DNA of 64,000 nt from an uncultured Muribaculaceae bacterium. Lineage in GTDB: Bacteria; Bacteroidota; Bacteroidia; Bacteroidales; Muribaculaceae. Shown here one piece after another: positions 1 through 64,000 of this stretch (the stretch's first letter is position 1; each line of letters starts with the position of its first letter). The translations under genes and the position numbers were made by a program. The stretch lies in assembly GCA_944321875.1 (NCBI GenBank), contig CALUMX010000005.1, forward strand, positions 1-64,000, read 5' to 3'. Below the pieces are notes generated by a model. It did not search any database and was not told the DNA's origin. It worked only from the letters and a program-made list of their open reading frames with translations.

Positions 1-33
1 GCGCTTAACGTACTTTGTTTCTGCCTTTTCCAT
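1..33 (-). CDS. 5' end of an unidentified gene (partial)
   Basis: An ATG read leftward is followed by eleven codons (MEKAETKYVKR) without a stop before the window edge. An AAAAAAGG stretch lies 7 bases before the ATG, a plausible ribosome binding site. Too little is present to identify the protein. Confidence 0.4.
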   Translation of the reverse strand, partial: MEKAETKYVKR

Positions 34-90
34 AATGTTACCTTTTTTGTTGTAACGCTATTTTAGGACTAGACAATTCCTGTACAAAGG

Positions 91-130
91 AAGGCGCAGC
101 CCCCGGTTTCAATCCAATGGACTGCGCCTT
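91..130 (-). terminator. hairpin downstream of the choloylglycine-hydrolase-like gene
   Basis: Nine-base perfect arms AAGGCGCAG (91-99) and CTGCGCCTT (122-130) close a 22-base loop just past the stop codon of the leftward gene. The T-rich tail is modest on the minus strand, so termination strength is uncertain. Confidence 0.5.
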
Positions 131-152
131 TTCTGTTATCGTTCTGCCCGGA

Positions 153-1241
153 CTATATGAGCGGAGTGACGGGCTGTTGCTTCACGGCATCGAGAAGCGC
201 GAATTTATACTTCACCTTGCCGAAATTAATCCTGTTCAGGTCGAGGCTGCGGATGCGGCTGTCGTACATCGTGCGGAAATAAACCACACGGTTGGTAATG
301 TCGGTAGCCGAAGTCCATTGGGTAGCACTCGGAATGTCGGCCGGTACCTTACCCTCGGCAAACTCTACACCGACCGGGATGTCGAAATTATTCAGAATCT
401 GGAATCCCTGGAGCGCAGCTTTAAGGCCGGTTGCCTGCTGCGGAGCGGTTGCCTGGAAGAATGCGGCACGCACGAAACGCGACGGAGGCGTCACGTCGCC
501 CGGCAATCCGAGCATTCCGCTACCCGCGCCAAACGAGCGCATGCTCAAGCGGCCGAGTGTTTGCGGCTGTGCCGAACCGGGATAAAGATTGACATAATTG
601 TTCAGGTTCGTCATCTGCCACTCAAAACCCGGAGAGTTGGTCAGCACGCCCAGTTCGTTATCATAGAAATTCAGTTTACCGTCGACAATCTCCAGTACAA
701 TCTGCTTGCCCGACTTGTCGGCAAACCGCCAGTGAACGGTCGAAGCACGCGGGTCAATCGCCACGACCTGTACGCCAGCCACTGCCTCCTTCACCTCGTC
801 GAGCGTAGCGCAAGTGGAAAGCACATAGGAAACCAACTGCAAGTCGGCCACGCTTTCCGCCTTTCTCGCCGGGTCATAGTCGACATACTTGCCATAAGCC
901 GGGAAATAGAACAGTCCCGCCGACAGGCCTGCCTCATTGAGACCCTCGGCCACAAATTCCTGCATCTCCACGGTCAGTCCCACATAGCCGTAGCGAGCCT
1001 TGAAAGCCTTGCCCTCCTTCGCACCTCCGGCCACCATCGACTGCTGTGCGTAGCCGCGCGGCACAATCACATAACCACTGTTCAAATCGCTGCCGCCCCA
1101 CTCAATCGTACGGGCCACCACCTGGCTGCCGTCGGCCGCCGTCAGCGTAATACCCGTGCATGCCTCTGCCGGAGCCGGCAACATTGCAGCCAGACCAAGC
1201 AACAAGCCTGCTGCCAATAAATTCTTCTTTTTCATACTCAT
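153..1241 (-). CDS. secreted linear-amide C-N hydrolase, choloylglycine hydrolase / penicillin V acylase family
   Basis: This family are N-terminal nucleophile hydrolases that cleave amides such as conjugated bile acids, penicillin V or N-acyl homoserine lactones. A signal peptide ends at PAEA just before Cys28, which would become the free N-terminal nucleophile after cleavage. Arg44 in ARTIEW, Asn202 in LTNSP and Arg255 in PSRF match the family's catalytic set; Glu47 stands where the aspartate of characterised bile salt hydrolases lies. Full length is 362 residues, usual for the exported Bacteroidales members. A second start two codons downstream (MKKKN) is equally possible. The gene lies 19 bases behind an AraC regulator and is probably co-transcribed with it. 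Substrate cannot be read from sequence: bile salts, penicillin V or host acyl-amides are all open. Confidence 0.85.
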   Translation of the reverse strand: MSMKKKNLLAAGLLLGLAAMLPAPAEACTGITLTAADGSQVVARTIEWGGSDLNSGYVIVPRGYAQQSMVAGGAKEGKAFKARYGYVGLTVEMQEFVAEGLNEAGLSAGLFYFPAYGKYVDYDPARKAESVADLQLVSYVLSTCATLDEVKEAVAGVQVVAIDPRASTVHWRFADKSGKQIVLEIVDGKLNFYDNELGVLTNSPGFEWQMTNLNNYVNLYPGSAQPQTLGRLSMRSFGAGSGMLGLPGDVTPPSRFVRAAFFQATAPQQATGLKAALQGFQILNNFDIPVGVEFAEGKVPADIPSATQWTSATDITNRVVYFRTMYDSRIRSLDLNRINFGKVKYKFALLDAVKQQPVTPLI

Positions 1242-1260
1242 ATTCTTTTAGTAAACCTTT

Positions 1261-2178
1261 CTAATTCATTCCATATCTCTTTTTATATTCCCGGGGAGAG
1301 ATACCCTCCATCCGCCGGAAGAATTTGCAGAAAAACGAGGCGTTCGGAAAGTTCAACTCATCGGAAATCTGAAAAATCAGCTTGTTCGTACAGCACAGCA
1401 TCAGTTTCGCCTCCTGCACGACTGCCTCGTTGACCCATTCCATCACGGTCTTTCCGCTCGATGCCCGGATAACCGCACCCAGATAGCGCGGCGTCATGCA
1501 AAGCCGGTCAGCATAGAAACCGACACTCCGCTCACGACAGGCATGCTCATTGACCAAGGCGATGAAACGCTCCAGCACTTCCTCCTGCCGGCTGACGCAG
1601 GCCGGACTTCTCTCTTCCTGACGCTGCCGGAAATAATCAATCTGACAGAACACGGCTCCGAGAAGCGACTGAACCGTACGTTTCGAATAATTCTTATCGT
1701 GCAGCACGCCCCACATCAACTCTGTCAGCACCAGCGTACGGCGGCACAGCTCCTCATCGCTGATTGCCTCGCAGACACGACCCTGCATATAGGCTGTCAG
1801 ATAGTTGTCCTTCTGCCAGTTCTCCATAAAACTGTTGGCAAAAGCAATCATCGCGAAATCCACATCATACTCCGGGTAGGACTGCAACTCAAACACAACT
1901 CCCGGAGAAACGACGACCACATGTCCCGCCCGGAACTCATATTCCTTCAGGTTCAGCTTTACCTTCACGCTACCGGAACGCATGACCATGACACGTCCCT
2001 CCGTCAGACGGTAAGGTTTCCGCTCCAGCACCACCTTCCCTTTCAGCCCCGAAAGGCCGCCTACGGTATGCACCAAAGCGATTTCCGAATTGATGAAACG
2101 GTTAATATTGACAGGCTCCAGGTCTGACCTTCCCAGCAGCTGCTCAAGTCCGAGCCACAACAATCCATTGTCTTTCAT
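1261..2178 (-). CDS. AraC-family transcriptional regulator
   Basis: The C-terminal 100 residues form a double helix-turn-helix of the AraC type, ending in the typical FFCKFFRRMEGISPREYKKR segment; the N-terminal part (RVMVMRSGSVKV, FRAGHVVVVSPG) looks like a cupin-type ligand-binding domain. The reading frame is open further upstream, but I place the start at the ATG preceded by GGAAG because a TATCTTTG promoter box lies at 2196-2203, inside the longer frame. The gene is divergent from the efflux operon beginning at 2352 and upstream of the acylase gene, so it likely controls one or both. The ligand is unknown. About 305 residues, normal for the family. Confidence 0.85.
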   Translation of the reverse strand: MKDNGLLWLGLEQLLGRSDLEPVNINRFINSEIALVHTVGGLSGLKGKVVLERKPYRLTEGRVMVMRSGSVKVKLNLKEYEFRAGHVVVVSPGVVFELQSYPEYDVDFAMIAFANSFMENWQKDNYLTAYMQGRVCEAISDEELCRRTLVLTELMWGVLHDKNYSKRTVQSLLGAVFCQIDYFRQRQEERSPACVSRQEEVLERFIALVNEHACRERSVGFYADRLCMTPRYLGAVIRASSGKTVMEWVNEAVVQEAKLMLCCTNKLIFQISDELNFPNASFFCKFFRRMEGISPREYKKRYGMN

Positions 2179-2195
2179 TGCTTCCTTTTTTCCCA

Positions 2196-2203
2196 CAAAG
2201 ATA
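2196..2203 (-). promoter_or_regulatory. -7 box of the AraC gene
   Basis: TATCTTTG on the minus strand fits the Bacteroidetes -7 consensus TAnnTTTG and sits 18 bases before the chosen start. No clear -33 TTTG was seen at the right distance. Confidence 0.5.
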
Positions 2204-2299
2204 ATATTCAGCGGTATTAAAGCGTAATATTCCATTAAACACAATACAATCAGAACATAAACCTTTACTACGGGAACTTTTTTACGTCTGATAATTTCA

Positions 2300-2307
2300 T
2301 ATCTTTG
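2300..2307 (+). promoter_or_regulatory. -7 box of the efflux operon
   Basis: TATCTTTG on the plus strand, 44 bases before the TolC start. With the AraC box it forms a divergent promoter region of about 170 bases where the regulator could bind. The -33 element is poor, as expected if activation is needed. Confidence 0.5.
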
Positions 2308-2351
2308 TAGTACCAGTAAAAACATAATTCTCAACCTAAAAGTTCATTTCT

Positions 2352-3605
2352 ATGAAAAAACGCCTGCTCCTACTGCTCTGTGCCTGTCTCGGGCTGAACG
2401 CCGCAGCCCAGGTAACGCTCGACGACTGCCGCAAGATGGCCGGGGACAACTATCCCGCAGTCCGGCAATACAGGCTCATCGAGCAAACCCGCAATTTCAA
2501 CCTCTCCAATGCCTCCCGCGGCAACCTGCCTCAGATTGCCCTGAGCGGAAAGGCATCCTACCAGAGCGATGTGCCGGCGCTACCCGTCTCGGTGCCGGGA
2601 ATAGAATTCGATGTGCCGAAGGACCAGTACCAGGTGATGGTGGAAATCCGCCAGAACGTCTGGGACGGCGGCGAAATCCGCAACCGCCGGATGCTCACGA
2701 AAGCATCGGCCGACGAGGCGGCACGGCAGACCGACGTCAGCATGTATGCGCTGAACGAGCGTGTCGACCAGGTGTTTTTCGGCATTCTGATGATTGACGA
2801 GCAGCTGCGGCAGAACGACCTGCTCCACAAAGAGCTGGAGCGCAACTTGCGGAACGTGACGGCCTACCGCGACAACGGCATTGCCAACGATGCCGACGTG
2901 GACGCTGTCAGCGTTGAGATGCTCAACAACCGCCAGCAGCGCAGCCATCTGGAAGCCGTGCGCGGGGCCTACGTTCGCTCGCTCGCCCTGCTCACCGGGG
3001 CTGACACATCGGCGGTGAGCCGTCCGGTACGTCCTGAAATGCCGCATACGGCCGCCTCTTCCACCATCCTCCGGCCGGAACTGAACCTCTTCGACGCGCG
3101 GCTCCGAAGCATCGACGTGCGCCAGAAAGGGTTACAGACAAGCTATATGCCCCGCTTCTCGCTGTTTGCCCAGGGCGGCTACGGCAACCCGGGACTGAAC
3201 TTTCTGAAAGACAAGTTTGAGCCGTTCTACGTTGTCGGCGCTCGCCTGAGCTGGAATTTCGGCAGCCTGTACACGCTCAAGAACGACCGCCGCAAACTGG
3301 AGGTGGAGCGCGAGAGCGTAGAGACGGAACGAGACCTCTTCCTCTTCAACACCCGCCTGCAGATAGCCGAACAGGACGGCACGCTCGCCTCCCTGCGCAA
3401 GCAGATGGAAGCCGACGACGAAATTATCCGCCTGCGCACCAACATCCGGAAATCGGCAGAGGCAAAGGTAGCCAACGGCACACTGTCGGTCAACGAGATG
3501 CTGCGGGAACTGAACGCCGAGAGCATCGCGCTTCAGACCAAGGCCGTCCATGAAATCCAACTGCTCGCCGAAACCTACCGCCAACGCCATCTGACCAACC
3601 AGTAA
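2352..3605 (+). CDS. TolC-family outer-membrane efflux protein
   Basis: A signal peptide (MKKRLLLLLCACLGLNAAAQ) precedes a long, mostly helical protein of 417 residues, with the VTLDDCRKMAGDNYP opening and paired coiled-coil stretches characteristic of TolC/OprM channels. Near the end, the segment VANGTLSVNEMLRELNAE matches the conserved position where TolC proteins have xGxxxxxELLxA-type repeats. It should form the outer-membrane tunnel of the export complex encoded by the next four genes. It is the first gene of the operon; 33 bases separate it from the HlyD gene. Confidence 0.88.
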   Translation: MKKRLLLLLCACLGLNAAAQVTLDDCRKMAGDNYPAVRQYRLIEQTRNFNLSNASRGNLPQIALSGKASYQSDVPALPVSVPGIEFDVPKDQYQVMVEIRQNVWDGGEIRNRRMLTKASADEAARQTDVSMYALNERVDQVFFGILMIDEQLRQNDLLHKELERNLRNVTAYRDNGIANDADVDAVSVEMLNNRQQRSHLEAVRGAYVRSLALLTGADTSAVSRPVRPEMPHTAASSTILRPELNLFDARLRSIDVRQKGLQTSYMPRFSLFAQGGYGNPGLNFLKDKFEPFYVVGARLSWNFGSLYTLKNDRRKLEVERESVETERDLFLFNTRLQIAEQDGTLASLRKQMEADDEIIRLRTNIRKSAEAKVANGTLSVNEMLRELNAESIALQTKAVHEIQLLAETYRQRHLTNQ

Positions 3606-3638
3606 ACCCAGAAAACCACCATACAAAACCCAACTGTT

Positions 3639-4529
3639 ATGAAAATACACCATTTTATATTTCTAACCGCAACACTGCTGTTTTCCGCCTGCAGTGCGGA
3701 AAAGGAGTTTGACGCGACAGGCACGTTTGAAGCCACGGAAATCATCGTGTCGGCCGAAGCCAACGGCCGGATTTTCCACCTCAACGCCGACGAGGGCAAG
3801 AGGCTGACGAAAGGCAGCGCCGTAGGCCTCATCGACACCGTACAGCTTCACCTGAAGAAACTGCAACTGCAGGCGAGCATGAAATCGTTCGAGAGCCAGC
3901 GACCCGACATCCGCAAGCAGATTGCCGCCACCAAGGAGGAGATAGCCACGGCCGAACGTGAGCGCGACCGCGTGGAGAGCCTGCTGAAAGCCAACGCAGC
4001 CAACCGCAAGCAACTTGACGACTGGAATGCCCGCCTCGCCGTGCTCAACAAGCAACTGGAAGCGCAGATTTCCACCCTCAACAACAGCACAGCCAGCCTC
4101 AACGAGCAAAGCTCGTCGGTAGCCATACAGATGGCGCAGATTGACGACCAACTGGCCAAATGCCACATCACGGCTCCCATCGACGGCACGGTGCTGGCCA
4201 AATATGCCGAGCCGGGCGAACTAGCCGTAACCGGCAAGCCACTGTTTAAAATCGCCGACATGCAGCACGTATTCCTCCGCGCCTACATCACCTCCTCACA
4301 GCTCTCCGACGTGAAGCTGGGCAACAAGGTGAAGGTGATGGCCGACTACGGCGACGGCAACCTCAAGTCCTACGACGGGACCGTGACATGGATTGCCGAC
4401 CAGGCCGAATTCACGCCCAAGACCATTCTGACCGACGACGAGCGCGCCAACCAGGTCTATGCCGTGAAGATTGCCGTCAACAACGACGGTGGCATCAAAA
4501 TCGGCATGTACGGAAAAGTGAAATTCTAA
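3639..4529 (+). CDS. HlyD-family periplasmic adaptor, predicted lipoprotein
   Basis: The signal sequence ends in LFSAC with Cys18 as the lipidation site. The mature protein shows a biotinyl/lipoyl half-motif (ANGRIFHLNADEGKRL), a long charged helical hairpin at about residues 70-165, the second half-motif (ITAPIDGTVLAKYAEPGE) and a beta-barrel segment, the usual adaptor order. At 296 residues it resembles YbhG-type adaptors of E. coli. It should link the inner-membrane ABC exporter to the TolC-like channel. The stop lies 13 bases before the ATPase gene. Confidence 0.88.
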   Translation: MKIHHFIFLTATLLFSACSAEKEFDATGTFEATEIIVSAEANGRIFHLNADEGKRLTKGSAVGLIDTVQLHLKKLQLQASMKSFESQRPDIRKQIAATKEEIATAERERDRVESLLKANAANRKQLDDWNARLAVLNKQLEAQISTLNNSTASLNEQSSSVAIQMAQIDDQLAKCHITAPIDGTVLAKYAEPGELAVTGKPLFKIADMQHVFLRAYITSSQLSDVKLGNKVKVMADYGDGNLKSYDGTVTWIADQAEFTPKTILTDDERANQVYAVKIAVNNDGGIKIGMYGKVKF

Positions 4530-4542
4530 CATTCAGCACCCT

Positions 4543-6003
4543 ATGCAACCCATCGTAACAGCCAACCATATCAGCAAGCGTTTCGGCAAGGTCACGGCGC
4601 TCGACGACGCATCTGTATCCGTCAACCGGGGCGAAATCTTCGGGCTTATCGGACCGGACGGCGCCGGGAAAACGACGCTGTTCCGCATCCTTGCCACCCT
4701 CTCTCTGGCCGATGCGGGGGAGGCATCGGTTGCCGGATTCGACGTGGTCAGGGACTACCGCGAGATACGCCGGCGCATCGGCTACATGCCGGGACGGTTC
4801 TCGCTCTACACCGACCTGAGTGTAGAGGAAAACCTGCAGTTCTTCGCCACCGTGTTCAACACGACCGTCGAGGAAAACTACCACCAGATACGCGACATCT
4901 ACGTGCAGCTTGAGCCTTTCCGCCACCGCCGGGCCGGTGCCTTGTCGGGCGGCATGAAGCAGAAACTCGCCCTCTGCTGCGCGCTCATCCACAAGCCGGA
5001 GATTCTTTTCCTCGACGAGCCTACGACGGGAGTTGACCCCGTGTCGCGCAAAGAGTTCTGGCAAATGCTCCGCCACCTGCGTGAGGAAGGCATCACCATC
5101 GTCGTCTCCACGCCGTTCATGGACGAGGCCCGCCGCTGCGACCGCATCGCCTTCATCAACGACGGACACATCCTCGATACCGACGTGCCGGAAGCCGTAC
5201 TGCTCCGCCACAAGGACATCCTCTGCCCGCCCGGGCTGCAGCATGCCGCCACCGGCAACGACAGCGATAACATCATCACGGTGGACAACCTCGTGAAGCG
5301 CTTCGGCTCCTTCACGGCCGTCGACCACATTTCGTTCACCGTCCGCCGGGGCGAGATATTCGGCTTCCTCGGAGCGAACGGAGCCGGAAAGACCACCGCC
5401 ATGCGCATTCTCTCCGGCCTGAGCCTGCCGAGCGAGGGACACGCCGAGGTGATGGGCTACGACGTGACGACTCAAAGCGAGGAAATCAAGCGGCGCATCG
5501 GCTACATGAGCCAGCGGTTCTCGCTCTACGAAGACCTGAAGGTATGGGAGAACGTTCGCCTCTTTGCCGGCATCTACGGCGTTCCCGAAAAAGAGATAGC
5601 CCCGCGCACGGAAGAGATGCTCCGCGAAATCGGCCTTTACGACCGCCGCGACACCCTCGTCAGAAACCTGCCGCTGGGCTGGAAACAGCGTCTGGCATTC
5701 TCCGTGGCGATTTTCCACCGCCCACAGCTCGTCTTCCTCGACGAGCCGACCGGAGGTGTCGACCCTGCCACCCGCCGCCAGTTTTGGGAGCTTATCTACC
5801 GGGCAGCCGAGCGTGGCATCACCGTCTTCGTCACCACTCACTACATGGACGAGGCCGAATACTGCGACCGCATCTCGATGATGGTCGACGGACGGATTCG
5901 CGCCCTCGACTCGCCGGAGCGGCTGAAGGCACGTTTTCAGGCCAAAGACATGGACGAGGTGTTCCTGCGGCTCGCACGCGAGGCCACCCGCCAGAGCGAC
6001 TGA
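4543..6003 (+). CDS. ABC exporter ATPase with two fused nucleotide-binding domains (YbhF-like)
   Basis: Two ATPase domains lie in tandem. Domain 1 has Walker A GPDGAGKT (37-44), signature LSGG (134-137) and Walker B ILFLDEP; its switch histidine position reads STPFMDEA, with Pro191. Domain 2 has Walker A GANGAGKT (277-284), a degenerate signature LPLGW (376-380) and an intact switch His433. From memory the same division occurs in E. coli YbhF, so two complementary half-sites with only one complete site is the likely arrangement. It powers the two permeases that follow. Length 486 residues; YbhF proteins are somewhat longer. Confidence 0.9.
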   Translation: MQPIVTANHISKRFGKVTALDDASVSVNRGEIFGLIGPDGAGKTTLFRILATLSLADAGEASVAGFDVVRDYREIRRRIGYMPGRFSLYTDLSVEENLQFFATVFNTTVEENYHQIRDIYVQLEPFRHRRAGALSGGMKQKLALCCALIHKPEILFLDEPTTGVDPVSRKEFWQMLRHLREEGITIVVSTPFMDEARRCDRIAFINDGHILDTDVPEAVLLRHKDILCPPGLQHAATGNDSDNIITVDNLVKRFGSFTAVDHISFTVRRGEIFGFLGANGAGKTTAMRILSGLSLPSEGHAEVMGYDVTTQSEEIKRRIGYMSQRFSLYEDLKVWENVRLFAGIYGVPEKEIAPRTEEMLREIGLYDRRDTLVRNLPLGWKQRLAFSVAIFHRPQLVFLDEPTGGVDPATRRQFWELIYRAAERGITVFVTTHYMDEAEYCDRISMMVDGRIRALDSPERLKARFQAKDMDEVFLRLAREATRQSD

Positions 6004-6034
6004 CACATTTCTATCCTAACCCCACACCACCGAC

Positions 6035-7153
6035 ATGAAACAGTTTCTTGCATTCGTCAGAAAGGAATTTCTCCACATACTCCGCGACCGGCGCACGATT
6101 CTCATCCTCATCGGCATGCCTATCGTGCAGATTATCCTTTTCGGCTTCGCCATCTCCACGGAGGTGAAGGACGTAAAGACGGTCGTGGTCACCCACAGTC
6201 CTGACGCTGACACCCGCTACGTCATCGACCGCATCGATGCCGGCGAATACTTCACAGTCACCCATGTGGTCCACGACATCCGTGAAGCCGACCGCCTGTT
6301 CCGCCGCAACGAGGCCGACCTCGCCGTCGTGCTCCCCGACAATTTCCAGCGTCACCGCACGGAAGCGGCCGGCATTCAGATTGTAGCCGATGCCACCGAT
6401 CCGAACCTCGCCATCATGCGCACGATGTATGTCAACAACGTGCTGGCTTCAGCCCGCATGGAGCTGCAGAAGACGCTGGCACAACCCGCTGCCGCCGCTC
6501 CGCAGGGACACGTCAGGATAGAAGCCAAACTGCTCTACAACCCTCAGATGCGGAGCGCCTACAACTTCGTGCCGGGAGTGATGGGCCTCATTCTCATGCT
6601 CATCTGCGCCATCATGACCTCCGTGTCGATTGTCCGTGAGAAAGAGACGGGAACGATGGAGCTGCTGCTCGTGTCGCCCATACGTCCGATGCTGGTAATT
6701 GTCTCCAAGGTCGTCCCCTACTTCACGCTTTCCATCCTCAACCTCACGACCATCCTCCTGCTGTCGGTGTTCGTGCTCGACGTACCCGTCGCGGGTAACC
6801 TGATGGCCCTCGTCGGCGTATCGCTGCTCTACATCCTCGTCTCGCTATCGCTCGGTTTGCTCATCTCGACCCTCACCACGACCCAGGTCGCCGCGATGCT
6901 CGCCTCCGGCCTCGTGCTGATGATTCCCACCATCGTCATTTCCGGCCTCATCTTCCCCATCGAGAGCATGCCATGGCCGCTGCAGGCATTCTCCTGCATC
7001 ATCCCGGCCCGGTGGTACATCGAAATCGTACGGCGGCTGATGATTGAAGGCGTACCGTTCGCCTACGTCTGGAAAGAGGCACTCGTGCTGGTCGCCATGG
7101 CCGTGCTGCTCATCGGCATCGCAACCCGGAAATTCAAGAACCGACTGGACTAA
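6035..7153 (+). CDS. ABC-2 type exporter permease, first subunit (YbhS-like)
   Basis: One N-terminal membrane helix (TILILIGMPIVQIILFGFAI), a periplasmic domain of roughly 140 residues, then five membrane helices from about residue 180 give the ABC2_membrane_3 layout. The cytoplasmic elbow EKETGTMELLLVSP is the family's coupling motif. Length 372 residues. It lies 31 bases after the ATPase gene and 19 before a paralogous permease, so the exporter should be a heterodimer. Substrates of this class include drugs, bile salts and other amphiphiles; none is shown by sequence. Confidence 0.9.
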   Translation: MKQFLAFVRKEFLHILRDRRTILILIGMPIVQIILFGFAISTEVKDVKTVVVTHSPDADTRYVIDRIDAGEYFTVTHVVHDIREADRLFRRNEADLAVVLPDNFQRHRTEAAGIQIVADATDPNLAIMRTMYVNNVLASARMELQKTLAQPAAAAPQGHVRIEAKLLYNPQMRSAYNFVPGVMGLILMLICAIMTSVSIVREKETGTMELLLVSPIRPMLVIVSKVVPYFTLSILNLTTILLLSVFVLDVPVAGNLMALVGVSLLYILVSLSLGLLISTLTTTQVAAMLASGLVLMIPTIVISGLIFPIESMPWPLQAFSCIIPARWYIEIVRRLMIEGVPFAYVWKEALVLVAMAVLLIGIATRKFKNRLD

Positions 7154-7172
7154 CCCGCAAAACTACGCAACC

Positions 7173-8234
7173 ATGACTCTACGCTATCTCATAGAAAAGG
7201 AATTCCGCCAGATAATGCGCAACAGCTTCCTGCCGCGGCTGATTTTCATCTTCCCGTGCTTCATCATGCTGATTGTGCCCTGGGCGGCTACACTCGAAAT
7301 CGAGGACCTGCGCATCGCTGTCATCGACAACGACCGCAGTCCCAAGTCGCGGAGGCTCACCCACCGCATCGAAAACTCCGCCTACTTCCAGCTCACCCGG
7401 CTGCCCGACTCCTACGACGACGGTCTCGACGCTATCGAGCGCGACCGTGCCGACATACTGCTGGAGATACCCCGCGGCTTCGAGAAGCACCTTGTCAAGG
7501 GAGAGGAAGCGCCCGTGCTCGTGGCCGTCAACACGGTCAACGGCACAAAAGGCATGATTGGCAGCTCCTACCTGTCGCAGATACTTACGCCACAGGGCGA
7601 GGACGTATCCATCCGCTACCGCTTCAATCCCCACCTCGACTACAAGGTGTTCATGGTTCCCGCGCTGATGACGATGCTGCTCGTGATGCTCTGCGGCTTC
7701 CTGCCCGCCCTCAACATCGTCAGCGAGAAGGAAATCGGCACGATTGAGCAAATCAACGTGACGCCCGTCAGCCGCTTCACCTTCATCCTCGGCAAACTAC
7801 TTCCCTACTGGCTTATGGGATTCATCGTGCTCAACATCTGCATCGGCATCGCCCGCTTCGCCTACGGGCTGTGGCCGGTAGGCAACCTGCTCACCATCTA
7901 CCTGTCGACGATGATATTCACGCTCGTCGTCTCCGGCCTCGGCCTCATCATCTCCAACTACTCCGCGACGATGCAGCAGGCCATGTTCGTCATGTGGTTC
8001 TTCATCCTCATCTTCATCCTGCTCAGCGGACTGTTCACGCCCATCAGCAGCATGCCGCAATGGGCACAGTACATCACCTACATCAACCCGCTCCGTTACT
8101 TCATGGAAATTACCCGCATGGTCTACCTGAAAGGCAGCGGCATTGCCGACATCCTGCCCCAGCTGGGCGTCATGTCGGGCTTCGCAGCGACCGCCTACAC
8201 CCTCGCCATCCTCAGCTACTGCAAGCAGCAATAA
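7173..8234 (+). CDS. ABC-2 type exporter permease, second subunit (YbhR-like)
   Basis: It has the same architecture as the preceding gene: an N-terminal helix (LIFIFPCFIMLIVPWAATL), a periplasmic domain and five C-terminal helices, with the coupling motif EKEIGTIEQINVTP. The frame is open further upstream into the preceding gene, but the ATG at 7173 gives the paralogue-like start MTLRYLIEKEFRQ. Length 353 residues. Last gene of the exporter operon; the next gene has its own strong promoter. No hairpin terminator was found in the short gap. Confidence 0.9.
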   Translation: MTLRYLIEKEFRQIMRNSFLPRLIFIFPCFIMLIVPWAATLEIEDLRIAVIDNDRSPKSRRLTHRIENSAYFQLTRLPDSYDDGLDAIERDRADILLEIPRGFEKHLVKGEEAPVLVAVNTVNGTKGMIGSSYLSQILTPQGEDVSIRYRFNPHLDYKVFMVPALMTMLLVMLCGFLPALNIVSEKEIGTIEQINVTPVSRFTFILGKLLPYWLMGFIVLNICIGIARFAYGLWPVGNLLTIYLSTMIFTLVVSGLGLIISNYSATMQQAMFVMWFFILIFILLSGLFTPISSMPQWAQYITYINPLRYFMEITRMVYLKGSGIADILPQLGVMSGFAATAYTLAILSYCKQQ

Positions 8235-8264
8235 CTGCCGAATTATGAGCATTTTTTGCAATTT

Positions 8265-8296
8265 GTTGCTGTTTACCAATTAATTTGATATATTTG
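8265..8296 (+). promoter_or_regulatory. fucose operon promoter
   Basis: GTTG (8265-8268) and TATATTTG (8289-8296) with 20 bases between them match the Bacteroidetes -33/-7 consensus. It lies 30 bases before fucI. No GntR-type fucR gene is adjacent, so the controlling regulator must be elsewhere. Confidence 0.75.
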
Positions 8297-8325
8297 CAAG
8301 AAGCAAACATCTAACTATAACCAAA

Positions 8326-10098
8326 ATGAAAACATACCCCAAAATTGGTATCAGACCGACCATTGACGGCCGTCAAGGCGGTGTACGAGAAAGCCTCGAA
8401 GAAAAAACGATGAACTTGGCGAAAGCGGTTGCTGAGCTCATCAGTTCCAACCTCAGAAACGGAGACGGAAGTCCGGTTGAATGTGTAATTGCCGACGGCA
8501 CAATCGGCCGCGTAGCGGAAAGTGCAGCCTGCGCTGAAAAGTTTGAGCGTGAAGGTGTCGGAGCAACTATTACAGTAACTTCTTGCTGGTGCTACGGCGC
8601 AGAAACAATGGATATGAACCCCTATTACCCGAAAGCAGTATGGGGCTTCAACGGAACAGAGCGTCCGGGAGCTGTCTATCTGGCAGCCGTATTGGCCGGA
8701 CACGCACAGAAAGGACTGCCGGCATTCGGCATCTACGGCCGTGACGTGCAGGACCTCGACGACAACACCATCCCGGCCGATGTAGCCGAGAAATTACTCC
8801 GCTTTGCCCGTGCGGCACAGGCAGTAGCGACCATGCGTGGAAAATCCTACCTTTCAATGGGTAGCGTATCCATGGGTATCGCCGGCTCTATTGTCAATCC
8901 CGACTTCTTCCAGGAGTATCTGGGCATGCGCAATGAGTCAGTCGACCTTACCGAAATCATCCGCCGCATGACAGAAGGTATCTACGACCAGGAAGAATTC
9001 AAGAAAGCAATGGCCTGGACCGAAGCCCACTGCAAAAAGAACGAGGGCAAGGATTTCAACACGGAGGCCAAGACCAAGACCCGTGCCGAAAAGGATGCCG
9101 ACTGGGAATTTATCATAAAAATGACGATTATCATGCGTGACCTCATGCAGGGTAATCCAAAACTGAAAGAACTGGGATTCAAGGAAGAAGCTCTCGGACA
9201 CAACGCGATTGCTGCCGGATTCCAAGGCCAGCGTCAATGGACCGACTTCTATCCTAACGGCGACTATTCAGAGGCGCTACTCAATACCTCCTTCGACTGG
9301 AACGGCCTGAGAGAGGCATTCGTACTGGCTACGGAGAACGATGCCTGCAACGGCGTGGCCATGCTCTTCGGCCACCTGCTCACCAACCGTGCGCAGATTT
9401 TCTCCGATGTCCGCACCTACTGGAGCCCGGAAGCCATCAAGCGTGTTACCGGAAAGGAACTGACAGGACTCGCTGCCAACGGAATCATCCACCTTATCAA
9501 CTCCGGAGCGACTACACTCGACGGTACCGGACAACAAGTTGACGCTGAGGGCAACCCGGCAATGAAACCATTCTGGGAAATCACGGAAGAGGAAGTGGAA
9601 AAATGTCTGGAAGCCACCACATGGTATCCTGCCAACCGTGACTACTTCAGAGGCGGCGGCTTCTCTTCCAACTTCCTGTCGAAAGGTGGCATGCCTGTCA
9701 CAATGAGCCGTCTGAACCTCATCAAGGGTCTCGGCCCGGTACTCCAGATTGCAGAAGGATGGACCGTGGAAATCGACCCGGAAATCCATAAGATTCTCGA
9801 TGAACGCACCGACCGCACCTGGCCTACGACCTGGTTCGTACCGCGTCTGTGCGACAAACCGGCATTCAAGGATGTCTACTCTGTCATGAACAACTGGGGC
9901 GCCAACCACGGAGCCATCAGCTACGGACACATCGGACAAGACCTCATCACTCTTGCTTCTATCCTCCGCATTCCTGTGTGCATGCACAACGTAGACGAGG
10001 ACAAGATTTTCCGCCCTGCCGCATGGAACGCATTCGGAATGGACAAGGAAGGTGCCGACTACCGCGCTTGCGCAAATTATGGTCCAATCTATAAATAA
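8326..10098 (+). CDS. fucI: L-fucose isomerase
   Basis: Converts L-fucose to L-fuculose in the cytoplasm, the first step of fucose breakdown. At 590 residues it is within one residue of the E. coli enzyme, and the metal-binding and catalytic residues fall at the same numbers: Glu337 (in ATENDA), Asp361 (in FSDVRTYW) and His528 (in GANHGA). The [15 protein letters not shown] and [10 protein letters not shown] segments are family hallmarks. First gene of a four-gene operon with aldolase, kinase and permease. D-arabinose may also be a substrate, as known for the family. Confidence 0.97.
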
Positions 10099-10106
10099 CA
10101 ATTTCT

Positions 10107-10142
10107 GAAGTCTGTCCCTTTCTCAAAACAGGGACAGACTTC
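10107..10142 (+). repeat. 13-bp perfect inverted repeat between fucI and fucA
   Basis: GAAGTCTGTCCCT (10107-10119) and its exact complement (10130-10142) enclose a 10-base loop. There is no T-run, so it is more likely an RNA-stabilising or processing hairpin than a full terminator. Confidence 0.75.
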
Positions 10143-10163
10143 CTTATCCTAATAAACGACATT

Positions 10164-10799
10164 ATGATTACAACCGAACATATCAATGAGTTTTTGAAGC
10201 AGGCACACCGCGTTGGTGATGCCAAACTCACCATCTGCAGCAGCGGCAACCTCTCCTGGCGTATCGGCGATGACGCGCTCGTTTCCGGCACAGGCTCCTG
10301 GGTTCCTGAACTGAAAGCGGAGAAAGTATCTATCTGCAGAATTGAGACGGGAGAGGTGCTCAACGGCATCAAGCCGTCCATGGAAAGCGGATTCCATCTC
10401 GGCATCATGCGTCAGCGCCCTGACGTGAACGTAGTGCTCCATTTCCAATCGGAATACGCCACTGCCGTATCCTGCATGAAAAAGAAACCGGAGAACTTCA
10501 ACGTAACAGCGGAAGTGCCCTGCCACGTAGGCCGCGAGATTCCCATCATCCCTTATTTCCGCCCGGGTTCACCGGAATTGGCCAAGGCTGTAGTGGAAGC
10601 GATGAAGGACCACAACTCCATCCTGCTCACCAACCACGGACAAGTGGTGTGCGGAAGCTCCTTCGACCAGGTGTTTGAGAGAGCCATGTTCTTTGAGATG
10701 GCCTGCCGCATCATCGTTCAGTCCGGTATGGACTACTCCGTTCTCACTCCGGAGGAAATCGACGACCTCGACAAATACGTTCTCGGCAAGAAAGCCTAA
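10164..10799 (+). CDS. fucA: class II aldolase, probable L-fuculose-1-phosphate aldolase
   Basis: By position it should split L-fuculose-1-phosphate into dihydroxyacetone phosphate and L-lactaldehyde. The class II aldolase/adducin fold is visible, with SSGNLSWR for phosphate binding, Glu74 as the catalytic acid, His93 and His158 as metal ligands. The usual second histidine of the HxH pair (E. coli HNH) is Gln95 here (HFQ). This substitution seems shared by Bacteroides homologues as I remember them, so it is probably a lineage variant and not a defect. Length 211 residues, as in E. coli FucA. The assignment rests largely on operon context. Confidence 0.85.
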   Translation: MITTEHINEFLKQAHRVGDAKLTICSSGNLSWRIGDDALVSGTGSWVPELKAEKVSICRIETGEVLNGIKPSMESGFHLGIMRQRPDVNVVLHFQSEYATAVSCMKKKPENFNVTAEVPCHVGREIPIIPYFRPGSPELAKAVVEAMKDHNSILLTNHGQVVCGSSFDQVFERAMFFEMACRIIVQSGMDYSVLTPEEIDDLDKYVLGKKA

Positions 10800-10811
10800 A
10801 CCGAGCATATC

Positions 10812-10855
10812 CACATAAGGACCAGTCGTGACTCACCACTGCCGGTCCTTATGTG
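10812..10855 (+). repeat. 12-bp perfect inverted repeat between fucA and fucK
   Basis: CACATAAGGACC (10812-10823) and GGTCCTTATGTG (10844-10855) can form a stable stem, followed by a weak TCTTT. It sits just upstream of the fucK start and may attenuate or protect the message. Confidence 0.75.
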
Positions 10856-10886
10856 TCTTTACAAACCTAACCAACCAGACACTAAA

Positions 10887-12278
10887 ATGAAAAACTGTTA
10901 CCTCGCCGCCGATTTCGGTGGCGGAAGCGGACGAGTCATCGCCGGATATATTGAAAACTCCGAACTGAAACTTGAGGAAATCTACCGGTTCCCAAACCGG
11001 CAAATCAAACTTGGGAAACACGTTTACTGGGATTTTCCCGCACTCTTTGAGGAAATGCAGACTGGATTAAGGACCGCCGTAGAAAAAGGATTCCATGTGA
11101 GAAGCATCGGCATCGACACCTGGGGCGTCGACTTCGGTCTCATCGACAAAGCCGGCAACCTGATTGCCCTGCCACGCTGCTACCGCGACCCCTCAACCAC
11201 CGGCCTTCCCGAGAAACTGTTTGCCGACACGGACGAGCTGACCGCACACTACGCTGTCAACGGCATCCAAATGATGCCTATCAATTCCCTGTTTCAGCTT
11301 TATGTAATGAAAGAGGAAAATGCCGCATTGCTCAACGCGGCCGACCGCCTGCTCTTCATGCCCGACCTGTTCAGCTTCTTCCTCACGGGAAAAGCCAATA
11401 ATGAATACTGCATCGCCTCCACTTCGGAGCTTCTCGACGCAACGAAGAAAGACTGGCACCGGCCTACCCTTGAACGCCTCGGACTTCCGGCACATCTCTT
11501 CGGTGAAATCGTAATGCCGGGTACGTCGCGCGGCAAAATCTCCGCATCGGTCGCCCAATACACAGGTCTTGACAAGGACACCGAAGTTATTGCCGTAGGG
11601 TCGCACGACACGGCAAGTGCCGTGTTTGCCGTTCCTGAGACGGAAGGCAAGCGCTGTGCCTTTCTCAGCTCGGGCACATGGTCACTGCTCGGCGTCGCAG
11701 TCGACCGACCGATTCTAAGCGAGGAAGCCCGACTGGCCGGATTTACCAACGAAGGCGGAGTCGGCGGCAAAATCCGCTTCCTGCAGAACATCACAGGCCT
11801 CTGGATTCTCCAACGGCTGATGCAGGAATGGGCTGCCAAAGGCTACGACACTTCCTATGCCACCCTGCTTTCCGACGCTGAGAATGCGACCTTCGACACG
11901 ATTATCGACGTTGATGACCCACGGTTTACCAATCCCGACAACATGGAGAAAGCTATCAGTGACTACTGTGCCGCAACGGGTCAGGCCGTTCCGTCCACCC
12001 GTGGTGAAGTCGTTCTCTGCGTGCTGAAATCGCTGGCCAACCGCTATAAAAAAGGCATCGAACAGCTTAACCGACTTTTGCCGGAGCCTATCGAGCAACT
12101 CAATATCATCGGAGGCGGCAGCCAGAATGCCCTCCTCAACCGGCTCACGGAAGAAGCCACCGGCATCCCCGTAGTGGCCGGCCCCGTAGAAGCGACAGCC
12201 ATCGGCAACATCCTCGTGCAGGCTCTTGCCTCCGGCGAAATCAAGAGCACGTCAGAAGTGCGTACGCTCCACAGATAA
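10887..12278 (+). CDS. fucK: L-fuculokinase of the rhamnulokinase (RhaB) type
   Basis: FGGY-family sugar kinase: the ATP-binding opening LAADFGGGSGRV, the IDTWGVDF motif, the SHDTASAV loop, SSGTWSLLG and the C-terminal IGGGSQNALLNRL segment all match RhaB more closely than E. coli FucK. Operon position between fucA and fucP argues for L-fuculose as substrate; rhamnulose kinase activity remains possible. An upstream ATG in frame (10851) falls inside the fucA-fucK hairpin, so I take the start at 10887. Length 463 residues, typical. Confidence 0.9.
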   Translation: MKNCYLAADFGGGSGRVIAGYIENSELKLEEIYRFPNRQIKLGKHVYWDFPALFEEMQTGLRTAVEKGFHVRSIGIDTWGVDFGLIDKAGNLIALPRCYRDPSTTGLPEKLFADTDELTAHYAVNGIQMMPINSLFQLYVMKEENAALLNAADRLLFMPDLFSFFLTGKANNEYCIASTSELLDATKKDWHRPTLERLGLPAHLFGEIVMPGTSRGKISASVAQYTGLDKDTEVIAVGSHDTASAVFAVPETEGKRCAFLSSGTWSLLGVAVDRPILSEEARLAGFTNEGGVGGKIRFLQNITGLWILQRLMQEWAAKGYDTSYATLLSDAENATFDTIIDVDDPRFTNPDNMEKAISDYCAATGQAVPSTRGEVVLCVLKSLANRYKKGIEQLNRLLPEPIEQLNIIGGGSQNALLNRLTEEATGIPVVAGPVEATAIGNILVQALASGEIKSTSEVRTLHR

Positions 12279-12314
12279 CCATTATCCACGAACCTAACTA
12301 ACTCCTATCTTAAA

Positions 12315-13631
12315 ATGAAGAATACCTCAAAAAAATCTATACTCCATGAAGGCTCCGTCAGTTACATCGTTCCGTTTATTCTCATAACGAGCTGCTTTGC
12401 CTTATGGGGATTTGCCAACGACATCACTAACCCAATGGTGAAAGCCTTCTCCAAAATCTTCCGGATGAGCGTGACAGAAGGCTCATTGGTGCAGGTGGCG
12501 TTCTACGGAGGCTATTTTGCCATGGCCTTCCCGGCAGCCATCTTTATCCGCAAGTACACCTACAAGGCCGGTGTACTGCTGGGTCTCGGCCTCTACGCCT
12601 TCGGAGCCTTTCTCTTCTTCCCGGCAATGCATATCGGAAGCTATTTCCCTTTCCTCATCGCCTACTTCATCCTCACCTGCGGCCTGTCGTTTCTTGAGAC
12701 CAGCTGTAATCCCTACATCCTTTCCATGGGTCCGGAGGAATCAACAACGCGACGGCTCAACCTCGCACAATCATTCAATCCGATTGGCTCGCTGCTGGGC
12801 ATGTATGTAGCGATGAACTTCATCCAGAACCGCCTGATTCCACTCGACACCGCTGAGCGGGAACAACTCACGCATCAGGAATTCGAGGCGATACGCGATG
12901 CCGACCTGCAGACGCTCATCACGCCCTATCTCTTCATCGGCATCATCATTCTGCTGATGTTCCTGGTCATCCGGTTCACAAAAATGCCTAAATCCAAGGA
13001 CCAGTCCCACAAAATCGACTTTATCCCGACGCTCAAGCGCATTTTCCACCTGCCGCACTACCGGGAGGGTGTCATCGCACAATTCTTCTATGTCGGCGCA
13101 CAAATCATGTGCTGGACGTTCATTATCCAATACGGCACACGCCTCTTCACCGCTCAAGGCATTGACGAGCAGGTGGCGGAAGTAATGTCGCAGAAATACA
13201 ATATCATCGCCATGTGTATCTTCTGCGTAAGCCGCTTCATCTGCACCTTCCTGCTCCGTTACCTCAATCCGGGCCTGCTGCTGAAGCTGCTGGCTATTGC
13301 CGGAGGATTCTGCACGCTGGGCACCATCCTGTTCACCAACATCTACGGACTCTACTGCCTCGTCGGCATCTCAGCCTGCATGTCCCTGATGTTCCCGACC
13401 ATCTACGGTATCGCCCTTCAAGGACTGGGCGACGATGCCAAATTCGGTGCGGCCGGACTCATCATGTCCATCCTCGGAGGCTCTGTGCTTCCCCCGGTTC
13501 AAGCCTGCATCATCGACATGGGCAGCATCTTCGGCTGGCCTGCCGTCAACGTTTCTTTCGTTCTGCCGCTCCTTTGCTTCGTCGTTGTTGCCGTCTACGG
13601 CCACCGTACGAACCACCGGCTTCTACGATAA
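12315..13631 (+). CDS. fucP: L-fucose:H+ symporter, major facilitator superfamily
   Basis: Twelve hydrophobic segments over 438 residues, the same length as E. coli FucP. Asp36 (WGFAND) and Glu128 (SFLETS), which align with the proton/substrate-coupling acidic residues of FucP, are present, as is the NLAQSFNPIGSLLG segment of helix 5. It brings fucose into the cell and ends the operon. A strong hairpin terminator follows within 30 bases. Confidence 0.95.
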   Translation: MKNTSKKSILHEGSVSYIVPFILITSCFALWGFANDITNPMVKAFSKIFRMSVTEGSLVQVAFYGGYFAMAFPAAIFIRKYTYKAGVLLGLGLYAFGAFLFFPAMHIGSYFPFLIAYFILTCGLSFLETSCNPYILSMGPEESTTRRLNLAQSFNPIGSLLGMYVAMNFIQNRLIPLDTAEREQLTHQEFEAIRDADLQTLITPYLFIGIIILLMFLVIRFTKMPKSKDQSHKIDFIPTLKRIFHLPHYREGVIAQFFYVGAQIMCWTFIIQYGTRLFTAQGIDEQVAEVMSQKYNIIAMCIFCVSRFICTFLLRYLNPGLLLKLLAIAGGFCTLGTILFTNIYGLYCLVGISACMSLMFPTIYGIALQGLGDDAKFGAAGLIMSILGGSVLPPVQACIIDMGSIFGWPAVNVSFVLPLLCFVVVAVYGHRTNHRLLR

Positions 13632-13659
13632 AGACATTCACAAAAAACAATAAACGACA

Positions 13660-13700
13660 GAGGGGCACACCGAAAAATTCGGTGTGCCCCTCCATTTTTC
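13660..13700. terminator. strong bidirectional terminator after fucP
   Basis: GGGGCACACCGAA (13662-13674) pairs perfectly with TTCGGTGTGCCCC (13678-13690), followed by a T-rich tract. It separates fucP from the convergent outer-membrane gene and can serve both. Confidence 0.92.
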
Positions 13701-13716
13701 TTTTCTCAATAGGAAT

Positions 13717-14310
13717 TTAGAACTTATAGCCGACGCCGAAGAATACGCCAAAGTTATGCGCCTTCGCATCGCTGGCCAGCTTAGCCAGACCGAAGCGGGT
13801 GTCAACACCGACCATAAAGCGGTTAAACTCGAAGTTCATACCAAATCCCAAACCGGCGTCAAAGCGACGCAGACCACCGTCACCAAAGGTATCGGAACTC
13901 AACTCCGCATTACTGCCGGAAACCTTCGTCTTACCGCCTACACCACAAGCCAGGTACGGACCTGCATTGAAAACGATGCCCAAACCATTGCCGGCATCCA
14001 CACGTGCAGTCGCCATCAAAGGCACTTCCAGATAGAGCTGATTAACTGTCAAATCCAAAAGGTCGCTGTCGCCTTTCGCTCCCATTCCTGCGAAATTCAA
14101 TCCTGTCTGAAATCCCCACATACCGGAAATAGGCACATCAACGCCTAAACCTACGCGGTAGGCAAATTTTGCATTTGCCCCGTCTGCATCATCCCCAATC
14201 CATCCCGCTGCGCCGACTCCGGCCTTGACACTCAACTGAACATTACTCTCGGCTGCTACTCCGAATACGGAAAGCAATGCCACAACTACTGTCAGAATAA
14301 ACTTTTTCAT
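13717..14310 (-). CDS. small outer-membrane beta-barrel protein (porin-like family)
   Basis: A signal peptide (cleavage near VAAES) precedes a 175-residue domain of alternating residues ending in an aromatic C-terminus (FFGVGYKF), the signature of an eight-stranded OmpX/OmpA-like barrel in the OMP_b-brl family. LGVDVPISGMWGFQTGLNF and GPYLACGVGGK look like transmembrane strands. Specific function is unknown; such proteins in Bacteroidales are usually annotated as porin family. It is a single gene between convergent and tandem neighbours. Confidence 0.8.
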   Translation of the reverse strand: MKKFILTVVVALLSVFGVAAESNVQLSVKAGVGAAGWIGDDADGANAKFAYRVGLGVDVPISGMWGFQTGLNFAGMGAKGDSDLLDLTVNQLYLEVPLMATARVDAGNGLGIVFNAGPYLACGVGGKTKVSGSNAELSSDTFGDGGLRRFDAGLGFGMNFEFNRFMVGVDTRFGLAKLASDAKAHNFGVFFGVGYKF

Positions 14311-14394
14311 TTTGTTGTCTAATTTAAAGTTAATAATTGATAAAGTAACGGTATAACAATCGGCAATCGGTTTTGTTCCACCGGAAGGACAAAA

Positions 14395-14428
14395 AAATGC
14401 GTATCGGTACGATAACCGACACGCATTT
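14395..14428 (-). terminator. terminator of the lysS-gpsA-pgi operon
   Basis: AAATGCGT and TCGGT arms (14395-14408) pair with ACCGA and ACGCATTT (14415-14428); on the minus strand the stem is followed by ATTTTTTT. Confidence 0.88.
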
Positions 14429-14458
14429 CCTTTATATATATTCCTATCCTGCTACGGA

Positions 14459-15793
14459 TTAGAGTCTTGCCTGGATAGCCTTGCTTTCCTCTTCGTAGCC
14501 CGGCTTGTTGAGAAGAGCGAACATGTTCTTCTTGTAAGCCTCAACACCCGGCTGGTTGAACGGATTCACGTCGAGCACGTAGCCGCTGATACCGCAAGCC
14601 TTCTCGAAGAAATACATTACCTGACCGAGGTTGTACTCAGAAAGTGAAGGAAGTGTTACGTGGATATTAGGCACGCCACCGTCAACGTGAGCGATAACCG
14701 TACCCAGCTCAGCCATCTTGTTCACTTCGTCGATGCGACGGCCGGCGATATAGTTCAGACCGTCGAGGTTAGCCTCATCGCTCGGAATCTTCACGTCGTG
14801 GTTCTGAGAAGCAACGGAAATAACCGTCTCAAAGATAGAGCGCTCGCCTTCCTGAATCCACTGACCCATAGAGTGAAGGTCGGTAGAGTTGTCGACAGCT
14901 GCCGGGAAAATGCCCTTGTTGTCCTTACCTTCGCTCTCGCCGTAGAGCTGTTTCCACCATTCGCCGAGGTAGTGAAGTTTCGGGTTATAGTTCACGAGGA
15001 TTTCAATCTTCTTGCCTGCGTTGTAGAGCGCGTTACGCGTCTTGGCGTAGAGATAAGAAACATTGGAATCATCAGCTGTAGCAGTAGCAGCCTCCATGTC
15101 CTTCGCACCCTGGAGGAGCTGACGGATGTCGTAGCCTGCAACGGCGATTGGAAGCAAACCTACCGGAGTGAGCACTGAGAAACGGCCGCCCACGTTGTCC
15201 TCGATAACATAAGTGGCATAACCTTCCTCTGTAGCCAACTTGCGGAGCGCACCGCGGTTGGCGTCAGTAACGGCAACGATATGCTTAGCTGCAAATTCCT
15301 TGCCTTCCTGCTTCTCCAGCATGTCCTTCAACAAACGGAACGCGATAGCCGGTTCTGTTGTTGTACCAGACTTGGAGATAACGATGATACCGAATTTCTT
15401 ACCCTTCAGAAGGTCCATCAATTCGTAAGTATAGTCTTCGCCGATATTCTGACCGGCAAACAGCACGCGGGCACCCTTAGCCGGCTTCAAGGCTGCGAAA
15501 GAGTCGCTCAACGCCTCAATCACGGCTTTTGCGCCGAGGTAGCTTCCGCCGATACCGATAGCAACAACATACTCGCAATCCTCACGGAGAGTGGCAGCAT
15601 TAGCCTCAATGCTGGCAACCAGGCTTTCCGGAGTAGCGCTCGGGAGATGAAGCCAGCCCAGGAAGTCGTTACCTGCACCGGTTCCCTTTTCCAATTTCTC
15701 AAGACCTGCGGCAGCGGCAGCGTCAAGAGCATTAATCTTGTCGGCAGATACGAAACCTGCAACATTCTTAATGTTTAATTCCAATTTGTTCAT
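14459..15793 (-). CDS. pgi: glucose-6-phosphate isomerase
   Basis: Interconverts glucose-6-phosphate and fructose-6-phosphate in glycolysis and gluconeogenesis. It is the short bacterial form (444 residues), with the sugar-phosphate site [13 protein letters not shown], the [11 protein letters not shown] motif and the catalytic region [14 protein letters not shown]. Third gene of a run behind lysS and gpsA, 56 bases from gpsA, followed by a strong terminator, so it probably shares their transcript. Confidence 0.96.
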
Positions 15794-15849
15794 AGTCTTT
15801 TGAATTAAAATCCTTTATAATCTTTTTTTACTCTTAAAAACAGATATCA

Positions 15850-16848
15850 TCAGCACAAATGCTCCGACAGCTCGTCGATAGCCTTCTGAGCCGGCACACC
15901 CTGATAGAGAATTCCGTAAACGCAATCCAATATCGGCATCCGCACGCCCAGACGGCGGTTCAGCTCGTAGATGCACTTCGTGCCATAGTAACCCTCAGCC
16001 ACCATTTCCATCTCCATCATGGCCGCCTTCACCGAATAGCCGCGGCCTATGTAGGCTCCGAAATTGTGGTTGCGGCTGAACTTCGAGTAGGCCGTCACCA
16101 GCAGGTCGCCCAGATAGACCGAGTCGCTGATGTTGCGGTCTGTGTGACCTGCAGCCACCTCGATGAAGCGCTGCATCTCGCGTATCGCGTTAGAGATGAG
16201 CATGGCGAGGAAATTGTCGCCGTTCTTCAATCCGTAGACGATACCGCCACAGATGCCGTAGACGTTCTTCAGCACGGCTCCGTACTCGATACCGGCCACA
16301 TCGGTAGAAACAATCGTGCGCAACGACTGTCCTTCCAGCAACCGGGCTACACCCTTCGCCAGCTCCACATCGGAACAGCCGACCGTCAGGTAGGACTTAC
16401 GGCCCAACGCCACCTCTTCCGCATGACAGGGACCGCCGATAACCACCATGCGGTCCGGACTTACGCCGTAGCGGCTCTGCATATAGTCGGTCACGATGGC
16501 ATTCTCGTCGGGGACGATGCCCTTGATGGCCGAGACGATGCACTTCTGACTCAAATCAACCGTGATTTTCTTCAGATGCTCTTTCATGTAGGGCGAGGGC
16601 ATGGCCAGTAGCAGCGTGTCGGCCGCCTCACACACGGCATTAATGTCGGACGAGAACTCAATCCGCTCAATGTCAAACTCCACATCCGAAAGATAGACGG
16701 GGTTATGGCGCAGACGCTTAAAGTCGGCAATGCGGTCGTCACGCCGCATGTACCACAAAATCGTGTCACAGTTCTGCAACAGCAGTTTCGCCAGCGCAGT
16801 CGCCCAACTGCCTCCGCCCATCACGGCTATTTTACCGGGATAGCTCAT
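15850..16848 (-). CDS. gpsA: glycerol-3-phosphate dehydrogenase [NAD(P)+]
   Basis: Reduces dihydroxyacetone phosphate to sn-glycerol-3-phosphate for phospholipid synthesis. The Rossmann motif GGGSWATALAKLL opens the protein, VIGGPCHAEEVALG and the catalytic lysine segment VLKNVYGICGGIVYGL follow, and the C-terminal helical domain is complete. Length 332 residues, typical. It lies 52 bases after lysS and 56 before pgi. Confidence 0.95.
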   Translation of the reverse strand: MSYPGKIAVMGGGSWATALAKLLLQNCDTILWYMRRDDRIADFKRLRHNPVYLSDVEFDIERIEFSSDINAVCEAADTLLLAMPSPYMKEHLKKITVDLSQKCIVSAIKGIVPDENAIVTDYMQSRYGVSPDRMVVIGGPCHAEEVALGRKSYLTVGCSDVELAKGVARLLEGQSLRTIVSTDVAGIEYGAVLKNVYGICGGIVYGLKNGDNFLAMLISNAIREMQRFIEVAAGHTDRNISDSVYLGDLLVTAYSKFSRNHNFGAYIGRGYSVKAAMMEMEMVAEGYYGTKCIYELNRRLGVRMPILDCVYGILYQGVPAQKAIDELSEHLC

Positions 16849-16900
16849 TCTATAAAAAATTATTCTTGGTTACTGATACTCTGAAAAAAGGAGGAAAGGC

Positions 16901-18634
16901 TTACTTCTTAGCCTTTTCCACCCACTCACCCACTGCCTCGACAGTCGGGTTCTTCAATTCGAGCTTAAACTTCTTGTTCAAGCCACATATTTCCTGATGA
17001 ACGCGCGCTGCATTCGCTCCGCCAAGGCTCTCCACTGTCAGATAGCCGGCCTTCTGCAATGCAGGTACCCATTCTGCCGGTACGCCGATTTCAACGTAAG
17101 CCTCCTCGCGGTCGCGCTTTGCCACCTTCTCCGGACGCATCTGCGGGAAGAAGAGCACTTCCTGAATCGTAGTCTGACCGGTCATGAGCATTACCAGACG
17201 GTCCATACCGATACCCATACCGGATGTCGGAGGCATACCGTACTCCAATGCGCGGATAAAGTCCTTATCGATAATCATTGCCTCGTCGTCGCCCTTCTCG
17301 CTGAGCTTCATCTGCTCTACGAAGCGCTCGTACTGGTCAATCGGGTCGTTCAACTCAGAGTAAGCGTTGCAAAGCTCCTTACCGTTGACCATCAGCTCGA
17401 AACGCTCTGTCAGTTCCGGATTTGAGCGGTGACGCTTCGTAAGCGGCGACATCTCAATCGGGTAGTCGGTGATGAACGTAGGCTGAATGTAGTTGCCCTC
17501 GCACTTCTCGCCGAAAATCTCGTCGATAATCTTGCCCTTACCCATCGAGTCGTCGACTTCGATGTTGAGCTGCTTGCAGACATCGCGCAACTGCTCCTCG
17601 TTCATACCAGTGATGTCGATACCTGTGAATTCCTTGATGGAGTCAATCATTGTGACACGGCGGAACGGAGCCTTGAAGTTGATGACGTTGTCGCCCACCT
17701 TCACCTCAGTCGTACCGTTAACGTCCATACAAATCTTCTCAAGCATGTTTTCCGTAAACGTCATCATCCAGTTGTAGTCCTTGTAGGAAACATAGATTTC
17801 CATACAAGTGAACTCCGGATTGTGAGTGCGGTCCATACCCTCGTTACGGAAGTTCTTGGAGAATTCATACACACCTTCGAAACCACCGACAATCAGACGC
17901 TTCAGATACAACTCGTCGGCGATACGGAGATACAATGGAATGTCGAGCGCATTGTGGTGAGTAATGAACGGACGTGCTGCCGCACCACCCGGAATGGATT
18001 GGAGAATCGGAGTCTCCACTTCCATGTAGCCGTGGCTGTTGAAATACTCACGCATAGAGTTGTAGACCTTCGTACGCTTTACGAAAATGTCCTTCACGCC
18101 CTCATTCACCACGAGGTCAACGTAACGCTGACGGTAGCGCAGCTCAGGGTCCTCAAAGGCATCGTAAGCCACACCGTCCTTCATCTTCACAATCGGAAGC
18201 GGACGGAGCGCCTTGCTGAGCATGGTGATGGATTTCGCATGAACGGTAATCTCACCCATCTGTGTACGGAACACATAACCTTCCACACCGACAAAGTCAC
18301 CGATGTCGAGCAGTTTCTTGAAGAATACGTTGTAAAGGTCCTTATCCTCACCCGGACAAAGGTCGTCACGGCTGATATACACCTGAATGCGGCCTTCCGA
18401 ATCTTTCAGCTCCATGAAGGAAGCCTTACCCATGATACGGCGGCTCATGATACGTCCGGCGATTCTCACCTCACGGGGAGTCTCCTCGTCGTCCTTGAAG
18501 TTTTCTTTGATTTCTTTAGTGTGGCCTGTCACTACGTATTCTGCGGCAGGATACGGTTCAATTCCATGATTGCGAAGCTCGGCGAGCGTATTGCGTCGCA
18601 CGATTTCCTGTTCACTAAGCTCAAGAATGTTCAT
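16901..18634 (-). CDS. lysS: lysyl-tRNA synthetase, class II
   Basis: Charges tRNA-Lys. The N-terminal OB-fold (residues about 55-160, with [20 protein letters not shown]) is followed by the class II core with motif 2 [20 protein letters not shown] and motif 3 [12 protein letters not shown]. At 577 residues it is some 70 longer than E. coli LysS; the extra part is a C-terminal domain after the conserved FFPQMRPEK, with a helical [20 protein letters not shown] segment resembling a small helix-hairpin-helix module. Such tails occur in Bacteroidetes enzymes as I recall. First gene of the lysS-gpsA-pgi run with a good promoter. Confidence 0.96.
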
Positions 18635-18696
18635 AATATTTAAGTTTATTTCTTTACTGAATCATTTAATTTATAGACGCACAATCTCTTAATTTG

Positions 18697-18730
18697 CAAA
18701 ATTAGCCATAATTCGCTTGTTTTACAAAAA
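18697..18730 (-). promoter_or_regulatory. lysS promoter
   Basis: Read leftward: TTTTTG (18730-18725), 20 bases, then TAATTTTG (18704-18697), a full consensus match. It interleaves with the nadB promoter on the other strand. Confidence 0.75.
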
Positions 18731-18745
18731 TTCTTCCTAATTTTG
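18717..18745 (+). promoter_or_regulatory. nadB promoter
   Basis: TAATTTTG (18738-18745) fits the -7 consensus; a TTG lies 18 bases upstream (18717-18719), inside the lysS promoter. The predicted leader is very short, about 20 bases. Confidence 0.6.
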
Positions 18746-18768
18746 CGTTACATAAATTGCAATTACTT

Positions 18769-20346
18769 ATGGTTAATAAGTATGACTACCTCGTTATAGG
18801 TTCCGGCATCGCCGGAATGAGTTTCGCCCTGAAAGTGGCTGAAACCGGAAAAGTTGCCTTGATTTGCAAGACAAACATTGAAGAAGCCAATACATATTAT
18901 GCCCAAGGAGGCGTGGCTTCAGTTACTAATTTACGCGTTGACAACTTCGACAAGCACATCGAGGACACGATGATTGCCGGCGACTGGCTCAGCGACCGTG
19001 CGGCCGTGGAGAAAGTCGTGAAGAATGCACCTTCTCAAATTAAGGAATTAATTGACTGGGGCGTCAATTTCGACAAGAACGAGCACGGTGAGTTCGACCT
19101 CCACCGCGAGGGCGGCCACTCGGAATTCAGAATCCTTCACCACGCTGACAACACGGGAGCGGAAATCCAGGAAAGCCTCATCAAGGCCCTGAAGCAACAC
19201 CCCAACATCGACATCTTCGAAAACTACTTCGCGGTTGAAATCATCACCCAGCACCATTTGGGAAAAATCGTGACACGCCGCACTCCCGACATCACCTGCT
19301 ACGGAGCCTACGTGCTGAATCCCAACACCGGAAAGGTCGACACGTTCCTCTCCAAGGTGACGGTCATGGCTACCGGCGGTATCGGCCAGGTCTACACGAC
19401 TACGACCAACCCTTCCGTAGCGACAGGCGACGGTATCGCAATGGTCTACCGCGCAAAGGGAACCGTACAGGACATGGAGTTCATCCAGTTCCACCCGACA
19501 GCCCTCTACCATCCGGGCGACCGCCCCTCTTTCCTCATCACGGAGGCCATGAGAGGCTACGGCGCAGTGCTCCGTACGCTCGACGGTAAGGAATTCATGC
19601 AGAAATACGACCCGCGCCTCTCGCTCGCTCCCCGCGACATCGTGGCGCGCGCCATTGACAACGAAATGAAAATGCGGGGCGACGACCACGTCTTCCTCGA
19701 CGTTACCCACAAGGACCCGGAAGAGACGAAGCACCATTTCCCGAACATCTACGCGAAGTGCCTGAGCCTCGGCATCGACATCACGAAGGACTACATTCCT
19801 GTCGCTCCGGCTGCCCACTATCTCTGCGGTGGTATCAAGGTTGACCTCAACGCCTGCTCTTCCATCCAGCGCCTGTATGCCGTAGGTGAATGCTCATGCA
19901 CCGGTCTCCACGGCGGCAACCGCTTGGCTTCCAACTCACTGATTGAAGCCGTTGTCTACGCTGACGCAGCTGCCAAGCACAGTATGGCCAACATCAGCCA
20001 CTACACGTTCCGCGACGATGTGCCGGAATGGAACGACGAAGGCACGCAGCACAACGAGGAGATGGTACTCATCACGCAGAGCCTCAAGGAAGTGAACCAG
20101 ATTATGAGCACCTATGTGGGCATCGTTCGCTCCAACCTGCGTCTCGACCGTGCATGGAACCGACTCGACATCCTTTATGAGGAGACAGAGAAGCTGTTCA
20201 AGCAAAGCAAGGCATCGCGCGAGATTTGCGAGCTGCGCAACATCATCAACGTGGGCTATCTGATTATGCGTCAAGCCAAGGAACGCCACGAGTCACGCGG
20301 CCTGCACTACTCCATCGACTATCCGCCGGAGAAAAGAAAGTTCTAA
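18769..20346 (+). CDS. nadB: L-aspartate oxidase
   Basis: Oxidises L-aspartate to iminoaspartate, the first step of de novo NAD synthesis. The FAD-binding start YDYLVIGSGIAGMSFALKV, the TYYAQGGVASV loop, the FHPTALYHP and FLITEAMRGYGAVLR active-site segments and GGIKVDLNACSSIQRLYAVGE are all typical. Length 525 residues. The ATG at 18769 is preferred over a TTG four codons upstream because of the promoter position. nadA and nadC are not adjacent. Confidence 0.93.
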   Translation: MVNKYDYLVIGSGIAGMSFALKVAETGKVALICKTNIEEANTYYAQGGVASVTNLRVDNFDKHIEDTMIAGDWLSDRAAVEKVVKNAPSQIKELIDWGVNFDKNEHGEFDLHREGGHSEFRILHHADNTGAEIQESLIKALKQHPNIDIFENYFAVEIITQHHLGKIVTRRTPDITCYGAYVLNPNTGKVDTFLSKVTVMATGGIGQVYTTTTNPSVATGDGIAMVYRAKGTVQDMEFIQFHPTALYHPGDRPSFLITEAMRGYGAVLRTLDGKEFMQKYDPRLSLAPRDIVARAIDNEMKMRGDDHVFLDVTHKDPEETKHHFPNIYAKCLSLGIDITKDYIPVAPAAHYLCGGIKVDLNACSSIQRLYAVGECSCTGLHGGNRLASNSLIEAVVYADAAAKHSMANISHYTFRDDVPEWNDEGTQHNEEMVLITQSLKEVNQIMSTYVGIVRSNLRLDRAWNRLDILYEETEKLFKQSKASREICELRNIINVGYLIMRQAKERHESRGLHYSIDYPPEKRKF

Positions 20347-20376
20347 TTCCCTTTCCGGCTTCAAGAATAGCGAAAA

Positions 20377-20410
20377 ATAGAGACGCAACCACATTGCGTC
20401 TCTATTCTTC
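20377..20410 (+). terminator. terminator after nadB
   Basis: Perfect 12-bp stem ATAGAGACGCAA (20377-20388) / TTGCGTCTCTAT (20394-20405) with a five-base loop, followed by TCTTC. Confidence 0.8.
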
Positions 20411-20440
20411 ATTAATGACTTATCACAGAACAGACTCAGC

Positions 20441-21451
20441 ATGGCAAAAAAAGTTTTGGTCACCGGCGCCGGCGGTTTTATCGGCGGCTTTATCGTCAAC
20501 GAGGCCCTTCGGAGGGGTTATGAGGTATGGGCGGCCGTTCGCGCCACTACCTCACGCAAATATCTGTCCGACAGCCGCATCCGTTTCGTTGAACTTGACT
20601 TCTCCCGTCCGCAGTTACTTGAGAACAAACTGCGGGAAGAAATCTCGGCTCACGGAGCGTGGGACTATGTGGTGCACAATCTCGGCGCGACAAAATGCAT
20701 CGACCCGGCCGACTTCGACCGTATCAACTATGGCTATATCCGCTTGCTCGCCGACACGCTCCGCCGTCTCAACGCCGTACCCGACGGCTTCCTGATGATG
20801 AGCAGCATGAGCGCCATCGGACTTGGCGACGAGCGCAACTACACGCCTTTTACCGACGATATGCCCACCAACCCCAACACGAAATACGGACAATCGAAAC
20901 TCAAGGCGGAAACCTACCTGCACTCATTGGAGGATTTCCCCTACATCGCCCTGCGTCCGACAGGCGTCTACGGCCCGCATGAGCGCGACTATTTCCTGAT
21001 GGTGAAGTCCATCGCTGCCGGATTCGATTTCAGCGTCGGTTTCCGTCGGCAGGAATTGTCGTTTATCTACGTCAGCGACCTCGTCGCAGCCATTTTCGAC
21101 GCATTGGAGTCGGGAGTACGCCGCCGCACTTACGTGTTGAGCGACGGCAAGAGCTACACACAGAGGGAATTCCGCGAAATCGTCAAGGAAGAACTGGGTA
21201 AACGGTTTGTCATCCCCATCGTAGCTCCGCTTTGGCTACTGAAGGGAGTGTGCTACCTGTCGGAATGGCTGGCCTCACTTCAAAAGAAGGCAAGCACGCT
21301 TAACCGCGACAAGTACATCATCATGAAGCAGCGCAATTGGAACTGCGACATCAGCCGCGCCCGCGCCGACTTCAACTATACGCCGCATTACGACCTCCGT
21401 GCCGGTCTCCACGAAACCATCCGCTGGTACCGCGACAACCACTGGTTGTAA
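20441..21451 (+). CDS. NAD-dependent epimerase/dehydratase family protein
   Basis: Extended short-chain dehydrogenase: nucleotide-binding GAGGFIGGFIV at residues 9-19, a LGATKCIDP segment, serine-rich MMSSMSAIG and the catalytic YGQSKLKAE. Length 336 residues. A hydrophobic helix near residues 260-275 (VAPLWLLKGVCYLSEWL) is like those of membrane-associated sterol- or nucleoside-sugar dehydrogenases. The substrate cannot be assigned; sugar-nucleotide epimerisation and steroid-type dehydrogenation are both compatible. It is a separate unit between two terminators. Confidence 0.82.
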   Translation: MAKKVLVTGAGGFIGGFIVNEALRRGYEVWAAVRATTSRKYLSDSRIRFVELDFSRPQLLENKLREEISAHGAWDYVVHNLGATKCIDPADFDRINYGYIRLLADTLRRLNAVPDGFLMMSSMSAIGLGDERNYTPFTDDMPTNPNTKYGQSKLKAETYLHSLEDFPYIALRPTGVYGPHERDYFLMVKSIAAGFDFSVGFRRQELSFIYVSDLVAAIFDALESGVRRRTYVLSDGKSYTQREFREIVKEELGKRFVIPIVAPLWLLKGVCYLSEWLASLQKKASTLNRDKYIIMKQRNWNCDISRARADFNYTPHYDLRAGLHETIRWYRDNHWL

Positions 21452-21468
21452 TCAGCAACGACAAAACA

Positions 21469-21520
21469 ACGGCAGCCGTCTGCAAATCACTTATGCTTGC
21501 AAACGGCTGCCGTTTTGTTT
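21469..21520 (+). terminator. terminator after the epimerase gene
   Basis: ACGGCAGCCGT (21469-21479) pairs exactly with ACGGCTGCCGT (21503-21513), with an extra TGCAA/TTGCA inner stem, followed by TTTGTTT. It may also serve the convergent small membrane gene. Confidence 0.88.
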
Positions 21521-21528
21521 AATATATC

Positions 21529-21888
21529 TTACCTCTTAGAGTCAATACGGGAGAAGTCTATCTTCACATCCACCGCATCAAAAAAGTACGCAGCATTTTC
21601 CATAAATTCCTCTCGGTATGCCGTGTTTGCATCGGGGCGGAATGCAGCACCAAAACCCGAAAATTTCTGACACTCTTTGAACAAAAGGTCTTTTGCCCGC
21701 TCTTTTTCGCCGGCAGCCAGATACAAATAAAACCGATGCTCAAATTCGCTCTCCTCACAAGTATCAATATCAGGGTCAATCGCTTCTTTCAATCGCGACA
21801 CGTCCGAACACAACCGGAAAAATTTAATCAACACAAGAACCGTAATAGCGAACTCAACCAATGCGATAAACAAAAAAATAGCATCCAT
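21529..21888 (-). CDS. small membrane-anchored protein of unknown function
   Basis: 119 residues: one N-terminal membrane helix (IFLFIALVEFAITVLVLIKF) and a soluble helical tail with EFEHRFYLYLAAGEKERAKDLL, which resembles one helical hairpin of a repeat protein. No family recognised. It lies next to hipA on the same strand, 123 bases away across a C9A6 run, so co-transcription is possible but not shown. Confidence 0.65.
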   Translation of the reverse strand: MDAIFLFIALVEFAITVLVLIKFFRLCSDVSRLKEAIDPDIDTCEESEFEHRFYLYLAAGEKERAKDLLFKECQKFSGFGAAFRPDANTAYREEFMENAAYFFDAVDVKIDFSRIDSKR

Positions 21889-22011
21889 AATTCATTATTT
21901 TAGAAGTTAATACTTTTTTACACACGACCGTCAACACACATACTCCCCTTATTTATAAGACATTGCTCACCCCCCCCCAAAAAATCCAATCGTCAGCATA
22001 TAGGAACAGCG

Positions 22012-23511
22012 TCATCTATATTCCAAACGATTCCGGAAATACTTTTCAACCATATTCCGGAGCTGGTCCGCTGACAAATTTGCTATTCCCCTCGATTCAA
22101 TAAGAGAGAACTCCTCCTTGTTCTTTCCTATGACAAACTTATACTCCCTACCGTCGATTTCGGCAAGCAAGTGATAATTGCCCTTATACGCCTGCTCCAT
22201 ACGGATGTTCCTTACCGTATGTCCGCCTGTCATAAATTCATATGTCACTTCTTCTATCTCTCCCCAAGCTTTCAAACGATTAACGATAGTGGTTTCAACA
22301 CGTCCGACCCATGGCTCTGCGACACCATATTTTGCAGCGACCACACGAAACTGCTTTAAGACACCGACAACATCCCTTATGATTGCATCAGGCCGGCGTA
22401 TTCCGTTGTCTTTAGCAAAACGGATGACATCATCGCGTGTGATATCCCGAAGTTTTGCCCTAATATACAGGCAATGCTCCTCATTGGGCAAAAAACCTCC
22501 GCTGTCAAAAATATAAGTCATATCATATGCCGGAGACAGACGCCAAGTACCATCCTCACTCATAACAAATGAAAAGTTCTTATTGTGATCGTCCGTGTTG
22601 TTCGCCAACACGTTAAAGACCATCCTGCGGAATACTTCACAATAGTCGGTTTCAGGCAAATGAAGTTTCCTGCATACCGTAATCAATTGCTCATAACTAT
22701 CGGCCCCGGGGCTGATAGCAGCCAATGTCTGGGTATGAATCTTCTTTCCATCCTTACGGTCAAACCGCTTTGTCATGAAATGATTATTTCCGTCTACCTG
22801 ATAGAGCGTCGAAGGCATCATATTTATTCCCGCCATAGTGGCAAGGTCATAGTAAGCCATTTCCAATTCAGCCGAGCAATATTGTGAATTGCCAAATTTC
22901 ACCAGAAAGTAATCAAAGTCCTCTAATCCTGAAATCTGTCCGCTACGCACCTCTCCATTCTTTCGGTTAATGGCTACAATAGCCTTTGGCTGACGCCCCC
23001 CGGCGGAAGTGCCTACCGTAAGCAATGATTGCATCGTAATCGACTCTTCAGGTAAGATTCTGGCATTTTCCCTTTCTGTGAATATACGTTCTGCCAAATT
23101 GGCCAACGACTTGATATCTATCTTTCCTGACTTGCGCTCTCTTGTAACCTCAGGCAGAAACTCCAAGGCACCCATTCCACGCCTCCCTATAAATGAGAGT
23201 TTGTCAAGAGAAGTAATATCCGCATTGGACAGGTGGCTCTGTTGGCGCCACAAATCAAAAAGCTGATTTCCCCAGGCATCAGGTAGCGAATCAGCTAAAA
23301 ATGCCGGTAATTTTTGATAGATTCTGTCTTCTTCTCCCCATATAGGCATAAGACCCCTCACTCCATCAATCGGTGCCACCAATGGAGCAATATCCAGACC
23401 TTTCTTCAAGAAGGCCGGATTATACATAAAATAGGACAACCTGCGCCTGGCATCCCAAGCCAATCTGCCAATTTCCTCACCCCAAAGGATGACTCTTAAC
23501 GACTGTACCAT
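22012..23511 (-). CDS. hipA: HipA-family serine/threonine kinase toxin
   Basis: HipA of E. coli phosphorylates glutamyl-tRNA synthetase and causes growth arrest and persistence. Here the N-terminal HipA_N domain (GLDIAPLVAP, LPAFLADSLPDAWGNQL) is followed by a nucleotide loop TSAGGRQPKA (168-177), the catalytic Asp307 in NTDDHNKNF and the metal-binding Asp330 in SPAYDM, aligning with E. coli Asp309 and Asp332. All key residues are present, so an active kinase is likely. At 499 residues it has about 60 residues more than E. coli HipA, including a C-terminal beta-rich segment ending LEYR. It overlaps nothing and starts 8 bases after the antitoxin stop. Confidence 0.92.
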   Translation of the reverse strand: MVQSLRVILWGEEIGRLAWDARRRLSYFMYNPAFLKKGLDIAPLVAPIDGVRGLMPIWGEEDRIYQKLPAFLADSLPDAWGNQLFDLWRQQSHLSNADITSLDKLSFIGRRGMGALEFLPEVTRERKSGKIDIKSLANLAERIFTERENARILPEESITMQSLLTVGTSAGGRQPKAIVAINRKNGEVRSGQISGLEDFDYFLVKFGNSQYCSAELEMAYYDLATMAGINMMPSTLYQVDGNNHFMTKRFDRKDGKKIHTQTLAAISPGADSYEQLITVCRKLHLPETDYCEVFRRMVFNVLANNTDDHNKNFSFVMSEDGTWRLSPAYDMTYIFDSGGFLPNEEHCLYIRAKLRDITRDDVIRFAKDNGIRRPDAIIRDVVGVLKQFRVVAAKYGVAEPWVGRVETTIVNRLKAWGEIEEVTYEFMTGGHTVRNIRMEQAYKGNYHLLAEIDGREYKFVIGKNKEEFSLIESRGIANLSADQLRNMVEKYFRNRLEYR

Positions 23512-23519
23512 AGTTTATG

Positions 23520-23828
23520 CTATTTTAAGTGCCTAACACGTTGTACCTTTTTATCATTCTTACGCATTAGGTAAGGAGATTCAGGAAGCTCCGGAAGAAT
23601 TTTGTCTATCGCATCGATTTGCCCGACTACCTTCAGCAATGCAATGAATGTTGACAGAGAAACATTGCCGGCCGTACCGTTCTCAAATTTGTGAATGGTC
23701 GTAAGCCCTATGCCGGATTGGTCCGAAACGTCTTTCTGCGTAAGATTGCAGCGAAGCCTGTATTCTTTAAACCGTATGCCTAACAACCTCACAAGCTCGG
23801 GAGTGGAATATTCATAGAAATCTACCAT
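23520..23828 (-). CDS. hipB: HipB-like XRE-family antitoxin / repressor
   Basis: 102 residues with a lambda-repressor-type helix-turn-helix at about 17-72 (LRCNLTQKDVSDQSGIGLTT, then IHKFENG). It should bind and inhibit HipA and repress its own operon. AGGTG lies four bases before the ATG. The basic tail (RKNDKKVQRVRHLK) could be the degradable antitoxin end. A palindrome and a near-copy precede it, matching auto-regulation. First gene of the two-gene unit. Confidence 0.88.
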   Translation of the reverse strand: MVDFYEYSTPELVRLLGIRFKEYRLRCNLTQKDVSDQSGIGLTTIHKFENGTAGNVSLSTFIALLKVVGQIDAIDKILPELPESPYLMRKNDKKVQRVRHLK

Positions 23829-23844
23829 ATCACCTGTGTTTATA

Positions 23845-23907
23845 TATCATTATAATGATAGTTATATACAAATATTGGTATTAAGTATCATTATTATGAA
23901 GGTTATA
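23845..23907 (-). promoter_or_regulatory. hipBA operator region
   Basis: A perfect 16-bp palindrome TATCATTATAATGATA (23845-23860) and a near copy starting at 23886 lie 41 bases apart; extended to 22 bases they share 19 positions. The spacing is about four helical turns. The arms TATC...GATA echo the TATCC...GGATA operators known for E. coli HipB. An AATATTTG box (minus strand, 23869-23876) lies between the two sites, and an exact TATATTTG at 23912-23919 lies farther upstream. The rest of the 355-base gap up to the next gene is AT-rich and otherwise holds only a terminator. Confidence 0.7.
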
Positions 23908-24113
23908 AACACAAATATATATAACTTAATCGAATAAAACTAATTTTCCTCCCAAAAAATAACGTACTTATGCAAAAACAGCTCGACCCTCTGCTTCAAC
24001 CCCTCACATCTGCGAATAATCTCGTTAGTTTATTTTTTTCCATGCTATTATGATTTCTTCCTAAAGACAAATATATGATATTCTTCCGTTACAAACAAGA
24101 CTGACGATTCCGA

Positions 24114-24151
24114 AAACAAAACGGCTGCGGCGGAAGATTCCGCCACAGCCG
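24114..24151 (-). terminator. terminator of the msrAB gene
   Basis: CGGCTG-c-GGCGGAA (24122-24135) pairs with TTCCGCC-a-CAGCCG (24138-24151) with one mismatch; on the minus strand it is followed by TTTTGTTTT. Confidence 0.85.
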
Positions 24152-24183
24152 CATCCCAACATAATATAGCAATGAATGTTATC

Positions 24184-25236
24184 CTATCGTGCAAGCAGGG
24201 GAAGATAGTCGGCATAGCCTTCCTCCGCCATCCTTTCCTTAGGAACAAAGCGCAGTGAAGCGCTGTTGATGCAATAGCGCAGGCCGCCTTTGTCGGTCGG
24301 GCCGTCGTCAAACACATGACCGAGATGGGCATCGCCCGTCTTGCTTCTCACCTCCGTGCGCTGCATGCCGTGAGAATTGTCCTCAACCGCCACAATGAGC
24401 TTACCGTCAATCGGCTTGGAGAAGGCCGGCCATCCGCAACCCGACTCAAATTTGTCGGTTGAGACAAACAACGGCTCTCCCGTGGTGACATCGACATAGA
24501 TGCCTTCCTCAAAGTTATCATAGTATTCGTTGGCAAACGGCGGCTCGGTCGCATTGCGTTGCGTCACCTCATACTGCCGCTTAGTCAGAGTAGCCCGCAA
24601 CTCCTCGTCCGATTTCCGCTCGTAGCGGGGAGCATTGGCCTTGCGTGCCAGCGCAAAGAGCGAGGGATTCAAGTGGCAGTAGCCTCCGGGATTCTTATCG
24701 AGATAGTCCTGATGGTAATCCTCGGCAGCATAGAAATTCTCCAAACGGCGTGCCTCCACCTCCACCGGGGCCGACAGCATGGAGTCAAGGCGTGCGAGCT
24801 TCGCTTCCACCAGCGGCCGGTCGGCCTCATCGACGTAGTAGATACCCGTGCGGTACTGCGTGCCGATGTCGTTTCCCTGACGGTTCAGACTCGTCGGGTC
24901 AATGGTCTGCAGATAGAGGTCGACCAGCAGGTCAAGGCTCACCACCGACGGGTCGTAAGCCACGCGCACCGTCTCGGCCGCACCCGTACGGCCCGTACAC
25001 ACCTCCTGATAGCTCGGATTCTCCACCCGGCTGTTGGCATAGCCCACGGCCGTTTCCGTCACTCCCCGGATTTGCTTCATGAAGTGTTCCGTACCCCAAA
25101 AGCAACCTCCGGCAAAATAGATTTCTTTCTGAATTCTCATATCCATATTCTCATTTTTCTCCTTCCCGGCACAGCCCTGCCCGGCGATGAACACCACCGA
25201 CAGAACCGCCAGTATTTTCATTAATTGTTTTCTCAT
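24184..25236 (-). CDS. msrAB: fused peptide methionine sulfoxide reductase MsrA-MsrB, predicted lipoprotein
   Basis: Repairs both S and R epimers of oxidised methionine. The start at 25236 gives a signal sequence ending IAGQGC, with Cys22 as lipidation site, so the enzyme should be anchored facing the periplasm. MsrA domain: Cys45 in [23 protein letters not shown]. MsrB domain: [24 protein letters not shown] and the catalytic Cys in [11 protein letters not shown]. The CxxC zinc ligands of many MsrB enzymes are absent ([13 protein letters not shown]), which fits the zinc-free MsrB type. 350 residues, single gene. Confidence 0.93.
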
Positions 25237-25289
25237 ATAGTTGGAACGTGAGGCCGCCTCAAATTGTTCGACCGCCGTCACGATAAACA

Positions 25290-25321
25290 AAAAAGTCCCG
25301 CCTCGCAAGGCAGGACTTTTC
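25290..25321 (-). terminator. terminator of the peptide transporter operon
   Basis: AAAAGTCC-GCCT / AGGC-GGACTTTT around 25292-25320, with a T-run on the minus-strand side. Confidence 0.85.
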
Positions 25322-25350
25322 TTATCTGTTTCGTCAGAGAGACGTCGGGA

Positions 25351-26913
25351 TTACTTCGCAACTCTTTCGAGCCATTTCACCATACCGAACATGACACCCA
25401 TCGAGATAACGCAAACTACGAGGAACACTGTCCAGCATTGCCAGATAGGAATCTTGTTGTACATCAACGGGCCAATCCACAGCAACAGGTTACCAACGGC
25501 CGTAGCACCGAGCCACAGACCCTGGCAGAAGCCCAGAAGGTGCTTCGGAGCCACCTTTGACACGAATGACAATCCGAGCGGAGAGATGAACAATTCGGCA
25601 ACCGTAAGGAAGAAATAGAGTACGATGAGCACCCACGGACCAGCCTTCATGGCTTCCTTCGAAGCGTCCGCCATGTCGCGGAATTCCATTGCTGAAGGAT
25701 AACCCTGAATGTTGGAGTAGACAGCCAGGAAGAGGTAAGCAAGACCTGCGATACCCATACCGTAGGCAATCTTTTTCGGAGTGGAAATTTCCTTGCCTCT
25801 GCGGGCAAGACCGTTGAAGACGACCATGATAATCGGCGTGAGCACAATCACGAAGAACGGGTTCACAGCCTGCCAGATTTCAGGCGGGATAACCGATGTA
25901 TTCACGAAGTCGCGGGCAAAGAGCGAGAGAGAAGTACCGTTCTGGTGGAATGAGAACCAGAAGAAGATTACGATGCCGAGCACAGCAAACAAAGCATACA
26001 TACGTTGCTTGATTTCCTTTGCCATAGCCATCTTCTCCTCAGCTGTATAAGTAACAGTAGTCTTCTCTTCCTTCTTTCCAGGAGTCGGGAAAATCTTCTT
26101 CGTTGCGATGAAAATCGCCAAAGAAATCAACATAGCCACAACTGAAGCGATGAAAGAGTAGTGGATACCTGTGTTGAACACATCAAGATAGTTGTGACAG
26201 AATTGAGACATATCAGTTACCTCAACCGTGCTTGCCTTAGCGACAAGTTCCTGAAGGTTGGCCATCTGGTCAGCCGCCATGTTGCTGCCCTTCTCGATGA
26301 AAGCGTGGCACATGGCAGGAAGGTCGGAGTTATAAATCATGTTGTTGGCACTCAGCCACCAGTTTCTCAGCAACGGAGCAACGAACGGCGCGATAAGACC
26401 ACCGATGTTGATAAACACGTAGAAAATCTGGAAACCGGAGTCGCGGCGGCTCTTTGCAATAGCGAGAGCTTCCGGGCCTTTCTTGGCAGCCTCAGCCTCA
26501 TAGTCATCGTAAAGCTGACCTACGATAGCCTGCAAGTTGCCTTTGAACAGACCGTTACCGAATGCGATAAGGAACAGGGCGACACACGTCAGCGGCAACA
26601 GCCAGGAGATGTTGTCGGCAGTCGACAGAATAGGAATTGACAGGATGACGTAGCCTAACGACATCACAATCAAACCCTTGATAATCGTTCCTTTGTAATT
26701 TTGGGTTCTATCGGCAATAATACCGCCGACAAGACTAAGCACATAAATGCCGGCATAAAAGAATGAGTAGATCAAACTACCCGTTTCATCACTCAAACCG
26801 AACTTTGAACAGAGGAACAGCGTCAATACTGCATTCATGATGTAGTAACCGAAGCGTTCTCCCATGTTGGAAAGTGCGGCGGGGACAAGTCCTTTAGGTT
26901 GATTTTTAAACAT
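25351..26913 (-). CDS. proton-dependent oligopeptide transporter (POT/PTR family)
   Basis: MFS-type carrier of 520 residues with 12 to 14 hydrophobic segments. The N-terminal NMGERFGYYIMNAVLTLFL carries the family's ExxERFxYY proton-coupling motif, and the second signature GNGLFKGNLQAIVGQLYDD corresponds to the PTR2 FxGxxx region. It imports di- and tripeptides with protons. An insertion of about 60 residues between helices 6 and 7 (MADQMANLQELVAKAS region) is extracytoplasmic or loop sequence. It is the last gene behind sufE and a small membrane protein. Confidence 0.9.
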   Translation of the reverse strand: MFKNQPKGLVPAALSNMGERFGYYIMNAVLTLFLCSKFGLSDETGSLIYSFFYAGIYVLSLVGGIIADRTQNYKGTIIKGLIVMSLGYVILSIPILSTADNISWLLPLTCVALFLIAFGNGLFKGNLQAIVGQLYDDYEAEAAKKGPEALAIAKSRRDSGFQIFYVFINIGGLIAPFVAPLLRNWWLSANNMIYNSDLPAMCHAFIEKGSNMAADQMANLQELVAKASTVEVTDMSQFCHNYLDVFNTGIHYSFIASVVAMLISLAIFIATKKIFPTPGKKEEKTTVTYTAEEKMAMAKEIKQRMYALFAVLGIVIFFWFSFHQNGTSLSLFARDFVNTSVIPPEIWQAVNPFFVIVLTPIIMVVFNGLARRGKEISTPKKIAYGMGIAGLAYLFLAVYSNIQGYPSAMEFRDMADASKEAMKAGPWVLIVLYFFLTVAELFISPLGLSFVSKVAPKHLLGFCQGLWLGATAVGNLLLWIGPLMYNKIPIWQCWTVFLVVCVISMGVMFGMVKWLERVAK

Positions 26914-26935
26914 AAGATTTGTGTATTTAATGGTT

Positions 26936-27376
26936 TTACTTCTTCTTCAACTCTTTGTAGACGACGATTGAGGCTGCCACAAAAGCCACCAGCGAGAGCA
27001 GCAGGCTTGCCCAGATGCCCCAGCTGAACAATGCGGCCACGCCGGAAAGATTGCCACCCATGGCTTTTGCCATGATGTGGATGTAGTGGACAAAGAACAT
27101 GACGGGAAGCATGGAAAAAGCGAGAGCCAGAATGTGAGGCCCTACCTGACGCGACAAGGTGCAGAGCGTCGCACCGATTCCGCCGATAAGCGGCAGAAGG
27201 AACGTGGTCATTTCCATATAGCGGCCAAGCGTCCACATTTGCGACACGTTGTCAAAGCCCTTCTCAATGCCGAACAGAGGGACATTGAAGACGGGAGCGA
27301 GCAGATAAATCAGCGCAGCGGCACAAACCGGTACAATGACCAATGCCTGAAGCACAGTGTTGCGTTTTTTTTCCAT
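26936..27376 (-). CDS. four-helix membrane protein of unknown function
   Basis: 146 residues with four clear membrane segments (ALVIVPVCAAALIYLLAPVF, FLLPLIGGIGATLCTL, ILALAFSMLPVMFFVHYIHI, LLLSLVAFVAASIVVY) and a lysine-rich C-terminus facing the cytoplasm. No family recognised. It sits between sufE (36 bases) and the peptide transporter (22 bases) and is probably co-expressed with both. Confidence 0.75.
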   Translation of the reverse strand: MEKKRNTVLQALVIVPVCAAALIYLLAPVFNVPLFGIEKGFDNVSQMWTLGRYMEMTTFLLPLIGGIGATLCTLSRQVGPHILALAFSMLPVMFFVHYIHIMAKAMGGNLSGVAALFSWGIWASLLLSLVAFVAASIVVYKELKKK

Positions 27377-27412
27377 GTGTGTTTACATGTAGGTTTTAAG
27401 TGTTTCTATTTC

Positions 27413-27844
27413 TTACATTTCCTCTTTTGCCTTAAAGGCCAGCGCATACATCTTGAGCTGCTTGACCATGGCAAGAAGACCGTTGCTGCGGGTAGGCGAA
27501 AGATGCTCCGACAGCCCGATTTCGTCAATGAAATAAAGGTCGGCGTTCAGGATGTCCGACGGTTTCTGACCCGACAGCACCCGGATGAGCATCGAGATAA
27601 TACCCTTCACGATGATGGCGTCGCTGTCTGCCTCAAAAGTGATACGGCCGTCCTCATAGTGTGCCGTAATCCACACGCGGCTCTGGCAACCCTCGATGAT
27701 GTTCTCGGGGGTCTTGTGCTTCTCGTCCAGCGGAGGAAGCGAGTTACCCATCTCGATAATCAAGGCGTATTTATCCATCCAGTCGGAAAGACCGCCAAAC
27801 TCATCAATAATTTCGTCCTGTATTTCGTTAATCGTATTGTTCAT
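27413..27844 (-). CDS. sufE: SufE-family sulfur acceptor for Fe-S cluster assembly
   Basis: SufE takes persulfide sulfur from the cysteine desulfurase SufS. The active Cys53 is in the conserved EGCQSRVWI motif, and the fold's other landmark FIDEIGLSEHLSPTRSNGL is present. Length 143 residues, typical. No other suf genes are adjacent. It has its own promoter and appears to head a three-gene transcript. Confidence 0.93.
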   Translation of the reverse strand: MNNTINEIQDEIIDEFGGLSDWMDKYALIIEMGNSLPPLDEKHKTPENIIEGCQSRVWITAHYEDGRITFEADSDAIIVKGIISMLIRVLSGQKPSDILNADLYFIDEIGLSEHLSPTRSNGLLAMVKQLKMYALAFKAKEEM

Positions 27845-27934
27845 ATTCGCAATGTCTAATCAAAAGGAAGCCAAAGGCAAATTGCAAAAACGACTTCTTC
27901 CGCCCGTCGTTGCCAAGCCTCGCCCCATATTATG

Positions 27935-27965
27935 CAAATATAGAAATTTTTCAAAAAAAACACAA
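27935..27965 (-). promoter_or_regulatory. sufE promoter
   Basis: Read leftward: TTG (27965-27963), 20 bases, TATATTTG (27942-27935). The leader is about 90 bases. Confidence 0.7.
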
Positions 27966-28047
27966 TAATCACCCATTTATTACCTCTGATTTATCAGTAT
28001 TACGGCAGATTTTATGCGTTTTTGCAGGCATCGGTCAGAACGCGCCA

Positions 28048-28055
28048 TAACTTTG
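28048..28055 (+). promoter_or_regulatory. -7 box of the 787-residue orphan gene
   Basis: TAACTTTG, 30 bases before the start; a TTTG lies 23 bases upstream, slightly too far for consensus. Confidence 0.45.
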
Positions 28056-28085
28056 GGGCTTTCAATCATCCAACTCTGACAGATT

Positions 28086-30449
28086 ATGAAAAACACACGC
28101 ATCCTTACCCCGCCTTTGCTCCAACCGGCAAAGAGCGACACGACACGCCGTGTCAACCTCCGCCAGCACAACGACTGCCTCATTGCCGCCGGCGAACCCG
28201 AAACACGCTGGAAACTGCGCTTCGGCGAAACGCTGGCCGGCTGCGACCGCCGGGGCGAAACGACGTTTGTACTCACCGTCCGCGACCGGCAACTGCTTCT
28301 GGCCGCCGCCATCGAAGGCTCATCGGCGAGAGCCGTCGACCGGCCGCTCTGCACTTTGGAAGGTGATGTTGCGGGAATGGCCGCCTCAGGTGAGTTTCTG
28401 GCCATAGCCGACAGCCGGAGAATCATCCTGCTCCGCTACACGGACGACGACTACACGCTGCTCGACAGCGAAATCCGCTTTCCCGTATTTTCCTGGCAGG
28501 CAATGCTATTGGGAAGCGTAACAGCCGACCTCCCCTCGTTCACGCTGAAAGGCAGCTACCCCAATTGGACAGGAACGGTCAATGCCGATGACAAGGCCGA
28601 CATACGCCATCTGCTGAACGATGCCGTCAGCTCTCTCCGCCGCGACGCCGGCCGAAACCGCGGATACCTGATGCCGGTCGCCGTCAGGACGGCTCTGCGG
28701 CTGGCCGACGACAGCCTGCTATGGTGCAACGAGTGGCCGTTGCTCGGCACGCGTCCGGAAATCGAGACGCTGGCACGCACCCATCCCGACAACCGCAACC
28801 AGATAGAACCATCCTCTCTGAGCGTGCCGTTATGGAGACCGGCTTTTACCGTGGCCGACGCCGGACTCGGGAACTGGAGACCGCTGGTGAAGGCCATCGA
28901 GTTTTATGTGACCGACGAACTGCCGCTGACCACGGGCGACATCCGCGCCTTTCTCGAGAAACGGCAAGTGGGCACGCCCGAATACTTCATCCGTCTTTCC
29001 GGCCTGACCCCGATAGGCAACACGGAAGACCACAGCGTCATCACGCAGACCCGCGGACGGCGCGTGGCCGTCATCAGCGACATCGATGCCTTCCTGCAGG
29101 GCAAGGTTACGGGCGACGGCATCGCTCCGACCTCCTCCCCCGACTGTTTCGCCCTATTATCTCCCACGACAGAGGAAAGCGCGGAATGGCAACGGCGGCT
29201 GCCTCCTTTCGCAGCCCGGACGCTGTGCGACGTGGGAGGCGAGCTCTTCTGCGGCGACCTTCTCACCGGATTCCACCGGCCGGGCGCATTCCTTTCGTTC
29301 TGCGATGCCGGCCAACTGACCGACGGTCCGGCAGAAACCACCGTCATCGCCGAGATTGCCACAACCGAGGGAATCTCCCGACTTGTCCACACCGAAACCG
29401 CCACCCGCTACAGCCTGACTCTCGGCCGCCTCCTTGTCTATCCCGACAACCGGGCATTGCGTCTGACGCTTACCGCAGTCAAGGACGGCCACAAATACAC
29501 GCTGTCCGTCCCGCTTACGGCATCCGTGTCGGGTAATTTTGCCTATGCGCTGGCGGAGGACGAACCGTTCCAACTGTCAGCCGACGCCTCCGCGGTTATT
29601 CCCGAGCCGGACGAACGGCCCCGGCACGATGCCTCTGCCATCGTAAGAAGCGCCGCCGGCAATCCGCTGCAATGGCACTTCTGCACACGCTCCACCAACC
29701 GTGGAGTAATTGCGTTGCAACCCTCGTTCCGCTACGGGTCGTCGTGGCTCGTAGGACGCAGCCCGGTCTGCTTTTTCGCCGCCGACGGAGTCTACCTGTT
29801 GTCGTTCGACAACCGGGGAGGCTTTACAGCCGCCACCCGCATTTCCCGACGGCAACTGAAAGCTCCCGGAACGGTTACGGCTACCGAAAACGGACTGGCA
29901 TTCATCGACACCAACGGCGAACTCTGCCTCTACGAAGGCAGCCGCGTGAAGCCGACAGGCATTTTCCAGCCGGGCACAACAAGTATGGGCTATTCGACCC
30001 GCTACGGAGAAATCTGGCTGACTGCGGCCGAATCGGCACTCATCGTCGAGCGCACGCTCCACTGCTACCGCCGTCCGCTCCCAAACGCCCGAATCAACGG
30101 CGGATGGCTTCTCGCGGACGGCGCTCTTTCCCTGACTGAAAGCGAGTCGGACACGCCGGTTAGCATCGAACTGACAACTCACCCGACCGACACCGGCTGG
30201 CAACGTCCTGAACTTGTCACATGGGACATAGCATCGGACAACGCCGACCTCTCGCTGACCGTCTATGCAGAAAACGGCCATTCCTGCCACGGCCGACGCC
30301 TGTCAAGTCTCCACGTCGGCGGACGGATAGGCTCGCCCATCCATCACCGCCTTCTCGCACCACCGACACGCACCCTGCGGCTTTCCGTCGAGGGACGCGC
30401 CCTTCCCGGTTCCTGCATTTATCCCATCCGCATCGCCACATCACGCTGA
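28086..30449 (+). CDS. large orphan protein of unknown function, beta-rich
   Basis: 787 residues, no signal peptide or membrane helix, and many short beta-prone stretches with turn motifs (TGIFQPGTTSMGYS, GEIWLTAAESALIVE) suggesting propeller-like or jelly-roll domains. A segment at about residues 193-221 (MPVAVRTALRLADDSLLWC) resembles in pattern a recurrent 'VRYALRLYDGS' segment I associate with large hypothetical proteins of Bacteroidales, some in prophage tail regions; this is recollection, not a search. A possible phage-derived or baseplate-like relative is therefore inference. Codon use matches the neighbours, so recent transfer is not indicated. It stands alone with its own promoter and terminator. 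Confidence 0.75.
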   Translation: MKNTRILTPPLLQPAKSDTTRRVNLRQHNDCLIAAGEPETRWKLRFGETLAGCDRRGETTFVLTVRDRQLLLAAAIEGSSARAVDRPLCTLEGDVAGMAASGEFLAIADSRRIILLRYTDDDYTLLDSEIRFPVFSWQAMLLGSVTADLPSFTLKGSYPNWTGTVNADDKADIRHLLNDAVSSLRRDAGRNRGYLMPVAVRTALRLADDSLLWCNEWPLLGTRPEIETLARTHPDNRNQIEPSSLSVPLWRPAFTVADAGLGNWRPLVKAIEFYVTDELPLTTGDIRAFLEKRQVGTPEYFIRLSGLTPIGNTEDHSVITQTRGRRVAVISDIDAFLQGKVTGDGIAPTSSPDCFALLSPTTEESAEWQRRLPPFAARTLCDVGGELFCGDLLTGFHRPGAFLSFCDAGQLTDGPAETTVIAEIATTEGISRLVHTETATRYSLTLGRLLVYPDNRALRLTLTAVKDGHKYTLSVPLTASVSGNFAYALAEDEPFQLSADASAVIPEPDERPRHDASAIVRSAAGNPLQWHFCTRSTNRGVIALQPSFRYGSSWLVGRSPVCFFAADGVYLLSFDNRGGFTAATRISRRQLKAPGTVTATENGLAFIDTNGELCLYEGSRVKPTGIFQPGTTSMGYSTRYGEIWLTAAESALIVERTLHCYRRPLPNARINGGWLLADGALSLTESESDTPVSIELTTHPTDTGWQRPELVTWDIASDNADLSLTVYAENGHSCHGRRLSSLHVGGRIGSPIHHRLLAPPTRTLRLSVEGRALPGSCIYPIRIATSR

Positions 30450-30465
30450 GCGACAGACAAAAGCA

Positions 30466-30516
30466 AGCGGCGCTCCCTATCGGTAATTCCGACACGGAGC
30501 GCCGCTCTTTATTTTT
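30466..30516. terminator. bidirectional terminator between convergent genes
   Basis: AGCGGCGCTCC (30466-30476) pairs exactly with GGAGCGCCGCT (30496-30506), followed by TTATTTTTTC on the plus strand. Confidence 0.9.
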
Positions 30517-30520
30517 TCTT

Positions 30521-30964
30521 CTATTTTTTCTCCTGCAAATCGACCAACAGCATGCGGACCTCGCATGAATCCTTGCCGACACAGGCAGCTGTACCGATTC
30601 CCCACATAAAAGCCGCATCAGGGCCAAACTTCTGCTTAAAGGCGAAAAGTGCATCCAACTCACTCATCAAAAAAAGATGCTGCTCCGAACTGCAGAAATA
30701 AACCATCACCCGGGAAGCAGAGAACACGTCAAACATCGGAGCCACCGCCTCAGCCTGCGCCACCGCCGCGTCAATTGATTGCCTTAACCTGTCCGCGCCC
30801 TCTCCACGTCCTTCCAGGCACAGCGCATTCGCGGCCCCCTTGACAGTCATATCGACATCTACGGCGTCGAACGAAATAATCTGACGACTGACATTCGACA
30901 ACATTTGAATCATCTCTTCTTTCAATTCCTCCATTTCAGAGGCGTAATAAACATGTTTTTTCAT
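30521..30964 (-). CDS. small protein resembling the isolated C-terminal domain of FtsZ
   Basis: 147 residues. The order VDVDMTVKGAANALCLEGRG, GEGADRLRQSIDAAV (54-68), ASRVMVYFCSSEQ, a helix MSELDALFAFK, then AAFMWGIGTA and CEVRMLLVDL closely follows the FtsZ C-terminal (tubulin C) domain pattern of 'GxA-GExRAxxA', 'GxLVNI', 'ANVIxGTxxD' and 'RVTVVATG'. The GTP-binding domain, including the GGGTGTG loop, is absent. The first 30 residues are a charged helix. A role in modulating cell division or another tubulin-like polymer is inference. Single gene. Confidence 0.65.
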   Translation of the reverse strand: MKKHVYYASEMEELKEEMIQMLSNVSRQIISFDAVDVDMTVKGAANALCLEGRGEGADRLRQSIDAAVAQAEAVAPMFDVFSASRVMVYFCSSEQHLFLMSELDALFAFKQKFGPDAAFMWGIGTAACVGKDSCEVRMLLVDLQEKK

Positions 30965-31099
30965 ACTAATATCTTTTCAATTAATAAACAACGGCGCCAT
31001 CCGGCAACAGATTTCCCTACAGTTGCGCCACGCTGTACAGATTACCTCACTAAGGTAGCCGATTCCCTCCACACCGACAAATTTCACCCACGAAAAAAA

Positions 31100-31129
31100 G
31101 CCCGGCAAGCCAACCATGACTTGCCGGGC
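31100..31129 (-). terminator. terminator of the BspA-like gene
   Basis: GCCCGGCAAG (31100-31109) and CTTGCCGGGC (31120-31129) form a perfect stem followed on the minus strand by seven Ts. Confidence 0.92.
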
Positions 31130-31169
31130 GTAAATTACCGGATGAAATCCCTATGGATTGCTACCGTTC

Positions 31170-33185
31170 TTATTTAACCACCTTGAAGGTGTAGGCCTTG
31201 CTGCCGTCAAATACGCGGATAACATACACACCGTTAGCTCCGGCCTTGAGCAGTACAGAGCCGCTGGCGTTGTTCACCTTGCTGACAAGAGCGCCTGTCG
31301 TGCTGTACATCTCTACCGTCGCATTCTGTGCGTCGCCGAGAACAACGTTGAAACCTTCAGCCGTGTTGAGTACGAGGCAATTGCTGCTCTCCACCTTGCA
31401 AGCAGAAGAATTCTCCTTGCCCACAAACTGAATAGTCATCGCCTGGTTCAAAACGCCTTCGCTGTCCTTGATGAATCCGGCAGGAAGTTTCACGAAATAG
31501 TCAACGCCACCTTCGAGTACGATTGGCTGTACGTAGCCTTCGCCATACTCATCCTGCGGGAATACGGAAACCGTCATCTTGTCTGCAGAATTGTTGACTG
31601 CCATCCAGCCGAAATCCTCTACCGGCTCGCCATAAATTTCAGAGCCCTTGGAAACTGTGATTTCCGGCAACGAATTTACGACAGTTGCCTCAGACGGGAA
31701 CGTAATGTCGATTGTGCCGAGTTCTGAAAGCTCAGACTCTGCCGCCGGAGTAAAGCTGTCAGGGAAGAATACAGGAGCCTCTGTGTCGACGATGTTAGAG
31801 AACTCAGAGCCCCAGTAAGAATCCTTGTAAGCCTCCAGACGTCCCTTCGGAACAGAAACCGTTACATTGTCGCGGTCGATGTAGCCGAACGGGTGGTCAC
31901 CTTCCTCATAGAAATCCAAATAAGCCGGTTCAGCACCGAGGCAGTGCACCTCAGTCAGCGCCTTGCAAAGGTAGAAGGCATGGAAGCCGACATAGTTGAT
32001 TGAAGACGGCAATGTGATGGACTGCAGGTTCTCGCATTGACCCATAACACCGTCGTAAAGAGTTGTCATGCCCTCCGGGAAAGCAAATGACGTGAACTGA
32101 GTTCCCGCAAGAGCCTGCTCACCCATATAGAGCAAGGAAGCCGGAGTGTTCATCTCACTCAGAGAGGAGAAAGTGAAAGCATAGCTGTCGAAAGCACGCA
32201 TGGTTTCCGGCAAGGTGAGCTTCTGAATTTGCGCCGCATAGAACGCACCGCCGCCAATACCACGGCATCCGTCGAGTACGGTGTATTCCGCAGCACCCTT
32301 CGTTGGATATGCAGCAAGGATAAGACCGTCCTTCGTGTAGACCACACCGTCTACGGCCTTATATTGCTCGTTGTTCTCAGCCACCGTAAATGCAGTTATC
32401 TGAGTCTGGCCGAAAGTTGCGTTACCGATAGTCTTCACATTCGCAGGAATATTGACAGATGTCAGACCTGCCTCAAGGAACACGTTGTCATCGAGAGTAA
32501 CCAACGATTCCGGCAAAGTGATTTCCGTAAGTTTTGGACATTGACGGAAAGCACCATTGGAAAGTGTCTCCAAACCTTCGTTCAACGTCACCTTTGCCAG
32601 TTCCTCACAAAGCTGGAATGCGTTGTCGCCGATGCTCTTGCAAGTAGCCGGAATGGTGATTTCCTTCAAAGGAACCTTGTAGAAAGCACCGTTACCGATA
32701 GAAGTGTACTGACCTTTGATTTCAATGTTGGTCATAGAGGAGTTGCGTGCAAAGCAACTTTCCGGAATAACGGTCACACCTGCAGGAACAACGACATTGT
32801 TCAACGCGTCGTTGTAGGCAAGTGCATAGCGTCCGAGCGTAGTGAGCGTTTCCGGGAGCACAACCTCTACCAAGGCATCATTGGAATAGATGGCTGTCTC
32901 CTTCAGTTCCGTAACAGAAGCAGGAAGTACGAGCTTTGTCAAGTCAGACCATTTGATGGCTTCTTCCTCAATGGAAGTCACACTGTAGGTCTTTCCTTCA
33001 TTTACGACTTCGGAAGGAACCGTCAGCTCCGTAGCGGCAAACTCGTCAGTAAGTCCGCTGAGGCCGACCGTCTTTTCTCCGGTAACAATGTATTCCACAT
33101 TGTCAACCACAAATGTTGCAGCCTCTTGAGCGAAAGCAGAAGTCGCCAATGACGCAGCAAAGACAAGAGTAAAGATTTTCTTCAT
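31170..33185 (-). CDS. secreted BspA-like leucine-rich-repeat surface protein
   Basis: Signal peptide (cleavage near AFAQ), then about twelve LRR_5 repeats of roughly 23 residues over residues 50-420 (for example TLNEGLETLSNGAFRQCPKL, EITLPESLVTLDDNVFLEAG), a beta-sandwich region, and a C-terminal domain ending AYTFKVVK preceded by MYSTTGALVSKV and GVYVIRVFDGS, the pattern of type IX secretion sorting domains. It should be secreted and surface-attached; the BspA family includes adhesins binding fibronectin or matrix components. 671 residues, single gene with a promoter at 33214-33243. Confidence 0.88.
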   Translation of the reverse strand: MKKIFTLVFAASLATSAFAQEAATFVVDNVEYIVTGEKTVGLSGLTDEFAATELTVPSEVVNEGKTYSVTSIEEEAIKWSDLTKLVLPASVTELKETAIYSNDALVEVVLPETLTTLGRYALAYNDALNNVVVPAGVTVIPESCFARNSSMTNIEIKGQYTSIGNGAFYKVPLKEITIPATCKSIGDNAFQLCEELAKVTLNEGLETLSNGAFRQCPKLTEITLPESLVTLDDNVFLEAGLTSVNIPANVKTIGNATFGQTQITAFTVAENNEQYKAVDGVVYTKDGLILAAYPTKGAAEYTVLDGCRGIGGGAFYAAQIQKLTLPETMRAFDSYAFTFSSLSEMNTPASLLYMGEQALAGTQFTSFAFPEGMTTLYDGVMGQCENLQSITLPSSINYVGFHAFYLCKALTEVHCLGAEPAYLDFYEEGDHPFGYIDRDNVTVSVPKGRLEAYKDSYWGSEFSNIVDTEAPVFFPDSFTPAAESELSELGTIDITFPSEATVVNSLPEITVSKGSEIYGEPVEDFGWMAVNNSADKMTVSVFPQDEYGEGYVQPIVLEGGVDYFVKLPAGFIKDSEGVLNQAMTIQFVGKENSSACKVESSNCLVLNTAEGFNVVLGDAQNATVEMYSTTGALVSKVNNASGSVLLKAGANGVYVIRVFDGSKAYTFKVVK

Positions 33186-33213
33186 AAATATAGCGTTTAG
33201 TGGTTATTTCCTA

Positions 33214-33243
33214 CAAAAATAGCAATTTTCGTCAAGATTCAAA
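33214..33243 (-). promoter_or_regulatory. promoter of the BspA-like gene
   Basis: Read leftward: TTTG (33243-33240), 18 bases, TATTTTTG (33221-33214). Confidence 0.6.
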
Positions 33244-33303
33244 TCAAAAACGCCACTGTTTAACTCAAAAAAGTATCAATTGGTCAATTGAGCGCATAAA
33301 AAA

Positions 33304-33344
33304 GCCGGACTCCAAAAGTCGGATATAAGACTTTCAGAGTCCGG
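33304..33344 (-). terminator. terminator of the aroQ-pyk-methyltransferase operon
   Basis: A long imperfect stem (CCGGACTC and AAAGTC with their complements) is followed on the minus strand by TTTTTT, directly past the methyltransferase gene. Confidence 0.88.
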
Positions 33345-33378
33345 TTCTTATGTTATAAATGAATAAGGCGAAGCTAAT

Positions 33379-34014
33379 TTACGGCAACTTGTGTATCAGC
33401 GTCAAGCCGTCGCGCAGAGGCAGGATGACTTTCTCCACGCGCTTGTCGCGGGCCACAAAGTTATTGAACTCAAGGATTCCGGCCGTCTGGGCATCGAGTT
33501 TCTTGCCGTAATCGACCACCTTGCCGTCCCAAAGCGTATTGTCGGCAATGATGAAGCCGCCGGGAGTGACGTAGTCAAACACCAGGTTGTAATATTCCAG
33601 ATACTGACGCTTGTTGGCATCGATAAACACCAGGTCGAACGTCAGACCGAGTTGCGGAATGATTTCGCGCGCGTCGCCCACATGGAGCTTCAGCCTGTCG
33701 GCATGAGGCGAATTCTCGAAATGCTCGCGGATGAAGTCCTCCAGCTCGTCGTCAATCTCAATGGTGTGCAACTCCCCGTCGCCCGTCATACCGTCGGCCA
33801 GCGACAGTGCCGAATAGCCGGTAAACGTACCCAGCTCCAGAATGTTTTTCGGACGAATCATGCGCACGAACATCTTGAGCAGCTTTCCCTGCAGATGTCC
33901 GGAGCACATGCGCGGACGGAGATGAAACAAATGCGTCTCCCGGTCGAGCCGGCTCAGCATCTCCCCTTCCTCGTCGATATGCGACAGGATGTAATCCTCC
34001 AGTTCTTCAGTCAT
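33379..34014 (-). CDS. class I SAM-dependent O-methyltransferase
   Basis: Belongs to the caffeoyl-CoA/catechol O-methyltransferase family: the SAM motif ILELGTFTGYSALSLADG, the acidic end of strand 2 (LHTIEIDDEL), the metal-binding FDLVFIDANKRQYLEYY and IIADNTLWDGKV segments. Length 211 residues. In vivo substrate unknown. Its start is 3 bases past the pyruvate kinase stop, so it is co-translated or co-transcribed with pyk. Confidence 0.9.
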   Translation of the reverse strand: MTEELEDYILSHIDEEGEMLSRLDRETHLFHLRPRMCSGHLQGKLLKMFVRMIRPKNILELGTFTGYSALSLADGMTGDGELHTIEIDDELEDFIREHFENSPHADRLKLHVGDAREIIPQLGLTFDLVFIDANKRQYLEYYNLVFDYVTPGGFIIADNTLWDGKVVDYGKKLDAQTAGILEFNNFVARDKRVEKVILPLRDGLTLIHKLP

Positions 34015-34017
34015 TTT

Positions 34018-35502
34018 CTATTCCGGTTTTTCGAGATTCGGCAAATCATACACGGCGTAGTTCTCCATTACGTCACCCACGCGGTTCACCTCAAGGAACG
34101 TCGTACCCTTGCCCTCGCCGAAGCCGCCGCCCATGTAGGCGATTTTATCGTCGGGAGTAATCAGGCCAAGCTCAATCAGGTGGCGCAGACCATTATAGAG
34201 ATATTCGCGTGAAGTAGCATCCTTCTTCTGGTAAAGCGGATAGACACCATAGGACAGAGCGAGCAGACGGGTTACATGCTCATGATAGCACAAGGCCAGC
34301 GTCGGGCTGATACCGCGGAAAGCCGCCAGATAGCGCGCCGTACGGCCTGTGTAGCTGTCGGTCACGATGGCACGCGTGCCGAGCGCATATTGCGAGTCGA
34401 CTGCTCCGTGAGCGAGGAATGAGGTGGTGTCAGTCTCCGTGCGGCAGAACAGCGTAGCTCCCGCTCCGGCAAACATCGCCGGATTCTCGCGGAGGGTCTG
34501 CTCCGTCTCGCTGATGATGCGCGTCATCGTCGAGATAGCCTCTACCGGATACTTACCGTAGGCCGTCTCACCGCTAAGCATCAACGCATCGGTGCGTTGG
34601 ATGACAGCATTGGCGATGTCGGACACCTCGGCACGTGTCGGACGAGGATTGGAAATCATCGTGTGCAGCATCTGGGTTGCCACGATAACCGGCTTATGGC
34701 AATTGATACATTTCTGAATGAGGATGCGCTGAATGAGCGGAATGCGCTCTGCCGGAATCTCGATACCGAGGTCGCCGCGCGCCACCATCACACCGTAGGC
34801 CACCTCCAGAATCTCGTCGATATTGTCGACACCTTCCTGGTTCTCAATCTTGGCGATAATCTTAATCGGGCTGTTGTGTGCGTCGAGGATGGCCTGAATG
34901 TCGAGCACGTCCTGCTTGCTGCGCACGAAGGAGTGGGCAATGAAGTCAACACCCATCTCGATGGCATATCCGATATTGGTAATGTCGCGCTGTGTCAGCG
35001 ACGGCAGCTTGATGCTCGCTCCCGGGATGTTGACACTTTTGCGTGAACCAAGCTCACCGTTGTTCTGAGCCGTACATTTCAGCACACCGTCCTCAACGGC
35101 GTCAACGAGAAAATCCAGCTCTCCGTCGTCCATCAGCATGTGCATTCCCGGCTTCACGTCGTCAGCGATGCCCGGATAGCTCAGGCAGATGCACTCCTTC
35201 GTCGACAACTCATCGGGCATACCCTTGATTTCCACCTTGTCGCCGGCAACAAACTCAAAGTTGACACCGCCCTCGTTGGCCGTCGTGCGCACCTCCGGAC
35301 CCTTCGTATCCATCAGGATACCAATACGGTCGGACACTGCCCTTACGTTGTCGATGATGCGTTGGAAACCCTCACGCTGCAGATGGGCCGAGTTCATGCG
35401 GACCACGTTCAGACCGTTCTCATACAGCGACTTGATAAAATCGACGTCGCAGCGGTGGTCAGACACCGTTGCTACTATTTTTGTGAACTTGTTTCGTATC
35501 AT
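34018..35502 (-). CDS. pyk: pyruvate kinase
   Basis: Forms pyruvate and ATP from phosphoenolpyruvate at the end of glycolysis. The N-terminal TKIVATVS, the substrate/metal segment MVARGDLGIEIP, and MLSGETAYGKYPVEA are diagnostic. Length 494 residues; the C-terminal allosteric domain is present. Middle gene of aroQ-pyk-methyltransferase, 54 bases after aroQ. Confidence 0.96.
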   Translation of the reverse strand: MIRNKFTKIVATVSDHRCDVDFIKSLYENGLNVVRMNSAHLQREGFQRIIDNVRAVSDRIGILMDTKGPEVRTTANEGGVNFEFVAGDKVEIKGMPDELSTKECICLSYPGIADDVKPGMHMLMDDGELDFLVDAVEDGVLKCTAQNNGELGSRKSVNIPGASIKLPSLTQRDITNIGYAIEMGVDFIAHSFVRSKQDVLDIQAILDAHNSPIKIIAKIENQEGVDNIDEILEVAYGVMVARGDLGIEIPAERIPLIQRILIQKCINCHKPVIVATQMLHTMISNPRPTRAEVSDIANAVIQRTDALMLSGETAYGKYPVEAISTMTRIISETEQTLRENPAMFAGAGATLFCRTETDTTSFLAHGAVDSQYALGTRAIVTDSYTGRTARYLAAFRGISPTLALCYHEHVTRLLALSYGVYPLYQKKDATSREYLYNGLRHLIELGLITPDDKIAYMGGGFGEGKGTTFLEVNRVGDVMENYAVYDLPNLEKPE

Positions 35503-35556
35503 ATTCTATTCTTAGATGCTTATATAAATTATACCTCTACTACATTATTCTTTCCA

Positions 35557-35991
35557 TCAACCCTCTGCCTGAGCAGCATGAAGCAACGCTTCTAGCGCCA
35601 GCCGGTAGCTGTCGAGCCCGAAACCCGCTATCACACCCTTGCAGGCCGGAGCAATCATCGACTGCCGGCGATATTCCTCGCGGGCATGCACATTGGAAAT
35701 ATGAACCTCAACGACAGGAGCCGTTATCGACCGGATGGCATCGGCCAAAGCTATTGACGTATGCGTGTAGGCGCCGGCATTCAGAATGATGCCGTCGCAG
35801 TCAAATCCGTTACGGTGCAGCTCGTCGATGAGCGCGCCTTCGTGATTACTCTGAAAATAGTCGATTTCCACCAACGGGTAAGCAGATTTCAGGTCCTGAA
35901 GATAGTCGGAAAACGAGCGGTCGCCGTAGACCGTCTTTTCTCTGACACCGAGAAGATTCAGATTTGGACCGTTGATAATTAAAACTTTCAT
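35557..35991 (-). CDS. aroQ: 3-dehydroquinate dehydratase, type II
   Basis: Third step of the shikimate pathway. GPNLNLLGVREKTVYG carries catalytic Tyr22; FQSNHEG, NAGAYTHTSIALADA and VEVHISNVHAREEYRRQS hold the His102 and Arg residues of the active site. Length 144 residues, the dodecameric small form. Leading gene of the operon with pyk and the methyltransferase. Confidence 0.95.
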   Translation of the reverse strand: MKVLIINGPNLNLLGVREKTVYGDRSFSDYLQDLKSAYPLVEIDYFQSNHEGALIDELHRNGFDCDGIILNAGAYTHTSIALADAIRSITAPVVEVHISNVHAREEYRRQSMIAPACKGVIAGFGLDSYRLALEALLHAAQAEG

Positions 35992-36031
35992 AATTCTGCC
36001 TATTTATCGAAACCTTCTTTCGGAAAATTCC

Positions 36032-36039
36032 TACCTTTG
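36032..36039 (+). promoter_or_regulatory. -7 box of the xerD-like gene
   Basis: TACCTTTG, 68 bases before the start. No good -33 partner. Confidence 0.5.
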
Positions 36040-36069
36040 CAATTGAAAAATTCTCCGTCAATTTCGTTG

Positions 36070-36077
36070 CAAATTTA
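36070..36077 (-). promoter_or_regulatory. -7 box of the aroQ operon
   Basis: TAAATTTG read leftward. It lies downstream of the rightward xerD box, so the two predicted transcripts overlap at their 5' ends. Confidence 0.5.
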
Positions 36078-36107
36078 GTAATTTTCAGCCAAATCTCCAT
36101 AAATTTT

Positions 36108-37028
36108 ATGCAGGAAATACAAAATTTCGATGCCATCATCGAGCAATACAAGGCTTATCTCTCTCTGGAAAAAGGATTGGCAGCCAATACGGTCAGCAGC
36201 TACGACGACGATGTCCGCAAACTGCTGCGCTACGTTGCCGACGAGCGCAAGAGCCTGGAAGAAATTACGGAGGACGACCTGCACACTTTTCTGGCAGCCC
36301 TGCACGACGTCGGCATCCAGCCCCGCTCACAAGCCCGCATCATTTCGGGCATACGCTCCTTTTTCCATTTCCTGAAGATGGAGAAAATCATTACAAAAAA
36401 TCCGGCTTCGCTCATCGAGCATCCCAAAATCGGCCGTCAGCTGCCCGACGTGCTGACCGTGGAGGAAATCGACGCCATGGAGGCGGCCATCGACGTGTCG
36501 ACCTATGAGGGTTGCCGCAACCGTGCCATTATCGAGACGATGTACAGTTGCGGCCTGCGTGTCTCGGAACTGGTAGGGCTGAAAATGTCGAATGTCTATC
36601 TCGACGAGGAATATATTATTGTAGAGGGAAAAGGAAGCAAGCAGCGACTCGTCCCCATATCGAAGGCGGCGGCCGGCGAGATTGTCAACTACCTGGAACG
36701 CCGGAGCGAGCTCTGCGTAAAGCGCGAGGCTTCCGACATTCTTTTCCTCAACCGGCGCGGCGGTGCGCTCTCCCGCGTGATGGTATTCTACATTGTCCGC
36801 GACCTTTGTGAGGCGTGCGGCATCAAGAAGCGCATCAGCCCGCACTCCCTGCGGCATTCCTTCGCCACCCACCTGCTTGAGGGCGGCGCCAACCTTCGTG
36901 CCATCCAGCAAATGCTCGGCCACGAAAGCATCACAACAACGGAAATCTACGTGCATATCGACCGTTCCTTCCTCCGGCAGGAAATCATCGACCACCATCC
37001 GCGCAGCCATCGCAAAGCTCAGCAATAG
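36108..37028 (+). CDS. xerD: tyrosine recombinase, XerD-type
   Basis: Site-specific recombinase of chromosome dimer resolution. The N-terminal SAM-like core-binding domain (YKAYLSLEKGLAANTVSSY) precedes the catalytic domain with Arg151 (CGLRVSEL), Lys175 (EGKGSK), His246 and Arg249 (HSLRHSF), His272 (LGHESI) and nucleophile Tyr281 (EIYVHI). Length 306 residues, as XerC/XerD. No inverted repeats or cargo flank it, so a housekeeping role is more likely than a mobile integrase. XerC versus XerD cannot be settled here. tRNA-Leu lies directly downstream on the other strand. Confidence 0.88.
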   Translation: MQEIQNFDAIIEQYKAYLSLEKGLAANTVSSYDDDVRKLLRYVADERKSLEEITEDDLHTFLAALHDVGIQPRSQARIISGIRSFFHFLKMEKIITKNPASLIEHPKIGRQLPDVLTVEEIDAMEAAIDVSTYEGCRNRAIIETMYSCGLRVSELVGLKMSNVYLDEEYIIVEGKGSKQRLVPISKAAAGEIVNYLERRSELCVKREASDILFLNRRGGALSRVMVFYIVRDLCEACGIKKRISPHSLRHSFATHLLEGGANLRAIQQMLGHESITTTEIYVHIDRSFLRQEIIDHHPRSHRKAQQ

Positions 37029-37081
37029 CACAGATAAACAAAAAAAGTGTGAGTCTTTTCAGACTCACACTCTCTATTTCG

Positions 37082-37164
37082 TACCCGAGATCGGACTCGA
37101 ACCGACAAGGTTGTTCACCACTAGAACCTGAAACTAGCGCGTCTACCAATTTCGCCACCCGGGT
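37082..37164 (-). tRNA. tRNA-Leu (anticodon CAG)
   Basis: Read leftward, all arms fold: acceptor ACCCGGG / CTCGGGT, D arm GCG...CGC, anticodon arm CTAGT-TTCAGGT-TCTAG with anticodon CAG, a 14-base long variable arm (class II, Leu-type), and T arm GTCGG-TTCGAGT-CCGAT. The discriminator is A; CCA is not encoded. The pair at positions 31-39 is T-T, a mismatch at the base of the anticodon loop. 83 bases. Confidence 0.95.
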
Positions 37165-37174
37165 ATTTCGACGA

Positions 37175-37205
37175 CAAAGGTAGTGCAATTTTTGAGAATT
37201 ACAAA
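37175..37205 (-). promoter_or_regulatory. tRNA-Leu promoter
   Basis: Read leftward: TTTG (37205-37202), 19 bases, TACCTTTG (37182-37175), ending about 10 bases before the tRNA. Confidence 0.75.
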
Positions 37206-37296
37206 CACAAAATCAAAACTTTTTTCGAGAAAATTCAAAATTAATTTGCTATCTTTACAACTTTAATTCATAAACCACTAATTTATAGCGTAATAT

Positions 37297-37848
37297 ATGG
37301 AAACAATCAAAACAGGTAAGTATGTGAAATTTGCATACGACCTTTTCGAACTGGAAGGCGGTAACGCCGAATTGATGCTGTCGAAGACTAAAGACGACCC
37401 GGAAGCGTTTGTTTTCGGATTGGACGAAAATATGGTGCCGGCCCTCAGCGCTGCTATGGAAGGCAAGACTGTAGGCGACAAATTTGAGGTAAACGTAGAG
37501 CCGGCCAACGGTTTCGGCGAACGCCGCAACGAACTCGTCATGGAGCTTCCGATTGAGATGTTTGAGGTAGACGGCAAGTTTGACGACAAGCATGTATATC
37601 AGGGTGCCGACATCACGATGATGACGGCAGAGGGTATGCCGGCTCCGGGTACGGTACTCGTTGTTACCGACAAGAACGTGACGGTTGACTTCAACCACCC
37701 GCTCGCAGGCAAGACTGTCCGCTTCAACGTGGAAATTATCGAGGTGCGCGATGCCACTGAGGCTGACAAGCATCCTTCTTGCGGCGGTTGCCACGGATGT
37801 GGTGACGACCACGGATGCAGCGGTTGCGGCGACGGATGCTGCCACTAA
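37297..37848 (+). CDS. slyD: FKBP-type peptidyl-prolyl isomerase, SlyD-like
   Basis: The FKBP fold is split by the insert-in-flap domain as in SlyD (VKFAYDLFELEGG, FGLDENMVPALSAAMEGKTVGD, VNVEPANGFGERR, VDFNHPLAGKTVRFNVEI). From residue 159 a 25-residue tail holds seven cysteines and four histidines (HPSCGGCHGCGDDHGC...), a metal-binding end like the nickel-binding tail of E. coli SlyD. A folding chaperone with a metal-storage or hydrogenase/urease maturation role is known for the family; no nickel enzyme genes are nearby. 183 residues, single gene. Confidence 0.93.
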   Translation: METIKTGKYVKFAYDLFELEGGNAELMLSKTKDDPEAFVFGLDENMVPALSAAMEGKTVGDKFEVNVEPANGFGERRNELVMELPIEMFEVDGKFDDKHVYQGADITMMTAEGMPAPGTVLVVTDKNVTVDFNHPLAGKTVRFNVEIIEVRDATEADKHPSCGGCHGCGDDHGCSGCGDGCCH

Positions 37849-37873
37849 TCCGATTTTTCTCAACATTGCATAC

Positions 37874-37910
37874 AAAAAGTCTGCCGAAAATAAAATCCGG
37901 CAGACTTTTT
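37874..37910 (+). terminator. terminator after slyD
   Basis: AAAAAGTCTGCCG (37874-37886) and CGGCAGACTTTTT (37898-37910) form a perfect 13-bp stem followed by Ts. Confidence 0.92.
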
Positions 37911-37933
37911 TTCATCCATAAAGAGCCTTAAAC

Positions 37934-37951
37934 TGTTTACAAATGTAAACA
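37934..37951. repeat. 8-bp inverted repeat with two-base spacer
   Basis: TGTTTACA-AA-TGTAAACA is operator-like and stands alone in the gap between slyD and the candidate small RNA; a second stem TAATTTTTC / GAAAAATTA lies at 37997-38018. No protein is coded in the surrounding 440 bases (37849-38295). Confidence 0.5.
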
Positions 37952-38039
37952 TAAAAGTACATACAGAGTATGAATGCAAAATAAAGTTAAACCAAGTAAT
38001 TTTTCTATCGAAAAATTATATTGTATAACATAAAAAGCA

Positions 38040-38168
38040 TACCTTTGTAATGTGTTTTTCATGGTATTAGATTTAAGGTTAACAAGATTGATTGTCGTGA
38101 GACAATCAATTTTTTTTTGAAGCTATCGAAAGTGCGTCCCCAACGGTGGATGCACTTTTGTTTTTTCA
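38040..38168 (+). ncRNA. candidate small RNA with two tandem terminator hairpins
   Basis: TACCTTTG (38040-38047) gives a -7 box. About 45 bases downstream is GATTGATTGTC-gtga-GACAATCAATTTTTTTTT (hairpin 38087-38109 plus T-run), and directly after it a second stem AAAGTGCGTCC / GGATGCACTTT (38131-38156) with TTTTGTTTTTT. The transcript would be roughly 55-65 or 115 bases. A 19-codon reading frame (38061-38120, MVLDLRLTRLIVVRQSIFF) runs through the first hairpin, so a leader-peptide attenuator is an alternative. The next gene has its own strong promoter, which favours an independent RNA. No Rfam family recognised. Confidence 0.55.
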
Positions 38169-38234
38169 CCCCTTTCCACCATTGCATCAGGCATCACCTG
38201 AAAACGCCGGAAGTCTCATTTACGAGCATATTTA

Positions 38235-38265
38235 TTGGAATTTTTCAAGATAAATTCTATATTTG
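38235..38265 (+). promoter_or_regulatory. promoter of the first small lipoprotein gene
   Basis: TTG (38235-38237), 20 bases, TATATTTG (38258-38265). This places the start at 38296, not at the upstream ATG at 38263. Confidence 0.75.
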
Positions 38266-38295
38266 CACTTAAGTGATATAAAATTAGACCAATTT

Positions 38296-38712
38296 ATGAG
38301 CAAACTGCATAATATAACAACTCCACTCGCAGCGGTACTGCTGCTGATAATCTCAGCCCTGTCGCTACAATCGTGCGTAGTGGAGGTAGTCGACCACCCT
38401 ATTCCCGTACATGAGTTGGTGGGAGAATGGCGTATGATTGAGGAAAGCGGTGTCCCCGTCGACAGCCGCTACAGCGAGTCCTATGCCTTCTACGAAGACT
38501 ACACCGGCACCTACAGCTACTACGACCGCCTGGGCCGTATCTGGTATGAGGATTTCTACTGGGAAACAAACCAACGGGGCACACTCTATATTAACTATGT
38601 CAATCAGGCCATGGGTTCCGCATTCTGCTACTATGACCTTGACGGAAACTACGCCTATTTTTCCGACGACCCGCGGTTCCATTATTACAACACCTACATC
38701 CGCATCCGATAA
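38296..38712 (+). CDS. small lipoprotein, lipocalin-like
   Basis: 138 residues. The signal sequence ends LSLQSC, a lipobox with cysteine. The mature part begins HELVGEWRMIEESG and is rich in Tyr, Asp and Trp in alternating strands, resembling the short lipocalin-like lipoproteins common in Bacteroidales. Ligand and role unknown. It faces a similar-sized lipoprotein gene across a shared terminator. Confidence 0.75.
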   Translation: MSKLHNITTPLAAVLLLIISALSLQSCVVEVVDHPIPVHELVGEWRMIEESGVPVDSRYSESYAFYEDYTGTYSYYDRLGRIWYEDFYWETNQRGTLYINYVNQAMGSAFCYYDLDGNYAYFSDDPRFHYYNTYIRIR

Positions 38713-38733
38713 CCCTGCGGACAAGATAGACAA

Positions 38734-38780
38734 AACCAAAAGGGATGGCTTCTCAACGGAAACCATCCCTTTTGGTTTAA
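38734..38780. terminator. 15-bp perfect bidirectional terminator
   Basis: AACCAAAAGGGATGG (38734-38748) and CCATCCCTTTTGGTT (38763-38777). It separates two convergent lipoprotein genes. Confidence 0.92.
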
Positions 38781-38832
38781 ACAACCGTCCCCAACCTATC
38801 AGTCAGAACGGGATTGAAATGCCCCAATATCG

Positions 38833-39246
38833 TTAATAATTAAGATATTTCTCAATCACCGAATCATCAACACGTTTATAGGACATCGAAATACCTAATA
38901 CAGTCAGTGTCAAATCCTCGTTGCTGAGTTTGGTAATTACCGCAGTTGTCGGAATCTCTTCACCCTCATCGCTTATGATTACAGCATTACCGTTTCTTTC
39001 CCATTGTCCTCCTCTATCAATATAATCAATAGTTCCATCAGCATTTAGATTTACCTCAATATATTCTCCATCTGCATTGAATTGAACATACTGTTTACCC
39101 CAATAATCCTCGGAATCAAAAGAATCCCATTCCCATGTGCCGACAATATCTCCAGAAGAGATATCCTCCTCATCATTGCATGAAACCAGAAAAAGAGAGG
39201 AGAGAGCAATCAAAGCCACCAATAGTTGATACAAATGTTTTTTCAT
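38833..39246 (-). CDS. small lipoprotein, lipocalin-like
   Basis: 137 residues from the start at 39246, chosen because it gives a good signal sequence ending FLVSC. The mature protein begins DIVGTWEWDSF and continues with alternating strands (KQYVQFNADGEYIEV, GGQWERNGNAVII), the pattern of DUF5640/lipocalin-like domains. The GxW opening recalls the GEW of the convergent lipoprotein, so the two may be distant paralogues. Function unknown. Confidence 0.75.
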   Translation of the reverse strand: MKKHLYQLLVALIALSSLFLVSCNDEEDISSGDIVGTWEWDSFDSEDYWGKQYVQFNADGEYIEVNLNADGTIDYIDRGGQWERNGNAVIISDEGEEIPTTAVITKLSNEDLTLTVLGISMSYKRVDDSVIEKYLNY

Positions 39247-39394
39247 CGTAAAATAATTAAAATCCATATTTAGTTTTCCCATTAAATTATACATCCAATC
39301 ATAGTTACCGTATTCCACTCTTATCCCTCCACAGCGGAAATCCTAACTTCTCCCAAGAAAATCCGACAATATCCCGTGTCGCCCTAAAAAGTTC

Positions 39395-40840
39395 TTAGGA
39401 TTTGCGGCGGCGGAGTACGAAGCTAAGCACCTCATCCTGGATTTTGGAGTGAAGAAGCCGGTTGGCCAGATAATAGACACCAAGGCCGACGGCCGTCTGA
39501 AGCAACAGACTTGCCCAAGCATTGCCGACCGCATACCACACACCCCACTGCGCTGCCATCGCCACACAGGCTATCGCCGCATAAGGCACGGCATCGAGCA
39601 CCATCAGCGACGGACGGTAGCCCGTCAAATGCCCGGCTTCAAAAATGGCATACACATAGAAAATGACGGAAGCGGCAAGCTGTCCCCATATCATTGCCTC
39701 CACACCCAGCGGAATCGTAACGACGATGGCCGCCACCATGAGCACGTCCTTCACTATCTCGTAAACGATGAGCGAACGCGACTTGCCAAGAGCAAGAATA
39801 TAGTTGTTATAAAGAGAGGTAAGCACTACGAAGATGCCACGGGCAGCCAGTATCTGGAACATGACGATGGCCTCGTCCCACTTCGTGCCGAAAAGGATGT
39901 GAAAAATAGGCTCAGCCGCCGTAATGAGCAGAAGCATCAGCGGGAATACCAGATAGGCGGTAAAACGGTTCATCTTGCGCATCATGCGGCAGAACCGCTC
40001 CGCATCGTCCTGGCAACCGCTGAGGACGGGCAGGAACGACGAGGTGAGAATCTGCGAGATGGACATGACGCCCATCTTGCTCCATTTGTCGGCCTGCGTG
40101 TAGCAGCCGAGCTTCACCAGATTGTAGTAGGCTCCGATAATAAAGGAGTAGACATTGAGGGAAACCGTGTTGAGAAACGAGCTCATCATCACTCCGCTTC
40201 CCACGGAAAAGACCGAGCGCAACGACGCCATGCTGAAACGGCTGCGCGGCACCCACCCCGTTGTCAGCCACAGGAAAAGCGACTTGACAGCGGCGAGTAC
40301 GATGGTCTGCCAGACGATGGCCCACGCGCCGTAGCCGGCAAAAGCCATCCAGATGCCCACCGCGCCGGAGACAACCAGTCCGAGCGTATTGCCGATGGCC
40401 ACCCTTGCCACTGTCATCTGCTTCATCAGACGGTTGGTCTGCACGATGGCCGTGGCATTAAGAATGAACGAGAGGAACATCACTCGAGAGAGCGACACCA
40501 ACCGCTCGTCACCAAAAATATCGGCAATGAGCGGGGCACAAAACCATAGAACGGCATATATCGCCACACTCATTGCCAGATTAAAGTAGAAAACGGTGCA
40601 ATAGTCCGTTTCCGTCGGTGTCTTTTTTTGAATCAGCGCACTGGAGAAACCGCTGTCGACAAACAGGGAGGCGAAAGCCTGAAACACGAGCATGGCCCCC
40701 ACCAGTCCGAAATCGGACTTCGACAGGACATTGGCCAGCACCACGCCCGTCACGGCATAGAGCACCTGCGACGCGAATTTGTCAATCGTGTTCCATTTCA
40801 GCGTCCGCGCGGTCTTCTGTTTCAGCGAGGCTTCTTCCAT
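39395..40840 (-). CDS. polysaccharide flippase, Wzx/MATE-like (MVF superfamily)
   Basis: 481 residues with about 13 membrane helices. The N-terminus KWNTIDKFASQVLYAVTGVVLANVL and the FGLVGAMLVFQAF segment are typical of the WzxC/lipopolysaccharide flippase group, which moves undecaprenyl-linked glycans across the inner membrane. It is the last of a seven-gene run starting at rimP and not inside a sugar cluster, so the substrate glycan cannot be named. Confidence 0.85.
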   Translation of the reverse strand: MEEASLKQKTARTLKWNTIDKFASQVLYAVTGVVLANVLSKSDFGLVGAMLVFQAFASLFVDSGFSSALIQKKTPTETDYCTVFYFNLAMSVAIYAVLWFCAPLIADIFGDERLVSLSRVMFLSFILNATAIVQTNRLMKQMTVARVAIGNTLGLVVSGAVGIWMAFAGYGAWAIVWQTIVLAAVKSLFLWLTTGWVPRSRFSMASLRSVFSVGSGVMMSSFLNTVSLNVYSFIIGAYYNLVKLGCYTQADKWSKMGVMSISQILTSSFLPVLSGCQDDAERFCRMMRKMNRFTAYLVFPLMLLLITAAEPIFHILFGTKWDEAIVMFQILAARGIFVVLTSLYNNYILALGKSRSLIVYEIVKDVLMVAAIVVTIPLGVEAMIWGQLAASVIFYVYAIFEAGHLTGYRPSLMVLDAVPYAAIACVAMAAQWGVWYAVGNAWASLLLQTAVGLGVYYLANRLLHSKIQDEVLSFVLRRRKS

Positions 40841-40861
40841 AACTGGCTGACAGCAGAAACG

Positions 40862-41683
40862 TTAGTCGACTACAGGCTTACGGCCGTTGTCGGCGGGCAT
40901 TTCTTCCGTATATTGTGAATCATCGCACTCCGTCATGGCCGCATCACCAGTTTCCGTAACGGTCACCTTCTGCTCTGTGGCGGAATTGTCGCCGAGCGGT
41001 TCAAACTTCACGTTCGACAATTTGCCCTTCGTGATTTGCGGATAACCCTTGTAGTAAACCTTACCTGAGCCGAGACCGTTGATGCTCAGCGTCTTTGTCG
41101 GCGCGCAGCCGATAGTTCCCGTACCCATTACGCGGCACTTCACGTCGCGGGCTTCTACCTCATCGGCCTGAATCTCACCGGCTCCCACATTGTCAAGAGT
41201 CAGCGTCGTACATTTGCCGGAAGCAATGATTGTACCCTTGCCGGTCAGCAGACGGAGCGTCATGTCGACTACATCGAGATTGCGGGCTACGATTTTACCG
41301 TTGCCCTGAATCTGAAGCGACAACTTCGCGCCCGGGCGTACGTCGCGGATGTAGAGCGTGCTGTCCTTGTTGTTCTCCGCCTTTGAGAGGAAAGAAGAGT
41401 AGACATAAACCGTAGGCAGGTTCTTCAGAGGCTCTGCCGCCGGGTCAAGCTCGATTTTCAACTTGCTCTTCGAGCGGTTGGCAATAATATAGGAAGCGAA
41501 TTGCGGCTTGATGTCGAATGTGACATAGCCCACAGAATCAGGATTGGAAGAGTAGACAACATTCACACGGTCGTTGACAACGAGCTCGTCAAACTCCCCT
41601 ACCTTAATCTGATAATTGTCGGCCTTGGCAGTCGAAACGACCATTGCAGCCATAACCATCATTACGAATAACAGTTTTTTCAT
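40862..41683 (-). CDS. exported GIN-domain protein (DUF2807)
   Basis: A signal peptide (VVSTAKA) precedes a right-handed beta-helix-like domain with the DUF2807 pattern: INDRVNVVYSSNPDSVGYVT, IQGNGKIVARNLDVVDMTLR, LDNVGAGEIQADEVEARDV, INGLGSGKVYYKG. Such proteins are predicted exported adhesin-like or scaffold proteins without known biochemical role. 273 residues with an acidic C-terminus. It lies 14 bases from dusB and 21 from the flippase. Confidence 0.85.
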   Translation of the reverse strand: MKKLLFVMMVMAAMVVSTAKADNYQIKVGEFDELVVNDRVNVVYSSNPDSVGYVTFDIKPQFASYIIANRSKSKLKIELDPAAEPLKNLPTVYVYSSFLSKAENNKDSTLYIRDVRPGAKLSLQIQGNGKIVARNLDVVDMTLRLLTGKGTIIASGKCTTLTLDNVGAGEIQADEVEARDVKCRVMGTGTIGCAPTKTLSINGLGSGKVYYKGYPQITKGKLSNVKFEPLGDNSATEQKVTVTETGDAAMTECDDSQYTEEMPADNGRKPVVD

Positions 41684-41697
41684 CTTGCAGTTTGTTT

Positions 41698-42690
41698 TTA
41701 TGGTTCTATATGAAGGAATTCTGTTTCCACTTTTTGCAGTACGGCTTCCAGCTCCTCTGCCGTAGCGGCCTGAAGCATGGCGATGCGCGTCTCGCGGAAA
41801 TTGGGGATGCCCTTGAAAAGCGGGGATGCCGCCAGGTGACGGCGAATGTGGAGAATGCCCCTGTACTCGTCAATCCGGCCGATGCTCTCGGCTATCTGAC
41901 GGCGCAGCAAGGCCATCTTCTCCGCTGCCGGAATCGGCTCAATCGGTTCTCCATGAAGCAAGTAATGCTTCATTTCGCGGAAAATCCACGGCGCTCCGAT
42001 GGAAGCGCGGCCCACCATAACGGCATCGACTCCGTAACGGTCGAAGTAGTCGGCCAACTTCTGCGGCGTCGTGATGTCGCCGTTGCCGATAATCGGAATA
42101 TGGATACGGGGATTACGCTTCACCTCGCCTATCAGCGTCCAGTCAGCCTCGCCCGTATACATCTGGCTGCGGGTACGGCCATGGATGGTGAGCGCCCGGA
42201 TACCGCAGTCCTGCAGCTGCTCGGCCAGCGTCGTGATAATCTTATTCTCGCAGTCCCAGCCCAGACGCGTCTTGACGGTCACAGGCAGCTTCACGGCGTC
42301 GACCACGGCCCGCGTAATCTGAAGCATCTTGGGCACGTCGCGGAGCATACCCGCTCCCGCTCCCTTCGATGCCACCTTCTTCACCGGGCATCCGAAATTG
42401 ATGTCAATCAAGTCGGGACCGGCCTCCTCGGCAATCTTGGCAGCCTCCACCATCGGTTCCACCTCCTTGCCGTAGATTTGAATGGCCACCGGCCGCTCGC
42501 GGTCGTCGATGTGGAGTTTGCGCGTAGTGCTGTTGATGCTTCTCACCAAAGCATCGGCCGAGACAAACTCCGTGTAGACCATATCGGCCCCCTGCTCCTT
42601 GCAGATAAGGCGGAACGACGGGTCGGTCACGTCCTCCATCGGTGCCAGCAGCACAGGGCGGTCGCCCAAATCAATCGTATCTATTTTCAT
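41698..42690 (-). CDS. dusB: tRNA-dihydrouridine synthase
   Basis: Reduces uridines in the D-loop of tRNA using FMN and NADPH. VLLAPMEDVTDPSFRLICK opens the TIM barrel, Cys101 in DINFGCPVKKV is the catalytic acid, TVKTRLGWD and LTIHGRTRSQMY complete the active site, followed by a C-terminal helical domain. 330 residues. DusB/C/A cannot be separated with certainty; DusB is the ancestral type in bacteria. Within the rimP-to-flippase run, 30 bases after folK. Confidence 0.93.
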   Translation of the reverse strand: MKIDTIDLGDRPVLLAPMEDVTDPSFRLICKEQGADMVYTEFVSADALVRSINSTTRKLHIDDRERPVAIQIYGKEVEPMVEAAKIAEEAGPDLIDINFGCPVKKVASKGAGAGMLRDVPKMLQITRAVVDAVKLPVTVKTRLGWDCENKIITTLAEQLQDCGIRALTIHGRTRSQMYTGEADWTLIGEVKRNPRIHIPIIGNGDITTPQKLADYFDRYGVDAVMVGRASIGAPWIFREMKHYLLHGEPIEPIPAAEKMALLRRQIAESIGRIDEYRGILHIRRHLAASPLFKGIPNFRETRIAMLQAATAEELEAVLQKVETEFLHIEP

Positions 42691-42720
42691 AAAAAATAAT
42701 CTAACTTGTCACGTACTTAT

Positions 42721-43227
42721 TCAACAATCGACAGCCCCCTTTCGTTCGCTGTCAGCCTCCGATTCCAACGCGGCAACCATCTCATCCACGGTCAGCCCGC
42801 TTACGGGATGCCGCCATCGGGGTGAAAGCTGCTGCAAGGGCTTCAATACGAACAGCCGCCGGTCCATGCGCGGATGGGGCACCGTCAGCCGCTCCGTGGC
42901 TACCACCTCGCTGCCGGCATAGATGATGTCAATGTCGAGCGAGCGGTCGGCATAGCTGCCGTCGGCGGTGCGGTGCGACAGGCTCCCGGCCTCCCGCTCC
43001 ACCTGTTGAAGCAAATCGAGCAGACGCTCCAGCGCGATGTCGCTCTCAAACTCTGCCGCTATATTATAAAAGGGGTTATCGGACTGATAACCCCATGGTT
43101 CTGATTCGTATATCTGCGAGACGCGCAACCGGCAGCCGAGGAGCGTCCCGATGCGTTCCACCGCAAAGGAGAGCATCTCCCTGCGGTCGCCGAGATTGGA
43201 CCCCAGATTCAAGCCAATGGTACGCAT
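42721..43227 (-). CDS. folK: 2-amino-4-hydroxy-6-hydroxymethyldihydropteridine diphosphokinase
   Basis: Transfers pyrophosphate to the pterin in folate synthesis. GLNLGSNLGDRREML, YESEPWGY, DNPFYNIAAEFESD and the ATP-binding RSLDIDIIYAG and LTVPHPRMDRRLFVLKPL motifs are all present. 168 residues, normal. It lies between infB (15 bases) and dusB; folate and translation genes share this run. Confidence 0.93.
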   Translation of the reverse strand: MRTIGLNLGSNLGDRREMLSFAVERIGTLLGCRLRVSQIYESEPWGYQSDNPFYNIAAEFESDIALERLLDLLQQVEREAGSLSHRTADGSYADRSLDIDIIYAGSEVVATERLTVPHPRMDRRLFVLKPLQQLSPRWRHPVSGLTVDEMVAALESEADSERKGAVDC

Positions 43228-43242
43228 TCGTCCCGTCGCCGA

Positions 43243-45963
43243 TTACAGTTTCTTGGACACTTCGATTTCCTCGTAGGCTTCAATCATATCGCCTTCCTTG
43301 ACATCGTTGTAGCCCGCAATGTTAAGACCGCAGTCGTAGCCTGAAGACACTTCCTTGACGTCGTCCTTGAAACGCTTCAGAGAGCCGAGCTCACCGCTGT
43401 AGATGACGATACCGTCGCGGATAAGGCGCACCTTGCTTGTACGCTTAATCTTACCCTCGCGCACCATACATCCGGCAATCGTACCTACGCGCGAAATCTT
43501 GTAAGTCTGAAGCACCTCGGCCGTACCGTTGACTTCCTCCTTGATATCCGGAGAGAGCATTCCGGCCATAGCGTCCTTCACCTCCTCAATCGCATCGTAG
43601 ATGATTGAGTACAGACGAATGTCGACACCGTCGTTCTCGGCAAGACGGCGCGCAGCTACCGACGGACGCACCTGGAAGCCGATGATTACGGCATCGGATG
43701 CGGCAGCCAGCGTTACGTCGGACTCGGAAATCGCACCCACAGCCTTGTGGATGACGTTGACCTGTACCTCCGGCGTAGAGAGCTTAATCAACGAGTCGCT
43801 CAACGCCTCGATTGAACCGTCCACGTCGCCCTTCACAATCAGGTTCAATTCGTGGAACTCGCCCAAAGCACGGCGGCGTGCGATGTCGTCGAGACCCGGC
43901 ATGCGGCGTGTGCGCTCCTTCAGCTCGCGCTGCAACTGCTCACGGCGGTTGGCAATCTCACGAGCCTCGCGGTCTGACTCAAGAATATTGAATGTATCAC
44001 CGGCAGTAGGAGCGCCGTTCAAACCGAGCACAAGTGCCGGTGCGGCAGGACCAGCCTCCGTGATACGCTGGTTACGTTCGTTGAACATGGCACGGATTTT
44101 ACCGTAGCTTGTACCTGCCACCATGATGTCGCCCACGCGGAGCGTACCGTTGGAGACAAGCACCGTAGCCACATATCCGCGGCCCTTGTCGAGTGAGGAC
44201 TCGATGACAGAACCGGTAGCATGGCGGTGAGGATTTGCCTTCAGGTCGAGCATTTCGGCCTCAAGCAGCACCTTTTCCATCAGCTCAGCCACACCCGTAC
44301 CCTTCTTGGCCGAGATTTCCTGCGACTGATACTTTCCACCCCAGTCTTCGACGAGGTAGTTCATGTTGGCCAGCTCCTCCTTGATTTTATCAGGGTTGGC
44401 AGCCGGCTTATCGATTTTGTTGATGGCAAAGACGATAGGCACACCGGCAGCCGATGCGTGGTTGATGGCCTCCACCGTCTGCGGCATGACGTTGTCGTCG
44501 GCAGCCACGATAATGATGGCGATGTCCGTCACCTTCGCACCACGGGCACGCATAGCGGTAAACGCTTCGTGACCCGGAGTATCGAGGAACGTAATGCGGC
44601 GGCCGTCCTCGAGCTTCACGTTGTAGGCACCGATGTGCTGCGTGATACCTCCGGCCTCACCTGCGATAACGTTGGCATTACGGATATAGTCAAGCAATGA
44701 AGTCTTACCATGGTCGACGTGACCCATGACGGTCACAATCGGCGGACGCGGCAACAAATCCTCTTCGTTGTCCTCTTCCACCTGGATGGCTTCCGACACC
44801 TCGGCGCTGACATACTCAGTCTTGAATCCGAACTCTTCGGCAACGATGTTGATGGTTTCCGCATCGAGACGCTGGTTGATCGAAACCATCACGCCGATAT
44901 TCATACAAGTGGCAATAATCTTGTTAATCGGCACATCCATCATCAGAGCAAGGTCGTTGGCTGTCACGAACTCCGTGATGCGCAGCGTCTTGCTTTCCTT
45001 CATTTCAAGTTCGGCTTCCTCGCGCTCGCGCTCTTCGAAGGCCTCACGTTTTTCCTTTCTCCACTTGGCACTCTTCTTCTGAGGCTTGTTGGTCAGACGG
45101 GCAAGCGTCTCCTTGATTTGCTTCTGAACGTCTTCCTCGTTCACTTCCGGCTTGATGTGGCGCTTTGCCTTAGCCGCGTTGCGGTCGCCCTTCTGCTTTC
45201 CGCCGCCGTTGTTATTGTTGCGGCGTGACTCGCCGTCACCCTTTCCGCCGCCCTGAGAAGAATTCTCGATATCGACTTTTTCCTTGCCGATACGCTTGCG
45301 CTTGCGCTTCTCGCCGTCGTTGTTGGCTACGCTGGCATTGTTCTTCTCCTTCGCCAGACGCTCCTTGCGCTTCTCCTCCTTGCTCTTTTTCTTCGGACGG
45401 GTCTGCTGGTTGATTTCGTCGAGGTTGATTTTACCCACGATTTTCGGGGCGGCAATGGTACCCACCACCGTCTTGATTTCGTTATCCTCGGTTACCACCT
45501 TTGTCTCCACCGGCTTAACCTCCTCTTTCTTAGGCTCCGGCTTTGGTTCCGGTTTCGGTTCCGGCTTAACCTCAAGCTTCGGTTCCGGTTTTGGCTCCGG
45601 CTTTGGTTCAGGCTTAGGCTCCGGTTTCGGCTTGTTCAGGCTGTCGAGGTCAATCTTACCGATTACCTTCGGGCCGCTGACCGGCTCGACTGCCACCTTC
45701 ACCTCTTCCTTCTTGGCCTCTTCTTTCTTTGCCTCGTGAGCCTTGGCTTTTTCCTTATGACGAGAGGAAGAGTAACGGTCAGACTTCGATTTCTGGTCCT
45801 TGTCGTTCTTGAACGCCTTCACAAGCATCTCATACTGCTCATCGGTGATGCGCATGTTGATGTTGTTCTCCTCTACGTCCTGATTGTTTTTCTGCAGGTA
45901 ATCCACCAGCGTCGGGATTCCTACGTTTAAATCTTTTGCTACTTGACTTATCTTTATTGCCAT
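43243..45963 (-). CDS. infB: translation initiation factor IF-2
   Basis: GTPase that brings initiator tRNA to the ribosome. The N-terminal IF2_N domain (residues 1-55) is followed by a charged linker with a KP-EPKP run (111-145) and a second IF2_N, then the G domain with GHVDHGKT (414-421), DTPGHEAF and NKID, and domains II-IV ending in IEVSKKL. Length 906 residues. The long Lys/Glu/Pro-rich linker is typical of Bacteroidetes. Third in the rimP-nusA-infB order. Confidence 0.97.
45529..45633 (-). repeat. PEPK low-complexity tract inside infB
   Basis: About 35 codons of KP/PEPK units; the repeated 6- to 12-base pattern is prone to slippage and may vary in length between strains without breaking the frame. 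Confidence 0.85.
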
Positions 45964-45981
45964 ATATCTTTATCGTGGTTT

Positions 45982-47229
45982 TTAATCCTCAAATTCTGCT
46001 CTCAACACACCCAACACGTAATCAACCGTATCCTCTTCCAAGTCGGCCTTGTCGATGATTTGTTCGCGTGGCATGTTGAGAACGGCCTTCGCCGTTGTCA
46101 GACCGATGTTCTTCAACGCGTCGATTACCCAACCGTCGATTTCATCGCTGAACTCATCGAGATAAATATCATCGCTGTCGTCGGTGAAACGATAGACGTC
46201 GATTTGATAGCCGGTGAGCATGGTTGCGAGCTTGATGTTCAAGCCGCCCTTACCGATAGCGAGCGATACCTCTTCCGGATGCAGCATCACTTCCGCATAC
46301 TTCTCTTCCTCATTGATACGGATGGATGACACCTTTGCCGGGCTCAGTGCACGGCGGATGTAGAGTTCCGGATTCGACGTGTAGTTGATAACGTCGATAT
46401 TCTCATTGCGCAACTCGCGAACGATACCGTGGATGCGGGAGCCTTTCACGCCTACACATGCGCCAACCGGGTCAATACGGTCGTCGTAGGACTCAACGGC
46501 AATCTTCGCACGCTCGCCAGGAATGCGGGCAATACCCTTCAGAAGGATAAGGCCGTCGTGGATTTCCGGCACCTCAATCTCGAAGAGGCGGCGCAGGAAT
46601 TCCGGGCTTGTACGCGAGATAATCACTTTCGGATTGTTGTTGGTGTTCTGTACCTCCTTGATGACAGCACGCACGGTCTCGCCCTTGCGGTAGCGGTCAG
46701 ACGGAATCTGCTCTTCCTTCGGGAGAATCAACTCGTTGTGGTCCTCATCGAGCACGAGCACCTCGCGTTTCCAGATTTGATAGACTTCACCGGTTACGAT
46801 TTCTCCCTCCATTGCCTTAAACTTGTTGTAGATGGCATCTTTCTGAAGGTCGAGAATCTTTGAAGCCAGTGTCTGGCGAAGCGTAAGGATGGCGCGGCGA
46901 CCGAAATCGGCAAATACGATTTCCTTCGTCACTTCCTCCCCAATCTCACATTGAGGGTCGATTTCGCGAGCCTCTGTCAGCCCAATCTGCATGCTTGGAT
47001 TCTCAACATCGCCATCGGCTACCACCTCCAGGTTCTGGTAGATTTCGCAATCACCCTTGTCAGGGTTCATGATTACCACGAAGTTCTCGTCCGATCCAAA
47101 CATTTTTGCCAGCACATTGCGGAATGACTCCTCCAACACGCTGATCATTGTTGTTTTGTTGATGTTTTTCAGCTCCTTGAATTCTGAGAAGCTGTCAACC
47201 AAGCTCATGGATTCCTCTTTCTTTGCCAT
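45982..47229 (-). CDS. nusA: transcription termination/antitermination factor NusA
   Basis: N-terminal domain (residues 1-130), S1 domain (GEIVTGEVYQIWKREVLVLD), then two KH domains with GVKGSRIHGIVRELRNENID and the GKGGLNIKLAT motif. C-terminal part is short with KNIGLTTAKAVLNM and an acidic end; the E. coli-type AR repeats are absent, as in many Bacteroidetes. 415 residues. Between rimP and infB as in most bacteria. Confidence 0.96.
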   Translation of the reverse strand: MAKKEESMSLVDSFSEFKELKNINKTTMISVLEESFRNVLAKMFGSDENFVVIMNPDKGDCEIYQNLEVVADGDVENPSMQIGLTEAREIDPQCEIGEEVTKEIVFADFGRRAILTLRQTLASKILDLQKDAIYNKFKAMEGEIVTGEVYQIWKREVLVLDEDHNELILPKEEQIPSDRYRKGETVRAVIKEVQNTNNNPKVIISRTSPEFLRRLFEIEVPEIHDGLILLKGIARIPGERAKIAVESYDDRIDPVGACVGVKGSRIHGIVRELRNENIDVINYTSNPELYIRRALSPAKVSSIRINEEEKYAEVMLHPEEVSLAIGKGGLNIKLATMLTGYQIDVYRFTDDSDDIYLDEFSDEIDGWVIDALKNIGLTTAKAVLNMPREQIIDKADLEEDTVDYVLGVLRAEFED

Positions 47230-47237
47230 AGTCTTTT

Positions 47238-47702
47238 CTAAAACTGGATTATGTATTTCGTATATTTAATTTCACTGTATTTGAAGGCGAGGTCGGTCTC
47301 CACCATCACCGGACGCTTCGCGCCCTCCGGCTTTTCCTTCTTCGTTGTCGTGAGAACGAAGCCTTCCTCATCGGCGCTTTTCAACACGCCTTTCAACTTC
47401 TGACCGTCGGCCGTCAGCACTTCCACCTCGTTGCCCACGTTTTTCAGATACTGACGCACCACGCGCAGCGGCGAAGTCAGCCCCGCTGACCCGATTTCCA
47501 ACTCGTAGTCCTCAACATCGCGGTCAAACTCGCTTTCAACAAGGCGGTTCAGACGAATACACTCATCAATGTCGACAGCCGTATCGCTGTCAATCTCTAC
47601 CACGATGTTATTGTCTTTACTGATTTTCAAGTCCACGAGAAACAGGTCCGTGCCTTCCATTCCTTTTTCCAGGGTCGCTTTCAGTGCGTCTCTATCTATC
47701 AT
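47238..47702 (-). CDS. rimP: ribosome maturation factor RimP
   Basis: Helps 30S subunit maturation. Typical N-terminal domain (LVDLKISKDNNIVVEIDSD, DIDECIRLNRLVESEFDRDV, YELEIGSAGLTSPL) and C-terminal SH3-like domain. 154 residues. Leading gene of the rimP-nusA-infB run with a near-perfect promoter 80 bases upstream. Confidence 0.94.
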   Translation of the reverse strand: MIDRDALKATLEKGMEGTDLFLVDLKISKDNNIVVEIDSDTAVDIDECIRLNRLVESEFDRDVEDYELEIGSAGLTSPLRVVRQYLKNVGNEVEVLTADGQKLKGVLKSADEEGFVLTTTKKEKPEGAKRPVMVETDLAFKYSEIKYTKYIIQF

Positions 47703-47780
47703 CTATCCTTTCGTTTTAGTGGATTTTTAGTGGATTATAAATAATAATGGAGAGAACTGCCGCCCCCTCCATTTCCTCTG

Positions 47781-47812
47781 CAAATATACTTAATTATAGC
47801 GACATACGCAAA
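47781..47812 (-). promoter_or_regulatory. rimP-nusA-infB operon promoter
   Basis: Read leftward: TTTG (47812-47809), 20 bases, TATATTTG (47788-47781). The 399-base gap 47703-48101 is AT-rich and otherwise holds only the promoter of the rightward surface protein; I see nothing else in it. Confidence 0.8.
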
Positions 47813-48022
47813 AAAAATCTTTCCGCACCACAAAATACCATATTCTATTAGCTTATTTTAATCAAAATGCAAGTTTTTATAACACACATTAACATTATAA
47901 TATTCTCAACACTGTCACATTCTAATGAAACAAGACTTACATCCATCCCTCCGGCCCCATTAAATTTATTATTATCAATATACATATTTATATTGTTTTA
48001 AACATAAAAAAATTGCAAAATA

Positions 48023-48053
48023 TTGCACGTGAATAAGAAAATACCTAAATTTG
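48023..48053 (+). promoter_or_regulatory. promoter of the first modular surface protein
   Basis: TTG (48023-48025), 20 bases, TAAATTTG (48046-48053); it fixes the start at 48102, not at the upstream in-frame ATG at 48051. Confidence 0.8.
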
Positions 48054-48101
48054 TTGACCTTAACAAAGGGACACATAACTAACAACTTAAATAACGTATC
48101 T

Positions 48102-49601
48102 ATGAAAAAAATTTTACTTTCTGCTTTAATGCTTGTTGCTGGCATGTCGACAATGAGTGCCGCAGAAGAAGTCCTCGACTTCACAAAAATGGGTTATGAG
48201 AACGGTACTGCCGTTACTGAAATAACTCAAGGCGCCGTAACTTTGACATTCACAGACGGCGGTAACTCCAATGCCCCGAAATACTACACTTCGGGTACAT
48301 CTGTACGTATGTATGGCGACAACACAATGACTGTTGCCGTTCCTATCGGTTCTACTTTGAAAAATGTATCATTCGTTCTTGCTGACAAGGCTACAACTGA
48401 CTGGGTACTTGCCGATGCTTCTTTCTACCCTGTTGAACCAGGCACATTGACAATCGACGGCACTACTGGCGCTACATGGACAGGAAATGCTGCTGAATTC
48501 ACACTTACTGTAAAGAACGAGAAGTGGGGTGGTCCAGGCAAAACAGGCAACGCTCAATTCCGTGTCGTTTCAATGACAGTTACTTACGATGAGGGCGAAG
48601 TTACTCAATGCTCTGCTCCTAAGTTCTCTTTGGAAGAAGGCGCTTACTATTCAGCTCAATCTGTTGCGTTGACTTGCAACACTGATGGTGCAACTATCAT
48701 GTACAAGCTGAACGGTGCAGAAGAAACAGCTTACACTGCTCCTATCGAACTGAAGGAAGTCGGCAAATACACTATCGAAGCATACGCTAAGAAAGACGGT
48801 ATCGACAACAGCGAAACTGTAACTGCTACTTACGAAATCAAGGCTCCGGTAGAAGTAAGCTCTATCGCCGAGTTCATCATGTCAGGTGAGGCTGAACCGG
48901 CTGGAACAGCTTTCAAGTGGAACTTCCCTGTAACTGTTACTGCAGTTATGCCAAGCTACACATACGTTGTTGACGGCGAAGGTTCTCCTATGTTGATTTA
49001 CGGCAACCAGATTCCTACCTATACAAAGGGTGATGTTATCCCGGCAGGTATCGTAGGTAACTTCAAGAACTACAACAACCTTTATGAAATGGAATACCCT
49101 GTAGCTGATACATTCGGCGAGGCAACTCCGGGTTCTTATGACTATGTGACTATGAAGTCAGGCGAAATCACAACTTCTGACATCAACAAGGTTATCTACA
49201 TTTCAAACGCTACTTACACAGAAGGTGAGAGCACAAAGACTCTTGACGACGGTTCTGGCGCAATCAACGTTTACTACCAGAAGGCTTGGGAGGTAGACGG
49301 TCCTACAAGCGGAGAAAAGTGCGACGTACTCTGCGCCGTAGCAGTTTACAAAGAAACTCTTCAAGTTTACCCGATGCAGTTCTTGCCGGCAGGTGCTGGT
49401 GTAGACGGCGTAGTTGCTAACGCATCTGTAGTTCGCACTATCGACGGCGCTATCGAAATCGTAAGCGAAGGCGCATCTGTTGTTTACAACGCAGCAGGTC
49501 AGGTAGTAGCAACAGCTAACGGCACTGCAACTGTCAACGTACCGGCAGGTTTCTACCTCGTACGCACAGCTGACAATGTAGTGAAAGTTCTTGTAAAATA
49601 A
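48102..49601 (+). CDS. secreted modular surface protein with chitobiase-type and C-terminal sorting domains
   Basis: 499 residues. Signal peptide to MSAAE; an N-terminal beta domain (about 22-165); a chitobiase/beta-hexosaminidase C-terminal-like domain (CSAPKFSLEEGAYYSAQSVA, 170-247); an OB-fold-like part (about 255-430, VTVTAVMPSYTYVVDGEGSP); and a C-terminal sorting-type domain (445-499) with VVYNAAGQVVAT and GFYLVRTA, ending KVLVK. The last domain predicts export to the surface. Codons end in T more than those of neighbouring genes (GCT, GTT, ACT), common in very strongly expressed genes of this group. A paralogue with one more module follows. Confidence 0.82.
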   Translation: MKKILLSALMLVAGMSTMSAAEEVLDFTKMGYENGTAVTEITQGAVTLTFTDGGNSNAPKYYTSGTSVRMYGDNTMTVAVPIGSTLKNVSFVLADKATTDWVLADASFYPVEPGTLTIDGTTGATWTGNAAEFTLTVKNEKWGGPGKTGNAQFRVVSMTVTYDEGEVTQCSAPKFSLEEGAYYSAQSVALTCNTDGATIMYKLNGAEETAYTAPIELKEVGKYTIEAYAKKDGIDNSETVTATYEIKAPVEVSSIAEFIMSGEAEPAGTAFKWNFPVTVTAVMPSYTYVVDGEGSPMLIYGNQIPTYTKGDVIPAGIVGNFKNYNNLYEMEYPVADTFGEATPGSYDYVTMKSGEITTSDINKVIYISNATYTEGESTKTLDDGSGAINVYYQKAWEVDGPTSGEKCDVLCAVAVYKETLQVYPMQFLPAGAGVDGVVANASVVRTIDGAIEIVSEGASVVYNAAGQVVATANGTATVNVPAGFYLVRTADNVVKVLVK

Positions 49602-49618
49602 TTTGACACATACATTTC

Positions 49619-49655
49619 AAGAGCGGGGAATATATATTTCTCCGCTCTTGTTTCT
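49619..49655 (+). terminator. terminator of the first surface protein gene
   Basis: AAGAGCGGGGAA (49619-49630) and TTCTCCGCTCTT (49638-49649), 12 pairs with one wobble, followed by TTTCTTT. Confidence 0.88.
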
Positions 49656-49696
49656 TTAAATTCACAATCCACACCAAAGGGAATTAAGGCCGGACT

Positions 49697-49729
49697 TTTG
49701 CAAATTCAAAACATGTTACCTTACATTTC
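49697..49729 (+). promoter_or_regulatory. promoter of the second surface protein gene
   Basis: TTTG (49697-49700), 21 bases, TACATTTC (49722-49729). A GGCCGGA / TCCGGCC inverted repeat (49688-49694, 49733-49739) brackets it. Confidence 0.5.
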
Positions 49730-49779
49730 TTATCCGGCCATCGTTTAGCTAATGAACACAACTCAAAAAACTTTTTTAT

Positions 49780-51921
49780 ATGAAAAAATTATTACTTTCC
49801 TTCTTTATGGCCATCTGCGCATTCGCAATCAACGCCGCAGACAACACAATCACCATCCTTTTCGAAGAGCGATATGGTTCTGCTACCATTTCCAATATTA
49901 CTAAAAATGGAATCGAGATTGAAGAAGATGGTATCAACATCACCTTCGCACAAGGCTCTTCCGGCAACGCTCCTGCGTACAACAAAGCCGGTGATATCCG
50001 TCTTTACGGAGGAAGTAGCGCATCAGCCTTAGATGGAAACACAATGACGGTCTCTATTGCTCAAGGCCTCATTAAAAATATTTCTCTTGGAGCTGCCAAT
50101 AACGATAAGACATGGGGAGTACTTTCTGCAAATGTAGGAGAATTGACCGAAGACTCAAGTCACAACGCAGAGTGGAAAGGAGAGAGTGAATCTGTAACCT
50201 TCACAGCTTCTCGCAATTCTAATAACGCAAGCGCATCCACACAAAACCGTTATGCTTCCATCACCATTACCTACGAAGTAATTGAAACACATTGCTATAC
50301 ACCCGAATTCTCGCTGAAGAGTGAAACATACGGTCTGTCTACCCCTATTTCTTTAACTTGCGCCACAGAGGGAGCTGACATCATGTATTCCATCAACGGC
50401 GGTAATGAAACACTTTATGAGCAACCCATCGTATTCCCGGAAACAGGAGTATACACCGTAACTGCCTATGCAAAAAAAGAAGGCTTGGAAAATAGCGAAA
50501 CTGCAACGGCAACCTACTCAATAGTAGAATTCAACGGTGGAGAAGTTCCCATCGTTTTCTCTGATTTCATAAGTGATGGAGCGACCGTTGGTGACGAATA
50601 CACCAAGGGATTCTCACTCACTTTCAGCCAAGGGACCAATTCCAATAATGCCCCAAAATGTTACGATACGACTATCCGTATGTATGCAGGTAACACCCTA
50701 ACAATAAAAGCTCCTGCTGGTACAGTTCTGCAAAAGATTGTTTTTGATGTTCCATCTTCCAACACGGCAACTTCATCAAATATCTCTGTTTCAGAAGGCT
50801 CATTCTCATTTAGCGAACCGACTGCCATTTGGTCGGATTTAGGAAGCAATACTGCTGAATTGACAGTGAAAACCAATCAATTCCATATCGAAGGGCTTAC
50901 CATCACATACGCTAAAGAAGCAGCAGAGACTCAATGCGCTACACCTCGCTTCTCTCTGACAGAAGGAGATGTTAAAATACCGGCGTCGCTCGAGCTCACT
51001 TGCAGTACTGACGGTGCAGACATCATGTATTCCATCAACGGCGAAGCAGAGACACTCTACGAAAAACCGATTGAATTCCAGGCTGCCGGAGAATACACGG
51101 TAACTGCCTACGCTAAAAAAGAAGGTCTCGAAAACAGCGAGACAGTAACTGCCGTTTACAACGTTATCGATACACGCCTCAACAATATGCAGGAGTTTAT
51201 CGACAAGGGTATCAACGACAAGAGCACAGTCTTCACATGGAATTTCCCTGTAACCGTGACTGCAGCTCAAGGAGAATATGTCTATGTCATCGATGAGGCC
51301 GAAACTCCTATGCTTATGTTCGACTACGATTTTAGAGGTAACTCCGAATTGGTTGTAGGTGCAACATTGTCTGCTGGTATCAAAACCAAATTCACAGACT
51401 ATAACGGCCTCTACGAGGCAAAAGAACCAGATTTGACCGGTGTTGAAATCACCGCTCCGGCTCCAGGCAACTTCATCTACCCGATTATGGAGGTGGCAGC
51501 CGTAAGCGAAGCCGACATGAACAGAGTTATCTTCCTCGCTGACGGCGAATTAATTGGCAACCAGTTCACAGACGCCACCGGCTCAATCACCGTTTTCTCC
51601 AAAGGCTGGGAAGGAACAACTCCGGAAGCAGGAGTTCACTACGACCTGCTCGGCGCAGTAACCATCTACAACGGAGCTTTGCAAATCTACCCGATTGAAT
51701 ATTTCCCGGTAGGAACATCCGGCATTGAAAACGTCAATGCCCCGGCAGCAGTTCGCGCAATCGACGGTGCTATTGAAATCGCCGGAGAAGGCACATCTGT
51801 TGTCTACAACGCAGCAGGCCAGGTGGTAGCTACCGTCAACGGCACTGCAACCGTTAACGTACCGGCAGGTTTCTACCTCGTACGCACAGCCGACAGCGTA
51901 GCAAAAGTTCTTGTAAAATAA
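49780..51921 (+). CDS. secreted modular surface protein, paralogue with duplicated module
   Basis: 713 residues. Signal peptide to INAAD; N-terminal beta domain (21-168) and chitobiase-like domain (CYTPEFSLKSETYG, 170-248); a second beta domain (255-380) and second chitobiase-like domain (CATPRFSLTEG, 386-462); the OB-fold-like part (465-650); C-terminal sorting domain (660-713). The last 60 residues are nearly identical to those of the upstream paralogue, and the two internal modules share stretches such as IMYSING and VTAYAKKEGLENSET. Duplication within the gene plus conversion at the 3' end is the simplest explanation. Function unknown; glycan or matrix binding is inference. Confidence 0.82.
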   Translation: MKKLLLSFFMAICAFAINAADNTITILFEERYGSATISNITKNGIEIEEDGINITFAQGSSGNAPAYNKAGDIRLYGGSSASALDGNTMTVSIAQGLIKNISLGAANNDKTWGVLSANVGELTEDSSHNAEWKGESESVTFTASRNSNNASASTQNRYASITITYEVIETHCYTPEFSLKSETYGLSTPISLTCATEGADIMYSINGGNETLYEQPIVFPETGVYTVTAYAKKEGLENSETATATYSIVEFNGGEVPIVFSDFISDGATVGDEYTKGFSLTFSQGTNSNNAPKCYDTTIRMYAGNTLTIKAPAGTVLQKIVFDVPSSNTATSSNISVSEGSFSFSEPTAIWSDLGSNTAELTVKTNQFHIEGLTITYAKEAAETQCATPRFSLTEGDVKIPASLELTCSTDGADIMYSINGEAETLYEKPIEFQAAGEYTVTAYAKKEGLENSETVTAVYNVIDTRLNNMQEFIDKGINDKSTVFTWNFPVTVTAAQGEYVYVIDEAETPMLMFDYDFRGNSELVVGATLSAGIKTKFTDYNGLYEAKEPDLTGVEITAPAPGNFIYPIMEVAAVSEADMNRVIFLADGELIGNQFTDATGSITVFSKGWEGTTPEAGVHYDLLGAVTIYNGALQIYPIEYFPVGTSGIENVNAPAAVRAIDGAIEIAGEGTSVVYNAAGQVVATVNGTATVNVPAGFYLVRTADSVAKVLVK

Positions 51922-51944
51922 CTTGTTACAGCACAATCTGATTC

Positions 51945-51983
51945 AGATGGCTGCCCTTCTTTGAGGGTGGCCATCTTTTTTTA
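51945..51983 (+). terminator. terminator of the second surface protein gene
   Basis: AGATGGC-tg-CCCT (51945-51957) pairs with AGGG-tg-GCCATCT (51964-51976), followed by TTTTTTT. Confidence 0.9.
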
Positions 51984-52145
51984 TCAGCCAGGCAATAAGG
52001 AAAAAGTCCGAAAAGGCACTCAAAAAACATACGAACCATTTTCTCAATAAAATTTAAACGCTTCAAAATTTAAGGTTTTATGTTATGAATTCTGTACCGT
52101 ATTGCTTAAATTCGTATTCTATTATTAATCAATCTTGAACCTTTT

Positions 52146-55100
52146 ATGAAGAAACTATTATTACCATTATTCGGTCTTTGCTTTTCCGCAACGATGATGG
52201 CTGAGAACGAGCCGCTTTGGCTCCGCTATCCGGCCATATCGCCCGATGGCAGCACCATCGCATTCACCTACAAAGGCGACATCTACACGGTTCCCGCTTC
52301 TGGAGGCCGCGCTACGCAAATCACCTCCAACCCGGCCTACGACACGCAACCCGTATGGTCGCCCGACGGTCAGAAAATTGTTTTCGCCTCGTTCCGCAAC
52401 AGCAACGCCGACCTCTATGTGGTCAGCAAGGACGGAGGTGTACCCAAGCAGCTGACCACACACACCGCATCCGAATATCCGATTGCCTTCCGCGACGGCA
52501 GTCACATTCTCTATAAAGCCGCCATACAGCCCGACGTCAACGACAGCCAGTTCCCATCGTCGGTTTTCAACCAGGTCTATGAGGTAAGCCTCGACGGCGG
52601 CCGCCCACGGCTGTTCTCCTCCCTGCCGATGGAAGACATTTCCGTAAGCAAGGACGGCTCTCGCATGCTCTTCCACGACCTGAAAGGCTACGAAGACCCC
52701 TGGCGCAAGCACCACCAGTCGTCTATCGCGCGCGACATCTGGCTGCGTACCGACAGCGTACAACCGAAGTTTGAGAAGCTCACCACGTTCCGCGGCGAGG
52801 ACCGCAACCCTGTATGGACCGCCGACGGTCAGTCATTCTATTACCTGAGCGAGGAAAACGGCTCGTTCAATGTCTACCGCCGCAACCTCGACGGTACGGG
52901 AGTGAAGCAAATCACCCACCACGATACCCATCCCGTACGCTTCCTCTCCTCTTCGGAGAACGGCCTACTCTGCTACGGCTACGACGGTGAAATCTATACC
53001 GTCAAAGAAGGCGGAGAACCCCGTAAGGTTGCCGTGAGCATCGTCAGCGACCAAGTGGAGAAAGACGTAATCCGCCGCGTCATGTCGAGCGGAGCAACAG
53101 ACGTGGCCGTATCGCCCAACGGAAAGGAAGTAGCATTCATCATCCGCGGCGACATCTATGTGACCTCTGTCGAATACGAGACAACCAAACGCATCACCGA
53201 TACACCCCAGCAGGAGCGCAACATCGAGTTCAGCCCCGACGGACGCTCGCTGCTCTTCTCTGCGGAGCGCGGAGCCACATGGGGCATCTACCAGACCTCT
53301 CTTGTCAACAAGGAGGACAAGTATTTCACCTATGCCCACGAACTGAAGGAGGAACCGCTGGTCGTAACCGACAAAGCCTCGTTCCAGCCTTCCTACTCGC
53401 CCGACGGTAAGGAAGTGGCCTTCCTCGAGGACCGTACCACGCTGAAGGTCTACAACCTCAAGGACAAGACGACACGCACCGTCCTCGACGGCAAGTACAA
53501 CTACTCCTACTCCGACGGTGACCAGCAATACCAATGGTCGCCCGACGGCAAATGGTTCCTGGCCAAATACATCGCCGTGGGCGGTTGGAACAACACGGAC
53601 ATCGTGCTTGTGAAGGCCGACGGCAGCGGCGAGATGACCAACCTGACCGAGAGCGGCTATTCCGACGAAAGCCCGCGTTGGGTGCTCGACGGAAAAGCAA
53701 TGATTTGGGCATCCGACCGCGCCGGCTACCGCAGCCACGGAAGCTGGGGAGCGGAACAGGACGTCTACATCATGTTCTTCGACGGTGAGGCCTACGACAA
53801 GTTCCGCCTCTCAAAAGAGGAGCAGGAGCTGCTTGACGAGGAAGAGAAAGCCGAAGAGGAAAAAGATGAGAAAGACGGCGATAAAGACAAAAAATCACGC
53901 AAGAAGGGAAAGAAGGATGACAAGGAGAAAGAGGATGCCGTGAAAGAGCTGAAGTTTGACCTTGCCAACCGTAAGGACCGCGTGATGCGCCTGACGGCCT
54001 GCTCTTCATTCATGGGAGATGCCGTACTCAGCGACAAGGGCGACAAACTCTACTACAGCGCCATGTTTGAGGACGGATTCGACCTCTGGGAGCACGACCT
54101 GAAGGAACATTCCACCAAGATTCTCGTCAAGGACCTCGGCAGCGCCGGATTCGTGGCCGACAAGAAGGTTGAAAACCTCTTCCTCATCGCCGGTGGCGGA
54201 CTGAAAAAGGTGGAAGTGAGCGACGGCACAGCTGAACCTATCCCGTTCTCTGCCGAATTCGACTACCGTCCGGCAGAGGAACGCGCCTATATCTTCTACC
54301 ACGCTTGGCGTCAGGTACTCGACAAATTCTACGACGAGAAGATTCACGGCATCGACTGGGCCGGCTACAAGGCTGCCTACGAAAAGTTCCTGCCGCATAT
54401 CAACAACAACCACGACTTCAAGGACATGCTGTCGGAACTTTTGGGTGAGCTAAACGGCTCACACACAGGCGCACGCTACTTCACGGGAGTTCCCGACTCA
54501 CAGGCTACTGCTTCGCTCGGCGCTTTCTTCGATGAAAGCTACGATGCCGACGGTCTGAAGATTGCCGAGGTGATTGCACGCGGTCCGCTCACGAAGGCCG
54601 GAATGAAGTTCAAGAAAGGCTGCGTCATCGAGACCATCGACGGCGACAGCATCAAGAAGGGCATGGACTACTATCCGCTGCTGGCAGGCAAAGCCGGCAA
54701 GAAGGTGGTACTCACGGTCTTCGACCCGGAAAGCAATCAGCGATACGAGGAAATCGTGAAACCTATCAGCTACGACACACAATCGGAACTGCTCTACAAG
54801 CGCTGGGTGGAACAACGCCGCCAGATGGTAGAGGAATGGTCAGACGGCCGTATCGGCTATGTACACGTTGAAGGCATGGACAGCCCGAGCTTCCGCGAGA
54901 CCTACTCCGAACTTCTCGGACGCAACCGCGGCAAGGAAGCCGTCATCGTCGACACCCGCCACAACGGCGGCGGTTGGCTGCATGACGACCTCATCACCCT
55001 GTTGAGCGGCAAGGAGTACCAGCGTTTCGTGCCGCGCGGACAATACATCGGCAGCGACCCTTACAACAAATGGCTCAAGCCGTCCTGCGTACTCGTCTGC

Positions 55101-55403
55101 GAGGATAACTACTCCAACGCTCACGGCTTCCCGTGGGTCTACAAGACACTGGGCGTAGGCAAGCTCATCGGTGCGCCGGTACCGGGCACGATGACAGCCG
55201 TATGGTGGGAATCGCAGATTGACCCGTCGCTCGTCTTCGGTATTCCGCAAGTAGGCGTACAGGACATGCAGGGCAACTATCTGGAGAACCAGGAGCTGCA
55301 ACCCGACGTGGAGGTTTACAACACGCCGGAATCGCAACTGCAAGGCGACGACCTCCAGTTGCGCAAGGCCGTAGAGGTAATGCTTCAGGAAGTAACTAAA
55401 TAA
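52146..55403 (+). CDS. tricorn-like S41-family serine protease with TolB-type propeller
   Basis: Large secreted or periplasmic protease of 1085 residues. Signal peptide (to MMAEN), then a beta-propeller with repeated WSPDG, FSPDG and YSPDG blades (about 25-555), a highly charged insert (557-602, Glu/Lys/Asp-rich), a second propeller/PDZ-like part and the C-terminal S41 catalytic core. His773 in NGSHTGA and Ser990 in NYSNAHG fit the tricorn catalytic pair; the residue after the serine is Asn, where the archaeal enzyme has Asp. VDTRHNGGGWLHDDL and ENQELQPDVEV are S41 landmarks. It likely trims peptides delivered by other proteases. Single gene. Confidence 0.92.
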   Translation: MKKLLLPLFGLCFSATMMAENEPLWLRYPAISPDGSTIAFTYKGDIYTVPASGGRATQITSNPAYDTQPVWSPDGQKIVFASFRNSNADLYVVSKDGGVPKQLTTHTASEYPIAFRDGSHILYKAAIQPDVNDSQFPSSVFNQVYEVSLDGGRPRLFSSLPMEDISVSKDGSRMLFHDLKGYEDPWRKHHQSSIARDIWLRTDSVQPKFEKLTTFRGEDRNPVWTADGQSFYYLSEENGSFNVYRRNLDGTGVKQITHHDTHPVRFLSSSENGLLCYGYDGEIYTVKEGGEPRKVAVSIVSDQVEKDVIRRVMSSGATDVAVSPNGKEVAFIIRGDIYVTSVEYETTKRITDTPQQERNIEFSPDGRSLLFSAERGATWGIYQTSLVNKEDKYFTYAHELKEEPLVVTDKASFQPSYSPDGKEVAFLEDRTTLKVYNLKDKTTRTVLDGKYNYSYSDGDQQYQWSPDGKWFLAKYIAVGGWNNTDIVLVKADGSGEMTNLTESGYSDESPRWVLDGKAMIWASDRAGYRSHGSWGAEQDVYIMFFDGEAYDKFRLSKEEQELLDEEEKAEEEKDEKDGDKDKKSRKKGKKDDKEKEDAVKELKFDLANRKDRVMRLTACSSFMGDAVLSDKGDKLYYSAMFEDGFDLWEHDLKEHSTKILVKDLGSAGFVADKKVENLFLIAGGGLKKVEVSDGTAEPIPFSAEFDYRPAEERAYIFYHAWRQVLDKFYDEKIHGIDWAGYKAAYEKFLPHINNNHDFKDMLSELLGELNGSHTGARYFTGVPDSQATASLGAFFDESYDADGLKIAEVIARGPLTKAGMKFKKGCVIETIDGDSIKKGMDYYPLLAGKAGKKVVLTVFDPESNQRYEEIVKPISYDTQSELLYKRWVEQRRQMVEEWSDGRIGYVHVEGMDSPSFRETYSELLGRNRGKEAVIVDTRHNGGGWLHDDLITLLSGKEYQRFVPRGQYIGSDPYNKWLKPSCVLVCEDNYSNAHGFPWVYKTLGVGKLIGAPVPGTMTAVWWESQIDPSLVFGIPQVGVQDMQGNYLENQELQPDVEVYNTPESQLQGDDLQLRKAVEVMLQEVTK

Positions 55404-55422
55404 AATACCGGCACCAAACAGC

Positions 55423-55465
55423 AAGGGCAGACTCCCCGACGACGGGGAATCTGCCCTTTTGTTTT
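55423..55465 (+). terminator. terminator of the tricorn-like protease gene
   Basis: AAGGGCAGA..CCCCG (55423-55437) pairs with CGGGG..TCTGCCCTT (55443-55458), followed by TTGTTTTT. Confidence 0.92.
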
Positions 55466-55490
55466 TCAGAAATAAATCAGTAACTTTGCA

Positions 55491-55498
55491 TCAGATAA
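55491..55498 (+). promoter_or_regulatory. -7 box of the glycosyltransferase pair
   Basis: TAACTTTG, 13 bases before the GT8 start; -33 not evident. Confidence 0.5.
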
Positions 55499-55510
55499 GG
55501 ACAACAAGCC

Positions 55511-56515
55511 ATGCGTAACGTTCCTATTTTTTTCAGTTTTGACAGAAACATGGTCATACCGGCAGGCGTGTGTATCACCTCCCTGTTGCAGAATGCCCAT
55601 GCCGACACGTTCTACGACATCTTTATCCTCTGCAGCGAGTCCACCCTACCGGAGGCCGACCGCAGCAAAGTGGGCCGATTGTCCGAAATCTACGACAGCC
55701 GATGCCGCATCACGTTCGTCGAAACCGGCAATGCCTTTCAAGGAGCCTACGAAGTGCGCGACATTACGGAAAGCACCTATAACCGGCTGCTCATACCCCG
55801 GCTGCTGCCGGAACTCAACGCCCGCTATTCGACCAACTACACCACCGTGATTTATCTCGACGTGGACATCATCGTTGAATGCGACCTTTCCGAGTTGCCG
55901 GAGCGATGCGCCGCCCAACCCGACAAATGGATATTCGGTGTCTGCGAGTCGCCGCTGCTGACCAATCCGTCAGCCGACGTCTCCTATTTTGAAAGCATCG
56001 GAGCCGAACCTTCCGGCTACATCAATGCCGGAGTGCTGGTGATGAACGCACAGGCGATGAATGCTGTCGGATTTACAGATAAATGCCTGGCTCACAAGGA
56101 CAGAAAATATGAGTTCCAGGACCAGGACATTATCAACATCGTGGCACGCGGCCATATCGGACAACTGCCGCTAAAATATAATTTCACTTCCGGACTCTAC
56201 ACCGTAACGTTGGAAAACCCGGCATTCGCCGAGCGTTTTTCAGAAGAAATAAAGGATGCGCGGCATGGCGTTATCCACTATACGGGAACCAAGCCGTGGA
56301 AAGGCATGTGTATCCGCTTCGAGCAATGGTGGTACTATTTCCGCTGTTCCATCTACCGCGACGACAGCTACTACAAGGCCTACTACGACTCTCTGCCAAA
56401 GCTACTGTTCAAGGACGAAGAGATTCGCAAGAAATTATTCAAATTAGTCAAGAAGTGGCTGAAATACAAGCTGATGCCCTGGCAGAAGAAATATGCAAGG
56501 TTTTGGAATTCCTGA
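55511..56515 (+). CDS. glycosyltransferase family 8
   Basis: Retaining glycosyltransferase: FFSFDRNMVIPAGVCITSLL opening, the metal-binding DxD in VIYLDVDIIVE (near residue 117), NAGVLVMNAQAMN and the acceptor loop YKFTSGL-like LPLKYNFTSGLY with HYTGTKPWK at the end. 334 residues with a basic C-terminal tail that could touch the membrane. Likely adds galactose or glucose to lipopolysaccharide or another surface glycan. First of a pair with the GT2 gene 49 bases on. Confidence 0.9.
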   Translation: MRNVPIFFSFDRNMVIPAGVCITSLLQNAHADTFYDIFILCSESTLPEADRSKVGRLSEIYDSRCRITFVETGNAFQGAYEVRDITESTYNRLLIPRLLPELNARYSTNYTTVIYLDVDIIVECDLSELPERCAAQPDKWIFGVCESPLLTNPSADVSYFESIGAEPSGYINAGVLVMNAQAMNAVGFTDKCLAHKDRKYEFQDQDIINIVARGHIGQLPLKYNFTSGLYTVTLENPAFAERFSEEIKDARHGVIHYTGTKPWKGMCIRFEQWWYYFRCSIYRDDSYYKAYYDSLPKLLFKDEEIRKKLFKLVKKWLKYKLMPWQKKYARFWNS

Positions 56516-56564
56516 TGCGGGAATGTGCAAGACGCTTGCCTGATGAGATTATTTAGGTTTAATA

Positions 56565-57542
56565 ATGAAGGATAAATCACCATTAGTGAGCGTTATAGTG
56601 CCCAACTATAACTATGCGGCGTTTCTGGATATGCGCATTACGTCCATATTCCGGCAGACGTTTACGGATTATGAATTGATTTTGCTGGACGATGCCTCGT
56701 CCGACAACAGTAGCGCCGTACTTGAGCGCTACCGCAACGATCCGCGCGTATCCCAGATTGTCGTCAACGACAAAAACAGCGGAAGCCCTTTCCAGCAATG
56801 GATGAAGGGCATCAAGCTGGCCCGTGGCAAATGGATATGGATTGCGGAGGCCGACGACATCTGCGAGCCTGATTTTCTGGAAACCTGCATGGAATGCATC
56901 TCCCGCCACGACAACGTGTCGCTCTGCAACGTGGGCAGCCTCTGCATCGACGCCAAGGGGAAACCCATCCTGTTCGACATCAACCAGTGGGCAGGCCGCG
57001 AGCTGAGAGCCAATGACGCTTGTTTCGACGGGAAAAAATACGTTGAGCACAATTTCTTCTGGAAGAATACGGTGGTCAATGCCAGCGGAGTGGTGTTCAA
57101 CCGCGAGAAGGCACTCACCCTCGACGGACGGCGATGGATGGAGATGCGCAACTGCGGCGACTGGATGTTCTGGATGGAAATGGCCATGCTCGGAAACGTC
57201 ATCGAGATTTACAAGATTCTCAACTACTTCCGGCAACACAACTCACAGACGGCCAAGGGAAACCGAAACGGCCGCGGACTGATTGAGAGTTTTGAGATTA
57301 TCCATGCCATTGAGGAGCTTTTCCCCAAAATATCCTGGTCGAAACGTCACCAATGCTACGGAAAATTCTCCCGCTACATGCGCCGCATGCTGAAAGACAA
57401 GGATTTGTTCCGCGAGGTAAAGGTCCACTACACGGAGAATTTCGGCACATCAACGGTGTTTATCCACTACCTGTACTATAAGCTCTGCCGTCATTTTCGC
57501 TTCCTGCCCTGGGTGCTGACGGAGGAGAAGGACCGCCTCTAA
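56565..57542 (+). CDS. glycosyltransferase family 2
   Basis: GT-A fold inverting transferase: VSVIVPNYNYAAFLDMRITS, the acidic LDDASSDNS, and the ADDICEPDF sugar-nucleotide/metal site (the DxD position). 325 residues, no membrane helix. Probably acts on the same surface polysaccharide as the GT8 enzyme. The exact sugar cannot be inferred. No wzx/wzy gene is adjacent. Confidence 0.9.
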   Translation: MKDKSPLVSVIVPNYNYAAFLDMRITSIFRQTFTDYELILLDDASSDNSSAVLERYRNDPRVSQIVVNDKNSGSPFQQWMKGIKLARGKWIWIAEADDICEPDFLETCMECISRHDNVSLCNVGSLCIDAKGKPILFDINQWAGRELRANDACFDGKKYVEHNFFWKNTVVNASGVVFNREKALTLDGRRWMEMRNCGDWMFWMEMAMLGNVIEIYKILNYFRQHNSQTAKGNRNGRGLIESFEIIHAIEELFPKISWSKRHQCYGKFSRYMRRMLKDKDLFREVKVHYTENFGTSTVFIHYLYYKLCRHFRFLPWVLTEEKDRL

Positions 57543-57585
57543 GGCCCCGTTTTTTCGACGAAATGGCATTTCGTTAGAAATTAAT

Positions 57586-57773
57586 CACTATCTTTGGATA
57601 AGATAGGATACGGCTCGGCAAAGTCATAACTTGAAAACTTCGCTTTCGTTTTGCCTTTGCGCTCGCCTTTCACTATCTTTGGATAAGATAGGAGGCGGCT
57701 CGGCAAAGTCTCAACTTGAAAACTTCACTTTCGTTTTGCCTTTGCGCTCGCCTTTCACTATCTTTGGATAAGA
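57586..57773 (+). repeat. 85-bp tandem repeat (two full copies plus partial third) carrying promoters
   Basis: Copy 1 is 57586-57670, copy 2 is 57671-57755 (five differences in 85), and a partial third copy of 18 bases starts at 57756. Each copy begins CACTATCTTTGGATAAGA, which includes a TATCTTTG -7 box and the dyad CTATCTT-tggat-AAGATAG. The TTTG of one copy lies exactly 20 bases before the TATCTTTG of the next (57650-57653 to 57674-57681; 57735-57738 to 57759-57766), so the repeats make two complete tandem promoters pointing at rbfA. Confidence 0.9.
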
Positions 57774-57788
57774 GACCCAATTTATTTT

Positions 57789-58169
57789 ATGGAAACAACA
57801 AGACAAGCTAAGATTGCACGATTACTGCAAAAAGAATTAAGTGAACTGTTTCGCCGTCAGACGGCAGCCATGGGTGGCGTACTCGTATCGGTAAGCGCCG
57901 TACGCGTATCGCCCGACCTGAGCATCGCCCGCGGCTACCTGAGCATTTTCCCTTCGGAAAAGGCCGGCGAGATTCTGAAAAATATCAACAACAGCGCCAA
58001 GTCAATCCGTTACGAACTGGCCAAGACACTGCGCTACCAACTGCGCAAAACGCCGGAATTGTCGTTCTTCATCGACGATTCCCTCGACTACATCGAACAC
58101 ATCGACAACATCCTCAAGCAGGATGCCGCGCTCCATCGCAACGACGAGGAAGAGACGGAGGAGAAATAA
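57789..58169 (+). CDS. rbfA: ribosome-binding factor A
   Basis: Late 30S maturation factor binding 16S rRNA. The KH-like domain is recognisable: ARLLQKELSELFRR at the start, VRVSPDLSIARGYLSIFPS, and ELAKTLRYQLRKTPELSFFI followed by DDSLDYIEHIDNIL. 126 residues with an acidic tail. It has tandem promoters in the repeat just upstream and is followed at 12 bases by an FtsX-like permease gene. Confidence 0.93.
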   Translation: METTRQAKIARLLQKELSELFRRQTAAMGGVLVSVSAVRVSPDLSIARGYLSIFPSEKAGEILKNINNSAKSIRYELAKTLRYQLRKTPELSFFIDDSLDYIEHIDNILKQDAALHRNDEEETEEK

Positions 58170-58181
58170 TATCGGTTACCG

Positions 58182-59423
58182 ATGAATCTGTTTCCGCTTA
58201 AAATAGCTTTGCGCTACTTCCGCGCGAAGAAGGGACATACGGCCGTGAGTATCATCTCGGCCATTTCCGTATGTGCCGTCGCCGTCACCGCCCTTGCGAT
58301 GATTTGCGTCATGTCGGTATTCAACGGATTCAGCGGACTGGTCGACAGCAAGATGTCGCTGCTCGAGCCTGAGCTGCGCGTGGTGGCCGCCAAAGGTGCG
58401 GTCATAGGCAATGCCGACAGCCTCGCGTCAGTGGCACGCACCGTCGAGGGCGTAAAAGCGGCACAGCCCACCATTACGGAAAACGCGCTCGCCATCTACG
58501 GCAACCGGCAGATTCCCATAACGGTAAAAGGCGTCAGGGGGAACTACGACAGCATCGTCAACGTCCGCCCGCTCATCCTGCCCGACGGCGGAGGTAAGTT
58601 CCTGCTCTACGACGAGAAACTTGCTACCGACATGGCCGTGATGAGCATCGGAGCGGCCACTTCAGTCGAGGCACGGCCGGGCTATGCCACTCCGTGCTAT
58701 CTCTATGCGCCGAAACGCGTAGGGCCCGTCAACGTGGCCAATCCCGCCTCGGCATTCCGCCGCATTCCCGTCATGGTAGCCGGCGTGTTTGAGCTGAAGC
58801 AGCCGGAATATGACCAGAACTATGTGTTCACCTCTCTTGAGGTGGCACGCCGTCTTTACGACTACACCAAGGAGGCGACTGCCGTTGAGATTGCGCTCAA
58901 GCCCGGAGCCGGTGAGAGCCGTGTGATGTCGGCACTGTCCGAGCGGCTGGGCGACAGCTACCGCGTGGAAAACCGGCTGATGCAGCACGACCAGTCACTG
59001 AAGCTCATCAACGTAGAGAAATGGATTTCCACCCTGCTGCTGACCCTCATTCTGGTCGTTGCCTCGTTCAACGTATTCACGACGCTTGCCATCCTGATTT
59101 TTGAGAAACGCGACAGCATCGCCACGCTGCATGCCCTGGGCGCCGACAATGCCACTGTGGCACGCATCTTCGTGCTGGAGGGATGGATGGTATCGCTCGC
59201 CGGAGCAGTAGCCGGGGTTGTCGTCGGCGTTATTCTCTGCCTGATTCAGGAACATTTCGGCGTAATCCGACTGAGCGCCGACACGAGCAACCTGCTGATT
59301 GACACCTACCCTGTCGCCGTCTCTCTGACCGACACGCTCATCGTGTTCGGCATCGTTTCGCTCGTAGGTTTTGCCGCCTCTGCCGCCACGGTAAGAGCCA
59401 TGCGCAGCAGTCTGCGGAAATAG
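58182..59423 (+). CDS. FtsX-like ABC permease, LolC/LolE type
   Basis: 413 residues: cytoplasmic N-terminal ALRYFRAKKGHTAVSIISAI, first membrane helix (VCAVAVTALAMICVMSVF), a large periplasmic domain, and three C-terminal helices (LLLTLILVVASFNVFTTLAI, MVSLAGAVAGVVVGVILC, DTLIVFGIVSLVGFAASA). The pattern is that of the lipoprotein-releasing permeases LolC/E, which move lipoproteins to the outer-membrane carrier. The matching ATPase is not adjacent. Co-transcribed with rbfA. Confidence 0.88.
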   Translation: MNLFPLKIALRYFRAKKGHTAVSIISAISVCAVAVTALAMICVMSVFNGFSGLVDSKMSLLEPELRVVAAKGAVIGNADSLASVARTVEGVKAAQPTITENALAIYGNRQIPITVKGVRGNYDSIVNVRPLILPDGGGKFLLYDEKLATDMAVMSIGAATSVEARPGYATPCYLYAPKRVGPVNVANPASAFRRIPVMVAGVFELKQPEYDQNYVFTSLEVARRLYDYTKEATAVEIALKPGAGESRVMSALSERLGDSYRVENRLMQHDQSLKLINVEKWISTLLLTLILVVASFNVFTTLAILIFEKRDSIATLHALGADNATVARIFVLEGWMVSLAGAVAGVVVGVILCLIQEHFGVIRLSADTSNLLIDTYPVAVSLTDTLIVFGIVSLVGFAASAATVRAMRSSLRK

Positions 59424-59459
59424 AGCGGCCCACGGACGACGCAAATAGCAGAGTACGGA

Positions 59460-59491
59460 TTTGTTTTTCTCTCTTTTTTTACTTATCTTTA
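59460..59491 (+). promoter_or_regulatory. promoter of the DUF4254-GT9-ruvB unit
   Basis: TTTG (59460-59463), 20 bases, TATCTTTA (59484-59491), one base off the -7 consensus. Confidence 0.65.
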
Positions 59492-59568
59492 CCTTCCTGA
59501 TGGTTAACGTCCCCATTTTCAAGGACAAAAACCGTTGTTTTATTACGAATCAACTAAAGAAATAGTAT

Positions 59569-60180
59569 ATGAATGCTTTTGTAGAAAAATGCAACAAGAT
59601 TTTTGGAGAAACGACGCTCCATTATCATAAGTTCGACAACATCGACGCTGTGCCGGAAAACCCATACGAAGCCGGTACGATTGATGACGTTCTGTTCCGC
59701 AAGAACTGGATTGACGCCGTACAGTGGCACATGGAGGACATCATCCGCGACCCGCAGATTGACCCGGTAGAGGCTCTTGCGCTGAAACGCCGCATCGACA
59801 AGTCAAACCAAGACCGTACGGACCTTGTTGAAGACATCGATACTTATTTCCGCGAACTCTACAAAGACGTGAAGACGGCAGCCGACGCTACCATCAACAC
59901 CGAAAGCCCGGCATGGGCCATCGACCGCCTGTCGATTCTCGCGCTGAAAATCTACCACATGCGCCAGGAGACAGAGCGTACCGACGCCTCTGCCGAACAC
60001 ATCGCTAAATGTACGGCGAAACTCAACGTGCTGCTCGAACAGCAGGTTGACCTCTCTACTGCCATCGGCCAGCTTCTCGACGACATCGCAGCAGGCCGCA
60101 AGTACATGAAGGTCTACCGCCAGATGAAGATGTATAACGACGCAGACACAAATCCTGTGCTCTACGCCGCTAAGAAATAA
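59569..60180 (+). CDS. DUF4254 protein
   Basis: 203 residues, all helical, no signal peptide. DDVLFRKNWIDAVQWHMEDI, DPVEALALKRRIDKSNQDR and INTESPAWAIDRLSIL are the conserved parts of DUF4254. Function is unknown. In Bacteroidales it is, as I recall, often next to heptosyltransferase-type GT9 genes, as here (15 bases), so a role in lipopolysaccharide core assembly is plausible but inferred. Confidence 0.88.
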   Translation: MNAFVEKCNKIFGETTLHYHKFDNIDAVPENPYEAGTIDDVLFRKNWIDAVQWHMEDIIRDPQIDPVEALALKRRIDKSNQDRTDLVEDIDTYFRELYKDVKTAADATINTESPAWAIDRLSILALKIYHMRQETERTDASAEHIAKCTAKLNVLLEQQVDLSTAIGQLLDDIAAGRKYMKVYRQMKMYNDADTNPVLYAAKK

Positions 60181-60195
60181 TAACCTGTATTTGAT

Positions 60196-61272
60196 TTGGA
60201 ACACAGAAATCCGGAATACAGCAACGTTCTATTGGTACGGTTCTCGGCACTCGGCGATGTGGCGATGACCGTACCTGTGGTTTATTCCGTGTGCCATGCC
60301 TTTCCCGAAACGCGGTTCGTGATGCTCACGCAGAAGTTCACGACCTCGCTGTTTGTCAACGCCCCCGCCAACCTGACGGTCGTGGGTGTCGACCTGAAAG
60401 CGCCCGAATGCCACGGAGTGGCAGGACTGTGGCATCTGGCGGCTAAAATGGTAGCCGACTATGCCATCGATGCCTATGCCGACCTGCACGACGTGTTGCG
60501 CAGCCGTCTGATAGGGCTTTACTGCTCGCTGCACCGCATTCCGGTGTTCCGCATCGACAAGGGCCGCGGAGAGAAACGCCGGCTCATCCATCACGGCGAC
60601 AAACCGCTGAGCCATCTGCGCACGACCCACGAGCGTTATGCCGAGGTGCTGCGCCGCATGGGCTTTGAGTTCGACTGCCGGTTTACGTCGGTCTACACCG
60701 ACGGTACCGACGCTTCCGTCTACGCCGATATAACGACTCCCAAGAAAGCCGGAGAACAATGGATAGGCATCGCTCCTTTCGCCAAGCACAAAGGAAAGAT
60801 TTACCCCTTTGAGCGGATGCGGGAAGTGGTGGCGCTGCTCCTGCAGAAAGGGAACCGCCGGATTTTCCTCTTCGGAGGAGGCGCGGAAGAACAGCAGTTG
60901 CTGCGCTCGCTGGCCGATACAGCCCCTGACAGCATCGTCTCCCTGGCGGAAAAACGCCACGGCTTTGCCAAAGAGATGGCGCTGATGAGCGACATGGACG
61001 TGATGGTATCGATGGACTCGGCCAATATGCACATTGCCTCCCTCGTAGGTCTTCCCGTCGTTTCCGTATGGGGACAGACACATCCGTTCTGCGGATTCAC
61101 AGGCTGGCAGCAGGCGGAGAACAACGAGGTGCAGCTCGACCTGCCCTGCCGACCCTGCTCGGTGTTCGGCAACAAGGAATGCCATCTGGCTACACCCTAC
61201 GCCTGCATGACAGGCATACGCCCGGAAATGGTGGCCGAGAGGGTGGAGAAAGTGTTGGACAACAAGAAATAA
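60196..61272 (+). CDS. glycosyltransferase family 9 (heptosyltransferase-like)
   Basis: GT-B enzyme: NVLLVRFSALGDVAMTVPVV at the N-terminus and IGIAPFAKHKGKIYPFERM with MVSMDSANMHIASLVGLPVV and WGQTHPF at the C-terminal nucleotide-sugar site match WaaC/WaaF/RfaQ-type transferases. Start is a TTG: no upstream ATG exists in frame after the stop at 60181, and the first ATG inside the frame would cut the GT9 motif. 358 residues. It should add a core sugar to lipid A-core. ruvB starts 9 bases after its stop. Confidence 0.88.
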   Translation: MEHRNPEYSNVLLVRFSALGDVAMTVPVVYSVCHAFPETRFVMLTQKFTTSLFVNAPANLTVVGVDLKAPECHGVAGLWHLAAKMVADYAIDAYADLHDVLRSRLIGLYCSLHRIPVFRIDKGRGEKRRLIHHGDKPLSHLRTTHERYAEVLRRMGFEFDCRFTSVYTDGTDASVYADITTPKKAGEQWIGIAPFAKHKGKIYPFERMREVVALLLQKGNRRIFLFGGGAEEQQLLRSLADTAPDSIVSLAEKRHGFAKEMALMSDMDVMVSMDSANMHIASLVGLPVVSVWGQTHPFCGFTGWQQAENNEVQLDLPCRPCSVFGNKECHLATPYACMTGIRPEMVAERVEKVLDNKK

Positions 61273-61281
61273 CAAAGAAGA

Positions 61282-62301
61282 ATGAGCGAAGAATTCGACA
61301 TACGCAACAGCCGCATCGACGGCGACCGTGACTTCGAGCGAGCCTTGCGCCCGCTCGTTTTTGATGATTTCAGCGGCCAGGAGAAAATCATCGAGAACCT
61401 GCGCGTGTTTGTGCAAGCCGCCAAGATGAGAGGCGAGGCTCTCGACCATACGCTGCTCTACGGCCCTCCGGGACTCGGAAAAACGACGCTGAGCAACATC
61501 ATGGCCAACGAGCTGGGCGTAGGCTTCAAGATTACGTCCGGCCCCGTACTCGACAAACCGGGTGACCTGGCCGGCATCCTCACCTCGCTGGAGGAGAACG
61601 ACGTGCTTTTCATCGACGAGATTCACCGCCTGAACCCTGTCGTCGAGGAGTATCTCTACTCGGCAATGGAGGACTACCGCATCGACATCATGATTGACAA
61701 AGGTCCGGGCGCACGCTCCATCCAGCTCAACCTGGCGCCGTTTACGCTCATCGGTGCCACAACCCGCAGCGGACTGCTCACTCCGCCGCTGCGTGCCCGC
61801 TTCGGCATTAACTGCCACCTGGAATACTACGACCACAGCGTGCTGCAACGCATCGTGCTGCGCTCTGCCTCCCTGCTCGGCGTGAAATGCACGGAAGAGG
61901 CAGCTACGGAAATTGCCCTGCGCAGCCGGGGAACGCCCCGTGTGGCCAACGCCTTGCTGCGACGTGTGCGCGATTTCGCCCAGGTGAAAGGTTCCGGAGA
62001 GATTGACCCTGAAATTGCACGCTACTCACTGGAGGCGCTCAACATCGACCGCTACGGCCTCGACGAGGTCGACAACAAACTGCTGCTGACGATTATCGAC
62101 AAGTTCGGCGGCGGTCCTGTGGGTCTGAACACGATTGCCACCGCGCTCGGCGAAGACGCAGAGACGGTGGAGGAAGTCTACGAACCGTTCCTCATCAAGG
62201 AAGGTTTCATCAAGCGCACGCCCCGCGGCCGCGAAGTGACGATGCTGGCCTACGAGCATCTGCACAAGACACCCCGCGCCTATCAGGACGGTCTTTTCTG
62301 A
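61282..62301 (+). CDS. ruvB: Holliday junction branch-migration ATPase
   Basis: AAA+ motor that works with RuvA and RuvC in recombination. N-terminal linker [19 protein letters not shown], Walker [10 protein letters not shown] (61-69), Walker [11 protein letters not shown], sensor 1 [12 protein letters not shown], and C-terminal winged helix [12 protein letters not shown] with [18 protein letters not shown]. 339 residues, typical. ruvA is not adjacent. Followed by a hairpin (62325-62354). Confidence 0.97.
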
Positions 62302-62324
62302 GAAATGCGAAAAAGCATAAACGG

Positions 62325-62356
62325 TTGCCCTGCCATTGCGGTGGGGCAATTTTGTT
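62325..62356 (+). terminator. terminator after ruvB
   Basis: TTGCCC (62325-62330) and GGGCAA (62344-62349), with an inner CC/GG pair, followed by TTTTGTTT. Confidence 0.75.
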
Positions 62357-62389
62357 TCTGCACCGAACAGCGATTTCCGGCGGCATTAC

Positions 62390-62420
62390 TTGCCGGACTA
62401 CGGGAAATTGACTAATTTTA
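62390..62420 (+). promoter_or_regulatory. promoter of the second leucine-rich-repeat gene
   Basis: TTG (62390-62392), 20 bases, TAATTTTA (62413-62420), one base off consensus. Confidence 0.6.
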
Positions 62421-62441
62421 GGCAACTTAGCAAGACACACC

Positions 62442-64000
62442 ATGAAACATACGCTGACATTCCTGCTTCTTCTGCTGCTGAACGCAACCACATTGCGGGC
62501 CTACTCGCGGTTTACTTCCGACGGCCTGACCTACCAGACCCTGTCGGAAACGGAAGTTGCCGTCACCGGCTTCACCCGGGAGAGCCAGAGCATCGTGATT
62601 CCCTCCGAAGTGGAACACGACGGCATCCTCTATGCGGTAAGCGAAATCGGCCAATGGGCTTTCTCCGGATGCTCCGCACAAGTGTTCTCACTGCCGGAGA
62701 GCCTGCGCTCCATCGGAAAATCAGCCTTTACAGGGAGCGGGCTCATTGCCATCGAGCTCCCGGCGGCGGTAACGTTCCTCGGCGCGGAAGCGTTCAGCGA
62801 CTGCCGCTCGTTGACGGCAGTCACCCTGTCCTCCGGAATCACGGAAATCGGCGAACGCACGTTCTCCGGATGCACGTTCCTCACGACCGTTACCCTGCCC
62901 GACCGGATAAGCATCATCGGCGAAGAAGCCTTTCTGGAATGCACCGCCCTCTCTTCCCTCCAATTCCCCCAATCGCTTACCTCCATAAGAAGCCGGGCCT
63001 TCAAAGGCTGTCAGTCGCTTGCATCCGTTGCGCTGAGCGGTAACGTCAAAGCCATCGAAAGCGAGGCGTTCAGCGGCTGCACCGCGTTGCGCTCAGTAGC
63101 AGTTCAGGAGGGGCTGAGAACCATCGGAGAGGAAACTTTCTCCGGCTGCCGCTCTCTGACGGGCATCGCCCTTCCCAGTAGCATAACAACCATCGGCAGC
63201 GGAGCATTCCGCCAATGCGAGGCACTGTCGGCCATCGCTCTTCAGGAAGGACTGACAAGCATCGGTGCCGATGCCTTCCGCGACTGCACGACACTGGCGT
63301 CCGTGCAACTGCCCACCTCCGTGACAACGGTAGGAACAGGCGCATTCGCCGGATGTACGGCTCTGACATCCGCTTCCTTATCCGAAAAATTAAATATAGT
63401 GGACGAAGGCACATTTGCCGGGTGCCTGCAATTGAAAGAAATACGACTGCCGGAGAATGTAATCGCTATCGGAAATAGCGCGTTCTACGGCTGCGAAGCG
63501 TTGACGGCGCTGACGCTGTCGGAAAGCCTGATGACCATTGGCGATGAAGCCTTCCGCAACTGCCGGAGTCTTCCGTCTGTTGCCATTCCCGTCAAAGTGT
63601 CGGCGATAGGCACCGATGTGTTCCAGGGCTGCGACCGATTGGAACGTTTTGAGGTCGCGGAGGAAAATTCCGCCTTTGCCGCTGACGAAGGTGTGCTGCT
63701 CAACCACAGCCAAACCACCCTGCTCCGCTATCCGCCGGCAAAAACGGGTGACGCCTATACCGTTCCGGCCGGCGTGACAAGCCTCGGACGCAACGCATTC
63801 AGCAACAGCCGACTAACGGAAATCTCTCTTTCCGGCAATCTTACGGCAATCGGATGGGGAGCGTTCGCCAACTGCGGACAACTGAAGGCAATCGCACTGC
63901 CTGTGTCGGTGAGAACCATCGAGGACTGGGCTTTTGACGGCTGCGAGGCACTGGCAGAACTGACCAACCGCAACCCGCAGCCTCAACCCGTTAGAACCAA
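62442..64000 (+). CDS. secreted BspA-like leucine-rich-repeat protein (truncated by the window end)
   Basis: Open from the ATG at 62442 with no stop to the window edge (519 codons). Signal peptide LTFLLLLLLNATTLRA, then about 17 LRR_5 repeats of 23 residues with the pattern L-x-IG-x-x-AF-x-GC-x-x-L (for example TEIGERTFSGC, TTIGSGAFRQC, MTIGDEAFRNC), which is the BspA/Treponema-type repeat. Nearly every repeat has a cysteine after the glycine or near it. Surface adhesin function is known for the family; ligand unknown. It is a distant relative of the BspA-like protein at 31-33 kb. Confidence 0.88.
   Translation, partial: MKHTLTFLLLLLLNATTLRAYSRFTSDGLTYQTLSETEVAVTGFTRESQSIVIPSEVEHDGILYAVSEIGQWAFSGCSAQVFSLPESLRSIGKSAFTGSGLIAIELPAAVTFLGAEAFSDCRSLTAVTLSSGITEIGERTFSGCTFLTTVTLPDRISIIGEEAFLECTALSSLQFPQSLTSIRSRAFKGCQSLASVALSGNVKAIESEAFSGCTALRSVAVQEGLRTIGEETFSGCRSLTGIALPSSITTIGSGAFRQCEALSAIALQEGLTSIGADAFRDCTTLASVQLPTSVTTVGTGAFAGCTALTSASLSEKLNIVDEGTFAGCLQLKEIRLPENVIAIGNSAFYGCEALTALTLSESLMTIGDEAFRNCRSLPSVAIPVKVSAIGTDVFQGCDRLERFEVAEENSAFAADEGVLLNHSQTTLLRYPPAKTGDAYTVPAGVTSLGRNAFSNSRLTEISLSGNLTAIGWGAFANCGQLKAIALPVSVRTIEDWAFDGCEALAELTNRNPQPQPVRT

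Follow-up and report, generated by a model that had tools for sequence, protein, structure and literature searches.

The window analyzed here, a 64,000-nucleotide stretch of DNA from a gut bacterium of the Muribaculaceae, contains a gene (30521..30964, minus strand, stop codon included) whose 147-aa product is a homologue of the C-terminal half of FtsZ, that is, of helix H7, the T7 loop, and the C-domain. The gene is intact, starts with ATG, and belongs to a FtsZ-derived, GTPase-less protein family. Usually, the two halves of FtsZ are joined in a single protein, and the same genome, which is 2.70 Mb in size and 99.8% complete, encodes one such complete FtsZ (457-aa ORF in L001). The free C-terminal half is probably a real accessory protein that either makes contact with FtsZ or presents attackers with a mimic of it.

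Homology and Fold of the 147-aa Protein

When 149 genomes of the family were searched with the 147-aa protein, 130 gave a match at E ≤ 1e-3. Apart from the protein itself, each of the matches listed falls in the C-terminal half of a complete FtsZ (frames of about 420-600 aa). The best match is the FtsZ of a congener (E 1.4e-11, 31% identity), and the FtsZ of its own genome is matched at 1.8e-6. A profile built from 33 FtsZ proteins of the same family scored the protein at 45.1 bits (E 3e-16, model positions 216-320), compared with 5.7 bits for the best of 5000 shuffled versions and 2.5 bits for the best other ORF of the window (425 ORFs of at least 60 aa). The preliminary description had recognized a stand-alone FtsZ C-terminal domain by eye and had conceded that the match could be partly chance. 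The comparisons above show that the resemblance is not due to chance, and the identification is borne out by the family-specific profile and by the structure modeled from an alignment.

A search with the Pfam FtsZ_C profile and a structure prediction had been suggested as checks on that identification. The structure prediction returned the FtsZ C fold (see below). The generic profile FtsZ_C (PF12327) gave no hit in the Pfam scan of the protein, a result overridden by the significant match to the Bacteroidales-specific FtsZ profile. The NCBIfam scan gave no hit either, and phmmer against PDB reached FtsZ only at E 0.44. A weak, sub-threshold Pfam match to argininosuccinate synthase (14.5 bits) was rejected as chance. 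Because genes of this kind escape the generic models of Pfam and NCBIfam or score far below cut-off with them, they probably appear in annotations as hypothetical proteins.

The lack of a GTPase half, claimed from the beginning, also holds. The alignment to FtsZ begins at helix H7, the GTP-binding half with its GGGTGTG signature is absent from the ORF, and no remnant of a FtsZ N-domain lies within several kb of the gene. At the other end, the protein stops 6 residues past strand S10, so that the C-terminal linker and the conserved tail peptide are absent. A split FtsZ with a separate gene for the N-half was considered and rejected, as nothing in the genome but the normal ftsZ passes the cut-off of the Pfam Tubulin model. 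The suggestion that the protein might regulate another tubulin-like polymer finds no support in the genome, because no Tubulin/FtsZ GTPase domain other than that of the normal FtsZ exceeds the curated cut-off. In a tree of FtsZ sequences, the branch of the 147-aa protein is saturated (length 10), and the tree tests are compatible both with an origin inside the genus and with a source outside the family.

AlphaFold2, guided by an alignment of the 147-aa protein with 17 FtsZ C-halves, predicted the FtsZ C fold with a pLDDT of 90.4 and a pTM of 0.84; because the rows of this alignment are FtsZ, the model indicates compatibility more than independent proof. In detail, helices are placed at residues 8-23, 34-41, 59-74, and 100-110 and strands at 46-55, 85-92, 118-125, and 133-141, with T7 between the first two helices. 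This is the full element order of FtsZ, i.e., H7-T7-H8-S7-H9-S8-H10-S9-S10. All 50 top PDB matches listed by Foldseek for this model are FtsZ (best E 5.8e-10, TM 0.70). The prediction from the single sequence had a pLDDT of 45 and led to no usable match with Foldseek.

The regions of the protein retain FtsZ residues to different degrees. Helix H7 (residues 8-23 by the secondary structure of the model; 30896..30943, minus strand), in full FtsZ the core helix that packs on the GTPase half, keeps 2 of 11 FtsZ-conserved positions, with its conserved small and hydrophobic residues mostly exchanged for Glu, Lys, Met, and Gln. The alignments locate the core of the T7 loop, F-D-A-V-D, at residues 32-36 (30857..30871, minus strand). 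Both aspartates of the N-x-D-x-x-D motif are kept (D33 and D36, equivalent to D210 and D213 of S. aureus), and the Asn (N208) is replaced by Ser31. In FtsZ, the T7 aspartates of one subunit position the catalytic water at the GTP that its neighbor binds, and each of the changes D210N, D213N, and N208L blocks assembly (PMC8936486). D33 and D36 stand where helix H8 begins and might be kept as helix caps rather than for GTP. By per-region identity, helix H10 (residues 100-112; 30629..30667, minus strand) is among the regions better conserved with respect to the FtsZ of relatives. Together with S8 and S9, H10 forms the longitudinal plus-end polymerization face of FtsZ (PMC11938149).

The Locus and Other Free FtsZ C-terminal Genes

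The upstream neighbor of the 147-aa gene is a BspA-type leucine-rich-repeat gene (31170-33185, minus strand), located 205 bp from it. This neighbor is closed by a strong intrinsic-terminator-like hairpin of 13 pairs followed by a T run (31100..31129, minus strand). A promoter-like site of the Bacteroidota type, TTTG-N20-TAccTTaG (31050..31081, minus strand), which is a consensus match only, lies 86 bp upstream of the ATG of the 147-aa gene; the window has 10 matches to this pattern, compared with 1.6 expected from shuffles. A promoter-like motif of the Bacteroidota type is also carried by a sequence of about 85 bp that is repeated in tandem at 57590-57766 of the window, directly upstream of the start of an rbfA-like gene near 57791. 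With a promoter-like site of its own and a terminator-like hairpin upstream, the 147-aa gene is probably transcribed separately.

Downstream, a weak terminator-like hairpin (30496..30508, plus strand), of a kind whose count is near the shuffle expectation, separates the gene from a convergent gene for a 787-aa protein with no family name (28086-30449, plus strand). This 787-aa protein is conserved in the genus at about 34% identity and has no Pfam or NCBIfam match, nor any match in the four other genomes of the family that were searched. SufE and a POT transporter are the further neighbors. The position of the 147-aa gene is a nonsyntenic junction among ordinary chromosomal genes. The gene of the 787-aa neighbor and the O-methyltransferase/pyruvate kinase genes are kept in the genus; in three relatives they are not adjacent to one another, and no FtsZ C-terminal gene is present at those loci. 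The codon usage of the 147-aa gene (0.58) is weaker than that of its neighbors (0.65-0.77).

Protein and profile searches of the family and the order revealed three further lineages of free FtsZ C-terminal genes in Bacteroidales, each with a complete gene. The first (G577, L081:5060-5536, plus strand) encodes 158 aa and belongs to another Bacteroidales family. The other two are of the same family as the genome of the window, i.e., G210 (L082:4065-4484, plus strand, 139 aa) and G215, a Paramuribaculum MAG (L103:2188-2616, minus strand, 142 aa). The three proteins score 40-67 bits against the FtsZ C-terminal profile. A full-length FtsZ is also present in G577 and G215, and no second FtsZ match was found in the genome of G210, which is 88% complete. 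A scan of 84,980 species added an orthologue of the G215 gene with 56% identity, from a MAG of a Bacteroidales bacterium (L105:907-1371, plus strand). All four genes are complete ORFs within their contigs, so that FtsZ genes cut by a contig edge were rejected as their source, and no N-domain remnant is found nearby in the three that were checked.

The pair formed by G215 and L105 allows selection to be estimated. Its pN/pS is 0.39 (bootstrap 0.30-0.53), and its dN/dS of 0.18 (dN = 0.34, dS = 1.83) is approximate, since dS is near saturation; purifying selection is clear. At least in that lineage, therefore, a free FtsZ C-terminal gene has a function.

The distribution of the free genes is patchy. 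They diverge fast (about 20-25% identity) and are found at unrelated loci. No orthologue of the window gene was detected in 3 congeners, nor in 397 genomes of the family at E ≤ 1e-10. Matches within the family down to 5e-7 are all on FtsZ-sized frames, with the exception of that of G210. Free FtsZ C-terminal genes are absent from the 3 congeneric genomes and from the searched genomes of the family other than G210 and G215. Collections of viral, phage, plasmid, and genome contigs contained no stand-alone close relatives; the annotated plasmid matches are ordinary FtsZ, and the two phage records matched carry no annotation.

Several candidates were discarded during these searches. Short frames of the G693 and G453 type look like contig-edge FtsZ. 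The 314-aa frame of G560 is no stand-alone C-domain; it forms the latter portion of a FtsZ-like/TIR gene that is frame-shifted. At this locus (L087:5565-7078, minus strand; G560:C13, same order), a divergent FtsZ-like N-half of 220 aa, with GGETGSK replacing GGGTGTG, overlaps a frame which carries a FtsZ C-half and a TIR domain (PF10137 CAP12-PCTIR_TIR, 3.3e-7). Together they look like a FtsZ-TIR fusion broken by a frameshift, present beside a normal FtsZ, which suggests FtsZ-based sensing by a NAD-consuming effector. Complete FtsZ genes are also multiplied in the order Bacteroidales. Three full-length copies stand in tandem on one contig in G426:C11, G539:C114, G633:C37, and G464:C83, and other genomes have two copies (e.g., G094, G719, G780, and G587).

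The four lineages were compared at 36 columns that are at least 90% conserved across 42 FtsZ sequences of Bacteroidales. Each free protein keeps 13-18 of these columns. Six of the 36 are kept in all four lineages, compared with 1.05 expected, a number reached in none of 20000 permutations. These six comprise the two T7 aspartates, two glycines of the S7-H9 region, an alanine of H9, and a glutamate at the start of H10. T7 is the best conserved region, or among the best, in every lineage, and its aspartates are also kept in the L105 orthologue. None of the four lineages has kept the Phe between the aspartates, and three have lost the Asn in front of them. Much of the FtsZ surface is lost at H7, S8, and S10. 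The free proteins are about equally close to FtsZ and to each other, and their alignment has no conserved stretch of 7-10 columns.

Two of the free genes, those of L103 and L105, are located in the same run as an ADP-ribosylglycohydrolase gene (L103:1363-2616; L105:907-3306). The two hydrolase genes are 82.6% identical, and in L103 the hydrolase gene is 4 bp from the stop of the FtsZ C-terminal gene. In L105, the free gene is surrounded by three tandem paralogues of a family without a name. A 214-aa or 277-aa gene, also without a name, accompanies these runs. There is no such hydrolase gene beside the window gene. Tre1/Tri1 is a pair of a FtsZ-ADP-ribosylating toxin and an immunity ADP-ribosylhydrolase; a Tri1-like identity of the neighboring hydrolase finds no support, as Tri1 is not among its PDB matches.

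Candidate Roles of the Free C-terminal Half

The mechanism placed first is that of a cap or sequesterer. Reduced to H7, the T7 loop, and the C-domain of FtsZ, the protein would need neither the GTPase half nor the membrane-tether tail and would act as a non-polymerizable half-subunit. Its free T7/H10 face would occupy the GTP face of the resident FtsZ, the normal seat of the T7 loop of the next subunit, and no subunit could add beyond it because it lacks a GTP face of its own. In this way, the protein would cap the minus end or tie up FtsZ monomers. Acting in trans, its T7 aspartates might in addition accelerate the turnover of GTP in the capped subunit. We infer the production of the protein, its binding to FtsZ, and the effect of this binding, and the docking model is favored tentatively, with a confidence that falls somewhat short of even.

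Capping or modulation of division filaments, as proposed in the preliminary description, is plausible and leads the other mechanisms because both T7 aspartates, which act on the neighboring subunit, are kept. It is also supported by the homology to FtsZ, the modeled FtsZ C fold with all its elements, the six columns kept in all four lineages, the loss of most FtsZ-conserved residues from H7, the purifying selection on a related free gene, and the promoter-like site and upstream terminator-like hairpin of the window gene, and the complete resident FtsZ is a potential partner. Against capping, the T7 Asn needed for FtsZ assembly is Ser, and the codon usage of the gene is weaker than that of its neighbors. 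A housekeeping regulator of filaments should be widespread and syntenic, whereas the free genes are neither. Furthermore, binding to the minus-end (N-terminal) face has been argued to lead more readily to nucleation or stabilization of filaments than to their inhibition (PMC11938149), which counts against capping by the 147-aa protein.

The same face could instead serve as a bait. According to this reading, which is only a little less favored than capping, the protein would be a decoy or target mimic that displays the plus-end face of FtsZ (T7/H10/S9) and absorbs or senses FtsZ-directed proteins of phages or of other bacteria. SulA, MciZ, MinC, and MipZ share the C-terminal polymerization face as their target (PMC11938149), and the phage protein Gp0.4 sequesters FtsZ in a complex that is even sensed by a defense protein (PMC13423816). 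The free genes are patchy, diverge fast, and are scattered over unrelated loci, as conflict genes typically are. A decoy accounts for this distribution about as well as capping does, and the tandem paralogues of L105 follow a layout known from the orphan-immunity arrays of Bacteroidales (PMC12247911). An ADP-ribosylglycohydrolase gene adjoins the free gene in two genomes. As a precedent, the Tre1/Tri1 pair combines a toxin that ADP-ribosylates FtsZ with an immunity hydrolase, yet the PDB matches of the L103/L105 hydrolase do not include Tri1. Also against a decoy, the neighbors of the window gene are ordinary and not defense-like, PADLOC gave no defense hit for the 147-aa protein, no recombinase gene was seen, and FtsZ-directed toxins of Bacteroidales are not documented in this analysis.

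A broader proposal, about as tentative as the decoy reading, joins these ideas. The fast-evolving, GTPase-less FtsZ half-proteins of Bacteroidales may be decoys or dominant poison subunits, sometimes in an operon with an ADP-ribosylhydrolase that would repair FtsZ. By analogy, and just as tentatively, they would constitute a cytoskeletal parallel to the integrated decoys of immunity.

It is unlikely that the gene is a functionless relic in this species, i.e., a duplicate of ftsZ that has lost its 5′ half. Its codon adaptation is weak, and with no orthologue in the 397 genomes of the family, selection on the window gene itself is not directly measurable. However, when drift to 30% identity was simulated (substitutions only, indels ignored), the frame stayed free of stops in just 11 of 400 runs, and the retained residues cluster at positions critical for FtsZ. 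The start codon, the promoter-like site, and clean domain boundaries are all there, and a related free gene is under purifying selection.

Reuse of the fold for an unrelated job, with the contact to FtsZ lost, is similarly improbable: the tubulin C-domain fold does resemble other small alpha/beta folds, the H7, S8, and S10 surface is largely lost, and the free proteins are about as near to FtsZ as to each other, but the joint retention of the T7 aspartates and part of H10 is hard to explain without contact to FtsZ or to a FtsZ binder.

Relation to Known Systems and Significance

The 147-aa protein shares with the FtsZ C-terminal domain (PF12327; TIGR00065) the homology over H7, T7, and the C-domain, the modeled fold, and the Asp-x-x-Asp of T7. 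FtsZ differs in having a GTP half, a linker, a tail peptide, and the T7 Asn, none of which is found in the 147-aa protein. The proposed action at the longitudinal polymerization face of FtsZ resembles that of SulA, MciZ, MinC-N, and MipZ. None of these is known to derive from FtsZ, nor is any FtsZ inhibitor known that is built from FtsZ itself. Their binding site on FtsZ is the plus-end (C-terminal) face (PMC11938149), whereas the 147-aa protein is itself that face and would bind the GTP side.

Similarly to FtsZl1 and FtsZl2 (PMC2875224), the 147-aa protein is a divergent member of the superfamily which exists alongside a normal FtsZ. In these two families, however, it is the nucleotide-binding core that is retained, and a C-domain cannot be recognized in FtsZl1, the reverse of the situation in the 147-aa protein (PMC2875224). 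The orphan-immunity arrays of Bacteroidales (AID/rAID; PMC12247911) also consist of short, patchy, and fast-diverging genes, and the L105 relative stands among tandem paralogues. Unlike these arrays, the window gene is single, no recombinase or immunity gene is noted adjacent to it, and no toxin partner is known. Searches of the open-access literature yielded no account of a protein that consists of a free FtsZ C-domain, and an earlier mention elsewhere is possible.

A gene which consists of T7 and the C-domain only would be a natural tool for probing one end of the FtsZ filament, with respect to both capping and catalysis in trans. If the decoy reading is true, gut Bacteroidales would meet FtsZ-directed attack often enough to retain a mimic of FtsZ.
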